A DNA stretch of 64,000 nt from Sphaerolaimus hirsutus (lineage: Eukaryota; Nematoda; Chromadorea; Monhysterida; Sphaerolaimidae). Positions 1 through 64,000 of this stretch are shown one piece after another. The position numbers and the translations under genes were made by a program. The notes under the pieces are model-generated. The model was given only the letters and a program-made list of their open reading frames with translations, did no database searches and had not been told where the DNA came from. Where the stretch lies: positions 496,001-560,000 of the forward strand of contig OZ038457.1 in NCBI GenBank assembly GCA_964036195.1, in the 5' to 3' direction. The first letter of the stretch is position 1. The number at the start of each line of letters is the position of its first letter.

Positions 1-537
1 CAATACGCACAGGAATTTCTGCGCGCACTGTAGTCCACCTTATTTCAAGACAAGCGTAAACCAGTCAATCGGGATTGTATCCTCTTGCCATGCAAAGTAC
101 AGGGTGAGGCACATAAGACGCCCCCTCTAGATTTCGAATAACTTGTCACTGGGCGGTCAGATTAACGTCAAATTTTAGTTCAACATTAACAACTAAATAA
201 GAAAGGAACCCTGACCATTTGGCTGCGATAGTTCTCAAGTTATTGATGCAAACGCGTAATTGTCACTACCAACACCTTGTGACGATAGGCATTGAGCAAT
301 AAAAATGCACAATAACCAGTGCAAAATTTTATTATGAAGGAGTGATGTGCACCGACTCACAAAATGCAACAAATGATCACTGAATGTGACCAGCACTCTT
401 ATCAATAGCCAACTGCAACTGATCTGGGTTTCATCGTCAGCTTCTGTATTGTCAATGTGTATTGCCACGAGGTGGTAGTAAAGCGACAATTCTTGGTGTT
501 TGCGTGAAGAATAACTTCAGAACAAGTGGAGCTATCG

Positions 538-888
538 CAGCCTCCAAACGAACTGCACCTCCAATAAAACGGCAGGTTGTGGCACTTTTACACCCACGAA
601 AAGAATAGAAGGGCACCTCCGATATAACGCCACGTAGGAAGAAAGTTGTACGGTGGTGAATACATCCAGGGTGTACTCAGCTATGATTCAGGGGTTGTTT
701 TCACATTTGTTATTGTTTAAATCGATGCTCTGGTAATACTGTGTTGAAATGGAAATCGTGTGAAAAAGTTTGATGAAAAAAATAGAACCGCAGCCTCCAA
801 TAGAACGGCACCTCTAATAGAACGGCAGGTAAAAAAAGTTGACGAAAAAAATAGAACGGCGCCATTCTATTAGCTTTACGACCAATTA
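538..888. repeat. AATAGAACGGCACCTCC word array inside the mariner-like element
   Basis: Repeats of a word like AATAGAACGGCACCTCC occur at 546-575, 783-830 and 853-880. It is the same word as in the TACCGTA-type element at 27266-27386, so this is probably a degraded nested copy. Confidence 0.5.
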
Positions 889-1002
889 CGCCAGCGCCCG
901 CCGATTTCCTTCTGGGCATAGCGAATTGGTGGCGGGCGTGCACGCGTTTTGGCATGCAGCTGCGAAAGGAAAATCAGAAAAAAAAACCCTGAAAAAAACA
1001 AT

Positions 1003-1060
1003 CCGATCTCGATCCCGGTCCCGAGAAGTCAATCCCGTTTGAACGATATCACAAGGTGGT
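1003..1060. repeat. Fragment of the GGGATC-word element (right end)
   Basis: It holds ATCTCGATCCCGGTCCCGAG and ends in AATCCCGTTTGAAC, as in the complete copy at 19905-20520. The same fragment with flanks is found inverted at 61180-61230, so it was carried inside the mariner-like family before that family spread. Confidence 0.55.
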
Positions 1061-1243
1061 GGAAAAGTGACAATCACGCGTTCGCATGAATATCTTGAGA
1101 TGTGGTTGAGCTATCGCAACCATATTTTCAGGGATCCTTTCCTATTTAGTTGTTAATGTTGACCTAAAATTTGACGTTAATCCCACCACCCAGTGACAAG
1201 TTATTCAAAACTTTATGGGGTCCGTCTAAATTGCCGCACCCTG

Positions 1244-1645
1244 TATTTATGTACATAGGTGCGATTCTTTCCTTTCGGTAATCTGTCTTTCAGCTACTAC
1301 GCCCACCCCTCCAATGTGTGTGTGTCCTCAAAATCCATCCAACAGGAGTCACAACTTCAAGTGGAGCGAAAAGCGCACACGCGTACAGAACGGAAGTTTA
1401 TTCGAGCTGCGCGGGGATGCATCGAGTTTAGCCTATAGTTGTGCAAAACGTATTTGCGTTTACTTATAAATTACGTATTCTTAAATACTGATTACGGACC
1501 ACTGTACTTAATAAATCAGTTTACGTTGCCTTACAAAAATTATTTACTACATATTAAGTAAAATACCAGTTTGATGTGTACTTTGTCGAATCAATCTGGG
1601 TAAATAAAACGTTACAAATTGATCTCGTTTTTAATGACAATCACC
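1244..1645. other. AT-rich spacer, nothing recognised
   Basis: There is no convincing gene or repeat boundary. Short traces of TTTACG words near 1450-1530 may be remnants of the element family seen complete at 11737-12240. Confidence 0.4.
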
Positions 1646-1803
1646 ATGGACGTTTCTAGGATCTTCGAGCGGTGGGGGCTGCTTGTTTACGGAGCCCGGC
1701 TAACGGGGGGGCGCCACTGCGCTGACGCCATTCATAGGCGCCACGCCATGGCGCCGTTGGCGCTGGCGTCAGTGCCAGAAACCGCTGTATATTTATGTAT
1801 GTA
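1646..1803. mobile_element. Truncated end of the GGACGTATCCAGG element
   Basis: GGACGTTTCTAGGATCTTCG followed by GGGGGCTGCTTGTTTACGG matches, in reverse, the end of the complete element at 21114-21558. It runs into GGCGCC words and then loses similarity. Confidence 0.6.
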
Positions 1804-2039
1804 ACTACACGTTCATCTCCACCTATACAATTTCGAGAGAACTGCACGCTAAGGATGCTTCAATGCAAAAGATAGGAGGCACAATCACTGGCCTCATTGT
1901 GCCCAATTCGTGTGTGTTTTTGCACACAATGCAGTCACTATTTATTAGTACAAATGCCCTTTACAAACACGATCCACAATCTTGACAAACAGGGTTAGTA
2001 GATGGCAAAGTTGCTTCCCAAGAATGCAATTGCACATGT

Positions 2040-2240
2040 ATACGGGGTTGACTTGAGTTTTTAGGGGCTGAGTTTACAATTCAGGGTTGAGTTGATGGGT
2101 GTTTATAAATTAGGGTTGAGTTGACAGAAGTTTAAAAATAAGGGGCTGTTGACACAAGTTCACAAATTATAGGCCGAGTTTATGGGAGTTGAGTTGATGG
2201 GTGTTTGCCAAATTAGGGGCTGAGTTTATGGGAGTTAACA
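2040..2240. repeat. GGGGCTGAGTTTACAGGAG word array (left part)
   Basis: Irregular repeats of a 30-35 base word with GGGTTGAGTT or GGGGCTGAGTTTA cores. The same word resumes at 4084-4140, so the tandem repeat between them was probably inserted into, or grew within, this array. Confidence 0.6.
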
Positions 2241-4075
2241 ATAACATTACCATAATCCTTAAGTGAGGCCCCCGGGGCTAAAAAATATAAATTGTGATAT
2301 AATGCATTTGTGGGTTACTGATTACAATGATTTGAAATATGCACTCCATTCTGACAGTACATTACAATAACCCTGAAATTGAACCCAAAATGGGGCCAAA
2401 ACTTTCAAATTGTGAAATGATGCATTGTGGGTTTCTAATTGCACTGATTTGATATATAATGCACTCCATTTTGACACTACATTACCATAACCCTGAAAAT
2501 GAACCACTGGGGCCAAAAACTTTCAATTTGTGAAATGATGCAATTTTGGGTTTCTGATTGCACTGATTTCAAATTTAGGTTTCTGATTGCACTGATTTGA
2601 TATATGCACTCCATTGACACTACATTACCATAACCCGTTAATGAACCCATGGGGCCAAATACTTTCAATTTGAGAAATGATGCATTTTTGGGTTTTGGAT
2701 TGCACTCATTTGAAATATGCACTTCATTTTGACACTACATTACCATAACCCTGAAAATGAACCACTGGGGCCAAAAACTTTCAATTTGTGAAATGATGCA
2801 TTTTTGGGTTTCTGATTGCACTGATTTCAAATTTGGGTTTCTGATTGCATTGATTTGATACATGCACTCCATTTTGACACTACATTACCATAACCCTCAA
2901 AATGGACCCATGGGGTTAAATACTTTCAATTTGAGAAATGATACATTTTTGGGTTTCTGATTGCACTCATTTGAAATATGCACTTCATTTTGACACTACA
3001 TTACCATAACCCTAAAATGAACCCCCTGGGCCAAAAACTTTCAAACCATAAAATGATGGATTTGTGGGTTTCTGAGTGTAGCAATTTCAAATATGCCCAG
3101 GGCTTAAAAAATTAGAAATTGTGAAATGATTCAATGTGGGTTTCTAATTGCACTTATTTGAAATATGCACTCTGTTTTGACACTACATAACCCTGAAAAC
3201 TACATAACCATAACCCTGAAAATGAACCTCTGGAGCCAAAAACTTTCAATTTGTGAAATCATTCATTTTTGGGTTTCTGATCGCACTGATTTCAAATTTG
3301 GGTCTCTGATTGCACCAATTTGATATATGCACTCCATTTTGACACTACATTACCATAACCCTAAAAATGAACCCATGGGGCCAAATACTTTCAATTTGAG
3401 AAATGATGCATTTTCAGGTTTCTGATAGCACTCATTTGAAATATGCACTTCATTTTGACACTACATTACCATAACCCTAAAATGAACCCCCTGGGCCAAA
3501 AACTTTCAAACCATAAAATGATGGATTTGTGGGTTTCTGAGTGTAGCGATTTCAAATATGCCCAGGGCTTAAAAAATTAGAAATTGTGAAATGATTTGAT
3601 GTGGGTTTCTAATTGCACTGATTTGAAATATGCAATCCATTTTGACACTACATAACCCTGAAAACTACATAACCATAACCCTGAAAATGAACCTCTGGAG
3701 CCAAAAACTTTCAATTTGTGAAATCATAAATTTTCAGGTTTCGATTTCAAATCTGAAAATGAACCCCCAGGGCCAAAAATTTTCAAATCAAAAAATGATG
3801 TGTTTGTGGGTTTCTGATTGTAGCGATTTCAAATATGCACTCCATTTTGACACCACATTACTAAAACCCTGATAATGAACCCCTGGGCACAAAAACTTTC
3901 AATTTGTGAAATGATGCATTTGTGGGTTTTTTATTGCAGTGATTTGAGATGTGCACTCCATTTCTACTCTACATTACCATAACTTTTTAAGTCTAACCCC
4001 TGGGGCTAAAAAATTGAAAATTGTGAATTGATGCATTTGTGGATTGATGATAGTGATTTTTTGAAATATTCATAC
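2241..4075. repeat. Minisatellite, unit about 115-125 bp
   Basis: Roughly fifteen units share the order TACATTACCATAACCCTGAA, then ATGAACCCCTGGGGCC, AAAAACTTTCAATTTG, GAAATGATGCATTTTTGGG, TTTCTGATTGCACTGATTTG and ATGCACTCCATTTTGACAC. Units near 3060-3270 and 3490-3720 are near-copies, so higher-order blocks of about 460 bp also duplicated. No coding frame persists through it. Confidence 0.9.
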
Positions 4076-4083
4076 CATTTTCC

Positions 4084-4140
4084 AAATTAGGGGCTGAGTT
4101 TACAGGAGTTTCCAAACTAGGGGCTGTGTTTACAGGATTT
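4084..4140. repeat. GGGGCTGAGTTTACAGGAG word array (right part)
   Basis: Two units of the word also seen at 2040-2240 (AGGGGCTGAGTTTACAGG and a variant). They mark the right border of the minisatellite. Confidence 0.6.
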
Positions 4141-4968
4141 AGAGGGGGTCCCCATGGGGTGCCATTTTTGGGGGGTCTCCAGGGGGTGCCATTTTCTGGA
4201 GGTACATATGGGGGTGCCATTTCAAGGGGGTCCACATGGGATGCCATTTTTTGGGTGGTCCCCAGGGGTGCCATTTTTTGGTGGTCCTCAGGGGGGTGCT
4301 ATATTTTTTTTGCGGGGGGGTCCATAGGGGGTGCCATTTTGGGGGGGGGGGGTCCCCAGGGGGGTGCCATTTTTGGAGAGTCCCCAGGGGGAGCAGACTT
4401 TGGGTGGGTCCCCAGGGGGTGCCATATTTGTGGGGCCCTAGGGGGTCCCATTTTTTGGCGGTTCCCAGGGGGTGCCACTTTTGGGGGGTTCCCCAGGGGG
4501 TGCCATTTGGAGGGGGGTCCCCATTGGGGTGTCAGTTTTTGCAAGCCTCTGAGAAGTGGGTACCTATAGCAGGATTCTCTCCAACCTTCAGTTGGGTTTT
4601 GTAGAGTCCCCAGGGGGAGCCAACTTTGGGTGGGTCCCCAGGGGGTGCCATTTTTGTGGGGGTTCCTAGGGGGTGCCATGTTTGGGGGGTCCCCAGGGGG
4701 TGCTATTTTTGGGGGGTCCCAAGGGGGTGGCATTTTTGGGGGGTCCCTAAGGGGTCCCATTTTTTGGTGGTCCTCAGGGGGTGCCATATTTGTGGGGCCC
4801 TAGGGGGTCCCATTTTTGGGCGGTTCCCAGGGGGTGCCACTTTTGGGAGGTTCCCCAGGGGGTGCCATTTGGAGGGGGTCCCCATTGGGGTGTCAGTTTT
4901 TGCAAGCCTCTGAGTAGTGGGTACCTATAGCAGGATTCTCTCCAACCTTCAGTTGGGTTTTGTGGTTC
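4141..4968. repeat. CCAGGGGGTGCCATTTT word array with an internal duplication
   Basis: A G-rich word of about 30 bases (GGTCCCCAGGGGGTGCCATT) is repeated more than twenty times. A block at about 4381-4602 is repeated at about 4750-4962, both ending in GCAGGATTCTCTCCAACCTT. Open frames on both strands here (up to 162 codons) follow from stop-free repeat units and are not genes. Confidence 0.85.
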
Positions 4969-5376
4969 TCTACAATTTATACCACAAGGATTTACAAACA
5001 CAAAAAGAACAGCAAAGCACAAATGTAACCAATTGAAGATTACAACAAAGTTTGACACCTTGCAAAAACCACACTATCATATCACAAAACCTATACCACA
5101 CAGAATGCACACTGCACACCATCATACCAAATTGCAAACTGTCTACATTTTACTACCGAGTTTCATGCCCAACCATTTTACAGAAGTTTACAAAAATCCA
5201 TTCCAAAACATTGCTTCTTTGGTATTGGTCTTGTTATTGTTGGTAGATTACATACCGCATTTCAAAACACATGCCTAGCATGTGGGCAAACTTAACCAAA
5301 GTATCATATTTTCTCCAATGGTATTAATTGTAGAGAACCACAAAACCCGACCGAAGGTCGGAGAGAATCCTGCTAG
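4922..5376. repeat. Inverted-repeat pair around a 0.35-kb spacer
   Basis: GGATTCTCTCCAACCTTCAG with GTGGTTCTCTAC at 4932-4972 returns inverted as GTAGAGAACCAC with GGAGAGAATCC at 5330-5371. The spacer is rich in CACA and ACCACA words. This looks like the terminal repeats of a small element. Confidence 0.6.
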
Positions 5377-5499
5377 TAATATACAGCGGCGGGCATACAA
5401 TTTCATGGATTTGTGTCACCGGGGATTGATCCGCTGATAATTATGTGTTGGAGAGGGAAGGACGCGCGAAATTTTTGCAGCTACCCTGAAAAATGTATA

Positions 5500-5592
5500 G
5501 GAAGACTTGCATTTCCCGGGATTTTTTAGGTCTTACCCCGGGAGCGGTGGGGAGGGGGCTGCACCCCCCCCCTGGATACGTCCTTGACAATC
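5500..5592. mobile_element. Right end of a GGACGTATCCAGG element
   Basis: It has the C-rich hairpin GGGGGCTGCACCCCCC and the end CTGGATACGTCCTTG, as at 21114-21558. No left end was found. Confidence 0.55.
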
Positions 5593-5814
5593 CCTAACAT
5601 ATATTACCGTATTCATTGTAATATAAGGACGCTTTTCTTCTATTTTTCGTCAATTTTTTACCTGCCGTTCTGTTAGAGGTGTGAAAATTAGTGAAATTAT
5701 AAAAAGTGAAAAAATGACGTTTTTGCATGCAAAAATGTGAACGAAACCCCCCCAGCGTCCATTTTATACCACTTTTCTGGCATCCAACAGTGTTTTGAGA
5801 CCTTGATGAACAAC

Positions 5815-6456
5815 TGAGGCGTCTAATTCTAAACGTCGACAAGTCCACAAAATGTGATTTTGAGTAAATCGCATTTTAAGTTTCAAACCCAATTCCAGGC
5901 CCGTGGTGCGTGTCCAATGTGGCTCTCTCATGCTTTTCATCAAGTTCCATATGTTGACAATAAAGTGTCAAATTTTCAGCCCCAAATCTCAACGTATATG
6001 TGAAAAATGGGGTGTCCATAAAATTCCATTCGGTCAGAGCAAAACTGTTTTTGGGAGGGAAATGGACTTGTCGCCTTCTTGCAGGCAAGAACATTTTTGT
6101 TCCCGCCCGGGTTGCGCCTCACTTATGGGAAATTTATGCGCTTCTCGACTTTTAGAAATCGGTGCCCATAGTGGACTTATCACATTTCTTGCGTTTTTTC
6201 CCATAAAAAAAGGATGCGCAGGATGGACTTGTCGACTTTTAGCCCAAAACCAAGTGGACTTGTCGACTTCTTGCCCAAATTTTTTGCATTTTTCCCCAAA
6301 AATGTCGAATTTGGCACTATGCCATATGGGCATGTGAGGTCAAAAAATTTATGGAAAATGATGAAAAATGTGCGGAAGTAGCCCCAGATGACGTTTCCGG
6401 GCCTAACTCGAAATTTTCATATTTGGACTTGTCGACTTTTAGAATTGGACGCCTCA
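5815..6456. mobile_element. GAGGCGTC-ended element, copy 1
   Basis: The ends are TGAGGCGTCTAATTCTAAA and its inverse. The interior holds repeated GGACTTGTCGACTTTTAG words in both orientations (5835, 6060, 6225, 6250, 6425). Flanks read AAC on the left and AC on the right, consistent with a 2-3 base target duplication. Confidence 0.8.
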
Positions 6457-6477
6457 ACTGCGGATGTCAGAACATTG

Positions 6478-6569
6478 GCCAAAATCGCTATCCCAAGACC
6501 CCAATCCCGATCCCGAAAAAATGCCAATCCCGATCCCGATCCCGTAAAGTCAATCCCGTTTGAACCCTA
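6478..6569. mobile_element. Fragment of the GGGATC-word hAT-like element
   Basis: Tandem ATCCCGATCCC words end in AATCCCGTTTGAACCCTA, the right end seen at 19905-20520. The left end is missing. Confidence 0.65.
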
Positions 6570-6589
6570 GGGATAGATAGATAGCTGGT

Positions 6590-6780
6590 CGATTTGGTGG
6601 GTGGGGGGCAGCCCCCCACCCATAGCCCGACTAGGAGACCCCTGGTCGATTGTTTTCGCGATTGCAAAAGCTTGCCAAACGCCTGACGTTCTATTGGAGG
6701 AACCCTTCTATTGAAAGCCATTTTGTTTCTCCTTCTATTGTTTCTTCTTCTTCTATTGAAAGCCTTCTTTGTGTTAAAAA
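6590..6780. repeat. Hairpin and TTCTATTG words
   Basis: GGGGGGCAGCCCCCC at 6604-6618 is a perfect hairpin. From 6685 the word TTCTATTG is repeated (GTTCTATTGGAGG, CTTCTATTGAAAGCC), like the arms of the TCTAATAGAA subfamily at 60170-60575. Confidence 0.45.
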
Positions 6781-7324
6781 TGTCCATTTTTTGTCATATT
6801 TATATATCGCCTTATAGGTAATTGAATGTTCTGACTTCATGTGAAGTTTGACATGGTTTGAAATAGTGATTAAACAAGGTAATAAAGCGAGGTTGTAACT
6901 TTGGGAGTTAAGTTACACACTGTGGAGGTACATTGAAGCACATTACCTCAATATTACATGCTACAGCAACATATGACGGCTTATAAACCCATGGTAGCAC
7001 AAAGAAATGGATGCTTGGATACTAAAAATGCCTCAGAACCAATGAAAGCAACCACCAATGTCAATATGTGTGTGAAATTGCGCTCTTACGCGCCAAAATT
7101 TTGTAAAATACCTAGTGGTTAGTACTAAAAATTTCGGCCAAAGTTTAAAAAAAACGTTTTAGACATCGTGTTTTGTTTTTTAAACGTTTTTTACATAAAA
7201 AAAAACGTTAAAAAACTTCAGCCAACCCTATTCACATGTCATATTCACAATAATAGACTGTCTCAGTCACCCAAAGTATGTTTTACACTCAGCATTCGAA
7301 CTCACTTCTCTCAGCTGAGGCAGC

Positions 7325-8518
7325 CAACGATGGGTAAGTTTCTCCAAAAAACACTTTCTGTGTTTTAAGTTTTTCAAAAATGAATACAGGTGTTTTGAGT
7401 TATTTTCATGAAATTTTTTGAGTAACTCTGTTTTTATTTCTGTTACAAAAAATAAAAACTCAAGTTTTTTTCAAAAAGTTCCATTTTGCAGCAATTCAAT
7501 GGGAAAACAGTGGTTTTCTTATAAAGTATTGATTTTGTGCATGTTTTGACCCAACATAACATCTGCATACTGATTCAAGAGACAAAAGTTCACAAAATTG
7601 TCCAACAATGATGTGACGAAAAGATCATTGTGGTCACCAGGGGCAATCACAAACCCTTGTAACATCAAGTGTCAAATGTCATGACAAATGACACTCCTCA
7701 ACAATTTGATCAGTCCCTATAATTGTCGAGGAGGCGGGTATGGTCCCTCCCTACCCTATTTACCAGCATAATGCAGATTTTTACATACTGTACATACATG
7801 TATACCTAAGGTACTGTATTTCCGGGTGTTTATTTTTTCATAGTGAGAATTTTGAGGGGTGTTAAATGAGGGGGGGTATTTTGAGGGGAGTTTATTATTT
7901 CACCAGAAATTTTTTTTAAACCCAGTACTAAATTGTTTTGTAACTCACCCAGATGTTGAAAAATGCAACAAAAACCACCACCACAAAAACCAACAAACAG
8001 ACATTATTATTATCTCAACTTTTTAGGAAAATCTCATGCGTAAAAAAATCGTTGGCACGCTTCCAGCGGGAACCATGCATGCAGGGTGTAAAGTAACTGG
8101 AGTATACAGTATAATCCCTGTTCTAACATAACACAGTCATTGTTTTTTATGTTTTTATTGTTCTGTATTTCCCGGATCACAAACAACCCCTCTATACACT
8201 ATATTTGGGGGTTGGGGTTATAAATTCATAGTGTCCATTTTGCAGGGGGGGGGGGGTTATTTCAAGGAAATATGGTATGCACATACCTTAGTTAAATATT
8301 TTGTTTAGTTCAACTGAAATCATGTGCCTTCAGTGTTCATTCACTTTGATGAAAAACCGCAAAAAAACTTCTCAGTATTTTCTGTGTTCTCCCAAAATAA
8401 ACTCGTTTGAGTTTTTCAAATTTGTGAGTTTCCGTGTTTCTGTGTAAAACAAAAACACAGAAACTCAATGAGTTTCTGTGTTCAATTTCTGTGTTTTTCC
8501 CATCGTTGGAGACGGCCC
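7325..8518. mobile_element. hAT-like element, CAACGATGGG ends, copy 1
   Basis: Ends CAACGATGGG and CCATCGTTG are flanked by GAGGCAGC and GAGACGGC, a decayed 8-bp target duplication. The arms are made of AAACTC and ACACAG words in both orientations (TCTGTGTTTTGAGTTTTTC). It is interrupted at 7812-8277. Copies at 30158 and 42030 have exact duplications. No transposase. Confidence 0.85.
7812..8277. mobile_element. TACCGTA-type element nested in copy 1
   Basis: TACTGTATTTCC at the left and GGAAATATGGTA at the right are inverted. G-rich TATTTTGAGGGG words lie in the arms, with MITE-like internal sequence between them. This insertion is not in the other two copies of the host element. Confidence 0.75.
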
Positions 8519-8634
8519 AAATCTCTTCAGTACGGTACAGACTAATCAAATTGGAAAAGTGCGCTAGAGATTTTCGCAGGCGCCGCTGCAATCAGAGTCT
8601 CGCCGATTGCATTTGACTTGACTTGACACTTGAC

Positions 8635-9067
8635 TTGGCGATGGCAAACAAAAATTCGAAAAAGTTTTTGAATTTTTTGAATTTTGGTCTAAATTTTTTG
8701 AATTTTTATTTCACCACTAGAAAAAAACGGTAGGAGTCTGAAAAGATTTTTGTTTGAAAATGCGTATAAAATGCTGAAAAGCAATTCAAACCACCAATTT
8801 CACATGGAATTGAAGCGGCAGAACAAAAAAGGTGCAAATGTGTGTGCGGTAACAGCTTGGAAACAACATACATAAATAAGCATTCAAAATACATAATACC
8901 AGAATACATAAGTAAGCATTCAAAATTCAGAAGGAAAATGCGATAAATGTTTTTAACAATTCTAGGTATTTTATCGACAAGGATATAAAAAGATTCGAAA
9001 TTCTAAAGGTCATTATAGAAAATCACCTAAAATGTAAACACTTTTTCTGGAGGGTTTGCCATCGTTA
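8635..9067. mobile_element. hAT-like element, TAACGATGGCAAAC ends, copy 1
   Basis: TTGGCGATGGCAAAC and GTTTGCCATCGTTA are flanked by an exact 8-bp duplication CACTTGAC (8627-8634 and 9068-9075). The interior repeats AAATTCGAAAA and ATTTTTTGAATTTT words. Related copies lie at 28821 and 44732. Confidence 0.8.
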
Positions 9068-9075
9068 CACTTGAC

Positions 9076-10114
9076 AATGCAAATGCAAAATGTAATGCAT
9101 TCTAATTCAATTTGAGCGCTTAGTCATGGTGCCAGCCTCCCTTGGATTGATTGATATTTACTCTGGTTCCTTTTAACTCTTTATAGGGCTGGACAAACGT
9201 ATTGCTACAGTTGCTATAGCTGATTTGTGTAATTTCGGATGCTTTTGGTCACTTGTGAGCAATTAAATTGTCTAGGTAGGTATATGTAAAGTAAACTGGT
9301 GGTTAGTGCTGATTATTTGAGTACACACCTATTTTCGTAAATGAGAAGTACTGAATAGTATTGTGTTATCAAAACTGTTGATTTTAGAATGGTGCGAGTC
9401 ATTTTTGTAGCAGTGTATAATAGCAACGCTGAAGTAAACCCATACACTTCACTTTTTATTGACTGTTCATTGTGATTTGCATGGATTAACGAGCTGGTAT
9501 TCAGTAAAATTTAATATGTAGGTACCAGGCTTTATTACTTAGGTAATTTAGCGAGAAGCTTCAAATTACTCAAATAATTTAAAATGACAAAAACTAATTA
9601 AATGCCATACTTCTGAGTGTATACTTGTCTTCAAAAAGCAGTGACTTATTCTCAAAGAATATCAGGAATAAAGTATCATCTCTGGAAATAAAGGCATTTT
9701 CTCCTTAAACTTTTCTTTAATTTCAAAATAAATACCTAGCATGACTGCACTCATATATAAATCATTTACCATGTGTGTGTACTTATATATTCTGTACCTA
9801 CCTAGTAGAAGCAGTAGTGTATAAAATATTGGTAACATCAATTTTGTAAAGTTAAGGGCCAGAAGATATATGGAACTTATCATGCGGGCATGTACAACCG
9901 TACGTTCTTGAAGCAGCCCCAATGCAGGCATGTCTTCGCCACATTTAGATGGTTATTCGGGGTGGTTAATATTTAGCATCCTCAGAATTTTCATTGTAGC
10001 CCATGATTAATTTACAATATTGCATTAACATACTGAGACGCGAATTGACACGACAGCAGAAAAACTCAAAGAGTACACTTTACTTCATTTCTGCTACACT
10101 TCCATCGAAATATT
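9076..10114. other. Apparently low-repeat AT-rich stretch
   Basis: I found no paired inverted repeats and no splice-bounded coding island. An 89-codon minus-strand frame at 9662-9931 encodes an AT-driven, hydrophobic peptide and is not convincing. Confidence 0.4.
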
Positions 10115-10866
10115 TACCGTGTTTCCTCGAAATACCCCCCGGAGGTTTATATTTTCAGAGTTGAAATTTTGTGGGGGGTATTTATAGGGGGGGGCTTATT
10201 CGAGTGGGCGGGGGTATTATTATTTCACAAAATTCACGGTAAAGAGTGCGGTTTATATACTCAACAGAACACCGATAATCAACGTGTCCAAGTAGGGTAT
10301 ATTTGGACATATCAACGTCCTTTGCTACACAAACTAGTATACTCGGGGGACTTAATGCCGTACATTTTTCGCGAGGAAACACTCCATCGGTGTGAATCGT
10401 CATTTTTTTAGCCGCTGTCCAACTCGTTCTGGTGTGAAAAACAAGCGAAAATCTGCGTACCCAATGAAATGTTCTGCCGCGCTCGAACTCGTTCTGATGG
10501 AAAGTACGAAATTTTTCCTGAATGTCAAGGTCATATAAGAAACGTTTAGCAGAACAGTGTAAAAGACTGCGATAAGTTCCGCTGAAGATTAATAGAATAT
10601 TTCTGGCTCCAGAAACGCGACATATTTACTTCAAAATAGTATGGTCGGACGGCATACAAACGACTCTATTCTTTTCTTATTTTTTTTGTGAAAGATGAGT
10701 CCTTAAACTTTTCAGTTTGACATAGATATTTGCTTTTGAAAAAAACCGTACATAAATATTATCTATTGGTAGAGTATCATGTCTGCCGAGTATATATGTG
10801 TAGCTGTGATGCAAACTGCAACCAATATATACATCACGTATAATACATGGCATACATCATGTACAT

Positions 10867-12266
10867 GGTCGGGCTGAAAAGTCCCTGGACAGTGCACGCC
10901 ATTCTCGCTGGGGGTAAGCTACGGTCATAAAATTTTAACACGTGAATATATCAGGTGTTTTGAGTTTTCACCCAAAATTTCACCCCTCTAGCTCCACCCA
11001 CTGCGTTACAGTGGGGGTTACAATTTCGGTCATTTTGTACTGATCTACACATGGTGCTCTAGCTAAATGCTGCTTTAAGTTGTGATCATGAAACTTTGGC
11101 TAGTGTAAGCCACCAGTGTTGGCAATGTGCCAGCACTCAACAACATTAGCTATGATATCATAAGCCTAGTCCATTTTGTTATTACTGTCACTACTCTCAC
11201 TACCAAATACATCATTCTGCCTCTACGGTTGGTCAATACAGGTTAACACTGGATGCATTTTGCATGCACACTGCTGTTGAACACAGGTAATGTGTCCACT
11301 ACAGATTAGTAATAAAACACAAATGAAATTTATTTGACATAATTATTTACTGCACATTTCAAAACAACATGATCTCAGATAATCACCAAAAACATCCATC
11401 ACAGTTCCCACGTTTCTTGCACATCACCCTGATCTGCATATTAATTTTACCTAAATAGCAATGATGTTGATGAAAGTGTTGTATATTATCAGCACATTGC
11501 CAACACACTGGCTTGCACTAGCCAAAGTTTCATGATCACAACTTAAAACAGCATTGAGCTAGAGCACCATGTGTACATCAGTACAAAATGACCGAAATTG
11601 TAACCCCCACGGTTCCGCAGTGGGTGGAGCTAGAGGGGTGAAATATTGGGTGAGAACTCAAAACACCTGATATCTTAACTTGTCATAATTTTATGACCGT
11701 AGCTTACCCCTAGCGCGAATGGCGAGCACTGTCCAGCAGAGTTGGAAAAACGTATTTACGTTTACCCGAAATACCCGGTTATTTGGGTATTTATATTTAC
11801 GTTTACGTTTATGTTTTCCAAAAATACCATTACGTTTTGTTATGTTTTCCTGGCACAATTACCCGGGTACCAGAGAAAACGTAAAAATCGTATCGAAAAT
11901 GCACAAAAACAGTGCATTTTTGAACTTTTTAGCTGATATAATACGTACAATTTATGTTTTTGGCCAATTATATTCCCAATTGTTTGATAAATAACATAGG
12001 TAAGCAAGAATGTAATCGTATTAGCAGAGAAATGGTTGAAATAGGAAAAACAAGAGTGTTTTTCAATGCACTTGATCATGGGTGGGGCACTTCAAAGAAA
12101 TTTTTACGTTTACGTTTTTTTACGTTTACCCGGGTATTTTAGAAGTATTTTACGTTTTCAGTATTGATACTCACAATTTAGAAAAGGTATTTACGTTTAT
12201 GTTTACGTTTTCCAAAAATACCAGTATTTGTACAACTCTGCTGTCCAGGGACTTTTCAGCCCGACC
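10867..12266. mobile_element. Long-armed foldback element
   Basis: GGTCGGGCTGAAAAGTCCC starts arms of about 260 bp that return inverted near 11490-11730 and 12249-12266. The target duplication is probably ATGTACAT, with slippage on the right (ATGTATGTACAT). It carries no gene. The right arm is split by the element at 11737-12240. Confidence 0.8.
11737..12240. mobile_element. hAT-like word element, word ACGTTT
   Basis: Ends CAGAGTTGG and CAACTCTG are flanked by an exact 8-bp duplication CTGTCCAG (11729-11736 and 12241-12248). The arms carry ACGTTT and its complement about ten times around a fixed skeleton (ACCCGAAATACCCGG, GGGTATTTATATTT, CCAAAAATACC). It is a sister of 25147-25932 and 27004-27798. 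Confidence 0.9.
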
Positions 12267-12394
12267 ATGTATGTACATAATTGCAGACGGGGGTATTTCG
12301 AGGGGGGTTATTTCTTTCTCCATCTCAAAAACACCTGGGGGTATTTCGAGGGGGGGGGTTAATTCAAGGGGTGGTATTTCGAGGAAATACGGTA

Positions 12395-12930
12395 CTAAGC
12401 TTCTGTGGACCGCATGCTATGCATTTTTCCGCTATGCTACGAAACACTCCATTATGACGTCACCGTCAAAAAAATCAAAACTGTTCTAAAATGTTCCAAT
12501 TAATGTTACAGAAAAAACAGATCTGTCACGTGTACACGCTTCCACTTTTTTTGAAATATTTTTATTTTTTGTGAAAGTGCGCGCATGCATACATATTTAT
12601 CCTGCTCGCGCGTTAACGACTAAGACATAAGTGATTCTGGACGCAGTCCACAGAGTCCCACGAGTGCGGTCCACAGAATACAGGAAGAATATTCTTTATT
12701 GATCATTTATTAGCTGCAGAAATGTTTTTTTCCACAATATATAGTTCAATATGCATTTTATATCCCTTTTATCTATGTATTTATATCCCTTGTGGACCAT
12801 TGTCCATTTTAATTTGTTCGGTGATGTCAAAAGCCTGATTACCGTATTGGCTTGTTTTGAGTCCCATGTTTGAATTGATTACTTTAAAAATAACTGACTT
12901 TGAAACCTTTCCAAAGCTGGTTAGCATATT
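12395..12930. other. Spacer with traces of a shared interspersed repeat
   Basis: The stretch CCGCATGCTATGCATTTTTC at about 12409, with a following AAACACTCCA, resembles sequence split by the element at 19905-20520. No gene is visible. Confidence 0.35.
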
Positions 12931-13598
12931 AGGCGTCTAATTCTAAAGGTGGATTTTGAGTAAATCGCATTTTAAGTTTCAGATCCAATTCACACTCAGT
13001 GCCGTGTGTCCACTTTGGCTCTCTAAGGCGTGCCAGCCATTGAGTTCCAAATGTGGACAATAAAGTGTCAAATTTTCAGCCAATGTATATTTATGTGAAA
13101 AATGTAGTGTCCATGAAATACCAGTAGGATAGTGCAAAACTGTTGTTGTTGTTTTTTTGGGGGGTGGACTTGTCGGCTTCTTCTATGTGAGAACATTTTT
13201 GTTCCTAGCGACAATGAGGTTGGGTTATGGGCAATTTATGCACTTGTCTACTTTTATAAATCGGTGTCCATAGTGGACTTATCACATACCTTGCTTTTTT
13301 CACAACAAAAGGCTGCAGAAAGTGAACTTGTCGACTTTTAGTCCAAAACCAAGTGGACTTGTCGACTTCTTGCTCATTTTTTTGCATTTTTCCTAAAAAA
13401 TGTCAAATTTGACAAAATCATATAGGGCATGTGAGGACAAAAAAAAATTATGGAAAATAATGAAAAATGTGCAGAAGTAGCCCAAGCCCCAGACAACATT
13501 TCGAGTTAGGCCTGGAGGCTTTCATTCTGGAGGATTTCCAGGCCTAACTCGAAATTTTCATATTTTGGACTTGTCGACTTTCAGAATTGGACGCCTCA
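12931..13598. mobile_element. GAGGCGTC-ended element, copy 2
   Basis: AGGCGTCTAATTCTAAAG at the left (end truncated by two bases) and TTGGACGCCTCA at the right. GGACTTGTCGACTT words repeat inside. GCATATT occurs just outside both ends. Confidence 0.75.
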
Positions 13599-13606
13599 CG
13601 CATATT

Positions 13607-14166
13607 GCCACAAAACGTATACCTAAGTGCGTACTGGCTATCTGATGATCCACTGATGTGGGTCATTCAAAAAATGTTTTAGTAAAAACGTAAATATGTG
13701 AACCTATGATTTTGGGCCAATTTCTCTCAGTAGATTTCAGATGCTGAACTTATTTAAGATTCAGTATTTCATGATTCAGGTTTTCTGCAAATTTCTCGCC
13801 GGTCGACAAAATTTGTAATTTCCTCAAAGGGGATTTACAGCTCGCACAATTTTCGATAACATAGTGATAAACCCGAATTATCTGGGTTTTTATCGATCAC
13901 AAAGCATAATAATATTTTAGTGTATAGACTCGGGGCACCCGTGAGAACTCATCTCAGCATACAACAAGCCCATTTACTTATTGCTTTCAGTTCCAGCCTC
14001 CCTCTTATGCGAACAACCATAGATGAGAATTCTGCTGAAAAATAAATTTCAATTTTCGGGAGGGGGTTCTGATTAAAAATTCGAAAATGCCATTTATTTT
14101 AGGGTCAATTTTTTTTCTTCAATTATTATAGGAATATATGATTAAACGAAATTTTTTCTGCGGAAA
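13607..14166. other. Spacer, nothing recognised
   Basis: A polypyrimidine acceptor-like site TTGCTTTCAG at 13981-13990 is followed by a frame that closes within a dozen codons. I see no paired repeat. Confidence 0.35.
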
Positions 14167-14610
14167 TACCGTATTACCTCGAATTATCCCCCCCCCCCTT
14201 GAATTAACCCCCCCCTCGAATTAACCCCCCCTCAAAATGGGCTGGGGAAATAATAAACCCCCCCCTCGAAATACCCCCCCCCCTTCGGAATGATGTACGT
14301 CATGTACATAATAAATACGTCATGTACGCAATGTACATGATGTATTTCACTGTTTATTTCTATTGCAGCTACACATGGACATGTTTGTGAAGCTAATCTA
14401 CGTTTTTATGTCCAAATATATATTGTTTGGACACATTTATCACCTGTTTTGGGCATGCAAATGCCTACTATTTACTACGATCCTCACGAAAATTTCTGAC
14501 GAAATAATAAGACCCCCCCTCGAATAAACCCCCCCCTCGAATTAACCCCCCCTCAAATTTTGCTGGCGAAATAATAAACCCCCATGGGGGTATTTCGAGG
14601 TAATACGGTA
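14167..14610. mobile_element. TACCGTA-type element, AATTAACC subfamily
   Basis: TACCGTATTACCTCGAATTA and TCGAGGTAATACGGTA are inverted. The arms repeat CCCCCCTCGAATTAACC. The middle is unique, with AGCTACACATGG and CATGTACATGATGTA tracts shared with 30780-30850 and 42660-42730. Confidence 0.85.
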
Positions 14611-15165
14611 GGTGTCTTGTCTGGATTACGTGATTTTGAAGCGATCTTATCACAAATTTTGGCGATTTATCCAAGGCAAAGGCAAAGGTTTTTTGAAGTA
14701 TCCAAGAGTGAACTTGCTCAAAACGACCATAAATGTCACGTGTATTTATCATTTCTACACGATTTTTTTGATTTTTTTCGCAAAAATAATAGTAATAAAA
14801 ATGTCTTTATTTCCCAAAGCTGAAAGCACATGGTTCCTAAAAATAATGGACACTGAAAACCCAAAATAACTTTTTTCAAAAAAATTTCTTTCCATCTATT
14901 CTTACGCTGCTCGCAAATGAGCAACCAATCTATCGCAGCGGCGGGGAAAAATTCAACTTTCAAATGTGCGTAGAATTAATTTAGACATTACTCATCATTA
15001 GTTTTGCTTTGGTTGTTCCCATGGCGATAACAGGGAACGTTCAAGGGTTTTTAGGACAGTGTACTGATGCGCTTAAGCAATTTACGTGTATTGTTTGTGA
15101 ATCGTGAATTTGTGTAATCAGTGGAAATATGTTTTTTTGGAAACTGATCATTTGAAGAAAATAAT
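14611..15165. other. Spacer, nothing recognised
   Basis: Several open frames of 75-94 codons overlap here on both strands, none with coding-like composition. No inverted repeat pair was found. Confidence 0.35.
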
Positions 15166-15356
15166 TACTGTATTTGCTTGAACAATTCCGCCCAGGAATT
15201 TTTTGTCACACTGTTGTGGGGAAATATTCGAGAGGGGAGAATTTCATATAAACTCATCATATGTTTTTCTAACAAAACAACATGCAATTTTCTTAAAATT
15301 CTGCAAAATGAATTGATCATATGCCTTAAGGTGGGAATCATTCAAGCAAATGCAGT
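15166..15356. mobile_element. Short TACTGTATTTGCTTGAA element
   Basis: ACTGTATTTGCTTGAA at the left returns inverted as TTCAAGCAAATGCAGT at the right. It is a small relative of the TACCGTA superfamily with a different word. Confidence 0.55.
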
Positions 15357-15529
15357 TTGAAATTTTGTGATATTTTCAGAAATTGATACTTGTTTGTGGG
15401 CGCATCTATCCGTCTATCTATCTATCTGGCCCCTGCGAGGGTCAAAATTTAAGGTAACTATGTTTCAACCCGTGTCACAACCACAAGTCTACATCCAAAT
15501 TTTTTGTATCCATCTGCACGTTTCTAGCG

Positions 15530-16260
15530 TGAGTGTGGTCATTCTAACATATTGTGGAATCACACATATTGTGCAATCTCACATGCCGCATGGTGACCTT
15601 AACATAATGTGGAATCTCACATGTCCAAAGGTGAATCTCACATGCCCAGCGTGAAATACACATGCCCATGGCCAAACATAATTTTTCATGCCAGCCAAGT
15701 CCATGCCATCTCTGGAGCATTTTGTTGCAGCTTTGTATAATAAAACCATAACAAAAAAATTATTTCATCAGATCCAAGCAGTAAGAGCACATACAGTTGT
15801 TAGTATATCAGTAAATACACAACACATTAATAAAAAGGTGAGAATAAGTTTTTGTACAACAAACATTCAATGTAAAAATTAAATGCAAGAAATGCAAAAA
15901 TGCCAATAACAAGTAAATTGTTGACAAAAAAAGTAAACAACTGCAGATTATAAAATCTGCTGACTCAAATTGAACACAAAGGCAACTACTGTATTTGAAT
16001 GAAATTTATTTTCAGGGTGAGAATTTTCATGGGGGTTAAACGAGTGGGGTATTTTGAGGCAGACTGACAGACAGATTGATAAGGATCCAAATTTGATAAT
16101 TATTTCAAGCTTTGTTCATGCTGGGTATGTGAGATTCATTCGGGCATGTGAAATTCACCTTTGGGCATGTGAGATTCCACATTATGTTAAGATCACCATG
16201 CGGCATGTGAGATTCCACAATATGTGTGATTCCACACTATGTTTAAGTAGAATTATCCTT
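15530..16260. repeat. CATGTGAGATTCCACA words in inverted arms
   Basis: The left arm (15540-15680) has AATCTCACATGC words. The right arm (16115-16230) has the inverse GCATGTGAGATT, with GGTGACCTTAACATAATGTG matched inverted around 16170-16190. The spacer includes a partial TACCGTA-type end at 15989-16060. Confidence 0.65.
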
Positions 16261-16370
16261 CTAGCGTGCACACTGTTTTATGGCCTTGCATGCAAGATTG
16301 CTATTTTTTGTAAAATATTTGCAAAAATTTTGTAAAATTGTTTCATTTTTTTTATAAATGACATTTCATA

Positions 16371-16866
16371 ATCTGATAAAAAATGGCTAAAGCCAACAAA
16401 AAGTGGACACTGCACCTAACCATGTGTATGCTTTTGAATGCACAAAAGTAATATATCATATACCATGCCATTTTCTGATTGAGCTATCAAAAGATGTATA
16501 TCAAGGGAAATGTACACAAATGCTAATAATATAGGCTATCAACACAGCAAACTGCATCACAAGAAACAATTTCATCAAACTTTTGCATGGCAGCGTGAGC
16601 TGTGTCAAAGTGCTGCAAACATTAAAGATACAAAAAGCTCACGCTGCCATGCAAAAGTTTGGTGAAATTGTTTCTTGTGATGCAGTTTGCTGTGTTGATA
16701 GCCTATATTATTAGCATTTGTGTACATTTCCCTTGATATACATCTTTTGATAGCTCAATCAGAAAATGGCATGGTATATGATATATTACTTTTGTGCATT
16801 CAAAAGCATACACATGGTTAGGTGCAGTGTCCACTTTTTGTTGGCTTTAGCCATTTTTTATCAGAT
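16371..16866. repeat. Near-perfect 0.5-kb palindrome
   Basis: ATCTGATAAAAAATGGCT begins a 235-240 bp arm that returns inverted almost base for base, ending AGCCATTTTTTATCAGAT. The centre (about 16605-16630) is a short loop. It is probably a foldback transposon. No coding frame. Confidence 0.9.
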
Positions 16867-16954
16867 ATACTTCTTTTTGTGGGCCACAGGCCCAAAAGTT
16901 TATAAGTTATTGCAAATCAAGCAAATGCCAAATGTGGCAGTGAGCAATACAATC

Positions 16955-18490
16955 TATAGTCAAGAAGATTTTCAACCTGACATTTAGAACCTGAAAGTTA
17001 TCACTTGACATTAAGGCCGGAATTAGAGTCTGAATTGCAAGCAAAAGTCTGACGTGAAATGTCAAGTTGTTCCCTGACACTGTGACGTGAAATGATGATG
17101 ACGTGAAATGATAAAAATTGAATTTTTCAATTCGCTCTAGTTGTGGCTGATAACAGTCAGTATTGGACACGATTAAGGTATTGATTCATATATTATCCTT
17201 AGAAAATTGTAGACCCGTAGCATGATCCACACTCGTGTAATTAATTTCACGAAAACATTTCACGTCATCATTTCACGTCGAATCGACGCTGAGCTCTAAT
17301 TCCCGCTTTATGACTTGAAATTACCCACTTGACAATAACTTGACATAAACCACTTGACATTTATGACTGAATGGCATCAATTGATATTTATGACTTGACA
17401 TGAACTGCTTGCCATTTTTTCACCTGATAGTTTTCACTTGACATAAACAACTTGACAGGTATCACCTGAAAATTGTTACTTGACATATTACTTGACATTT
17501 GACATGACATTTATCACTTGACATTAAACTTGACATTTCACTTGAAATTTATCACTTGACGTTAAACTTGACATTTGACATGACATTTATCACTTGACAT
17601 TAAGCTTGACATTTAACTTGACATTTGACTTGACATTTGACTTGACATTTGACTTGACATTTGACTTGACATTTGACTTGACATTTCACTTGAAATTTAT
17701 TACTTGACATTTCACTTGAAATTTATCACTTGGCATTTGACTTGACATTTCAATTGAAAGTTATCACTGTATATTCACCTTGACATTTATCACTTGACAT
17801 TTGACTTGACTTGACTTTAGACTTGACATTTATAACTTGACATTTGACTTGATATTTGATCACTTGACATTAAACTTTACATTTGACTTGACATTTCTCA
17901 CTTGAAATTTGACTTGACATTTATCACTTGAAATTTGACTTGACATATGACTTGATATTTGACTTGACATTTATGAGTTGACATTAAACTTGACATTTCA
18001 CTTGAAATTTGTCACTTGACATTTGACTTGAAATGTGTCACTTGACATTTGACATGACATTTGACATTACATTTCACTTGAAATTTATCACTTTACATTT
18101 GACTTGACATTTGACATGACATTTATCATCTGACATTAAACTTGACATTTCAATTGCAATTTATCAGTTGACATTTGACTTGAAAGTTATCACTTGAAAT
18201 TTGACTTGATACTTTATCACTTGATATTTTATAACTATCTATCACTTGACATTTATCAATTGACATTTCACTTGAAATTTATCACTTGACAATTATCACT
18301 TGACATTTCACTTGAAATCTACCACTTGACATTTATCACTTGATATTTGACTTGATATTTTATCACTTAATATTTTATCACTAGACATCTATCACTTGAC
18401 ATTTATCACTTGACATTTGACTTGACATTTATAACTTGACATTTGACTTGACATCAACCACTAGACATTTATGACCTGATAGTAATCAGC
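16955..18490. repeat. CTTGACATTT word array
   Basis: The word CACTTGACATTTAT or GACTTGACATTT is repeated about a hundred times with irregular spacing over 1.2 kb, interrupted by the insertion at 17012-17310. Variant words (CTTGAAATTT, CTTGATATTT) come in local runs, suggesting ongoing homogenisation. Confidence 0.85.
17012..17310. mobile_element. AGGCCGGAATTAGAG element, TA target
   Basis: TAAGGCCGGAATTAGAG and CTCTAATTCCCGCTTTA are inverted ends with TA on both sides. The arms hold GACGTGAAATGATGACGTGA words. The same family is complete at 55811-58977. Confidence 0.75.
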
Positions 18491-19904
18491 ATGCAAGGTC
18501 ACATGCTCAGTATCACATGAAGCAGTAGTTCAGGCATGTTTGCGCATTTTACACAAAATAAGCAAACTTGAATAACTTTTGTAAATCTGTACCAAAATTG
18601 CCAAAAATTGGCTCATTTGAAAGCTCTACTCATGGCACACATCAACAAATTTTTTTTATTGCCCCATTTGTATTCAAATTTTAAATTTATTGAGGTTTGA
18701 AAATTTCAAACAGATACCGTACCAAAGTGGGCGGAGCCTGTGAAAAAAAATCCCGAAAATAAGAAATGGCATCATATTCTCTTTCAAATGAGCCATCAAC
18801 CATGAAAATCGGTCGTGTTTCAAGGAAGTTATTGCAGTTTGAAGATTTTCGGGAGAACAAGAACAACAACAACAACAACAAGAACACTACTTGAAAAAGA
18901 AAATGCGTAATAACTTCCTCCGAACTCAACCGTTGGATCTGAAAATTTGCATGGTGGTACTTTTCGACACGGGCTTTTTAATGGTGCAGTCGGTTCTGCA
19001 CTAGCGCATTGCGTTCCGAAGTTATTGCGATTTTAAATTTGCGATTTCCGCATTTTGGTGTGTCTGACCATATTATGGGTGGGTCGCTTGCGCCCTCCCT
19101 CGGCAGCGAGGGATGGCGCTGGCGCGCCCACCCGATAAAATAACATGAAACATGAATAAAATTAAAATAAAATACAATTTTTATAAAAATAAAATACAAT
19201 TTTAGTAAAAAGAATTTTAGTGAAACCAACCCTGGTCATAAATATAAGTAGAATGTAATTCTTCTTTCAAAACATTTTCCCAAAATTCAGTCTTCCAGTT
19301 GACAGAGAAAACTCGCGGATGCGCTTTATCAAGTGAAAGTTGTATGTTCAAAACTAACAAATAAACTACATATGTACCTAGTTTGACATTTGTCACATGT
19401 AAATTCACCAGTCACTTTTCTTCCTAATTTATGCCACTTTTCCTGGGGTGTTTTCCAGAAACTGGTCCCAACATAAATAATTTTTTTTTCACTTTTAAAC
19501 TTTTCCGGCACCCAGTTCCATACCAGACAAACACCGACCCAAACGTAACGGGACCAAAAATGCACTTGATAATCAATTCTCTGAGGTGCTTGGCCGCTAT
19601 CAAGTAAATATACATATACCCATTGTGCCGCAAGTTAGTTGAGTTCCACTCATTAACACTGTATTTACAATGCTTTCCGCGAAATTATTTGATCGCATTT
19701 CGACATTAGATGCTCGAATTTCACTTAATTAATGGAGAAGAGATATTTTAGGATATTGAGCTGTTTTCATATATAAAAAGTATTGAAACTTCAGCAAGAA
19801 TCTTCAATATTGAGAAATCTATCGTTGCAAGCGATCCTTACACATCATCGAAAACAAAAAAGTACTTTTATTTTAAACCTCCTCATCTGACCGCACGCTA
19901 TGCA
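18491..19904. other. Spacer with an (AAC)n run and a GC-rich hairpin
   Basis: An AACAAC run lies at about 18859-18883. A GC-rich stem (CCCTCCCTCGGCAGCGAGGG) lies at 19093-19115. The surrounding sequence shows TTTTGTAAAT and GTTATTGC motifs but no gene and no paired TIR. Confidence 0.4.
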
Positions 19905-20520
19905 TAGGGTTCAAACGGGATTGACTTTTCGGGATCGGGATCAGGATTGACCTTTCGGGATCGGGATTGGCGTTTTTTCGGGATCGGGATTTAGGCCTAA
20001 AAATTGGTTTTCAGGGTTTTTTTCCTTACCTTTCACAATTAAATAAAATAGATTAAATTGGCATTCAAAACAATGCTATAGAGTCATTTCGGCACTGCGC
20101 AATGGGCTGCCTGGCATTGTCATTCACACCACTGTCTGCCATATATGCATGTGTATTAACCTCAAATTATTGTAATGGGCACTGTATCGAATCCATTTGT
20201 AGTGGTGTTCATGCACATGGAACAGAGATATAGAGGGAGGTGAGGAAATGCGCGCTTGCGCGCAAAATTTTTGCAAACTGCATACAAAATGGTCCTTTAA
20301 AAGTGCCATTTCTGGCACCTTTTGTGTCTATGAATTTTTCCGGGATCGGGATTGGGGCATTTTTGGGGGATCGGGATTGGGATTTTCAAAGCTTCGGGAT
20401 CAGGATTCGCTTTTTCAAATTTCGGGATCGGGATCGGGATTGAGGTTTTGAGATCGGGATTGGGACCACAAAATCCCGAAATTTCTCGGGATTCGGGATT
20501 GGGATCCCGTTTGCACCCTA
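19905..20520. mobile_element. hAT-like word element, word GGGATC
   Basis: Ends TAGGGTTCAAACGGGATT and AATCCCGTTTGAACCCTA type are flanked by an exact 8-bp duplication GCTATGCA (19897-19904 and 20521-20528). The arms are dense in GGGATCGGGATT. Fragments occur at 1003, 6478, 31626/33137, 48720 and 61186. Confidence 0.9.
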
Positions 20521-21113
20521 GCTATGCATCTTCCCGAAGGAAACTCTCCACTCCACCTTGACATCATTTTTGATAATAAAATGTTCCAAAAATTTCAGGA
20601 AAAGAAACATTCGTCGTTTGTACGCGACTCTTCATTTTTTTGTGAATATCTATTCATAAGTATTCTGCTGGCGCCTTATCGTCTAAGACATAAGTAATTT
20701 TGAAGCACACTATTCGGTCGCAGAGTGTAAATATCACAAACATCACGGAAGGCAGCCATGCGTTCGACCATAACAGCGCCACCTAGGGCTCGAACTCGAC
20801 TCGACTCGACTCGACTCGACTCGTGACTCGAGGGTAAAATGGGGTGCCGACTCGACTCGACTGACTCGACCGGAAAAAAATGGCCCAGACTCGAGACTCG
20901 AGGTTTTTGCCCGACTCGACTCGAAAATTCAGTAAATTTCGAGTCGGGGTTTCCCATTGAATCATATCAAAAATATAAATTTTAATGACTTTTAAACATA
21001 ATTTGTAAAAATTTAGCGCGCAAGCGCGCAATTGCCACTCAGGAGGTCTTCTCTGGATACCTCCCATATAGGCAAACCTATGTCAATACCCTCAATTTTC
21101 TGCCTGTTGCTGT

Positions 21114-21558
21114 CAAGGACGTATCCAGGGGGGGGGCGGGGGGGGCTGCAGCCCCCCCCCCTTCCCGGGGTGAGACCTAAAAAGTCCTGGAAAATGCCAC
21201 TTTTCCTATATATTTTTCGATGTTTCTTAAAAATTTTTGCGCGCAAGCGCGCAATTTCTTGCCCATGCATTGTATTTACAGCGGATCGGCCCCTGAAAAC
21301 CAATTTCCTTGGAAATGAACAGATTTTTCCAAATTTCGCTGTATATGTATGCCTATTTACATACGTACAAAGCGGTTCCTGGCGCTGGCGCCAACGCCAA
21401 TAGCGCCATGGCGTGGCGCCTTTGTATGGCGCTAGCGCCAAAACGCCTTTCCGTCCCTATATAGGGAAAAATTTTAGGGGGGGGCTGAGCCCCCCCCCGT
21501 TCGCCGGCCCCCGTAAACAAACAGCCCCCCCCGCTCAAAAATCCTGGATACGTCCCTG
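21114..21558. mobile_element. hAT-like element, CAAGGACGTATCC ends
   Basis: CAAGGACGTATCCAGG and CCTGGATACGTCCCTG are flanked by an exact 8-bp duplication GTTGCTGT (21106-21113 and 21559-21566). It contains G-tract hairpins (GGGGGCTGCAGCCCCC), a GCGCGCAAGCGCGC palindrome and GGCGCC words. Confidence 0.9.
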
Positions 21559-21559
21559 G

Positions 21560-21815
21560 TTGCTGTGTAATGTATGAGTATTTACCTACAAATATAGCAG
21601 TTTTTGGCGCTAGTGCCAACGTCAATGGCGCCATGGCGTGGCGCCTACAAATGGTGCCATGGCGTGGCACCTACAAATGGCGCCAGCGCCTAGCGCTATT
21701 TCTTTAGTCTGTGAGGGAAATTTTTAGGGGGGGGGGGGTTGAGCCCCCCCCCCCCGTTCGCGGGGCTCCGTAAACAAACAGCCCCCCGCTCCAAAATCCT
21801 GGATACGTCCCTGAG
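21560..21815. mobile_element. Second, partial GGACGTATCCAGG-type end
   Basis: GGCGCC-rich sequence is followed by a G-tract hairpin and the end CTGGATACGTCCCTG at 21799-21813. The interior matches 21400-21558 almost exactly. The left end was not found, so it may be a local duplication. Confidence 0.55.
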
Positions 21816-22068
21816 TATCTGAAATTTCTGCAAGTATCATGTGAAAAAGTAACGCATCCGACTCGACTCGAGACTCGAGATTTTTGCCTGACTCGACTCG
21901 ACTTTTCACTGACTCGCCCGACTCGACTCGCTGACTCGACCGGAAAAATTTTGGGGTTGAGACTCGAACTCGAGTTTGAAAAAAATCGAGTTTCGAGCCC
22001 TAGCGCCACCCCTAGCACATCTGCTCTCTTTATAAATTCGATCAACTTTTGGGGCTTTTAGGGCTTGT

Positions 22069-22534
22069 TAGGGTTGGGACCCCGAACCGAGCCGAACCGA
22101 ACCGAACCGAACCGCGGTTCCAAGCATATTTTGGAACCGAGAACCGGAACCGAAGAAAATACCCGAACTGATCCGAGAACCGGCACTTATACCCGGAACC
22201 TTTTGCCTTTTAAAAATTTTTGCGCGTAAGCGCGCATTTATCCACCGTACAGATGTATTTATCCACCGTTCTTGGGAAATAGGTCCGAAATATGTATTCT
22301 CCCTCATTCCTAGGCGTATTTCGATGGTGGGCGTAATTTGTGGGGTTCGACTTTGCTACACTACATCGTTATGTTCTTACTGTGTTATTCCGGCAATTAT
22401 TACCTGATAACCGATCATTTTACAACCCGAAACCAAAATTTTAAACCCTTTGGAACCGAAGGAACCGAACCGGAACAAAACTTGAGAACCGGAGCCGAGA
22501 ACCGAAACCGAAAATTTTGAAATTCCCAACCCTA
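22069..22534. mobile_element. hAT-like word element, word ACCGAA
   Basis: TAGGGTTGGGACCC and the inverse CCCAACCCTA are flanked by an exact 8-bp duplication GGGCTTGT (22061-22068 and 22535-22542). The arms are GAACCGAACCG words. The centre carries TTTATCCACCGT and a GCGCGTAAGCGCGC palindrome. Confidence 0.9.
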
Positions 22535-22564
22535 GGGCTTGTCAAGCTGCTTGTAATGTATTTG

Positions 22565-22604
22565 TACCGTATTTACTCGAATAATTATTAGAGGAAATAC
22601 GGTA
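22565..22604. mobile_element. Minimal 40-bp TACCGTA-type element
   Basis: TACCGTATTTACTCGAATAA meets GAGGAAATACGGTA with no interior left. It is a bare pair of ends, the shortest of the superfamily here. Confidence 0.6.
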
Positions 22605-22904
22605 TTTCTATGTGATGTGGCTAATGTATTGTTTGAACTTCCTGGAACTTTTATGCCCAGAAAAGTTAATGGATGAAAAGTTTTCCTATTGGAGAAAATT
22701 TTGTCTTGGGTGCGTGAGTCTATTTTGAATTCCTTTAACAATGTCCCAATGGTAAACTGATTACTGTTGTTCTAAAATTGTTCCGTTTGAAAAATATTCG
22801 TACTCCTCTTATCGCTACGATGTGTTCCCGCCCATAAACCTAACTGAAGGTGACATCTCAACATATTTATCATGTATTTACTGTAAAAATGCACATAGTT
22901 ACAT

Positions 22905-23296
22905 GTAGTTACGTGAAAGCGCGGACTTTGGAATGCGCCAAAAACTCCGTGGCGTTCTTCAAATGCACAGCGCCAACGCCAAGAGCCACTGGCGTTACAG
23001 CAAAAAGACGCCAAGGCAATTTTACATCGTATCTAGTACCCAGCGTCTGGCGCTAGCCATATTCAAGGAAATGGTGCCATTGTGCTTTCTGTGCTATTTA
23101 ATCTACTGTGGCGCACTGGCGCTTGACGCCACGCCCGTGAGAAACGGTTTTGGCGCTTGGCGCTGTCGGTGCGTGGTGCCAGCAACAAAACTCCTGGCTC
23201 TGGCGCTTGGCCACCATGGCTCCAGCTCCATTGACGCGTGGCGCTCGTGTTCTCGAATGCGTTTCGTGCCAAAATCGTGGCGCTTTTTCATCACTA
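22905..23296. mobile_element. Degenerate GGCGCC-word element
   Basis: Scattered GGCGC and GCGCC words, a left end like TAGTTACGTGAAAGCGC (22907) and a right end GGCGCTTTTTCATCACTA. This resembles 63066-63911 and 43872-44084, but I found no target duplication. Confidence 0.5.
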
Positions 23297-23337
23297 ATCA
23301 TATCGCTGCGCATCGCAAAAAGCTGTGTACCGTATTT

Positions 23338-23764
23338 CCTCGAAATACCCCCCCCCCCCTCGAAATACCCCCCTCAAAATGGACACTATGAACTTATAAA
23401 CCCCCCCCCCTCGAAATACCCCCCCCCAAATTTAGTGTATAGACAACGTAAATGACAAAGGCTGCGGTTTGTCATCCCGACAATGCAGAACACACGTTAA
23501 AAACGATGACTCTGTTATGTGAGAACAGTGTTTGTACGTCTACACACTTATAAATGTCTTTAGAGTCTTTTAAATGGCGATTTTTGTTGCATTTTTCGAC
23601 GTCTGCGTACGTTTCAGACGACATTTTAGTACTGGCATTTCAAAAAATTTCTGGCGAAATAAAAATCCCCCCCTCGAAATACCCCCCCCCTCGTTCAACC
23701 CCCCCTCAAAATTCTCACTCTGAAAAAATAAACCCCCCCGGGGGTATTTCGAGGAAATACGGTA
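23338..23764. mobile_element. TACCGTA-type element, AAATACC subfamily
   Basis: TACCGTATTTCCTCGAAATA and its exact inverse bound CCCCCCTCGAAATACC words. The interior has ACGTCTGCGTACGTTTCAGA, shared with 28480, 29140 and 59390. Confidence 0.9.
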
Positions 23765-23899
23765 TATTCTAGATGAACTGAGACAAAAGCTATGTAAAAA
23801 CCCGGTTATTTCGTTTTGCGTGTTAAAACCCTGTTCGGGACGTTCATTGTATTTATTTAAAGCTTGCTCAAAAGTAGAATATTTGTCCCGATGAAGATC

Positions 23900-24114
23900 T
23901 ACCGTGTTTCCTCGAATTACCCCCGGGTTTTTTTTTTTCAGAGTGAAAATTTTTGAGAAGTTTTTACAGCCTTATAAAAGGATGTAGATGGTATAAATGA
24001 TGTTCTAACGTAACACAGTATTATAAGTGTTTTGAACGTCTGTTATGCATTTCCTGGACCACAAATTCATAGTGCCCATTTTGAGGGGGGGGGGTATTTC
24101 GAGAAAATACGGTA
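23900..24114. mobile_element. TACCGTG-type element, short
   Basis: TACCGTGTTTCCTCGAATTA and GTATTTCGAGAAAATACGGTA are inverted, with a C-tract and G-tract next to them. About 215 bp. Confidence 0.75.
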
Positions 24115-24262
24115 GATGGATGGATCTATTTTATTGAAGAAAATTGTGAATGTGAACGTGACAATAGAATGAATTATGCAATTTTGAATGTGTATTTGCT
24201 ACTCTACTGCGCATAAATCGAGGAAAGACAATTTTTTAAAGTTTTTTTTCACGAAATACCCA

Positions 24263-24480
24263 CCTACCGTAAATCCTCGAAATATCTCCGTTGAATTGAC
24301 CTCTCCCCCTTGAATTAACGCTCTCGAAATACCCCCGGCTGGAATGAAGTACATCATGTGTGCAATGTGCATGATGTATAAATTGGGGGCAATTTGCATC
24401 GCTGCTACACATAGACTAGTTTTTGCGATGTACGTTCATACGTCCAAATGTATCCTCTTTGGTCGCATTTGTTACCGGGA
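24263..24480. mobile_element. Half TACCGTA-type element
   Basis: TACCGTAAATCCTCGAAATA opens CTCGAAATA words and the GATGTACGTTCATACGTCC interior. No right end is present. Confidence 0.5.
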
Positions 24481-24557
24481 AGGCTATGGCATGGGCTAGG
24501 GGGGCTATTTCCGCAAGTGGTAAAGTAAAATGGAAAACTTCATTCTTCTCTATTCCA

Positions 24558-24700
24558 GGGTTGGTAAAATCTCAGGAAAATAAAAAAAAATAAAATGGAA
24601 AATGGAAGAAAAATATAAAGTACAATAAAATGGAAAATTAATAAAATTAAAACTAAAAATTTTAGTAAAATTGTATGGCAATTGTTATCAATGCTTTGGC
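24558..24700. mobile_element. Left end of a CAGGGTTGGTAAAATCTCAG element
   Basis: A hAT-like end is followed by TAAAATGGAAAA words. The matching opposite end type occurs only at about 62676-62696, so both are partial copies. Confidence 0.45.
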
Positions 24701-24914
24701 TCCTTATGTAATATGATTGAGTTATATTATAAAAATCATGTTACATTAGAAAAATACTCATTTTTACGTTTTCTGTGAGAAAAATACTCAGTTTTACGTT
24801 TTCGCTACAAAAAGTATTTTACTCACGTTTTACGCAGTGTAAAAGTATTTAAAAAATACTTTACGTTTTTTGTACTCAGGGTTGAGTAAAAATAAAATAC
24901 TTTACGTTTACGTT

Positions 24915-26144
24915 TACCGTATTTCCTCGAAATACCCCCCTGGGGGTGATTGTTTCATAGTGGTCCCGAGAGGGGGGGGGGGTTAAACGAGGGGGGGGGT
25001 ATTTCGAGGGGGGGGGGTTATTATTTCACAAGGAAAATTTTGAAAACCAAGTACGAAATTTTCGTCTGAAACGTACGCAGACGTCGAAAAATGCAACAAA
25101 AACCGCCATTTATAAGGTTCTGTAGACTAATATTAGTGTGTAGGTCCAGAGTTGCGAAAGTGTATTTACACTTACCCGAAATACCCCGGTAAATGGGTAT
25201 TTATATTTACACTTACACTTACACTTTCACAAAATACCCATACACTTTTTTTACACTTTCCTGAGCAAAATACCCGGGTACAGAAAGTGTATTTTTTTCT
25301 TTCAGATGGCCCTGTTTTATGCCTTTTGAGAAAGCATCAAATAGGGTCATGTACAAAAAATAAATGCACAGTGCACACATGCAGTTATGCATTGAATGTA
25401 GAAATTATGGCAAATGTACAAACTAGCCTTTGATCTCCAACCTTTGATCAGTACTCATGGTATTCTACAGTTTCATCATACTTTTGCAAAAAGAACAAGA
25501 TCAACGGAAATTCACCAGCTGGACACAAAGTCAACTGGCTTTTGCATTGACATTTGCTGCATGTCCATTCTTGCATTTAAACAGTGTGTATCGCATTGCT
25601 TAATCAGTAAAATATCAACACTGAAAAAGTGCCATTATTAGGGAACTTCATACCACTACAGTATTTGTTACAGTCTGAAATGTTTCACAAAAAGGCAGTA
25701 AAATGTGAAATAATGCATGAAAATGACAAATAAATTGATCTAAAGGTGAAAACGGTGGTGTTTTCTAATGCTCAACAGTGAGAGCTCTTTCTAAAAAAAT
25801 TTACACTTACACTTTTTTTACACTTTCCTAGGTATTTTAAAAATACCTTACACTTTTGGTATCCATACTCAAAATTTGGAAAGTGTATTTACACTTACAC
25901 TTTCCAAAAATACCGGTATTTTAACAACTCTGGTATGTACACTGTTCTAGCGTGACACCGACATTGTTTTAACGTGTGTTCTGCAGTACACAGAACACAA
26001 ACTACAGTTATTGTCATGTACGTTCCCTTTACACTCAATTTGGGGGGGGGTATTTCGAGGGGGGGGGGTGATTGTTTCATAGTGGTCTCGAGAGGGGGGG
26101 GGGGTCAAACGAGGGGGGGGGGGGTATTTCGAGGAAATACGGTA
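24915..26144. mobile_element. TACCGTA-type element hosting the ACACTT word element
   Basis: TACCGTATTTCCTCGAAATA and TATTTCGAGGAAATACGGTA bound G-tract words. The interior is interrupted at 25147-25932. An uninterrupted relative reads through at 28398-28500 (inverted). Confidence 0.85.
25147..25932. mobile_element. hAT-like word element, word ACACTT
   Basis: CAGAGTTGCGAAAG and AACAACTCTG ends enclose the skeleton of 11737-12240 (ACCCGAAATACCCCGG, GGGTATTTATATTT), but with ACACTT or AAGTGT at each word position. I could not read a clean 8-bp duplication. The 400-bp centre differs from the sister copies. Confidence 0.85.
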
Positions 26145-27003
26145 CTTTGAAAAAAGTTCAGTACTTTTAACAACTCTGCTGCCAATGTATCGCTTCTCTT
26201 ACAATCTTATTTAAGCACTATAATATGCTGTTGAAGTCACGAATGTTCGACTAAATGAGATACCGTATTTCCTCGAAATACCCCCCCCCCCCTCTCGAAA
26301 TACCCCCCTCCTCGAAATACCCCCCCCTCGTTCTACCCCCTCCCCTCTCGGGACCACTATGAAACAATCACCCCCCCTCGAAATACCCCCCCCCCAGATT
26401 GAGTGTAAAGAGAACGTACAATGACAAAACTGTAGTTTGTGTTCTGTGTACTGCAGAACACACGTTTTAACAATGTCGGTGTTAGCATTGAAAAAATCTC
26501 TGGGAGATTTATATTTAAAAAATCTCAGAAAATCTCAGAAAATATAAGATTTTCTGAGATTTATATTTTATCCACGATTTTCCAGAGAGATTTAATTATA
26601 TTTTCTCCTGATTGAGGAAATCTCTCGAGAAAATCTCTATAGTTGTCAATTTTCACCTTCAAATCCACTAGTTCATGTCCTTTTTTGCTTATTTTCAGCT
26701 ATTTTTAACAATATATATACTAATAAACTCATTTTTAGCTATTTTTGCCCCTATTTTGTTTTTTTTCTCTTTTTTTCCTGTTCTATAACATGACAGAGCC
26801 TATAAAAAGTCTACCTATCTGAAATGCATTCGCTGTACTCGAGTACTTTCAAAAAGAATACATAAAAAGAGTACTGGTACTTTTTCAGATGATTACTCAA
26901 TGTAAATATGTTTTAACAACTATAAAGTTGACTGCATGCTTTGTAAATACAGTTACCAAAATTTGGTGAAAAAAGTCATCTGATAAATACTGTTCCAATC
27001 TTC

Positions 27004-27798
27004 CAGAGTTGTTAAAATACCGGTATTTTTGGAAAGCGTAAGCGTAAGCGTAAATACACTTTCCAAATTTTCAGTATGGATACTTAAAGCGTAAGGTATT
27101 TTTTAAATACCTGGGAAAGCGTAAATAAAAGCGTAAGCGTAAAAATTTTTAAGAGACGTTTTCTCAGTGAATTCTTTCCAAATCAAGCTCTCAGCGACAT
27201 TTTTCGGATGTCCACCTAGTAGTCTGCCCTCATATGTTGTTTGGCAATTCATCGGCAGCGACACTTACCGTATTTCTTATAATAGGAGAGCACCGTTTAA
27301 TTTTTTTCGTCAACTTTTTTTGTCTGCCGTTATATGGGAGGTGCCGTTCTATTGGAGGCTGCCGTTCTATTAGAAGAAACACGGTAGTCATCTTTTTATC
27401 TTCCAACTTGGAGTTAGTGCTGTCGACGGCGACAACATCGTCGTTGGAATCCATTTTCAGCCCAAAATTTCTTATCTGAAGCCACGATTTTGCTCGACGA
27501 CACAGTACTGCGACACAATTTGTAAATGTGCCACTATTTCCAGCACATTACTGCACGCACGCAGTAATTTTTTTGGTACGCAGTTTCGTTCACTCTTTTT
27601 TGTGGTTTTATGCTTTTTCAAAAGTGTAAAACTGAACCATGTGAAAAGCTTTTTTACGCTTTTAGTACCCGGGTATTTTGGCCGGGAAAGCGTAAAAAAG
27701 CGTACGGGTATTTTATGAAAGCGTAAGCGTAAGCGTAAGTATAAATACCCATTTACCCGGGTATTTCGGGTAAGCGTAAATACGCTTTCGCAACTCTG
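27004..27798. mobile_element. hAT-like word element, word ACGCTT
   Basis: CAGAGTTGTT and CAACTCTG-type ends are flanked by an exact 8-bp duplication CAATCTTC (26996-27003 and 27799-27806). In reverse orientation it has the same skeleton as 11737-12240 and 25147-25932, with AAGCGT or ACGCTT as the word. A minus-strand frame starting MDSNDDVVAVDS at 27454 is short and unidentified. Confidence 0.9.
27266..27386. mobile_element. TACCGTA-type element, TTCTATTAGAA subfamily
   Basis: TACCGTATTTCTTATAATAG and TCTATTAGAAGAAACACGGTA bound GTGCCGTTCTATTGGAGG words. TA lies at both ends. This is the innermost layer of a four-deep nest. Confidence 0.75.
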
Positions 27799-28149
27799 CA
27801 ATCTTCACACGTAAAAGTAATGTATTCATAGGAAAAATGTACCTAATTTATATTTTTGTTGATTATTTAGATACTAGGTGGTAAAAACTAGTACTATTTA
27901 GATACTAGTAAAAACTTAAACAACTCAAAAGGTGCTTAATATCTACTCAAACGCCTCTGGCTCAAACACCTTGAGATACCTATCGATTAAATCATAGGTA
28001 ATTAAAGTTGAGAGATTTTCTGAGATTTTTTGAACGGCAAGAGATTTTCTCAGAGATTTAATTATATTTTTTTCTTGAGAAATTTTCTGAGATAATATTT
28101 AATTATATTTTCTCAAAATCGGACATTTTTTTCAATGCTAGTCGGTGTC

Positions 28150-28398
28150 ACGTTGTGCCTACACACACTAGTTTTCACCGTGACTTCGTGTGAAAACTGA
28201 AATTTTTTCAAATCCAAATAAATGAACACGGTTGAATAATTTTATGAAATTTGAATTGGAATTTGAATTAATGAATGTTAAAATTTAAAAATTTTCAAAC
28301 TAAAACACATATAGCATACAAAAAGAGTAGGCTGGATGTCGCCATGTCGCCATTTCAGTTTTCACATCGGTCACGGTGAAAACTAGTGTGTGTAGGGC
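28150..28398. mobile_element. CCTACACACACTAGTTTTCACC MITE, copy 1
   Basis: About 60-bp inverted ends (CACACACTAGTTTTCACCG and inverse) surround an AT-rich core. Comparing flanks with 59310-59330 gives an empty site CACGTTAGAAC, so TT or TTA was probably duplicated. The second copy is at 39562. Confidence 0.8.
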
Positions 28399-28820
28399 CA
28401 TTAGAACAGTGTACATACCATCTACATACTAATATTAATCTACAGAACCTTATAAATGGTGTTTTTTGTTGCATTTTTCGACGTCTGCGTACGTTTCAGA
28501 CGACAATTTCGTACTTGTATTTCGTATTTCGTAATTGATTTTTTCCAACCCTAGTCAGTAGTAAAATCAAGTGACAGGTAAACCTATTTATAAACCATTT
28601 ATTATAACGCAAATGTCAACCTACAACTTTTCTTGTCACTTGTCCACTTGCGGAATTGACTGCAGAAACCCCCGACGTTTGTCGGGTACTGAAAATCGGA
28701 ATGAAGATCCGTGTTTCAGGATCCAGTTTGAATTCTAGTTACCTAAGCTATTTCGCTTATCCGTGCAAATGATATATCCCCACCCCCACTGGAGGATGAA
28801 TGGGCGTGCCATGCGCTGCG

Positions 28821-29639
28821 TAACGATGGTAAAGAAAAACGTTTTTGAATTTTCTATTTTTAGGTTGTGTTTTAGAATTTTTGTTTCACCACTAAATAGA
28901 AAAAGCACCCAAAGACCGATTGTTTTGAAACATATTAAAATTAGAATATTAGATTTTTTCTCTCAAAAGATCAGTTTTTTACATGAATACCGTATTTCCT
29001 CGAAATACCCCCGGGGGGTTTATTTTTTCAGAGTGAGAATTTTGAGGGGGGGTTAAACGAGGGGGGGGGTATTTCGAGGGGGGGGATTTATTATTTCGCC
29101 AGAATTTTTTTGTAATCCCAGTACTAAAATGTCGTCTGAAACGTACGCAGACGTTGAAAAATGCAACAAAAATCGCCATTTATAAGACTCTAAAGACATT
29201 TATAAGTGTGTAGACGTACAAACACTGTTCTCACATAATAGCGTCATCGTTTTTCGGGGGGGGGGGGTATTTCGGGGGGGGGGTGTATAAGTTCATAGTG
29301 TCCATTTTGAGGGGGTGTATTTCGAGGGGGGGGTATTTCGAGGGGGGGGGGGTATTTCGAGGAAATACGGTATATTTACACGGCAACCTTCAATCAAAAA
29401 TTCTAAATTTAATGCAATGAAAAAAGTAAATGAAGGCTCACTTTGAAGCTGTTTGACATCTGACAAATGTTTATATTGCCACATTTTAATTTCATGCGGA
29501 AAGTAAAAAATTGAAAAGTCTTAAAAAAGATTAAAAATTCCCAAACTATTCATTTTTAAAAATCAAAATTTGCAAATTCATTTTTTTATAAAAAACACTG
29601 AAAATTTTAACATTTTTTCTAGAGAGTTTGCCATCGTTA
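28821..29639. mobile_element. hAT-like element, TAACGATGGCAAAC ends, copy 2
   Basis: TAACGATGGTAAAG and GTTTGCCATCGTTA are flanked by GCGCTGCG and GGGCTGCG (7 of 8 match). It contains a TACCGTA-type element at 28988-29372. Confidence 0.8.
28988..29372. mobile_element. TACCGTA-type element, AAATACC subfamily
   Basis: TACCGTATTTCCTCGAAATA and exact inverse. G-tract arms with GGGGTATTTCGAGG words and the ACGTACGCAGACGT interior shared with 25065 and 59385. Confidence 0.9.
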
Positions 29640-29910
29640 GGGCTGCGCCATTTCAATTTGCAATGTAGTGAATTTGTGGGAAATCTAGGCTAGGTATGTG
29701 CCATATAGAAACAATCCTGGAATAGAAACAATCGTTCCTGATTTAGTTTGGTTCCTGCTTAAGTTTGGTTCCTGCTTTAATTAGTTTATACATTTGTTTA
29801 CTTCCCGCTTTTACAATTTTATGTGGCATTTTTTACACAATTTTTTTCAACTAGACACACCGATCACCGAATTCGGACGATGATGTATGGTATCTTAGAC
29901 AGGTCATGGA

Positions 29911-30089
29911 TATGGTGTCAACAAAATTTTTTTACGGAAAAAGGAAACGGAAACGGAAACTTTTTTGCACTTGCCGGAAAACGTCAACGGAAACGGAAAA
30001 ATATTTGCACTTGCCGGAAAACGGAACGGAAAACGGGAAAAAAATTGCCTGCGGAAAGCGGAAACGGAAAACGTAAATTTGACACCCTA
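29911..30089. mobile_element. hAT-like word element, word ACGGAA, short copy
   Basis: TATGGTGTCAAC and TTTGACACCCTA ends are flanked by GTCATGGA and GTCATAAA (6 of 8 match). The interior is almost only GGAAACGGAAAACGG. It is 179 bp; the longer copy is at 47441. Confidence 0.8.
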
Positions 30090-30157
30090 GTCATAAAGTA
30101 CTGTATTGGCTGAATATTTCCCCCTCGAATAATTCCCTCTCGAATCTCATGTGTAAC

Positions 30158-31341
30158 CAACGATGGGTAAGTTCTCCAAAAAAAAACACTTTCTGTGTTT
30201 TGAGTTTTTCAAAAATGAATACCTGTGTTTTGAGTTTTTTTCTCGAAAAACACTTGAGTAACTCTGTTTTTATTTCTGTGTTTTTTGTAAAAACTCGAGT
30301 TTTTGAGTTTTTTTTCTAAAAAACTCAAGTTTTTTCCAAAAAATTCGAGTTTTCCCCAAAAAAAATTTGATTTACAGCATTTCGATCTGGAAACAGTGGT
30401 TTTCCTATAAAATATTGGTTTTGCACATGTTTTAACCCCACATAACACATGTGTATTCATTCAAGTGTCAAAAAAGTCATAAAAATGTCCACAATGAGGA
30501 CATCAAAATCCCAACACCAGCAACAAAATGCCCAGAAATGACAATTTATGCAGTACTCCAAAATTCTTCAATGGATGTGCACTGTATGGAAGACTATGGA
30601 ATTGATTTGAACTACAACTACCATATTACCTCGAAATACCCCCATGGGGGTTTATTATTTTGTCAGAAAGTTTTGTAATGATCATAGAAAATAGTAGGCA
30701 TTTACGTACCCAAAACAGGTTATAAATGAGTACAAACAGGATATATTTGAAATAAACATGTAGATAGCTACACAACCTAGTACAGTCTATCTGCTGGGAT
30801 GCAAATTAGCAGTAATAAATACATCATGTACATTGGATACATGGTGTACATCATCCCAGAGGGGGGTATTTCGAGGGGGGATATCTGTTTCACCAGTCAT
30901 TTTTGAGGGGGTTAATTCAAAGGGGGGTTAATTCAAGGGGGGTTAATTCGAGGTAATAAGGTATACTTAAATGGTGAAACTGTAATTGTCAAATCCACCA
31001 TGAGATGTGCATGCCATCTTGAATTTCATTTTTGTACCATTATAGAATATGAATACATTTTGTACATATTTACAAACTACCTATACATGCTTATCTTATC
31101 TTGTTAGGTTTAACTGAATTAATGTGCATTCAACCGCTTCGCTGAAAAACACACACAAAAACTCAAAAAACTTTTCTGTGTTTCCGTGTTTCTGTGTTTC
31201 TGTGTTTCTGTGTTCTCCAAAAAAAACTCATTTGAGTTTTGAGTTTTTCAAAATTTAAGTGTTTCCGTGTTTCTGTGTAAAACAAAAACACAGAAACTCA
31301 ATGAGTTTCTGTGTTCAATTTCTGTGTTTTTTCCATCGTTG
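30158..31341. mobile_element. hAT-like element, CAACGATGGG ends, copy 2
   Basis: Exact 8-bp duplication TGTGTAAC (30150-30157 and 31342-31349). AAACTC and ACACAG words in both arms. It carries a TACCATATTACC insertion at 30619-30963, at the same place as the copy at 42030. Confidence 0.95.
30619..30963. mobile_element. Nested TACCGTA-type element
   Basis: TACCATATTACCTCGAAATA and TTCGAGGTAATAAGGTA are inverted, with GGGGTTAATTC words. The core CATGTACATTGGATACATGG is shared with 42700. Confidence 0.8.
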
Positions 31342-31704
31342 TGTGTAACCTCACGTGTATCACGCGTGCAAAGTGTAACGAGTGCGGATACAAATATACC
31401 TGCCATCTCCACCGTTCAGAGACAAAACTATATTCCCCGGCAATAAAAACTTCAATATTTAGCAGCTCAATCAAAATGTAAATAATCGCAATTTTCATCG
31501 CAATAATGTCTTTGCGCGACCTGGTCTATCTACTAGCGACCGTGGCCGGGGGCGGGGCCGAGCCGTCCCAGCAAAATGTGGCACAGGTTCAATTCTATTG
31601 CAACAGTGGGCCGTAATTGTTTTTCGGGTTCAAATGGGATTTGGGTTTCGGGATCGGAATCGGGATTTTCGACATTCAAAAAGTCATTTTTTAGAAATTT
31701 TTTT

Positions 31705-33136
31705 ATAAACACCTTCCCGGTCAGGTCCGGCACCCTATTTTTGATTTCACTCCGAGTGCCCTAACTCCCGCTGCGGGCAGAGTATAAAGCTGAAAATGGG
31801 TGGGTATATACTTGCAACCCCCCTCTACGCTGCATCAATGGGGGAGGCCACGGTGACCCACTACAGGATGGGTCGCCGTATACGCAAGGTTTTTTTTTGG
31901 CTTTTTGAGTGTCCCGCACAGGTCCGGCACCCACTTTATTTTGCGACACGTCGGATGCCGTACCTCCAGCTGTGGGGGTGATAAAGAGCTGCAATTTGGG
32001 AGGAGTATAGACAACACCCTCCCCTACTATACCCCCTCAGGGCGGCCTCCGGCGACTCACAAAATTCCCGGTTGCCGCGGTTCAATTTCATTTCATTGAA
32101 AAAATAAACTGTCCCATTGGGTCCGTCACTGGTTTCTGGTTCAAAAATGAACACAGTGGTGTAGAAAATGCGTGATTAATGTGAAATAAAGCGATTAAAG
32201 ATGCAATTTGATACAAGTATCCAAATTGCAAAATGTACCATGCATATCCAAAACTAATTTTATTTTAAAAGTTGAAAAATCGCTCGCTTCACAGGGTCTC
32301 TTTTCGAGCAATTTCGTTTCATCGAAAGAATTGACTGTCCCATTGACATGATATTAAAAAACATGACCACCCAATAGATGGATGACAAATAATTCACTTT
32401 TTGGAACTTTTTTATTAGACACTTGAAGAGCTGGTTTACGATACTTTAAAGGGAAGGGTTTGATGATTAAAGTTATGTAAAGAACCATACCTCTAAAATG
32501 CCTGCATTGCAAAATTTACTTGGGGGGAATTTTATGACACCATAATGACATCATTTCAGGAACAAAAATTTACAAAATTTACACTTTGAAATTCCCCCCA
32601 AGTAAATTTTGCAATGCAGGCATTTTAGAGGTGTGGTTCTTTACAAAACTTTAATCATCAACCCCTTCACTTTAAAGTATTGTAAACCAGCTTTTCAAGT
32701 GTCTAATAAAAAAGTTCCAAAAAGTGAATTATTTGTCATCCATCTATTGGGTGGTCATGTTTTTTTAGAGAATAAAAGAATATTTTAGAAATTTTTCACA
32801 TTAATCTCACATTTTTGAGTAGTGTATAGTAGGGGAGGGGTGTTGGTAACACATCCCCAAAATTTTAGATTTATAGCCCTCCCACAGCTAAAAAATCAGT
32901 GGGTGCCGGACCTGTGAGGGACACCAGAAAAGCCAATAAAATTTTTGTACTTATGGCAACCCACCCTCTAAAGGGGTCGCCGCGACCCCCCAAATTCATG
33001 CGAAGTAGAGGGGGGCTCCGTCAATATTTCCCAGCTTATTTCAAGTTTCAGCTTCTGGCTCACCATAGAACTGGAGATAGGATGTCACAAGTGTCATCAA
33101 AAATAGGGTGCCGGACGTGACCGGGAAGGTGTTTAT
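31705..33136. mobile_element. Foldback element X, word CAGGTCCGGCACCC
   Basis: ATAAACACCTTCCCGGTC and inverse at the ends. The word CAGGTCCGGCACCC occurs at 31722 and 31919, and its inverse at 32901 and 33107. The centre is a palindrome at 32356-32766. The layout matches element Y at 48180-50031. Confidence 0.85.
32356..32766. repeat. Central palindrome of element X
   Basis: About 190-bp arms (AAAAAACATGACCACCCAAT and inverse) with the shared core CCTCTAAAATGCCTGCATTG. Near-perfect complement. Confidence 0.85.
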
Positions 33137-33395
33137 TTTCCACTAATTTTTTTCTGAATCGGGATCGTGATTGGGCGTTGAAAATTTTCAGGACTGGGAT
33201 CGGGATTCGGGTTTTGATGTTGTGGGATCGGGATTGGGATTGAGGTTTCAGGATCGGGATTCGTTTTTTTGATGTTTTGGGATCGGGATTGGGATTGAGG
33301 TTTCGGGATCGGATCGGGGACTGCCAAATATGCAAAGTGTCAAAAGCTATGTAAAATGCATTGTAAAATGTCGTATGTAATGCAATGTGCACAAC

Positions 33396-33464
33396 TAGTG
33401 TTGGAAAAAGCGCCAGAACTTTGGCGCCAAGCGCCAAATGCGCCATGGCGCTTTTCCATCACCA
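33396..33464. mobile_element. 69-bp hAT-like element, word GGCGCC
   Basis: TAGTGTTGGAAAAAGCGCC and GGCGCTTTTCCATCACCA ends are flanked by an exact 8-bp duplication TGCACAAC (33388-33395 and 33465-33472). Only a few GCGCCA words remain inside. Confidence 0.9.
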
Positions 33465-33584
33465 TGCACAACAGTCTGTAAATTGCCCTGCAAATTGGCA
33501 AACGAAGTTTTCAAGACAAATTTTCCATGCCATTGTATTGACATTTGACATTTCACACTGAATTTCATGGGCTGTGTGAGTGAG

Positions 33585-33726
33585 GGGAGCGGCGCGGTGG
33601 CGCAGGTGTTCGAGCTGGTCAAAGTGATGTCGTCGAGCGTGGCGCCGGGCGACGCAGTCCGCAGCGACGGCGCCCTGCCCACCAAGAAGCCCGGCGATTC
33701 GGTGCTCAGCGCCGGCCAGCAGCAGG
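33585..33726 (+). CDS. Exon-like island 1 (unidentified protein)
   Basis: A GC-rich frame in an AT-rich setting reads AVAQVFELVKVMSSS, then SDGALPTKKPGDSVLSAGQQ. The start could be after an AG at 33584 or at 33605 (GCGCAG before GTGTTCGAG), both in phase 0. The end is uncertain: after CAGCAGCAG comes GAACGC, not a GT donor, so the real border may be mutated or the exon may end at the stop after 33770. Third-position GC is high, unlike the surrounding repeats. I do not recognise the protein. It could be an exon remnant. Confidence 0.4.
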
Positions 33727-34546
33727 AACGCCATTTACATAGCCCCATGTTTCTCTCCAGCCAGCCCCATTTTTAGCTTGTGTTTGCTCTAGGAATGGTC
33801 GGGGTTTTTTCAAAATTCTTTTAAAATTTGACCATTGAAACCGTTAAAAAACACCTGAGCCAAAAAAACCGTTAACACTACACTAGGTAAATTTTGCAAC
33901 CGAAACAATGAAAACCACCACCATTGGTGGTTTTCATTGTTTTTGAGGTATATTAATTGTGAAAGTTTCCATTTGTCCACGCTGGAACCATGGAATCAAG
34001 TCAAACAGAACATATGGCGGAGGGTATATTTTTCGGTTGCATTAAATCGGGCTGTTCGGAAAAGAACGTGTGGGCTCATTAAATCGGCCTCAGGCTGTGC
34101 ATTCGGAGCACATACTGATTTCCCTGTGCATATTGGCCGTGCTGTGCATGCTCATTGGTTAGTTTCCAAAAGTGATATTTTTTAGTTTTTTGATCATAAT
34201 GCCTCTATTTACAGCAGAAAATACCTTGATAATGTGGGTGGATGCCCCATGAAGCCTCCATTTCATTAATCCCATCCTTGAATCTCATCCTCCCATCCGC
34301 ATCCTCTTTTCAGTAAATACCCCCCTAATCAAAGTCTACACTTAATGCAAAAAGTGTCATGTTGACGATTTTTGCACTGGCGTCAAGTTTTTTTTGTGTA
34401 CGTTTAATTCACTTGGTTGGTGCACACACTCTCAACCTGTCAGTTGGAAAAAGTTTAGGGTTTAGTGATTTCACCTAAAAAGTGTTCCCAAACGATTATC
34501 CTTTACCAGTTGAACACAAGCCACATATCAGTCACATATGTGAAAG

Positions 34547-34660
34547 TAGTGATGGAAAAGCGCCAGAACAAAGCGTCAAGTGCCAAATGCCACATGAATG
34601 CCAAAATGGCGCGGCACAGTTGAGCGGCCTGAAAATTGAAACGCTAGTGCTTGGCCATCA
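34547..34660. mobile_element. Degenerate GGCGCC-word element
   Basis: TAGTGATGGAAAAGCGCC begins like 33396 and 43872. Decayed words (GCGTCAAGTGCC) follow and CTTGGCCATCAC may be the right end. Confidence 0.55.
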
Positions 34661-34706
34661 CGAGCCAGGGATAAGATCACGAGTGCACATTGAACAGCCG
34701 ACGCAG

Positions 34707-34848
34707 TGCTGACGGTGTGCGTGTGCTGCTACGACCAGGCGCGCAGAGACAACTTCACGCTGGCGCCCTCCCCCGACGGCAGCTCCGCCAGCAGCACCGA
34801 GCGACTCCTGGTCACTGCCGCAAAGTGCTGCTGCATGGAAAGTGCCAA
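34707..34848 (+). CDS. Exon-like island 2 (unidentified protein)
   Basis: After an acceptor-like GACGCAG at 34700-34706 a frame reads LTVCVCCYDQARRDNFTLA, then PDGSSASSTERLLVTAAKCC. Codon use is GC-rich with many C or G third positions. Donor candidates are GTGCCA at 34842 or GTGCGC at 34849; neither is strong and neither leaves the phase needed to join 35258 directly, so an intervening exon or a wrong border is likely. It lies 1 kb downstream of island 1 on the same strand. The cysteine-rich start could be structural. Identity unknown. Confidence 0.45.
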
Positions 34849-35257
34849 GTGCGCGCTCAGTCATGCCTAATGGGCACACTAACTCTATATGACCAGTATG
34901 CATATGTTATTCTCGCCATTTATAAGCATACTTGACACTTGATTTAGTATTGAATGCATGGGCAAGCTCACTCTGCCAACTCACTTTTCATGCGAGTGGA
35001 AAAAGAACTATGACAAAATGATGTTATTTCGTGACATTTTCAGAATTCATTGTTTATACAGAAAAAACGGGTGTCTAACGTGTCTTTATGCAAACCCAAC
35101 ATTGTTGCAGACACTAACAGGCCAGCCCAGTCACACATAATTGCTGAACTTGTTTTTGCACTGTTTGAACAAATAAATCAACACCTTTTCCAAAATTGGA
35201 AGTTTCCAGAAACATTCAGTTCACATAGCATCTTATCATTCAACTGATCATTATCAG

Positions 35258-35494
35258 CATGACTTCCGCTGCCAACTCAACTGCCCACTTGGCACTTGTC
35301 CAACATTGGTGCACTTTGCGAATGGCGCCCAGATCCACTCAGCCATCCAGCGAGTGGTGGCTAAGCAGAGTTTGTTCCCAGCCACCGCAGTGGTCGTAGC
35401 GGGCGGCGCCAGCAGATTGTGCAGTCCCAGTACTGGGGAGAAAAGTGGCGCAGCCGGCAGTGCCGCTGCCAGTTTGAAGGAGGACAGGGAAAAT
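35258..35494 (+). CDS. Exon 3 of a plus-strand gene (unidentified)
   Basis: Acceptor CATTATCAG at 35249-35257, then 79 codons in phase 0 reading HDFRCQLNCPLGTCPTLVHF and ANGAQIHSAIQRVVAKQSLF, followed by an Ala/Gly/Ser-rich tail ending LKEDREN. The donor is GTGTGT at 35495. It is GC-rich and in frame throughout. It ends in phase 0, which fits the start of the next exon-like island at 38243. The hydrophobic/polar alternation suggests a folded soluble domain. I do not recognise the family. The intron would contain two transposon nests. Confidence 0.55.
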
Positions 35495-35930
35495 GTGTGT
35501 CGGGTTGGGGGTGGATTTTTAGAGGGTTTTGGATTTTTTTGTGTTTCACCTCGAATTACTCCTCACGTTGTGTAAATTGAACCAAATCATTTACTTCAAG
35601 TTTCCTGCTTGTTTCTCATTGTTCATGTTTCTGCCAATTTGCGTGATGTGGGACGACCACACACTGTATTGCATTGAATATTGTATATTATATTTACATA
35701 TTTTCTTACTATGCGCTGTATTTTATTTGCTTACCTATATACTCTCACAACTAACACAGAAAAAGTGTGTGCATGATTTATCATGAACAAACTTCATACA
35801 CATTTCTTTTATTGTGCTACAGGCTTCACAGCGCTAAAACTGATAAGTATTTATTCGTGTCCCCAGGCCCCAGCAAAGTACTCATTATAAAAAATTAATT
35901 TTATGATACCCTGTGATACTTGTTCGAGAA
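35495..35930 (+). other. Presumed intron start, no gene seen
   Basis: AT-rich sequence after the donor at 35495. An 85-codon frame at 35529-35786 is hydrophobic, TTT-rich and not convincing. Confidence 0.35.
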
Positions 35931-37002
35931 TACCGTATTACCTCGAAATACCCTTTATTTTTTACGGGTTTATTTTTCCTCCAGCAAATTTTTAGGGAGG
36001 GTTAATTCGAGGGGGGCTTATTTGAGGGGGGTCTATTTTTTCGTCAGAAATTTTCTGAAATTCCTCATACTCAGACGTAGTGAAATCAAACATTTACATA
36101 GATGTATGTGTTTATAGACTTTAAAATCTAACTGAGGCGTCCAATTCTAAAAGTCGACAAGTCCAAAATATGAAAATTTCGAGTTAGGCCCGGAAACGTC
36201 ATCAGGGGCTACTTCTGCACATTTTTCATCATTTTCCATAAATTTTTTGACCTCACATGCCCACATGGCAAAGTGTCAAATCTGACATTTTTGGGGAAAA
36301 ATGCAAAAAGTTTGGGCAAGAAGTCGACAAGTCCACTTAGTTTTGGGCTAAAAGGCGACAAAGTCCATCCTCCGCTTCCTTTTTTATGGGAAAAAAACGC
36401 AAGAAATGTGATAAGTCCACTATGGAAACCGATTTCTAAAGGGCGACAAGTTCAACTTTTTCCAATAAGGCAGCCTCGGCTTCCCCGGGAACAAAAATGT
36501 TCTCGCGTGCAAGAAGGCGACAAGTCCATTTCCCTCCCCGAAACAGTTTTGCTCTGACCGAATGGAATTTTATGGACACCCCATTTTTCACATATACGTT
36601 GAGATTAGGGGCTGAAAATTTGACACTTTATTGTCAACATATGGAACTTAATGAAAACCATGAGAGAGCCAAATTGGACATGCACCACGAGCCTGGAATT
36701 GGATCGGAAACTTAAAATGCGATTTACTCAAAATCACATTTTGTGGACTTGTCGACTTTTAGAATTAGACGCCTCAACTGTATATACGCATAAACCCTGA
36801 CGTAACGTCACTCAGTCATTGGTTTCAAGGTGTGTTCTGCATCATACAGATCGAAAACCGCGGTATTTGTCATGTGCATTCTCTTTACACTCAATTTTAG
36901 GGGGGTATTTCGAGGGGGGTTTATTATTTCTTCAGCAAAATTTTAGGGAGGATATTGCGAGTGGGGTTAATTAAAGGGGGGTTTATTCGAGGTAATACGG
37001 TA
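35931..37002. mobile_element. TACCGTA-type element, ATTACC subfamily, interrupted
   Basis: TACCGTATTACCTCGAAATA and TCGAGGTAATACGGTA ends. Without the insertion at 36133-36776 it aligns with the intact element at 38432-38843. Confidence 0.85.
36133..36776. mobile_element. GAGGCGTC-ended element, copy 3
   Basis: TGAGGCGTCCAATTCTAAA and inverse. GGACTTGTCGCC or GTCGACTT words inside. The flanks AAC and AC, compared with the empty site ATAACTGTAT at 38611, show a 2-3 base duplication. Confidence 0.85.
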
Positions 37003-37018
37003 TACGGTAGATCACGTT

Positions 37019-38154
37019 TAGCGTTCCAAGAAGATTTATTCTCTAGAAGATTAATATTTAAAAAATCTCAGAAAATATAATAAAATGGCAATTTAATTGT
37101 ATTTATATTTTTCAGAGATTTTTCAGAGAGATTAAATTATTTTTTTTATTTCTGTGGGAGAAAATAGTAAAAAATCTCTCTGAAGTCACCTTGTTGAGAA
37201 ATTTTGCCCCGATTTTCATACTTTTTGCCCATTTTCACCTTCAGACTTACTACAATCCATGCTTTTTTCCCCTTATTTTTGGCTATAAATGTGCTTATTT
37301 ATATACCATGTTTGGCTATTTTATAAATTCCCCTTTATGTCTTGAAAAAGCTTACATAAAAGCATATGTGATTCAGCATATATATCGCAGAGATTTAATT
37401 ATATTTTCCAAATGACATGAGAGATTTAATAAAAATTATTTTCAGAGATATTTTTTGAGATAATATTTAATTGAGGCGTCTAATTCTAAAAGTCGACAAG
37501 TCCACAAAATGTGATTTCGAGTAAATCGCATTTTAAGTTTCCGAGCCAATTCCAGGCCCGTGGTGCATGTCCAATTTGGCTCTCTCATGCTTTTCATAAA
37601 GTTCCATATGTCGACAATAAAGTGTCAAATTCTCAGCCCCTAATCTCAACGTATATGTGAAAAATGGGGTGTCCATAAAATTCCATTCGGTCAGAGCAAA
37701 ACTGTTTTTGGGAGGGAAATGGACTTGTCGCCTTCTTGCACGCGAGAACAGTTTTGTTCATGGGAAAATATGGGCTGCCTTATGGGAAAATTATGCACTT
37801 GTCGCCTTTTAGAAATCGGTGCCCATAGTGGACTTATCACATTTCTTGCGTTTTTTTCCCATCAAAAAAAGAATCGGAGGATGGACTTGTCGCCTTTTAG
37901 CCCAAAACTAAGTGGACTTGACGACTTCTTGCCCAAAATTTTTGCATTTTTCCCCAAAAATGTCGAATTTGGCACTTTGCCATATGGGCATGGGAGGTCA
38001 AAAAATTTATGGAAAATGATGAAAAATGTGCAGAAGTAGCCCCAGATGACGTTTCCGGGCCTAACTCGAAATTTTCATATTTTGGACTTGTCGACTTTTA
38101 GAATTGGACGCCTCAATTATATTCTCTCAAAATCGGCCATTTTTTGGAACGCTA
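37019..38154. mobile_element. hAT-like AGAGATTT-word element, interrupted
   Basis: TAGCGTTCCAAGAAG and TTTGGAACGCTA ends with GAGATTT and AATATAAT words, as at 26483-28140. It is split by the GAGGCGTC element at 37472-38115. An 8-bp duplication is not clear. Confidence 0.7.
37472..38115. mobile_element. GAGGCGTC-ended element, copy 4
   Basis: TGAGGCGTCTAATTCTAAAA and inverse. It is nearly the mirror of copy 3. The interrupted host sequence ATATTTAAT / ATTATATT can be rejoined as in 28095-28112, giving a 2-3 base duplication. Confidence 0.85.
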
Positions 38155-38242
38155 CGTTGTATCTACTTCACGTCATCACACGAAACCCATTCCCCGCATT
38201 GTTATGCTTCCAGTTGCTGTTAGGTAGGTGTTTACGTTTCAG

Positions 38243-38402
38243 AACATTGACACTTGTCAATCAGATAAAAAAACGACAGAAAATGGCATTTTTGACATAG
38301 ACAGTGTCAATTTGTGTAATTTACAGTCGTCATGCCGCCAGGCGAAAACGGCCAGGTTGAGACGGCATAAATATAACATGAGCAGAAGCCTTTGTGATGT
38401 GG
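38243..38402 (+). CDS. Exon 4 of a plus-strand gene (unidentified)
   Basis: Acceptor TTTACGTTTCAG at 38231-38242 and donor GTAATA at 38403 bound 160 bases with one open frame: NIDTCQSDKKTTENGIFDID, SVNLCNLQSSCRQAKTARLR, then RHKYNMSRSLCDV. It starts in phase 0 (fits 35258-35494) and leaves one base, G. The next island at 43743 starts with AC, giving an Asp codon across the junction. The composition is that of a real exon, with an Arg/Lys-rich stretch. Function unknown. Confidence 0.6.
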
Positions 38403-38431
38403 GTAATACTTCCACTGTCATCTAAATAAAA

Positions 38432-38843
38432 TACGTATTACCTCGAAATACCCCCAGGGGGTTTATTATTTCGCCAGAAAAATTTGAGGGGGGAGATAAT
38501 TCGAGGGGGGTCGATTATTTCGCCAGAAATTTTCGGAGATTACCCATACTCAGAGGTAGAAAAATCAAACAATTACATAGATGTATGTGTGTGTATAGGC
38601 ATAAAATACATAACTGTATACACACATAAACCCTGCCCCTCACGTCACTCAATCATCAGTTTTAACGTTTGCTCTGCATTGTACAGATGACAAACTGCTG
38701 TATTTGTCATGTACGTCCTCTTTACACTCAATTTTAGGGGGGTATTTCGAGGGGGGGTTTATTATTTCCTCAGCCGAATTTTTGGGGGGTATTTCGACGA
38801 GGGGGTAATTCAAGGGGGGGGGTTAATTCGAGGTAATACGGTA
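38432..38843. mobile_element. TACCGTA-type element, ATTACC subfamily, intact
   Basis: TACGTATTACCTCGAAATA (one base lost) and TCGAGGTAATACGGTA. About 410 bp with GGGGGTTAATTCGAGG words. Serves as the uninterrupted reference for 35931 and 55685. Confidence 0.9.
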
Positions 38844-39561
38844 GTGAAGAAACATGCCATCACCGTGGCGCCATTAGGAGAAATTACCGTATTTCTTCCA
38901 ATACAAGGGTATACTTTTTGGGGCCATGGAATACATAGAAGGGGCAATAGATGGGTCATCTCCAATAGATGGGTCATAAACTGCTGGAATTGTGCCAAAT
39001 GAGAAATGAAAAGTGGTACGAGAGATATGGCGAGATTTGAACCACAGCGGACGCCTACTGATGCATTGATTTGTTGCCACTGTTGAATGATATTTAAGAA
39101 TACAGTTGTTTGTGGCAGAACTTGACAAAAGTTGCAACTTTCTTTTAGACAAAATATGGTAATTGGGATCATTCATTCAGTCCTGTAGCTGTGGGGAAGT
39201 CATCATGACATCTAAATGGGGCGTAAAATGACATCTAAATTGCCGCACAAGTTTTTCAAGCGGAAATGTAAATATGGCTGGAAAAATGCGGAAGAGAACT
39301 TCTATGCAGGTATTTTAGAAGGGCCTGGATCCTGGTTCTGTATTCTCCTCAAGATTGCCATAAATCCAATTTCGTATGGCGTATTTCCACGCTTAGGTAC
39401 ATATTTAGGTAGTCATGCCAAAGCATTTGACTCGCTTTCAATACAAAAGCCCCCAGTAAACACAAATGACCGCATTCATTTTTAATTTGGCACCCATTGA
39501 AAGTTTTCGGCGGCCAAAAATATGTTTTTGTTTGCGCACTTGCGCACTTTCAACTATTGGC
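38844..39561. other. Spacer with a lone TACCGTA-type end
   Basis: TACCGTATTTCTTCCAATAC at 38886 opens AATAGATGGGTCAT words without a clear right end. The 89-codon frame at 39216-39485 shows no splice support or domain. Confidence 0.35.
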
Positions 39562-39806
39562 CCTACACACACTAGTTTTCACCGTGACTTCTGTAAAAAC
39601 TGAAATGGCCACATGGCGACATCCAGCCTACTCTTTTTGTATGCTTTATGTGTTTTTGTTTTCAAATTTTCAAAGTTTAACTATGATTTATTTAAACTCA
39701 AATTTAAATAAAATCAAATCATTCAACCGTGATTTTTAATTTGCAATTGAAAAAATTTCAGTTTTCACACGAAGTCACGGTGAAAACTAGTGTGTGTAGG
39801 CACATT
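39562..39806. mobile_element. CCTACACACACTAGTTTTCACC MITE, copy 2
   Basis: Same ends, size and inner ATCCAGCCTACTCTTTTTGT core as 28150-28398, in opposite orientation. Confidence 0.8.
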
Positions 39807-39872
39807 ATGATACTCGTTTCCGATGGCAACACTTTGAAGACATTGACTTTTATGCTTTTGGTAAATTGAAAC

Positions 39873-39933
39873 TACCGTATTTATTTCTTCTCGTTTCTAG
39901 TAGAGCAGAACTTCTATTAAGAGGAATACGGTA
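39873..39933. mobile_element. 61-bp TACCGTA-type element, TTCTA subfamily
   Basis: TACCGTATTTATTTCTTCTC and AAGAGGAATACGGTA enclose TTCTAGTAGAGCAGAACTTC. Bare ends with almost no interior. Confidence 0.6.
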
Positions 39934-40640
39934 AATGCCTTTGCATGCTCACCTCACTCTATAAACTGATTCTTCCTGGGAAATGGACACAAAGCAACTG
40001 TGATATTTGAAGATATCTTCAGAATTACTTGTTTGTGTACAATTTGCCCAATCAATTACGGAGATAAAAAATTACGTTATTTTATTTTTTAAACAGTTTT
40101 CTTAATTTTCATTTTCCGGAGGGAACCAGTTTACAGAGTGACCTTGCGTACGACAGTAAGATAACTTCTGTATTTTCGCGACATACTCCCAGGAGTTTTA
40201 TTTAGCAAAAAATTTTTATGCGATTTTACATCGGAATCGGACCATCTTCCATCTCTACGTTTTTCATTCAAATTTGAAAGTAACATCCCACCCATAACAA
40301 ATTTTTGGCGACAAATTGAGTTTTGAACATGATTTTTGACAAAAAAAAAACTCGAAAACACATAAACAATCACGTTTTATTTTAACCTTTTTATTCAAGT
40401 TTCATATTTTATTTGTCGCTCTGCTGTAACTGCACCTTTAACGCTAGTAGAGCGCTTCCGAGCAGAAAACACGGGTGCCGCATACATTGGACGGGGCAAA
40501 TCACGTAAAGTTGCCTGCGACAAATTAGGTTTATTCTTCTAAGCGAAGCAGCTGATTTCCAGTCCGCCCCCACTTTACAACTCATATGTATTTACATACA
40601 TACAGTGTCATCAGTGGGATTTGTCGGGCGGGAGCTAATT
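39934..40640. other. Spacer, nothing recognised
   Basis: AT-rich, no paired repeat found. An 80-codon minus-strand frame at 40131-40373 has no recognisable feature. Confidence 0.3.
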
Positions 40641-40649
40641 CCACAAATT

Positions 40650-40990
40650 GATCAGTGACAAGTACTGTGTTGGCTGGGACAGTTCCGCAAGGGCGCGAAT
40701 AAATCGGCAACCTACAAGAGACAAGTCAATTTTCATTAGGCACGTCAATTTACAAGAAATTTGGCAAGAGACAAGTCAATTTTCAAGGGACAAGTCAATT
40801 TGCAAGAGGCGAGTGAATTCACATAAGACTTTCTAAGAGACAAGTGATTTTATAAAAGACAATGTTCAAGAAATAAAAGTACATTCAGAAGAGACATGAG
40901 AACATTTTTTTCTTTTATAGACTTGTCCTTTCACTTGTCTCTTGCAAGTTGTTTCTTAGCTTGTCCACTTGCAGAACTGGCATCTGAGAG
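40650..40990. repeat. GAGACAAGTCAATTT word array
   Basis: AGAGACAAGTCAATTTTC and variants repeat about nine times, then appear inverted (ACTTGTCTCTTGCAAG) at 40935-40955. GGACAGTTCCGCAAG and CTTGCAGAACTGGC may be the ends of the element. Confidence 0.6.
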
Positions 40991-41079
40991 TGGTAGGTTT
41001 ATGATAGATCAATTGAGGAGTAAACCCATAAATGACAACTATATACATTTATTTTGAAATTAACTTCTCACACTGGGGC

Positions 41080-41235
41080 CAGTTTTGTAACTGTCAATGC
41101 ACTTTACTTTACTCTTCACTTTACTTTTAACTGTCTGTTTATAACTTTTCTTTATTTTTTTAACTTTACTCTTTAATTTTAATATCACTTTACTCTTTAC
41201 TCTTTACTTTGCCACTTGCGGAACTCACCCCAGAT
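41080..41235. repeat. CTTTACT word array
   Basis: ACTTTACTCTTTAC words fill about 130 bp between CTGGGGCCAGTTTTGTAAC and CACTTGCGGAACTCACCCCAG, which are inverted matches in part. This looks like a short word element. Confidence 0.55.
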
Positions 41236-41739
41236 TGATTTTGCACTTTTGTTTTAGTTGAGGGTTGAGTTGTTTCTGTGTGTTAGTACTTCATAATGTT
41301 CTCCCATGGCTACTATCATGCATACAGCTATATTCAATCACATATTTAAGTGGTTTGAATGACAAAACATCACAAATCCCAGCACTTCACATACCAGTTA
41401 TAACTTTATAATTGCTTTATGTCACTTTCCAAGAACACTTCGACAGCTTTAGAAGAATCTGATCCATGGTGATGGTGGGTGAATCAGGTAGTATACACCT
41501 GTAGAATATCATGTAGGATCTCATGACACATGTGCAAGTGTCTAAGTAAGCAGTGTCTTCATTGTAGTTATACTAGTGAAGTGACAGATTGGCAGATTAT
41601 TCTACTTTATTGGTGTTTTTGCTCATGTCACTCAAACAGCAGGTTATTGAGGGAATTATATTGGAATACATGAAAGTGATATGACACTCAAGTGATATGC
41701 AAAGTGGCAAAAATTGGCCTCCACTAGCTAACAATTTAT

Positions 41740-41965
41740 TTGTAGTTTTCTGCCAACTCGCTGACATGTTCTAATATGCAGCAACGACATGTTCCAATAT
41801 GTAGAGGCATTTCTATTAAACTTCGCTGACAACTCCAGCAGCAGCATGCACAATAAACTGCCAGCTCGCTGACATATGCTGACAACTCGCTGCCAACTGT
41901 AAACAACCGATTGTCAGAATGTTGTCATCTAGCTGGTATCGAGTTGTCAGTAAGCAGTTTCTGTG
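41740..41965. repeat. CAACTCGCTGACA word array
   Basis: CCAACTCGCTGACATGTTC, CAGCTCGCTGACATATGC, ACAACTCGCTGCCAAC and the inverse-like TCGAGTTGTCAG repeat over 220 bp. Ends not defined. Confidence 0.5.
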
Positions 41966-42029
41966 GTATTCTGTGGTGTTATCATTTATGACAGCATCAG
42001 CTCAGCACGACCTGCTCCACTGATGTCAC

Positions 42030-43190
42030 CAACGATGGGTAAGTTCTCCAAAAAAAAACACTTTCTGTGTTTTGAGTTTTTCAAAAATGAATACCTGTGT
42101 TTTGAGTTTTTTTCTTGAAAAAAACTTGAGTAACTCTGTTTTTATTTCTGTGTTTTTTGTAAAAACTCGAGTTTTTTGAGTTTTTTCTAAAAAAACTCAA
42201 GTTTTTTCCAAAAAAATTCGAGTTTTCCCCCAAAAATTTTGATTTACAGCATTTCGATCTGGAAACAGTGGTTTTCTTATAAAATATTGTTTTTGCACAT
42301 GTTTTAACCACACATAACATTTGTGTATTCATTCAAGTGTCAAAAAAGTCCTTAAAAATGTCCACAATGAGGACATCAACATCACAACACCAGCAACAAA
42401 ATGCCCAGAAATGACAATTCACGCAGTACTCCAAAATTCTTCAATGGATATGCACTGTATGGAAGACTACGGAATTGATTTGAACTACAACTATTATATT
42501 ACCTGGAAATACTCCCATGGGCATTATTATTTCGTCAGAAAGTTTTGTAAGGATCATAGAAAATACCTAGTAGGCATTTACGTACCCGAAACAGGTTATA
42601 AATGCGAAAAACAGGATATATTTGAAAAAAACATGTAGTCAGCTACACAACCTAGTACAGTCTATGTGTAGCTGGGATGCAAATTAGCAGTAATAAATAC
42701 ATCATGTACATTGGATACATGATGTACATCATCCCAGAGGGGGGTATTTCGAGGGGGGCGGGGCTTATTATTTCACCAGTCCATTTTGAGGGGAGTTAAT
42801 TCAAGGGGGTTTATTCAAGGTAATAAGGTATACTTAAATGTCAAAACTTAAATTGTCAAATCCACCATGAGATGTGCATGCCATCTTTAATTTTGTACCA
42901 TTGTAAAATATGAATACATTATGTACATATTTACATACTATAGATGCTTATCTTATCTTGTTTAGTTTAACTGAATTAATGTGCATTCAACCATTTCGCT
43001 GAAAAAAAACACAAAAACTCAAAAAACTTTTCTGTGTTTCCGTGTTTCTGTGTTTCTGTGTTCTCCAAAAAAAAACTCATTTGAGTTTTGAGTTTTTCAA
43101 AATTTATGAGTTTCCGTGTTTCTGTGTAAAACAAAAACACAGAAACTCAATGAGTTTCTGTGTTCAATTTCTGTGTTTTTTCCATCGTTG
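42030..43190. mobile_element. hAT-like element, CAACGATGGG ends, copy 3
   Basis: Exact 8-bp duplication GATGTCAC (42022-42029 and 43191-43198). It is collinear with 30158-31341, including the inner TACC-type insertion (42497-42832). Words AAACTC and ACACAG. Confidence 0.95.
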
Positions 43191-43742
43191 GATGTCACTC
43201 AAATGCGACAGGCACCAAAGCATGAGACCCCTTGAATAGATCTCTTTCTGTGGGCATTGAAAAGGCATTGTCAAACACTAGGAAATTGTATTGTTAGCTG
43301 TGGCTAAACTTTGACTCTGAATACTGATCAGAAAAGCGCTTTTATTGTTCAGCTCGCTTCATGGCTTTACTTACATCACTAATCAGTAAGCCGGAACCAA
43401 AAAACTTCAGCACCCGGTCATTTTACCATTAATTGTTTTGGACCAGAGCCTTATTAAATCATATTTTACCAACAATTTGGAACTTGTAAGAAAATAACCC
43501 TTGCATAGGTAGAGGTGAGGTAGGTAGGTGCACTTTATTTAACAAAACCTGAAGACTTAATCAAAAAGAAGCTAAATCCGGGTTTTTGCAAGCATCAAAC
43601 CTATTACCCGAAAGCGAAACCGATTCGGTTCGCTTCTATTCCGACCGACCCGGTTCCGGTTCCGGTACCGTATACACTTTCGGTGCGCTCGCGGGGAGCG
43701 GTGCGGCGGCGGGCACTGCTCGGTCCATTTCCTTCCTTTCAG

Positions 43743-43825
43743 ACGCAGTGATTTTCTCAGCCATGCCACGGCCAATGTCACGTCCGATTAATCTGATAGC
43801 GCATGGACTCGAATTCAATTTGAGC
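43743..43825 (+). CDS. Exon 5 of a plus-strand gene (unidentified)
   Basis: A strong acceptor CCATTTCCTTCCTTTCAG ends at 43742 and a strong donor GTAAGG begins at 43826. The 83 bases read AC plus 27 codons: AVIFSAMPRPMSRPINLIAH then GLEFNLS. The leading AC completes an Asp codon with the G left by 38243-38402, and the other two frames close. The exon ends in phase 0. The peptide looks like beta strands of a folded domain; the family is not recognised. An opposing minus-strand frame (MAEKITASERKE at about 43777) is the weaker alternative. Confidence 0.6.
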
Positions 43826-43871
43826 GTAAGGCGCGCCACACGCTCAATTTGCGCCGTCGAATGTCAAGCGG

Positions 43872-44084
43872 TAGTGATGGAAAAGCGCCATGATGCTGGC
43901 GCCTGGCTCTAGCGCCAATGGGAAGAGCGCCATGGCGCTATTTTTGCGTGGCACCACGAACAACACGCTTGGCGCTGGTGTTAGGGCCAAAGCAGAAAGC
44001 GTCCCGCCTTTTCAGAAGTTTGGCGTTTGGGTTCGGAAAAGCCCCATATTTGTCTGACCCCATGCTGGCGACTTTCCATCACTA
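43872..44084. mobile_element. hAT-like word element, word GGCGCC
   Basis: TAGTGATGGAAAAGCGCC and GGCGACTTTCCATCACTA ends. Flanks GTCAAGCG and GTCATGCA match at 6 of 8 with one base offset. GGCGC words inside. Confidence 0.75.
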
Positions 44085-44145
44085 GTCATGCACCTTACTT
44101 GCGCCTTATTTACGTTCCAAAGGAATATGGCCCCTGAGGCGGCAC

Positions 44146-44451
44146 TAGGGTTCGAACGAGACCGGGTTTTCGAGACCGAAACTGAGACTAGGAGTCTAGA
44201 CAGACACCGACACCGAGAATGGTACATACCAATATGTCGATACCGAGAATAACATTTGCATTTTTCAAGACCAAGACTGAGACTGACTTTAGTAATTTTT
44301 GAGACCTAGACCGAGACCGAGACTGACCTTAGAAATTTGATAAACGAAGACCGGTGCTGAAATTTTGTCTATGGCAACCGAAACCGAAACTTACATTTTT
44401 ATCTATCGATACCGAGGCCGAGAAAGAAACTGCCGTCTCGTTTGAACCCTA
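44146..44451. mobile_element. hAT-like word element, word GAGACCGA
   Basis: TAGGGTTCGAACGAGACCG and CGTCTCGTTTGAACCCTA ends; flanks GGCGGCAC and GACGGAAC (6 of 8). Arms of GAGACCGAGACTGAGAC. Its ends resemble the GGGATC-word element at 19905 with the word changed. Confidence 0.8.
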
Positions 44452-44731
44452 GACGGAACTGCATCATTTTACGGGCAAGTTGAAATCAAGTCGAATGACC
44501 CCCGCTGCGCTAAGTGGATTTTTTTGGAGGGGGGGGGGGGGGTATATTGAACAGTGGTCCAGCGGAATATTTTGCGCCACCGTGTAATTGTGGGTTTTTT
44601 CAGTGAGGCTGCTATGGGTGGAAATAGAGTGAAACGCCCGGATAAGTGCGTAAGTCGTAGTTATGTAATTTTCGTGACTATATTTCGAGATCTCTGCATT
44701 TTGAGCATTTGAAACACTGGGGGGGGGGGGG

Positions 44732-45640
44732 TGACGATAGCAAACTAATTTTCGAAAATTCAAAAACTTCAAGAAAAAGTTTTCGAACTTTTATATTACC
44801 TATATTATACATATAACTAGAAAAAAAAACAATAAAAAATCGACTTTTTGTGGAAAACATGGAAAAAAAATTTATGCGTATTTTTGGCTGTAAATTCATA
44901 TCAAATTCAGAAACAGCATTCAAAACATTAATTTCACATGGACCGGCTAGTAGCGGCAGAAGAACAATTGTGCAGATGTAAGGATGTACCTATTCAAAAT
45001 CCAGAAGAAAAATTCGAAAGTGCAATAATTCAGTGCAAAATATTCGAAAAGTATCCCAAAAAATGATTCCTAAACAACTCAAAAATTCGAAAACTAGCGT
45101 AAATGCTCCAATAAGGGGACCGTCGGTTTTTTGTTTTCAGCACATTTTTGGGGGTCGCATTATTGGAGGGGTTGCTTTATTGGAGAGAGTCGCGTTGTAT
45201 TTTTGACACCTCAACAACTCGACTGTTCATTGAACTCGTATAAGCATGGCATCGTAAAGCAATATTGTAAAGCAATACTCACCACAAAGCTTCAAAATTT
45301 GCTATATTTGCCGCAAAATTTGCCGAATTAGCAGCGTCCGAAGATTGTGACATCATTTTCTTACTTCCGTTTTTTGTTTTTGTTTTCTTTGGGTGTCGCA
45401 GTATTGGAGGGGGTCTCATTATTGGAGAGGGTCGCTTTATATTTACTTACACAACGTGCCATAGGGGGTCGTACTATTGGAGAGGTCGAATAATCGGAGG
45501 GGGGTCGTCCTAATAGAGCATTTACGCTACATAAAAAAATTCGAAAACTTTTTTTGGGAAAAATTCTAAGTATGAACAGTTGTTTTAGAAAATAAACACT
45601 TAAAAATTTAAACACCTTTTTCCATACGTTTGTCATCGTT
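44732..45640. mobile_element. hAT-like element, TAACGATGGCAAAC ends, copy 3
   Basis: TGACGATAGCAAAC and GTTTGTCATCGTTT ends, inside G-rich flanks that hide the duplication. AAATTCGAAAA words. It hosts the element at 45095-45529. Confidence 0.65.
45095..45529. mobile_element. TAGCGTAAATGCTCCAATA element
   Basis: TAGCGTAAATGCTCCAATAA and TAATAGAGCATTTACGCTA ends with GGGGGTCGCATTATTGGAGG words. It has the layout of the TACCGTA superfamily but with a different end and word. Confidence 0.75.
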
Positions 45641-45884
45641 TTGGGGGCACTTGCGCTCCATCGCTCGCAATTCAGGTAGCCATCATACTAAATACCTAAA
45701 TAATTTTAATTGGCCGTCGAAACTTATGTTTGCCTCAGTCGACGCTCAGCGAAGGGAAACATAAGTCAAACAAAACTAATTCGTTTCATGTAAGTCGAGT
45801 TTACCTACATACTATTTTAGAATTGATTCACAATCTTGGGATTGGAAGAACTGGCAACATTTTCTGACGAGATGGCAAACACTT

Positions 45885-46329
45885 ATGCTGCGATTACAGC
45901 TTGGGCGTAAAATGGACGGGTGTAAAATAGATTTTTGGGCGTAAAATTAATTACAGGTGAATGGATAAAGATATGGCGTTGTAATTTCAGTCAAAGAAAG
46001 GGCACATGCAGATGTTGCTTGTGTTTAAAGCTCATCAGTTTATTTTAATTGTACTAGAAGTTATGAATTTTGGCGCAAATTTTTTTTAATTTTATGCCCT
46101 AAATTTTATGCAACTTACAGAGCATAATTGAAAAATTGTGCTAAAATTCATAACTTCCAGTACGATTAAAATAAACTAATGAGCTTTGGACACAAGATAC
46201 GTCTGCATCTAAGCTTTCTTTGACTGAAATAACAATGTCGTATGTCTATCCATTCATCTGTGATTAATTTTACGCCCAAAATCAATTTTACGCCTGGTCA
46301 ATTTTACGCCCGAGCTGTAATGGAAGCAT
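45885..46329. mobile_element. Foldback element, word TTTTACGCCC
   Basis: ATGCTGCGATTACAGC and its inverse lead into GGGCGTAAAAT words (three each side), then long inverted arms centred near 46100. TTA flanks both ends, compatible with a PIF/Harbinger-type 3-bp duplication. Confidence 0.8.
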
Positions 46330-46783
46330 TATAAAAACAACGCCACACAAAAACTTAATTAATTACCCCACAGTCCGCCATAGTCCGCGATTCCAATCAT
46401 AAATTATGCACTACTTGTGTAGAAATTCCCCAAGGAGTTATTCAAGCAGATATATTCCAGTGACTTTGGTACACCTTGTATGCGTCGTTAATGCTGGATG
46501 TGTGCCAATGATTTAATGCATGAGATTCAAAAAATCATTGCTGTTTTGACATTTTACGTTAATGTATTCACAACAAATATTTTTGTCATATTTTCATAAA
46601 AATATTTAGCATGCTCTAGTTATTATTGGCACGTTTCCAATACACGACGGTAATAACTGCAGGGTGTCATGTCAGTAGAGTACACCTAGGTATATGCTTT
46701 TTGCAACATTATATTTTGTATCGATTGCTCAATAAATTTATATGCTTCTACTGTTTTAAGCAATAAATATTGTAGTAGTATTA
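46330..46783. other. Spacer, nothing recognised
   Basis: AT-rich. No gene and no paired repeat found. Confidence 0.3.
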
Positions 46784-46980
46784 AGTATACTCGGCGGACA
46801 GCACATCTAGTATGAAAACCTACCATAATTAAATGAATAAAATCTTGTGATAAAATTAATAATGAATTATTCCATAGTAAAAACAAAATATTATGATGAA
46901 AATCTGTATAATTGTTGGTTCATTATTCAGATGGGTTACGGTAGGTTTTCATACTAAGTTTGAGGTCCGCCGAGTATAGT
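46784..46980. mobile_element. ATACTCGGCGGAC MITE, copy 1
   Basis: TATACTCGGCGGAC and GTCCGCCGAGTATA ends, with CTAGTATGAAAACCTACC inverted just inside. About 195 bp. Copy 2 at 52936-53203. Confidence 0.75.
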
Positions 46981-47004
46981 TTTGTGTTAGTCTGGCAAAG
47001 AAAA

Positions 47005-47414
47005 TACCCTAAATCCTCGAATAAGACCCCAGGGGAGTTATTTTTTCGTCAGACGTTTTGGAGGGGGGAGTTATTCAAAGGGGGAGTTATTCGAGGGGGG
47101 GAGTTATTATTTCCTCAGGAAACTTGGACTTAATTCATTGTATGGATGCAGTATGTAAACTCGTGTAATTCATGTATTTCACTGTCCAACAACAACAAAA
47201 CAATGTGTATACACTGTATACACATTATGTATCTGCTGTTGCTACTATTCTTTTATAGTTTTGTATTGTATCCTTTTCATCAGAAGTAGGAGTTCTTTGA
47301 GAGGGGGGAGTTATTCAAGGGGGGGAGTTATTTTTTCCTCACCCCGCCAGCAGGGGGGACTTATTCAAGGGGGGGAGTTATTCGAGGGGGGGTCTTATTC
47401 GAGGATTTGCGGTA
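47005..47414. mobile_element. TACCGTA-type element, CGAATAAGACC subfamily
   Basis: TACCCTAAATCCTCGAATAA and TTCGAGGATTTGCGGTA ends with GGGGGAGTTATTCGAGG words. Same plan as the AAATACC subfamily, with both the end and the word changed. Confidence 0.85.
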
Positions 47415-47440
47415 GTATGCAAACTTTCTATGGCCACAAC

Positions 47441-47855
47441 AAGGGCGTCAAAAAAATTTTTTTACGGAAAACGGAAACGGATAAATTTGTGCACTTACCG
47501 GAAAACAGAAACACGACAAACATTTCAGCGGCCGGAAAATAGAGAACAGGGCCGGAAAAACGGAAAGGGAAAAATGAAATTTCCACGGAGATGGTAAAAA
47601 TTGCTGAAATTTTGATGGAAAATGGAAAAATTTTTCACATAATTGAAAAACTGCATGCATGTTTACCAGTTTGGCTGAAACAGAAAACAAACAGTTGAGC
47701 CGAAAAAAGGGAATGTGGGGCGGAAATACAGAAAATTGAGCTGGAAAATGGAAAATAAGCTGGAAAAACGGAAATGGAAAAAATTATAGTGGCCGGAAAA
47801 CGGAATGGAAAATGGGAAAAAAATTGCCTGCAGGAAACGGAAATTTGACACCCCA
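47441..47855. mobile_element. hAT-like word element, word ACGGAA, longer copy
   Basis: AAGGGCGTCAAA and TTTGACACCCCA ends are flanked by an exact 8-bp duplication GCCACAAC (47433-47440 and 47856-47863). GGAAAACGGAAAC words throughout. Confidence 0.9.
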
Positions 47856-48179
47856 GCCACAACAAGTAAGTAAATAGGTAATTAAATAGGTAAGTACCTA
47901 CCTAGTTATTTGACTGTGCCTGAACTGTGCATGCAGCTGTGTAAAGCTGCTTTACATCATAAATATTTCAATAACCTTGTAATTGTTTCTAATTGCAATA
48001 CACTAGCGGCCAGAATAGTTGAGACTCTCCACCGTTGTCCCATAAGGGAAATTTGTTCAGGTGAGGTCCGACTGTGTTCACGTGCACGTCACTCCTCAAC
48101 CGCTGAGCAAAAATAGTTGATATTTAAATATAATGTAATTTTATGTCGGGGCTAACGTGAAAGTTGATGGCATCTTTCT

Positions 48180-50031
48180 AAACACCTTCCCGGACAAGTT
48201 CACCACCCAATTTTTTATTTTACTCTTGATGCAATATCTGCGCCTATGGGGGGATTAAAGAGCTGAAAATTTGTATATATATAGTTTCAACAATCCCCTA
48301 CTCCGCATCAATGGGGGGAGGCACGGCGACGAACTACAGGGAGGGTCGCCGTATATGCAACATTTTTTCCCGGCGTTTTTAGTGTCCCAAACAAGTTCGC
48401 CACCCACTTGATTGGCTGCACTACGGGGGCCATATCTCCTGCTGCGGGGGGGTTAAAAAGCTGAAATTTGGGGGATGTCTTGACAACACCCCCCTCACTA
48501 TTCACCGGTGGGACGACCGCCGGCGACCAACTACAGCATCGGTCGCTGTGTTTAAAGTTTTTTTTTTTTAAACGACCCGAGTGTCCCACACAAGTTCACC
48601 ACCCGATTGCGTTTTAAAAAGTGAATGGTTTAGACTTTAAAGAAAAATTAAAGTTGTTGAAAGCAGTCCACCACCTTTTTTAAATGCTTTGGTTGATTAA
48701 AAATGTGAAGCCAGACACCATTGGGACCCACAATCCTGACCCCAGAAACTAAACACAAATCCTGATCCCAAATAATTATAAAAAATTTCATCAAACATTT
48801 GAAAAAAGCTATTCAGACCCTGAACTAGTCCTGATCCCAATCTTGAATAATTCAAAAAGTATCCAATATGAAAAATTTGAATGAAAAACTATCCAGAATG
48901 ACCCCCACCCCAATACCGCACACAGACCCCAGTCACGATCCCTATCTCAAATAAATAAAAAAATCCCGATATGAAAAAATATATGATCCCAGACAACCCT
49001 CCAGTAACGATCCCAATTCCAGAAGAAAAATTATATCCAGTTTGAACCCTAGATCTCCTGATCGAATTTTTCTCTGTAGGCACTGGCAAACTTGAATGGG
49101 ACACTCACCCCCTCCCTAAATGGCAGACAAAAAATTCACTTTACACCAAATTTTTGTTTCACAATTGAAAAGTTGGTTTACAAAGTCCCATAGAGGAGTG
49201 TTTAAGGTTCAATATTGCGTAAACAACATAACCTCTAAAATGCCTCCATAATGAAATTTATTTGGGGTGAATGAAAAAATGAAAATTTTGGCAAATTTTG
49301 TTCCTGTGGTGATGTCATTATGATGTCATAAAATTCACCCCAAATAAATTTCTTTATTGGGGCATTTTAGAGGTTATGTTGTTTACGCAATATTGAACCT
49401 TAAACACTTCTCTATGGGACTTTGTAAACCAACTTTTAAAGTGTGAACCAAAAATTTGGTTTAAAGTGAAATTTTCAGTCTGCTGTTTATGGGACAGGGT
49501 GGGTGCCCTACTGAAAAAAATTTTATGAGCAGAACTAGGGTTCAAATCTGATTCAATTTTATATCAGGTATGTTCTCACAACATTTTTTTGTAATGCAGT
49601 TGGGTGGCAAACTTGTTTCTGACACTTGGGCTGTTCTTAAAAAAATTTATCAACTTTATATGCAGTGACCCATGCTTTAGTGAGTCGTCGGCAGCCGCCC
49701 CACTGGTGTATTGTGAGGGGGGTTGTTGGCAAGACATCCCCCAAATTTCAGCTCTCTACCGCCCTCACAGCTGGAGATATAGCCTTCAAAGTGTAGCTTA
49801 TCAAGTGGGTGGTGAACTTGCTTGGGACACCAAAAACGTCACAAAAATTGTTGCATATAGGGCGACCCACCCTGTAGTGAGTCGCCGCACCTCCCCCCAT
49901 TGTTGGGGGGTAAGGGGGTCTCACAACTTTATATATACAAAGTTACAGCCTTATAACACCCCCATGGACGGAGATATTGCGTTCGAAGTGAAATAAAAAA
50001 ATGGGTGGTGAACTTGTCCGGGAAGGTGTTT
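48180..50031. mobile_element. Foldback element Y, word CAAGTTCACCACCC
   Basis: AAACACCTTCCCGG and inverse at the ends (possibly extended by GGCATC outside). The word CAAGTTCACCACCC occurs at 48195, 48392 (one change) and 48591, and its inverse at 49807 and 50003. It shares the phrase GGGTCGCCGTATA and core CCTCTAAAATGCCT with element X. A GGGATC-word fragment lies at 48720-49050. Confidence 0.85.
49127..49478. repeat. Central palindrome of element Y
   Basis: Arms of about 150 bp (AAAATTCACTTTACACCAAA and inverse) with the CCTCTAAAATGCCT core and a spacer with GATGTCATTATGATGTCAT. Confidence 0.85.
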
Positions 50032-50958
50032 ATGATGCCCCTGACCCAAGATATGGTGGGTCTGAAAAAAAGTAAATTTTTCTTTAAAAAATTGGGTGTC
50101 GCCCAGAAATAACAAAATTTGCATATCAATAACTTGTTCATTTGTCAACCGATTTTTGTCAATCGACTTTTAAAATGATCACAAATGATTGGAGAGTTCA
50201 TTTTTGAGGTCAAATCGGTGATGTAGAATTGTGCATACCTATATCTATTTGGGCCGGCGTTTATTGATAAGGATGAAAGGCAGAAGTTTGAAGTGCTATA
50301 ACTTTTGATTGGTAAGAGATATCGATCTGATTTTTTTGGTATTGTGTTTATCTCAATCAAGAGTATACGATAGCATGTGCAGAAATTTTTTTGTTTGTGT
50401 TGAAAAATGGGTCAAATCGGCATACGATATTCATACATCACAAATCTGACGTCAAAAATGGAATCTTCAGGTTCTCCCGATCATTGTAAGAGTTGAATGA
50501 TCCAAATCAGCCCAGAAATAGCCAAGTTATTAAGCTTCATAGTCAATCACCCAAATTGGCCAGATTTTTTATTTTTTATTGACCATCTTTTTATAGACCC
50601 TTTTATCTAGTCACTGGGGGATTATTCAAGCAAACAAACATTTTTAGCCATAGTCCCGACCTGAAAACCCAACATACTCATACGGCATCAAAATTGGGCC
50701 AAGGACAAGCGACTGAGAAGCAACAAAAGTGTGGTGGAAGTGAAAAGTGAAGTGTGGTGAAAAGTCTCAACTATTCTGGCCGCTAGTGTATTACCAATGC
50801 TTTTACATGCATTTATGCAATTGTAAACTTCTAATCATTACTCATGTGTTGCATAATCAGTCTGTGGGAAATTTCAAGATCCACTGGAAACTGTTCATTT
50901 TAATGCACCATTACCCTACAATGGACCAATATTTTATACATTAATATCTCAACACGAA

Positions 50959-51325
50959 TACCGTATATCCTCAAGTAAGTCCCCCAGGGAGTTATTTTTA
51001 GATCAGGAGTTTTTAAGGGGGGAGTTATTCGAGAGAGGGGGGAGGTTATTCGAGGGGAGTTATTTTTTCGTCAGAATTTTCAGTAAAAGTATGATTAACA
51101 AATGGGGTAATGGTGATAACATAAATCATTTGTCGGGATACAAAATTCACAATTCAAGCGCTGAAATCAATCTTAGTGAACTCTAGCTGCAAAATACTAC
51201 ATATATTGAAATACATATTAAACACATAAAACGTTTTTTGAAAATGTGATATGTTGTGAAATGTTTTCTACCCATAAAGTAGGGGGGAGTTATTTGAGGG
51301 GGGACTTATTCGAGGATATACAGTA
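50959..51325. mobile_element. TACCGTA-type element, CTTATTCGAGG subfamily
   Basis: TACCGTATATCCTCAAGTAA and TTCGAGGATATACAGTA ends, with GGGGAGTTATTCGAG words. Related to 47005 and 62025. Confidence 0.8.
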
Positions 51326-51635
51326 TGTTCACTCGGTGGACTTGATACCCTGCATGCAGTGCTGCACTTGCAATTTATTCATGTCTCATGTTGTAAGCGA
51401 GCCAATGATAATGAAATCATGCGATTTTTGTAAAAATGTGACAAAATCATTGATGTGAATACGTTTATTTAAAATATCAGCAATATTTTTTTTCTATCTT
51501 TTTAATGAAAATTGCATGCGTTAAGTATCGATGCCATGCTTCCAGCGTGAACCGCGTGTGAAGCAAGGTGCAAAGTCACTGAGACATAAATTAGTACATC
51601 GCCAGAGAAAATACTACACGTCTTATTTCTTCCAG

Positions 51636-51788
51636 ACACTTTATGACCAAACCCAAAATGGATTACCGCACCAATAATAATAATAACAACAAAAATAATA
51701 AGCCAAATGGCGAGCAGACGGCCTACGACTTTCTGTTGCTGTCGGTGGTGTCCGGCAACGGCTCCGACGCGGGCAGCACCACGAGCAT
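51636..51788 (+). CDS. Exon of a plus-strand gene, Asn-rich (unidentified)
   Basis: A strong acceptor CGTCTTATTTCTTCCAG ends at 51635. The frame reads HFMTKPKMDYRT, an Asn/Lys run, then NGEQTAYDFLLLSVVSGNGS and DAGSTTS. Donor GTGTGT begins at 51789 and leaves two bases, AT. The next island at 53413 begins with T and continues the frame as Ile. The Asn run (AATAAT/AAC) is a flexible low-complexity segment. The incoming phase (two bases needed from the previous exon) does not fit 43743-43825 directly, so at least one exon between is missing or diverged. Confidence 0.6.
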
Positions 51789-51789
51789 G

Positions 51790-52515
51790 TGTGGGTTCTG
51801 GGTGAACGGTGACTGTGTGACTGGGTTCAATGGGTTCTCGTGGGTCACATGGTATTGGAGAGGCCTGGCCACTTTACATCCCGGACAGTTTACATTCTTC
51901 CACAAAGCGACAGTTTACATCCTATGACGCATTCTGTGGGAAATTGTGTTGTCTGTTGTGCGTACTTGAAGATTTTCATTTCGGTTTCAATTCATTTCCC
52001 ACTTGCCACACAAATCGAATTCCGGTGCATGCCAATAGCTTTGTGGAGCCATGGACTTTTCATAAATTTTCACGTCTTTTGCATGACCATGACCCTTGAA
52101 TGTAAAGTGTGTTAAAAGTTCGGGATGATACATTTTTTACATGATGTTAACAGGCGCGGTACTCTGGAATGTAAAGTGTCCAAATACAGAGAATGTGAAC
52201 TGTCCAGGATGTGAAGTGACGCTAGCTCGTATTGGATTGGGTGTTTTTTTTTGTTTTAGAAGGTTTTCTTGTGTTGGCTTTTATTGTCCGTTTTTTTATC
52301 GCCTTAATCTCACTGCTTACGTGACCGATTGCTTGTGTTAACATATTGTTTATGTTATTTTTTAATCGTCTGCCAGAAAACCTGATGCAAAAACCTAATC
52401 TCAGCCCTGAACCCAAAATCCCAATAACCCACCTGAACCCAGTAACCCAGTAAGGCATTATTAACCGTGCACCCAGCACCCACTCTCCCAGCCCGGAGCA
52501 CTGGGCAACACAAAC
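51790..52515. repeat. Two interleaved word arrays next to the exon border
   Basis: GGGTTCTGGGTGAAC words at 51791-51845 return inverted as TGAACCCAGTAACCCAG at 52400-52480. Between them TTTACATCCCGGACAG words (51870-51930) return inverted as GAATGTGAACTGTCCAGGAT (52190-52215). This is probably one word element nested in another, directly at the donor of the exon ending 51788. Confidence 0.6.
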
Positions 52516-52935
52516 TGTTTTAATGAACCATGTATACACTTCGTTAGCGATTTTATTCGCCCTGTGTTCCTGTATAGTTTTGGCCGTCACAGCTTACTGT
52601 TGGCAGGTTGCCAGTATAGTTGTTCAATGTATTTACATTTACTTGAATCGTGTGTATACTCATATGCTGAATAAATATATTTATGGTATTTTCCCAAAAA
52701 ATTCTGCATTCAGTTTCTAACGTTTCTAGTATTTGTGATGTTCAAAACAATTTTTATTGAAACAACTTTTAACTGATTGACCATCTATGTAAATATGTTG
52801 AGGAAAATCATGAACTTTTCCAAAATGATGAACTCTTGAAAAAAGGTACTTTTGACATTTTTAATCATACAATATCAGTACATTTTCAGGAGTAAGAAGT
52901 TAATGTGTTCCATTTTAGTTTTCTTTTGAGTCGAA
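52516..52935. other. Spacer, nothing recognised
   Basis: AT-rich. No splice-bounded frame and no paired repeat seen. Confidence 0.3.
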
Positions 52936-53203
52936 GGTATACTCGGCGGACCGCAAAGTATGCGCCCAAAATAATTTATGTCTTGGTCTATAACGCGCGA
53001 GCTGGATACTTATGTATGCACTTTCACAAAAAGAAAAATATTTAAAAAAAGAAAAAGGCGGAGTCGCGTGCAAACGAGGAATGTTTTTTCCCGTCATGAT
53101 TTTTTCTTTTTTTCTGGAATTATATTTATTTTATTTATGATGACGTCATGATGGACTGTTTCCTTCATAAAAATGCACAGCGTGCGTTCCGCCGAGTATA
53201 AAA
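52936..53203. mobile_element. ATACTCGGCGGAC MITE, copy 2
   Basis: GTATACTCGGCGGACCGC and the inverse GCGTTCCGCCGAGTATA. The interior differs from copy 1. Similar single ends lie near 10329 and 10787. Confidence 0.65.
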
Positions 53204-53412
53204 AATATACATTAAGAGTGTTAAATGCAAAAGTGACGCCTCTCGTCAAAAGTGTTTTTTTACTTTTCCCTGGGTAAAAATTTTGCCTCATAGATTGGCA
53301 GCGAGTTTATTAAAAAATCTTATTTCCTGGTTGAGTTCCATATACCATTCAAAAAGTTGGGTCATTAAACAACTCTGGTTGCAAAGAGGCACAATTTCGA
53401 GATGTCGCCCAG

Positions 53413-53512
53413 TCCCCTGTCCAGTTCCAGTAGCACCCAGAGGATTATGAGTTTGATTGGCGCCATGGCGCCGCCGATGGCCTTTCCTGGATTTGGAAGG
53501 GCACTTTGGATG
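53413..53512 (+). CDS. Exon of a plus-strand gene, Ser-rich (unidentified)
   Basis: After GTCGCCCAG, T plus 33 codons read PLSSSSSTQRIMSLIGAMAP then PMAFPGFGRALWM, before a donor-like GTTTGT at 53513. The single T completes Ile with the AT from 51636-51788. It ends in phase 0, matching the start of the exon-like frame at 56904. The acceptor pyrimidine tract is weak. Product unknown. Confidence 0.45.
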
Positions 53513-53589
53513 GTTTGTTTTTTATTTTTTGTTAATTTTTTTTGTGGGAATTTTAGGGTATAAAATTCATCATCGTTTGAGCGTGCTGT

Positions 53590-53900
53590 TACCGTAATTC
53601 TTCGATTTTATTGACGTGTTCATTCACATTGGCGTGCTCGTTTATATTGTCGGGTCGGGTGTGTGGGGCATCCGAAGAATACATTGCCATGTTCAAATAC
53701 GTTGGCGTATGAAAATATCGATCTGCAAAGTTATCTGAAATATCCCTTTATGTTTGCCGCTCTAAGAGTCCAACAACGCTACCTCTGCGACAATTGACTT
53801 AATTTATGATGAATGAGCAGAGTTTTCATTAAACATGTTCCACATTCATATTTACTTAAGAATCATTCGGGGGAATCATTCGAGTAAATACGATAGTTTA
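53590..53900. mobile_element. Diverged TACCGTA-type element, ATTGGCGTG words
   Basis: TTACCGTAATTCTTCGAT at 53589 and TCGAGTAAATACGATAG at 53879-53896 are imperfect inverted ends. The left arm repeats CATTGGCGTGCTCG-like words. Confidence 0.5.
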
Positions 53901-54668
53901 CGTCTATCATTTACAAATTTGGTACCCAATTATATTATATGTGAGTTTACTTTTCACTAGTGAGTTTACTTGTCACTTATCACTTCTCTTGTCGTCCTTA
54001 GAGCATAGTACACTCACTATATAAAAGGTAAATATAGTTGGTGAATGTGATTCTTTCAGAAAATTGGTGAGCACTACTGAATTCATAAGCTATGTTGCCT
54101 AAGTTCCCAGTGGTGTTCATTTTGATAAATACAAATTTTAATACGATCACATAGGTCTCTGTGTGGGGATTTAAAACCTGTAGTTTTTACATAATAGTAA
54201 TAATAATAATATTGGTATATTGCTTGATACGTTTTACCCAGATTATCGTGTCAATTTGATTAACTATGTAATAAATATATGTAGCCTAGTATAAATATAA
54301 TAGTATTTTACATGCCAATTTTAATTAGTGTATCCGGGCTTTATATTCAATAGCCCGCGTGAACTTTATGCCATGCCTCGATTCTCTGTATCGGTGATAA
54401 TCGACATTTTTTAAATGGCCCTGTTTCTTCATTGATGGTTACGTTTCTTTTCTAGGCGGATTGATTTTTTTTAAATCCCCAAAATAAGTGGGCATTCTTC
54501 GTGGAGCGTTTTGAAACATCTCGTATTTTCGAACTTTTCTTACTACCGATTTCCTAGAAATAGCCCCGCTTGAATTAACCCCCCACGAGATATCCCCAGG
54601 TGTTTTCGAGCTGAGGGAAAAATAACCCCCCCCTCGCAATGCCCCCCTATCTGGAATGACATGCCATG
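53901..54668. other. Spacer with one half-element
   Basis: At 54543-54665 a lone left end (ACCGATTTCCTAGAAATAG) with TTGAATTAACCCCCC words is seen. The rest is AT-rich with ATAATAATAATAAT at about 54189. No gene. Confidence 0.35.
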
Positions 54669-55228
54669 TACCGTATTTCTCCGATCAAAGCACCCCGGGT
54701 GCTTTACAAAATTGGAGCAATTTTCAAACAACTTTTCAAGTGCCGTTTATAGCACCCTGGTGCAATGCAAATCACCGGGTGCTATACTATGTTTTCTTTG
54801 ATAGTGATAGATATACTTAAGTAATCATGCAATCCCACACCCCACTAATCTATGAACTCAAGTGCCACCACTTGAAGTTGCCCTGGTGAATTACACCAGA
54901 AGTGTTTGATTTCACCGCAGCACACAAATGAACGCCGCGTGCCATACGCAATTAGATACGAATATCTGTGCGAAAAGAACGCTGCGCGGCATTCTATGCA
55001 ATTAAATAGGCACACGTGTGCTAAACGCCACGCGCAATGCCAAAAAAGCGCAATGAAGCAGATGGTTTTCATTGCGACAATATTGTTTACGCTTATCTAC
55101 AGACAACCACCAAAATTTTTTTGGATGAAAAGTAAAGCACCCGGGTGCTTTACACGGAACATATTGCACAGCATAGCACCCCGGGAGCTTTGAACGGGGG
55201 GGGGTGCTTTGATCGGAGAAATACGGTA
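54669..55228. mobile_element. TACCGTA-type element, GATCAAAGCACC subfamily
   Basis: TACCGTATTTCTCCGATCAA and TTTGATCGGAGAAATACGGTA ends, with CACCCGGGTGCTTTAC words. The outer eight bases are those of the AAATACC subfamily while the inner word is replaced. Confidence 0.85.
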
Positions 55229-55272
55229 CATGTTGTGTTTATTGATGCCAGTTTGCATCACAGATACACATA

Positions 55273-55652
55273 TACCGTATTTCCACGAAATACCCCCAGG
55301 GGGTTTATTTTTTCAGAGTGGAAATTTTGAGGGGGGTATTTCGAGTAATTTCGAAGTTCATAGTAAAAAGTACACTTTTATATACACAAGACAGGTAATC
55401 AACGTGTCCAAATAGGGTATATTTGGACATTTCAACGTATATCGCTACAGAAACTAGTATATGTGTAGCTGCGATGCAAACTGCGACCAATGTACCTATA
55501 CATAATGTACACTGCATACATCATGTACATAATTCCAGACGGGAGGTATTTCGGGGGGGGGGGGGGGGTTTCTCCACAGCCCAAAAACACCTGGGGGTAT
55601 TTCGAGGGGGGGTGGGTTAATTCAAGGGGGGGTAAATCGAGGAAATACGGTA
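55273..55652. mobile_element. TACCGTA-type element, AAATACC subfamily
   Basis: TACCGTATTTCCACGAAATA and AATCGAGGAAATACGGTA ends. The interior CATACATCATGTACATAATT is the empty-site reference for the nest at 10115. Confidence 0.85.
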
Positions 55653-56903
55653 CGCTAATTTGTGTAGAGATATACCGATATACCTACCGTATTACCTCGA
55701 ATTATCCCCCCCCTTGAATTAACCCCCCCCCCCCCTCGAAATACCCCCCTAAAATTCGGCTGAGGAAATAATAACCCCCCCCCTCGAAATACCCCCTAAA
55801 ATTGAGTGTAAGGCCGGAATTAGAGCTCAGCGTCGATTCGACGTGAAATGATGACGTGAAATGTCGTCGTGAAATTAATTACACGAGTGTGGATCATGCT
55901 TCGGGTCTACAATTTTCTAAGGATAATATATGAATCAATACCTTAATCGTGTCCAATACTGAGTGTTATCAGTCACAACCAGGCTTGCAGCTCAATTCAC
56001 ACGTTCACACATTTTTATGTAACACACATAAATATTACCGACAAATACAGAAATTTTCGGTTGCTCATTATTTGTTTATTTTATCTGGGAGGTCAAATCG
56101 CGCCCCGAAAAATAACACAGTAATGGTGTTTCGGTATTAAAAAGCGATTCCCGCTAACACACAACAGGCGCACCGTAAAAAATTATTGTGTGAAACTTAT
56201 TTATGCTTACGCGATCGTGATTTGTCGGTTAAAAATTCACACACTGAGTAAAAATGACATTTTCGGTACAATGTTATTTTAACACCATAACAGGGAAAAG
56301 TGAAAATGTGTGAATTTCATATTTTTCGGCAGAAAAATGTGACATTTAGTGAAGGGACAGGGGGAAACGGAGGGCGAAAATGAACATGAATCTACTCTTA
56401 TGAATCATGAATGAACAGGTAACAAATGCACAGTTGTTAAAAGTACATTTAACGACCTAATTCCATTTGTAACCTATCAAATGCACACTTATTCTACTAA
56501 TTAAGAGTTAATTCATTAACTAATTAACTAAGAGTATCAATGACCTATGCACTAATTATCAGTACTAATGATTGCAATTGTAATGTGTCAAATTGCAATG
56601 TGATTAGATGCAAATGTGTAATTACCAGCTAGTATAGTGGCAATTAGAGCAGGAGTTAATTAGTAGTGCAATCATAGGCCTATAATTATTATACTTATTT
56701 GATAAACTGTGCAGTTGGTACGATTTACATGCACTTAATGATTATCTCCAGTGTATTCACTTCAAAGTGCATAAAATTAAATTAGTAATTACTCTTAATT
56801 AGACAATACTGGGTTTTGTTTATCAATCTACCTATACAATATGAAAATCTGTTATTTTTTATACTTATGGAAATCCAACATTTTTTACTGAATTTTTTTT
56901 CAG

Positions 56904-57062
56904 GGGACCACCCTGCATGCACTCGAGGGCCTCGCCACCTTTGATCACATATTTCTGCCGCCAATCCTACCCAAAAATGCCACATGCCCACCCACTTATC
57001 TATCATCGAAAATGCAGATCCCATTACAGCACAATGAAATGCCGTGTGCCCAAATTTTCCGA
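56904..57062 (+). CDS. Exon-like frame inside the TTCACACA element
   Basis: A strong acceptor (TTACTGAATTTTTTTTCAG, ending 56903) is followed by a phase-0 frame GTTLHALEGLATFDHIFLPP then ILPKNATC and a less protein-like tail. A donor-like GTGAAA begins at 57063. The phase agrees with the exon ending at 53512. Because it sits inside an element with an exact target duplication, it may be a captured exon fragment rather than part of the host gene. A 157-codon frame on the minus strand overlaps it and shows no known motif. Confidence 0.4.
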
Positions 57063-57539
57063 GTGAAAACAAAATGCTAATCCCATGAGAAAATACTTTT
57101 TGGGCCCAAATGGCATAGCAGATGGGTCTAATACTTTGTATAAGAGTATATAGACTTAGGTAGGTATGTAGATGGTAAAAACCCTGTTCTAACATTGTAC
57201 AGCCATTGTTTTTAAAATGTGTTCTCCACTGATCACAAACTGCAGCTTTTGTCATTTACATTCTCTTTACACTCCACATTGCATAATATTATCTTACAAA
57301 ACTTGAACTTCTACTTGAAATTCTACACTGTATTGAAAATATTTAGTTAATTTTCACACATTCACACAAGAAAAAACCCCCAAAAAGTGATGTGCAATTC
57401 ACACATGATTTTTTAACACACTGTTGAGGCACCGACAAATCACACACAAACAAATGAACGCATATGCGTCTGTGTGTTTTGTTTGACCCCTAAGAGAACC
57501 CGACTTTTCACACGTGCAATCGATACCGTTATTATTATG

Positions 57540-58490
57540 GCTGTATGGCCCGAGTCAACTCCCCCCTAAATAACAATGTCCCGAGTCATCAAATTAGCTG
57601 ATTCACTATACATTAAAAAGTAATTAGTTGATTCAGGGCACATGGGGTTGATTCAGGGCACATCACTCCACATGCGATATTTCCGTTCACACGCATGGCG
57701 TAACGCAGAAAAAGAAACCACAGAGGGGTCAAAGGATCAATGCCAATGCGGGTCACAAAAGTGAAACTTAAGTGAATGGCTAATGGGGGAATGGATTTGA
57801 CACACCTGAGGGCTGTTCTGGCGGCAGACCAAAGCAAAATATGGCCCAAATTAAACTAAATTATAAGTTTCAATGCCAGGTCCTATTCTGGGTCGCGTTC
57901 CGGGTCCAAAAAGTTTATAATTTATTATTTAATTTTTCAATGTCTGACCCGAAACGCGATCCGGAATTGGACCGGGATTCAAAATTTATATATTAGGGAT
58001 TTATTTGTAACACTACTTTACTGAATTAGTGTTCCAAATAAATACCCAGAATTGTAAATTCAATTCTGTGTCCAATTCCGGGTCAAATTCCAGTTCCAAA
58101 ATGTTTATAATTTTTTTCTTCATTTTTTCAATTTCAATTTCAATTCATTTTTCTTTTTATACTAGCCCACATTTTTTATTTTATGCAAACACTTGTTTAC
58201 TATCATATTATATGCACATGCTGGAATAAATATGCCATTTGTGATGATGTAATGCCAGTTTTATTTAAACAATGGGGTTGATGCCAATAAACAATGGGGC
58301 TACCGTTGGGTTATTTTGGGACACAATATGGGTGCGCGAGTCAATTCCACTTCTGAGTTGATTCGGGCACACTGTGTGTTGATTTGCTACACATGACTCT
58401 ACGGGGGTCAACATAGATGCAGGTTGATTTGGGACACATAGAAAGAGTTGATTCGGGCGGAGTTGATTCAGGCGCCTGTGAATCCTACAC
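57540..58490. repeat. GTTGATTCGGGCACA words
   Basis: GAGTTGATTCGGGCACA and variants repeat at 57620-57660 and 58335-58475, with inverse-like GGCCCGAGTCAACTCC at 57548-57563. CCGGGTCCAAAA words occupy 57880-58100. They look like two further word elements nested in the large one, ends unresolved. Confidence 0.5.
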
Positions 58491-59114
58491 ATGGTAAATA
58501 AATACGTTAAATCGTGCCCGACAAATGTAAAAAATTCACACAGTCCCAAATTCACACAATATTTCACACACCGAAATTGGAAGCTGCAAGCCTGGTCACA
58601 ACTAGAGCGAATTGAAAAATTCAATTTTTATCATTTCACGTCATCATCATTTCACGTCACAGTGTCAGGGAACAACTTGACATTTCACGTCAGACTATTG
58701 CAAGCAGCAGTCTGACGTGAAATGACAAGTTGTTCCCTGACACTGTGACGTGAAATGATGATGACGTGAAATGATAAAAATTCAATTCAATTTTTCAATT
58801 CGCTCTAGTTGTGGCTGATAACACTCAGTATTGGACACGATTAAGGTATTGATTCATATATTATCCTTAGAAAATTGTAGACCCGTAGCATGATCCACAC
58901 TCGTGTAATTAATTTCGCGACGACATTTCACGTCATCATTTCACGTCAAATCGACGCTGAGCTCTAATTCCCGCTTAAAGGGAACGTACATGACAAATAC
59001 CGCAGTTTGTGATCTGTACAATGCGGAACACACGTTAAAACTGATGATTGAGTGATGTTAGGGTAAGGTCTATGTGTATAAACAGTTATATATGCCTATA
59101 ACCACATATCTATC

Positions 59115-59554
59115 TACCGTATTTCCTCGAAATACCCCCCCCCTCGAAATACCCCCCCCCCCCTCGTTTGACCCCCCCCCCCTCTCGAGACCACTATGGA
59201 ACAATCACCCCCCCCTCGAAATACCCCCCCCCCAGATTGAGTGTAAAGAGAACGTACATGACAAATACTGCAGTTTGTGTTCTGCGTAGTGCAGAACACA
59301 CGTTTAAACAATGTCGGAATCACGTTAGAACAGTGTTTATACCATCTACCTTATAAATGGCGGTTTTTTGTTGTATTTTTCGACGTCTGCGTACGTTTCA
59401 GACGACAATTTCGTACTGGGATTTAAAAAAATTTCTTGTGAAATAATAACCCCCCCCCCTCGAAATACCCCCCCCCCCCTCGTTTAACCCCACCCCCCCT
59501 CTCGGGACCACTATGAAACAATCACCCCCGGGGGGTATTTCGAGGAAATACGGT
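59115..59554. mobile_element. TACCGTA-type element, AAATACC subfamily
   Basis: TACCGTATTTCCTCGAAATA and exact inverse, C-tract arms, about 440 bp. A full uninterrupted reference for 24915 and 26261. Confidence 0.9.
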
Positions 59555-59779
59555 ATGTAATTGTTTGATTTTTCTATGTCTGAGTATGGGGAATTTCCGA
59601 AAATTTCTGGCGAAATAATAGACCCCCCCTCGAATAAACCCCCCCTCGAATTATCCCCCCCTAAAATTTTGCTGGCGAAATAATAAACCCCCTGGGGGTA
59701 TTTCGAGGTAATACGGTATTCTATTTTGGTATGTTTATTAACGGTTTTGTGTATCTAAAAGCGAATTCTTTAGTTTCGC

Positions 59780-59927
59780 AAATGAATTTCGCGAAAATTT
59801 CTGACGGAATAATAACCCCCGCCACCTCGAATAAACTCCCCGTCGAAATACCCATCAAAATTTCCACTCTGAAAAAATACCCCCCCCCCCCGGGGGGTAT
59901 TTCGAGGAAGTACGATAGTTTATGTAG
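59780..59927. mobile_element. Half TACCGTA-type element
   Basis: A right arm only: CCGTCGAAATACCC words and GGTATTTCGAGGAAGTACGATA. No left end. Confidence 0.5.
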
Positions 59928-60169
59928 ATTATGCGTTTTCAAATAGGTAACGAATAACATAACGATGCAAACCAAACACAGCGAACAAATTTCCGGCATG
60001 ACTGCATCTATAGAGCGCCCGTAAAATGTTCACAAAGCATTTGAAACATCACAATATAATTCACGCCAGAGAGGCCCGATTCGGGGTGACAAATTGATTT
60101 TGCACTGTTCTGTTCTCAATTGATGAAGATTAATTTAACCCAAGGCAAGGACTATCGCAGCAATGTTTT

Positions 60170-60575
60170 TACCGTATTTTTTCTAATAGAAGAGCGCTCT
60201 TCTAATGTTCGTCAAATTTTTTACCCGTCCTTCTATTCATTTTACCATCTTTTCAGACATTTCCTTTTCAAATTCTGCCAACGTTTTGCAAAGTTTTTTA
60301 CTACAGTTTTCATTGATTTTGACACACGACGATTTTGTTAAATCATTAAATTCAGTCAACATTTGACATAAAAATGATGTCATATGTAAAACCCAAAAAC
60401 ACTAACGGCACCTGCCGCCATAAAACATATTTTTATGTATTTGGCCCAGTGCCAGCAGTTTTGCGATATGTATGACCGTTTATATATGAGACCGTCCATC
60501 TATTTCGTGGCCAAAAAGGTCGAAAAGTAGCTAAATATCTATTGGAGACGCCCTTTTATTAGAAGGAATACTGTA
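60170..60575. mobile_element. TACCGTA-type element, TTCTAATAGAAG subfamily
   Basis: TACCGTATTTTTTCTAATAG and TATTAGAAGGAATACTGTA ends with CTTCTAATGTTCGTC and CTATTGGAGACGCCC words. The same word set as 27266 and 538-888. Confidence 0.75.
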
Positions 60576-60726
60576 CACTAGCCGTCTGCATTCAACTATG
60601 GTCGTCTGCATTCATTTTCATTCACATGGAGCGACTGTTTCTGGCTAGAGAAGTGATAAGCACCGGTCATTTTTTCGGGTAGCCCGATCGTCCGCTCAAA
60701 AGTTTTCATTTTGATATCTGAAAGTA

Positions 60727-61510
60727 CAGGGTGCGGCAATTTAGACGGACCCCATAAAGTTTTGAATAACTTGTAGCAGATAACCAGAGCTATTTAACCT
60801 ATGGGGAGGGTGGTTATCGTCCACTTCGTTACCAGTAAAGAAAAAAGTGGTATTGTGGTAGAATTTTTCCGGAAAGTGTCCGTTTTATGAGAGTTACAAA
60901 ATGGGACATAACTCTCATAAAACGGACACTTTCCGGAAAAATTCTACCATAATACCACCTTTTCTTTACTGGGAACGAAGTGGACGATAACCACCCTCCC
61001 CATAGGTTAAATAGCTCTGGTATTCTGCTACTTGTCACTGGGTAGTCGGATAAACGTCAAATTTTAGGTCAACATTAACAACTAAATAGGAAAGCAGCCC
61101 TGAATATATGGCTGCGATAGCTCCACTCGTTCACAAGTCATTCACAATTGTCACTTTTCCACCACCTTGTGATATCGTTCAAACGGGATTGACTTCTCGG
61201 GACCGGGATCGAGATCGGATTGTTTTTTTTCAGGTTGGTTTCTGATTTTATTCTCGCAGCTGCATGCCTAAATGCGTGCACGCCCCCCACCAATTCGCTA
61301 TGCCCATAAGGAAATCGGCGGGCGCTTGCGGAATTGGTCGTAAAGCTAGGTGGTGGAACAGTGGACAATTACACGTTTCCATGAATAACTTGAGAACGAG
61401 TGGAGCTATCGCAGCAATATTTTCAGGGCTGCTTTCCTATTTAGTTGGTTATGTTGACCTAAAATTTGACGTTTATCCGACTACCAAGTGACAAGTTATT
61501 CAAAACTTTA
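60727..61510. mobile_element. mariner-like element, truncated copy
   Basis: CAGGGTGCGGCAATTTAGAC at the left with TA before it, matching 100-1243. The right end stops after CAAAACTTTATAC. It is interrupted at 60778-61030. Confidence 0.7.
60778..61030. mobile_element. Palindromic foldback MITE
   Basis: TAGCAGATAACCAGAGC and GCTCTGGTATTCTGCTA bound two arms of about 115 bp that are almost perfect complements (TTTTCCGGAAAGTGTCCG). The host sequence AACTTGTCACT is split with CTTG on both sides. Confidence 0.8.
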
Positions 61511-62024
61511 TACTGTATACCTTATATTAGAGGTAATACCTGGTAAGTGAAATTTGCAATAAATTAATTAGCGGCAAAATCGGGCTAAATAATCCACTTC
61601 CTCGTTTTTCTATCACATTTATTTAGTATGCATCCAAGCATTAAACTCCCCTAACCGCATGGATGGCCTCATTTATGTTTTATGATGTTTAGTTATTTCT
61701 AGTTTACTAAATATATCCGATACCAGAGTTGTTAAAAGTACCAAACTTATTTAAAAATATGTGTAAATGTGAAGTGCGTTTTTTTAGACACCCGCAAGTA
61801 CAGAACACATAATGTAATTTTTGCTTTTACTTATGAGTCAATGTGAGTAAAATACTTTTTCAATGGAAACGTAAAAATGAGTATTTTTAAGAACCTTCAT
61901 CCCAATTTTTACTCAAAATGACAATTTTCATTTTTGCCTATTTTCACCTTCAAATTCCGTAATTCATGTGTTTAATTGTACATTTTCAGCGTTTCTGACT
62001 ATTTGTGCATATACATGGCTTTTA
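61511..62024. other. Spacer with a lone CAGAGTTG end
   Basis: CAGAGTTGTTAAAAGTACC at 61725 and AATACTTTTTCAATGG-like words are a left half of the family at 24740-26178. Otherwise AT-rich with no gene. Confidence 0.4.
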
Positions 62025-62849
62025 TACCGCAAATCCTCGAATAAGACCCCCCTTGAATAACTCCCCCCTTGAATAACTCCCCCCTTGAATAACTCTCGCT
62101 GTTGGCGACGTGAGGAAAAAATAACTCCCCCCTCGAATAACTCCCCCCTCATGAGAAACTCCCCTATTTGGATGAATACAATACAAAAATACAAAAGAAT
62201 ATGAGCCTACAGGACAGCAGCGAAAGCAAATACAGCGAAAGCAGTTATTTGGGGGGGGGGGGCTTGCGGGATTAATATATAGGCTTTTTCATGGTATGGA
62301 ATGAAGTAAATGGGAAAAAATCACATAGATTAGTTATTTTTAAGGTAACAAAATATAAAAAAATGTGAAAATGTGTGATTTTGAGCAAAAATCACAACAA
62401 TGAAAGCAACAACATAGCATCAGTTCTGCAAATTGGCAGCTAGAATCTTACACAAGAGGATAGACAACTTTTTATAGAATTTTACAGACACTCGAGTTTT
62501 TGTAAAATTTTACTAAAATTGTACAAAAATTCGAATTTTTGTACAATTTGACTAAAATTTTACAAAAATTCAAATTTTAGTAAAATTGTATTTTTATTTT
62601 ATAAATTTCCCATTTTATTTTATTTTATTTTATTCTCCAATTTTCTATTTTATTTGTATTTTATTTTTATTTTTTTCTGAGATTTTGCCAACCCTGGTTA
62701 CAGGCTACATCCATGCAATGAATAAAGTCCAAGTTTTCTGAGGAAAAGATAACTCCCCCCTCAAATAACTCCCCCTTGAATAACTCCCCACTCCAAAACG
62801 TCTGAGGAAAAAATAACTCCCCTGGGGTCTTATTCGAGGATTTAGGCTA
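62025..62849. mobile_element. TACCGTA-type element, CGAATAAGACC subfamily, interrupted
   Basis: TACCGCAAATCCTCGAATAA and TTCGAGGATTTAGGCTA ends, TTGAATAACTCCCCCC words. A hAT-like right end GATTTTGCCAACCCTG sits at 62681-62696 after TAAAATTTTAC words (from about 62450). Confidence 0.8.
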
Positions 62850-62900
62850 TTTACACAGGTCCCGGCTGGGGACCGGGACCCGGCAAAAAATATTTTTTTT
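62850..62900. repeat. GGGACC hairpin
   Basis: GGTCCCGGCTGGGGACCGGGACC at 62859-62881 folds on itself. Short and isolated; perhaps the end of another word element. Confidence 0.4.
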
Positions 62901-63065
62901 CAACAATGAATAATTGGTGTGTATGGGTTGCTGGCATGTTAATTAGGTGAATTATCACCAAATTAGCATGCACAAAATTTTTGCGAGACGGCGACATGCG
63001 GTGATGCAAATTTTTTTTTGGCGGTGTATAGTTTTTTTCGATTTGTCTGAATTTTGGCATGTGTG

Positions 63066-63911
63066 TAGTGATGGAATGGCGCCATGGCGCTGGCGCCATT
63101 TGAGGGCGCCAAAGGGCGCCGCGCCATGGCGCCATTCGCGCTTGGCGTCCTTTTTCTGTGGCGCCCTTGGCGCCTGGCGCCCACTTTCTGAAAGGCGCCA
63201 TGGCGCCCTTTCTCCGTGGCGCCCTTGGCGCTTGGCGCCCTGCCCTAAAAGGGCGCCAAAATGGCGCCAGCATGGTTTCAAGGTGAGTGCTGCGTGAATG
63301 AATAAAAAAGAAAAAAACGGGTCTGTGAATGATCAAAATTCAATGGAAAATAGACAAAGTGGTGTAAGTGGATGTATATGTTTCATCCAATTTTTATCAG
63401 ATGCGTGTAACGGATCAGAAGCTGAGCATGATAGACCGGTGAATTTGCAAACTCGTAAATCAACAGATTGAAATTATCGGAATTCCGTTGTCATCCGCTT
63501 CAAGAAAACATATATTGGAAAATCTGTTTGATGTGCATTCATTGTTTTGTCGAATGAGAATTCTCAAAGTGTTTGAATTGAATATCACGAGTGAGTACGG
63601 TTTTTGCACAAAAGTTTGTTGCTAGTCTCATTTTTGCTGATTACATCCTGGAGAACATGAATAAAGAAGTGAATGTGTGCACTACAGTGCTGGAGAAGCA
63701 TTTTTAGCACACGCAGGGTATTCTACTCGCTTTTTTTATACTGGCGCCATTGGCTATTGGCGCCCTCTTTCCGTGGCGCCCTTGGCGCCTGGCGCCCACT
63801 TTCCGAATGGCGCCATGGCGCCCTTGGCGCTTGGCACCCTTTTTCTGTGGCGCCCTGGCGCCTGGCGCCCTGGCGCCTGGCGCCCTTTTTTCTGGCACTT
63901 TTCCATCACTA
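63066..63911. mobile_element. hAT-like word element, word GGCGCC, long copy
   Basis: TAGTGATGGAATGGCGCC and CTTTTCCATCACTA ends are flanked by an exact 8-bp duplication CATGTGTG (63058-63065 and 63912-63919). GGCGCC words fill 63080-63270 and 63740-63890. A 450-bp unique centre has no convincing gene. Confidence 0.9.
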
Positions 63912-64000
63912 CATGTGTGTACTCCTTCGTTTACTGAGTACACATGCCAAATTTCAGCTCAGCACCGTTAATGTTTATCATTTTATTCACACTTCAATAA

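Follow-up and report, generated by a model that had tools for sequence, protein, structure and literature searches.

According to the available text of the articles cited here, binding of the maize Ac transposase to AAACGG repeats is cooperative (PMC3260210), the BED domains of Hermes read subterminal repeats (PMC10368747), and specificity varies among the DNA-binding domains derived from hAT elements, being often for CGG or CGC (PMC8097297). Cross-binding has been tested among Galileo subfamilies (PMC3688188), and coevolution has been proposed for the VANDAL elements of Arabidopsis and their VANC proteins (PMC5735166, PMC10398659). Subterminal repeats of hAT elements are already known, and the exchange of a whole word set is a variant on these, for which VANC/VANDAL offers a comparison. 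A literature search that covered mostly articles free of subscription, by listed titles and the openings of abstracts, showed no report of motifs exchanged as a set, either in hAT elements or in other DNA transposons.

The window, a stretch of 64,000 nucleotides from Sphaerolaimus hirsutus, contains three related elements. The original prediction had described them as hAT-like sisters with alike arms, each with its own hexamer, and the coordinates it gave were exact (Table 1). Terminal inverted repeats CAGAGTTG / CAACTCTG are present in all three, and perfect 8-bp duplications flank elements 1 (CTGTCCAG) and 3 (CAATCTTC); at element 2, only two of eight positions agree between the flanks compared. 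The similarity of the skeleton is significant: with the words included, the left arms are pairwise 78-82% and the right arms 74-86.5% identical in blastn, at E values from 8e-21 to 2e-50. The words lie within ~145 bp of either end. With both strands counted, there are 12 ACGTTT in element 1 and 15 ACACTT in element 2, each with none of the other two words, while element 3 has 15 ACGCTT, three ACACTT and one ACGTTT. Dinucleotide shuffles yield an element's own word 0.8-1.6 times (means), which rules out chance word density as the source of the repetition. That each element carries its own word at every position held for most slots, the departures being a small number of decayed slots and R5, which is a fixed exception. 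Element 1 is imperfect in having ATGTTT four times and ACCTTT at slot R5.

Table 1. Positions of the three elements, their arms and their target duplications within the window.
Feature	Coordinates	Strand	Remarks
Element 1	11737..12240	+	504 bp non-autonomous hAT; word ACGTTT, 12 copies
Element 2	25147..25932	+	786 bp non-autonomous hAT; word ACACTT, 15 copies; no clear target duplication
Element 3	27004..27798	-	795 bp non-autonomous hAT; word ACGCTT, 15 copies
8-bp target duplication CTGTCCAG, left flank of element 1	11729..11736		
8-bp target duplication CTGTCCAG, right flank of element 1	12241..12248		
8-bp target duplication CAATCTTC, low-coordinate flank of element 3	26996..27003		
8-bp target duplication CAATCTTC, high-coordinate flank of element 3	27799..27806		
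Element 1 left arm, slots L1-L8	11737..11882	+	
Element 2 left arm, slots L1-L8	25147..25292	+	
Element 3 left arm, slots L1-L8	27652..27798	-	
Element 1 right arm	12100..12240	+	
Element 2 right arm	25800..25932	+	
Element 3 right arm	27004..27145	-	slot R5 (27056) = ACACTT, family-wide exception

The anatomy is that of maize Ac/Ds as described in the available text of PMC3260210: numerous hexamers within the ~200 bp nearest the ends, terminal repeats that are short, 8-bp duplications, and non-autonomous copies with filler interiors. In the orientation of the Ac/Ds repeat AAACGG, the words here read AAACGT, AAGTGT and AAGCGT, of which the first, complementary to ACGTTT, is one base away from AAACGG. 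Unlike in Ac/Ds, the ends are CAGAGTTG, and that text describes no set of sister families that share a skeleton but have had their hexamer exchanged throughout (PMC3260210). Hermes and Tol2 similarly have a hAT transposase with a dimerisation domain, and Hermes has end-proximal repeats bound by BED fingers, to which the words here would correspond as putative sites; those elements have fewer repeats, however, and no family series with exchanged repeats is described in the available text (PMC10368747). Galileo, of the P superfamily, also has multiple transposase-binding sites in long ends, THAP sites in that case and putative ones here, but its superfamily is different and its further sites lie in tandem repeats (PMC3688188, available text).

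In the available accounts of VANDAL/VANC, the short protein-binding motifs of related elements differ together with the element-encoded protein (PMC5735166, PMC10398659), whereas binding is putative here. The VANDAL motifs stand in expanding and contracting tandem repeats, unlike most words of the present elements, which occupy fixed interspersed slots and were changed in place. VANDALs are Mutator-like, and VANC is an anti-silencing protein, unlike the transposase that we propose as the reader. The present elements have 8-bp duplications and a hAT domain, most of their slots are interspersed and not arrayed, and the conserved text that separates most slots rules out a VANDAL-style turnover of tandem repeats. 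That VANC proteins bind short motifs which differ among related VANDAL elements (PMC5735166, available text) nevertheless provides a precedent for another reading, in which the switch follows some word-reading protein other than the transposase, for instance a repressor or activator of the host or an anti-silencing factor encoded by the element. We consider this unlikely: the window words are placed like hAT subterminal repeats, and escape from a repressor would need only the loss of sites, not the same new word 15 times.

Copies were collected genome-wide as left ends exactly matching the word-masked skeleton, with 25 fixed letters required, a condition that favours young copies. The same word stands at slots L1 and L2 in 3,663 of the 3,954 left ends found (92.6%), namely ACGTTT in 1,434, ACACTT in 1,120 and ACGCTT in 1,109. 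Hybrids of ACACTT and ACGCTT at these two slots number 83 + 20, and other combinations 188, so mixed words do not occur at the rate that independent mutation would give. A table of 62 copies comprises 8 from L002-L008, 51 from contig C1 (the first 50 skeleton matches listed there, or neighbours of these) and the three window elements. The set of eight came from a search with the ACACTT arm and holds seven ACACTT copies and one ACGCTT neighbour, so the ACACTT class is over-represented in the table. The element's own core is present in 684 of 715 scored cells, where slot R5 and unaligned cells are left out and the right core with an altered flank is scored as the own word. In 50 of the 62 copies there are at least five exact words, all alike (permutation mean 0.006). 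This concordance within elements rejects independent neutral mutation, which the original prediction had already judged inadequate.

The three families share their arms and carry different hexamers at about fifteen corresponding slots. We compared the ACGCTT and ACACTT consensuses, computed without the mixed copies L012, L018 and L031, at the level of lineages, where copy number does not inflate the result. Of the 16 slots, 15 differ between the two, each through the same single base, and the 16th, R5, is ACACTT in both. None of the 75 other letters of the switched words differs, and the skeleton between the words differs at 18 of 208 positions (~9%; Fisher 2e-7 for word core against skeleton). 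At the skeleton rate, the probability is about 1e-16 for 15 of 15 changed slots and about 2e-15 for 15 of 16. The observation that had been made, of exchanged words in a largely kept text, is real.

Could these be ordinary diagnostic mutations of a subfamily that fell into the repeated words by chance, aided by CpG decay? The change from ACGCTT to ACACTT is a CpG transition, and ACACTT is the commonest departure within the ACGCTT class (7 upper-case and 2 lower-case of 14 departing cells). However, read in the orientation of the word, each of the 15 word CpGs has turned into CA and none into TG, a single direction for all slots (two-sided 6e-5), and while 5 of 7 skeleton CpGs survive, 0 of 15 word CpGs do (Fisher 8e-4), which rules out generic CpG decay. 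The new set is homotypic and not a mere loss of the old word. Together with the improbability at the skeleton rate given above, and since the ACGTTT word would be left unexplained, this makes drift, already disfavoured, hardly credible. A process directed at the word itself, such as targeted deamination, editing or micro gene conversion, would account for 15 identical changes in one step, and both new words are single transitions from ACGCTT. The two changes nevertheless do not fit a single process, since the one to ACACTT affects a CpG on one strand and the one to ACGTTT a non-CpG site on the opposite strand; gene conversion would bring adjacent text with it; a mixed copy exists; and R5 stands apart from the rest. 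We regard such a process as very improbable.

Slot R5 is ACACTT in the ACGCTT family in all 13 called cells (12 upper-case, 1 lower-case), and in 25 of 28 among the rows listed in a separate count, indicating that it escaped the switch of the remaining slots. R5 departs from the family word in two of the three families, and some slots therefore do not matter.

Relatives that are unswitched or mixed are few. The copy L031 has eight exact ACGCTT words, five ACACTT and two degenerate ones, yet it groups with the ACACTT family after word masking, and over its full length it matches the ACACTT element at 632 of 754 sites and the ACGCTT element at 462 of 746. Its left arm leans to the ACACTT family and its right arm to the ACGCTT family, the right-arm skeleton being ACGCTT-like at four and ACACTT-like at two of seven diagnostic sites. 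It may be a recombinant, and CpG decay could account for part of its ACACTT words. L085 has only ACGCTT among seven called left-arm slots and an ACACTT-like interior, and 7 of its 11 arm diagnostic sites are ACGCTT-like. L092 has ACACTT words on a skeleton that is ACGCTT-like at 12 and ACACTT-like at 4 of 19 diagnostic sites. A signature of the ACACTT lineage gave 729 matches, and of the 56 listed only L031 itself has ACGCTT at L7; intermediates are very few. The right-arm part of the tree omits the ACACTT copies L002, L005 and L013 (right-end alignment scores 41, 96 and 83), which were kept in the 62-copy count and in the consensuses; L005 and L013 have perfect duplications despite the poor alignment of their right arms.

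Mosaics of this kind could also arise if recombination or gap repair transferred ready-made arms onto unrelated interiors, without any slot-by-slot evolution. By their interiors, elements with ACGTTT words group into five clusters of 3-4 copies and one singleton, with no blastn link between clusters (E 1e-8, 100 bp), and L113, at 110 bp, consists of ends only; these, the mostly ACGCTT-like skeleton of L092 and the divided leaning of L031 all favour arm swapping. However, a swapped arm brings its skeleton with it and cannot yield the near-complete change of words in a little-changed skeleton described above, so that arm swapping is quite unlikely to be the explanation. L031, L085 and the odd slot R5, fixed as it is, indicate that slots were replaced one by one within a lineage, which then amplified.

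Membership of the hAT superfamily, as predicted, is borne out by the short terminal inverted repeats, the 8-bp target-site duplications and, in some family members, the C-terminal hAT dimerisation domain PF05699. The duplication matches at 8/8 positions in 42 and at 7/8 in three of the 45 copies with a called right end, a figure favourable by construction, since right ends were CAACTCT sites picked by best duplication, at least 6/8 being required; 17 of the 62 copies, window element 2 included, have no qualifying right end in the sequence examined. Transposase remnants lie within perfect target duplications in the ACGTTT elements L042, L045, L104 and L105 and in the ACACTT element L092, the one element on which the link of ACACTT to a transposase rests. 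The C-termini of L042 and L092 are 55% identical (42/77). L107, a relative with the same ends and other words (TACGCGTA), has a BED-like exon and further exons, and its transposase is 56% identical to that of L042. Against a PF05699 cut-off of 21.4 bits, L042 scores 49.2, L107 61.9 and the L092 remnant 18.6, below the cut-off. The closest PDB match of the L107 C-terminus is Hermes (E 7.8e-13), and its joined exon translations score 20.4 bits against the N-terminal BED zinc finger PF02892 (cut-off 20.6). No PF05699 domain was found in the ACGCTT family, nor a transposase remnant inside an ACGCTT element at the 20 loci examined of 149 matches. The hAT matches at L044 and L059 fall outside the word-bearing elements, and a link of ACGCTT to these genes was rejected. 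For the BED-like exons at C1:12787273 (59%) and C6:2266992 (77%), no CAGAGTTG arm was seen in the 0.75-0.9 kb around the first exon, and neither was assigned to a word class.

In the few remnant-bearing elements, word class thus goes with transposase lineage. The suggestion that the words switched with the transposase is supported as far as differing fragments in a few elements, but no DNA-binding domain was recovered from the ACGTTT, ACACTT or ACGCTT family. For this reason we infer the protein half of the explanation, with the transposase BED finger as reader, as we do selection as driver and the order of events.

The explanation we favour, and consider probable, is that the words are transposase-binding subterminal repeats, exchanged slot by slot under selection as specificity shifted. 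In each hAT lineage, the transposase would bind the hexamers as its subterminal sites. If the DNA-binding specificity of a transposase lineage moved by one base, elements with more sites fitting the new specificity would be mobilised more often, and slots in a master lineage would be replaced singly until nearly the full set fitted, while the text between them, unread by the binding domain, would drift at the ordinary rate. The completed master would then amplify to the thousands of present copies. The switch was probably not instantaneous, and present copies would look rewritten together because the finished master amplified afterwards. The rewriting of all copies in step, which the original prediction had left to be explained, is unneeded, since the copies descend from a few masters. 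More tentatively, the word set may be a replaceable address code: lineages would convert the full set of some 15 sites in situ, repeatedly and independently and in more than one case towards the same word, so as to be mobilised by another transposase of the same genome. If true, non-autonomous elements would be adapting serially to new transposases while the remainder of the arm stayed as it was.

The families bear on the problem of how a transposase can coevolve with its numerous binding sites and avoid a dead intermediate. A single genome holds thousands of copies in three sister families that differ mostly at putative binding words, alongside a small number of mixed copies and of relatives whose words are different. 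From this material one could read off in what order sites were replaced, how many switches took place and which residues of the transposase were involved, and it suggests a route by which one hAT lineage may split into families without cross-mobilisation.

The three elements of the window are all short transposons with both a left and a right end, starting with CAGAGTTG and ending with CAACTCTG, and in each of them an interior lies between two arms, each about 145 bp long and rich in words. Perfect 8-bp duplications border elements 1 and 3; a clear target duplication was not found at element 2, whose flanks agree at 2 of 8 positions. The word slots were numbered L1-L8 in the left arm and R1-R7 in the right arm (L1, L8 and R5 being reverse-oriented), and many copies carry one further terminal word. 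The expectation that each element has the same six-letter word at every slot holds in general, with 12, 15 and 15 own words in elements 1, 2 and 3 where shuffled sequences give 1.6, 1.2 and 0.8 on average, but there are exceptions: element 1 contains four ATGTTT words, and R5 departs in element 1 (ACCTTT) and in element 3. A right-end pattern gave 288 matches, and among those listed, counted by eye, 28 have ACGCTT in the two forward slots, 25 of them with ACACTT at R5. R5 reads ACACTT in the ACGCTT family as it does in the ACACTT family; in the ACGTTT family it is mostly ACCTTT, so the slot tracks the family word only in the ACACTT family. R5, at odds with the family word elsewhere, fits a slot that is not read.

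Coordinates and features of the elements, related loci and other repeats (three-digit L numbers, loci cut out elsewhere in the assembly; C7, a contig)
Feature	Position (window unless stated)	Strand	Words	Duplication	Remarks
Element 1	11737-12240	+	ACGTTT	CTGTCCAG	
Element 2	25147-25932	+	ACACTT		
Element 3	27004-27798	-	ACGCTT	CAATCTTC	
R5 of element 3	27056		ACACTT		
Relative, probably decayed	24540-24930		ACGTTT		AAAATACT/GTACTCAG text; resembles element end at L049 1-360
Solo right end	26142-26178				TTTGAAAAAAGTTCAGTACTTTTAACAACTCTG; similar to ends of TACGCGTA-word family (L101, L106, L107)
Tandem array	17450-18454				kilobase array, ACTTGACATTTG units of 12, 26, 38 bases
Poly-G/C blocks	e.g. 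26270-26400, 29250-29350				GTATTTCGAGGGGGGG
Dense array	29939-30070		TTTTCCG / AAACGG-type		
L042			ACGTTT	GCACCATG	102-residue frame
L045			ACGTTT	CCCAAAAC	
L092			ACACTT	CCTGGTAG	
L101, L102, L106			TACGCGTA mainly, few ACGTTT		ends as in three families
L107			TACGCGTA kind	CGCCAAGG	6,006 bp; several exons
L113	C7:1982901-1983106				110 bp; left end, few words, right end

The poly-G/C blocks, frequent in the window and in some cases adjoining ACCGTATTTCCTCGAAAT, seem to belong to a further dispersed repeat.

The 348 Mb assembly (762 contigs), eukaryotic judging from its size and from the introns of L107, was searched with CAGAGTTGNNAAANNGTATTTACNNTTACCC, the skeleton between the words with slots L1 and L2 masked, which gave 3,954 exact matches; the reversed control pattern gave none. 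The predicted concordance within elements was borne out among these copies: 3,663 (92.6%) have one word at both slots, namely ACGTTT in 1,434, ACACTT in 1,120 and ACGCTT in 1,109. Hybrids with ACACTT at L1 and ACGCTT at L2 number 83, the opposite arrangement 20, and other combinations 188. The asymmetry of 83:20 (binomial 3e-10, with copies counted as events although they are non-independent) says that L1 and L2 are unlike in constraint or history. We then tabulated all slots in 62 copies, classed by majority as 20 ACGTTT, 24 ACACTT and 18 ACGCTT. With R5 and unaligned cells set aside, the own core, i.e. the two letters that differ among the families, is present in 684 of 715 cells; departures are absent from 40 copies, and of the 31 departing cells 18 carry another family's core. 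At least five exact words, all identical, occur in 50 of the 62 copies, while in 2,000 column shuffles the number of such copies averages 0.006 and never exceeds 1. Because the copies share ancestry, this table shows concordance, not the number of events.

To avoid the problem of shared ancestry, we compared consensuses of the 150-bp arms, one per family, at the 15 slots where the ACGCTT consensus has ACGCTT or its complement; R5, the 16th slot, is not among them. Between the ACGCTT and ACACTT consensuses all 15 slots changed, by the same base each time, with 0/15 changes at the other core position, 0/60 at the four flanking word letters and 18/208 in the skeleton. At that skeleton rate, the chance of 15/15 is about 1e-16, and of 15/16 about 2e-15. 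For ACGCTT and ACGTTT the changes are 15/29 in core columns (slots L8 and R4 misaligned), 3/60 flanking and 34/210 in the skeleton; for ACACTT and ACGTTT they are 29/29, 3/60 and 41/209. Fisher tests of core versus skeleton give 2e-7, 6e-5 and 3e-18, respectively. CpG decay does not account for the switch: between the ACGCTT and ACACTT consensuses each of the 15 word CpGs, read in word orientation, has turned into CA and none into TG, and 5 of 7 skeleton CpGs were kept in the latter.

When the words are masked, 61 of the 62 copies have a left arm whose closest neighbour is of their own word class, the sole exception being L031. Its full-length alignment matches the ACACTT element at 632/754 sites and the ACGCTT element at 462/746, and its left arm is ACACTT-like at 9 of 11 diagnostic sites. 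Eight of its words are exact ACGCTT and five, at L1, L8, R4, R5 and one terminal slot, are ACACTT; ATGCTT and ACGCCT occur once each. The right arm, with four ACGCTT-like and two ACACTT-like of 7 diagnostic sites, leans the other way, which makes recombination possible. In L085, ACGCTT is the sole word among the left-arm slots called; 7 of 11 diagnostic arm sites are ACGCTT-like, and the interior beside the arm matches the ACACTT element at 56/69 sites versus 46/64 for the ACGCTT element. L092 is the converse: it has ACACTT words and no ACGCTT, and of 19 diagnostic sites in its skeleton 12 are ACGCTT-like and 4 ACACTT-like.

In a midpoint-rooted tree of both arms (words masked, 67 rows, right arm in 48), L031 groups with 16 ACGCTT and 24 ACACTT copies (support 0.99), as sister to the latter (0.81); L085 and L092 fall outside this clade, and 24 ACGTTT copies, four transposase-bearing among them, form another (0.96). 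The position of L085 differs in a left-arm tree. By hand count on the two-arm tree, the word set would have changed at least three times, with ACACTT gained twice or reverted, a count that depends on supports of 0.72-1.0, few deciding sites and the midpoint root, arm recombination being possible. An ACACTT-lineage signature around L7 has 729 matches; among the 56 listed with letters, 55 are ACACTT and one (L031) is ACGCTT, so unswitched copies are rare. Seven of the 83 hybrids were inspected, whole or in part: L031; L012, which is mixed and old; L067, L112, L114 and L115, which over the part inspected are in all other respects normal members of the ACGCTT family; and L113, the smallest copy inspected, in which the four available left-flank bases agree with the right flank.

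Of 28 matches found with the Pfam hAT dimerisation domain, two fall within ACGTTT-word elements whose duplications are perfect (L042, L045). The L042 fragment as query gave 149 matches, and 20 loci were cut out; eight have paired ends and a duplication, namely four ACGTTT-word (including L042 and L045), one ACACTT-word and three TACGCGTA-word. The C-terminus of L107 matches the Hermes transposase (E 7.8e-13), and its joined first exons score 20.4 bits against BED (cut-off 20.6). The original prediction of matching words with distinct transposases stood in part: the remnants of ACGTTT-word L042 and ACACTT-word L092 are 55% identical (42/77), but the 20 loci include no ACGCTT-word element with a remnant, and the fragments compared are C-terminal. 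L042 and L107 are 56% identical (57/102), L092 and L107 47% (36/77). On these few elements and C-terminal fragments, transposase lineage appears to go with word class where visible. Dense TTTTCCG / AAACGG-type word arrays, at 29939-30070 in the window and at L039, L040, L043, L044, L059 and L110, surround other, more distant hAT transposase fragments, and TATCGA-like arrays occur at L046, L047 and L049. It may be that several hAT lineages in this genome each possess a dense word of their own.

The nearest printed precedent that we found is VANC/VANDAL, where related elements differ in protein-binding motifs and motif-protein coevolution has been proposed (PMC5735166; PMC10398659). The VANDAL change is described as tandem-repeat turnover (PMC5735166; PMC10398659), whereas here interspersed words are exchanged in place. 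In listings and the opening lines of abstracts of the open-licence literature, we found no report of sister hAT families with such a set-wise exchange of subterminal words.

The pattern is real, striking and well supported. The hAT transposases are described as binding repeated short sites within the element ends: Ac binds AAACGG cooperatively, with only three hexamers shown to be required (PMC3260210), and in Hermes the subterminal repeats are bound through BED fingers (PMC10368747). The preferred motif is reported to vary among hAT-derived DNA-binding domains, often containing CGG or CGC (PMC8097297). Where ends were called, the interiors of ACGTTT-word copies form five clusters and one singleton, which indicates that interiors are unconstrained. 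The words likely follow a shift in transposase binding, the protein side of which we infer. The DNA-binding domain would shift first and a one-base shift of the word would follow; if some mismatched sites are tolerated, slots could be replaced one by one, and every gained site would raise mobility, so that replacement would continue to a uniform set.
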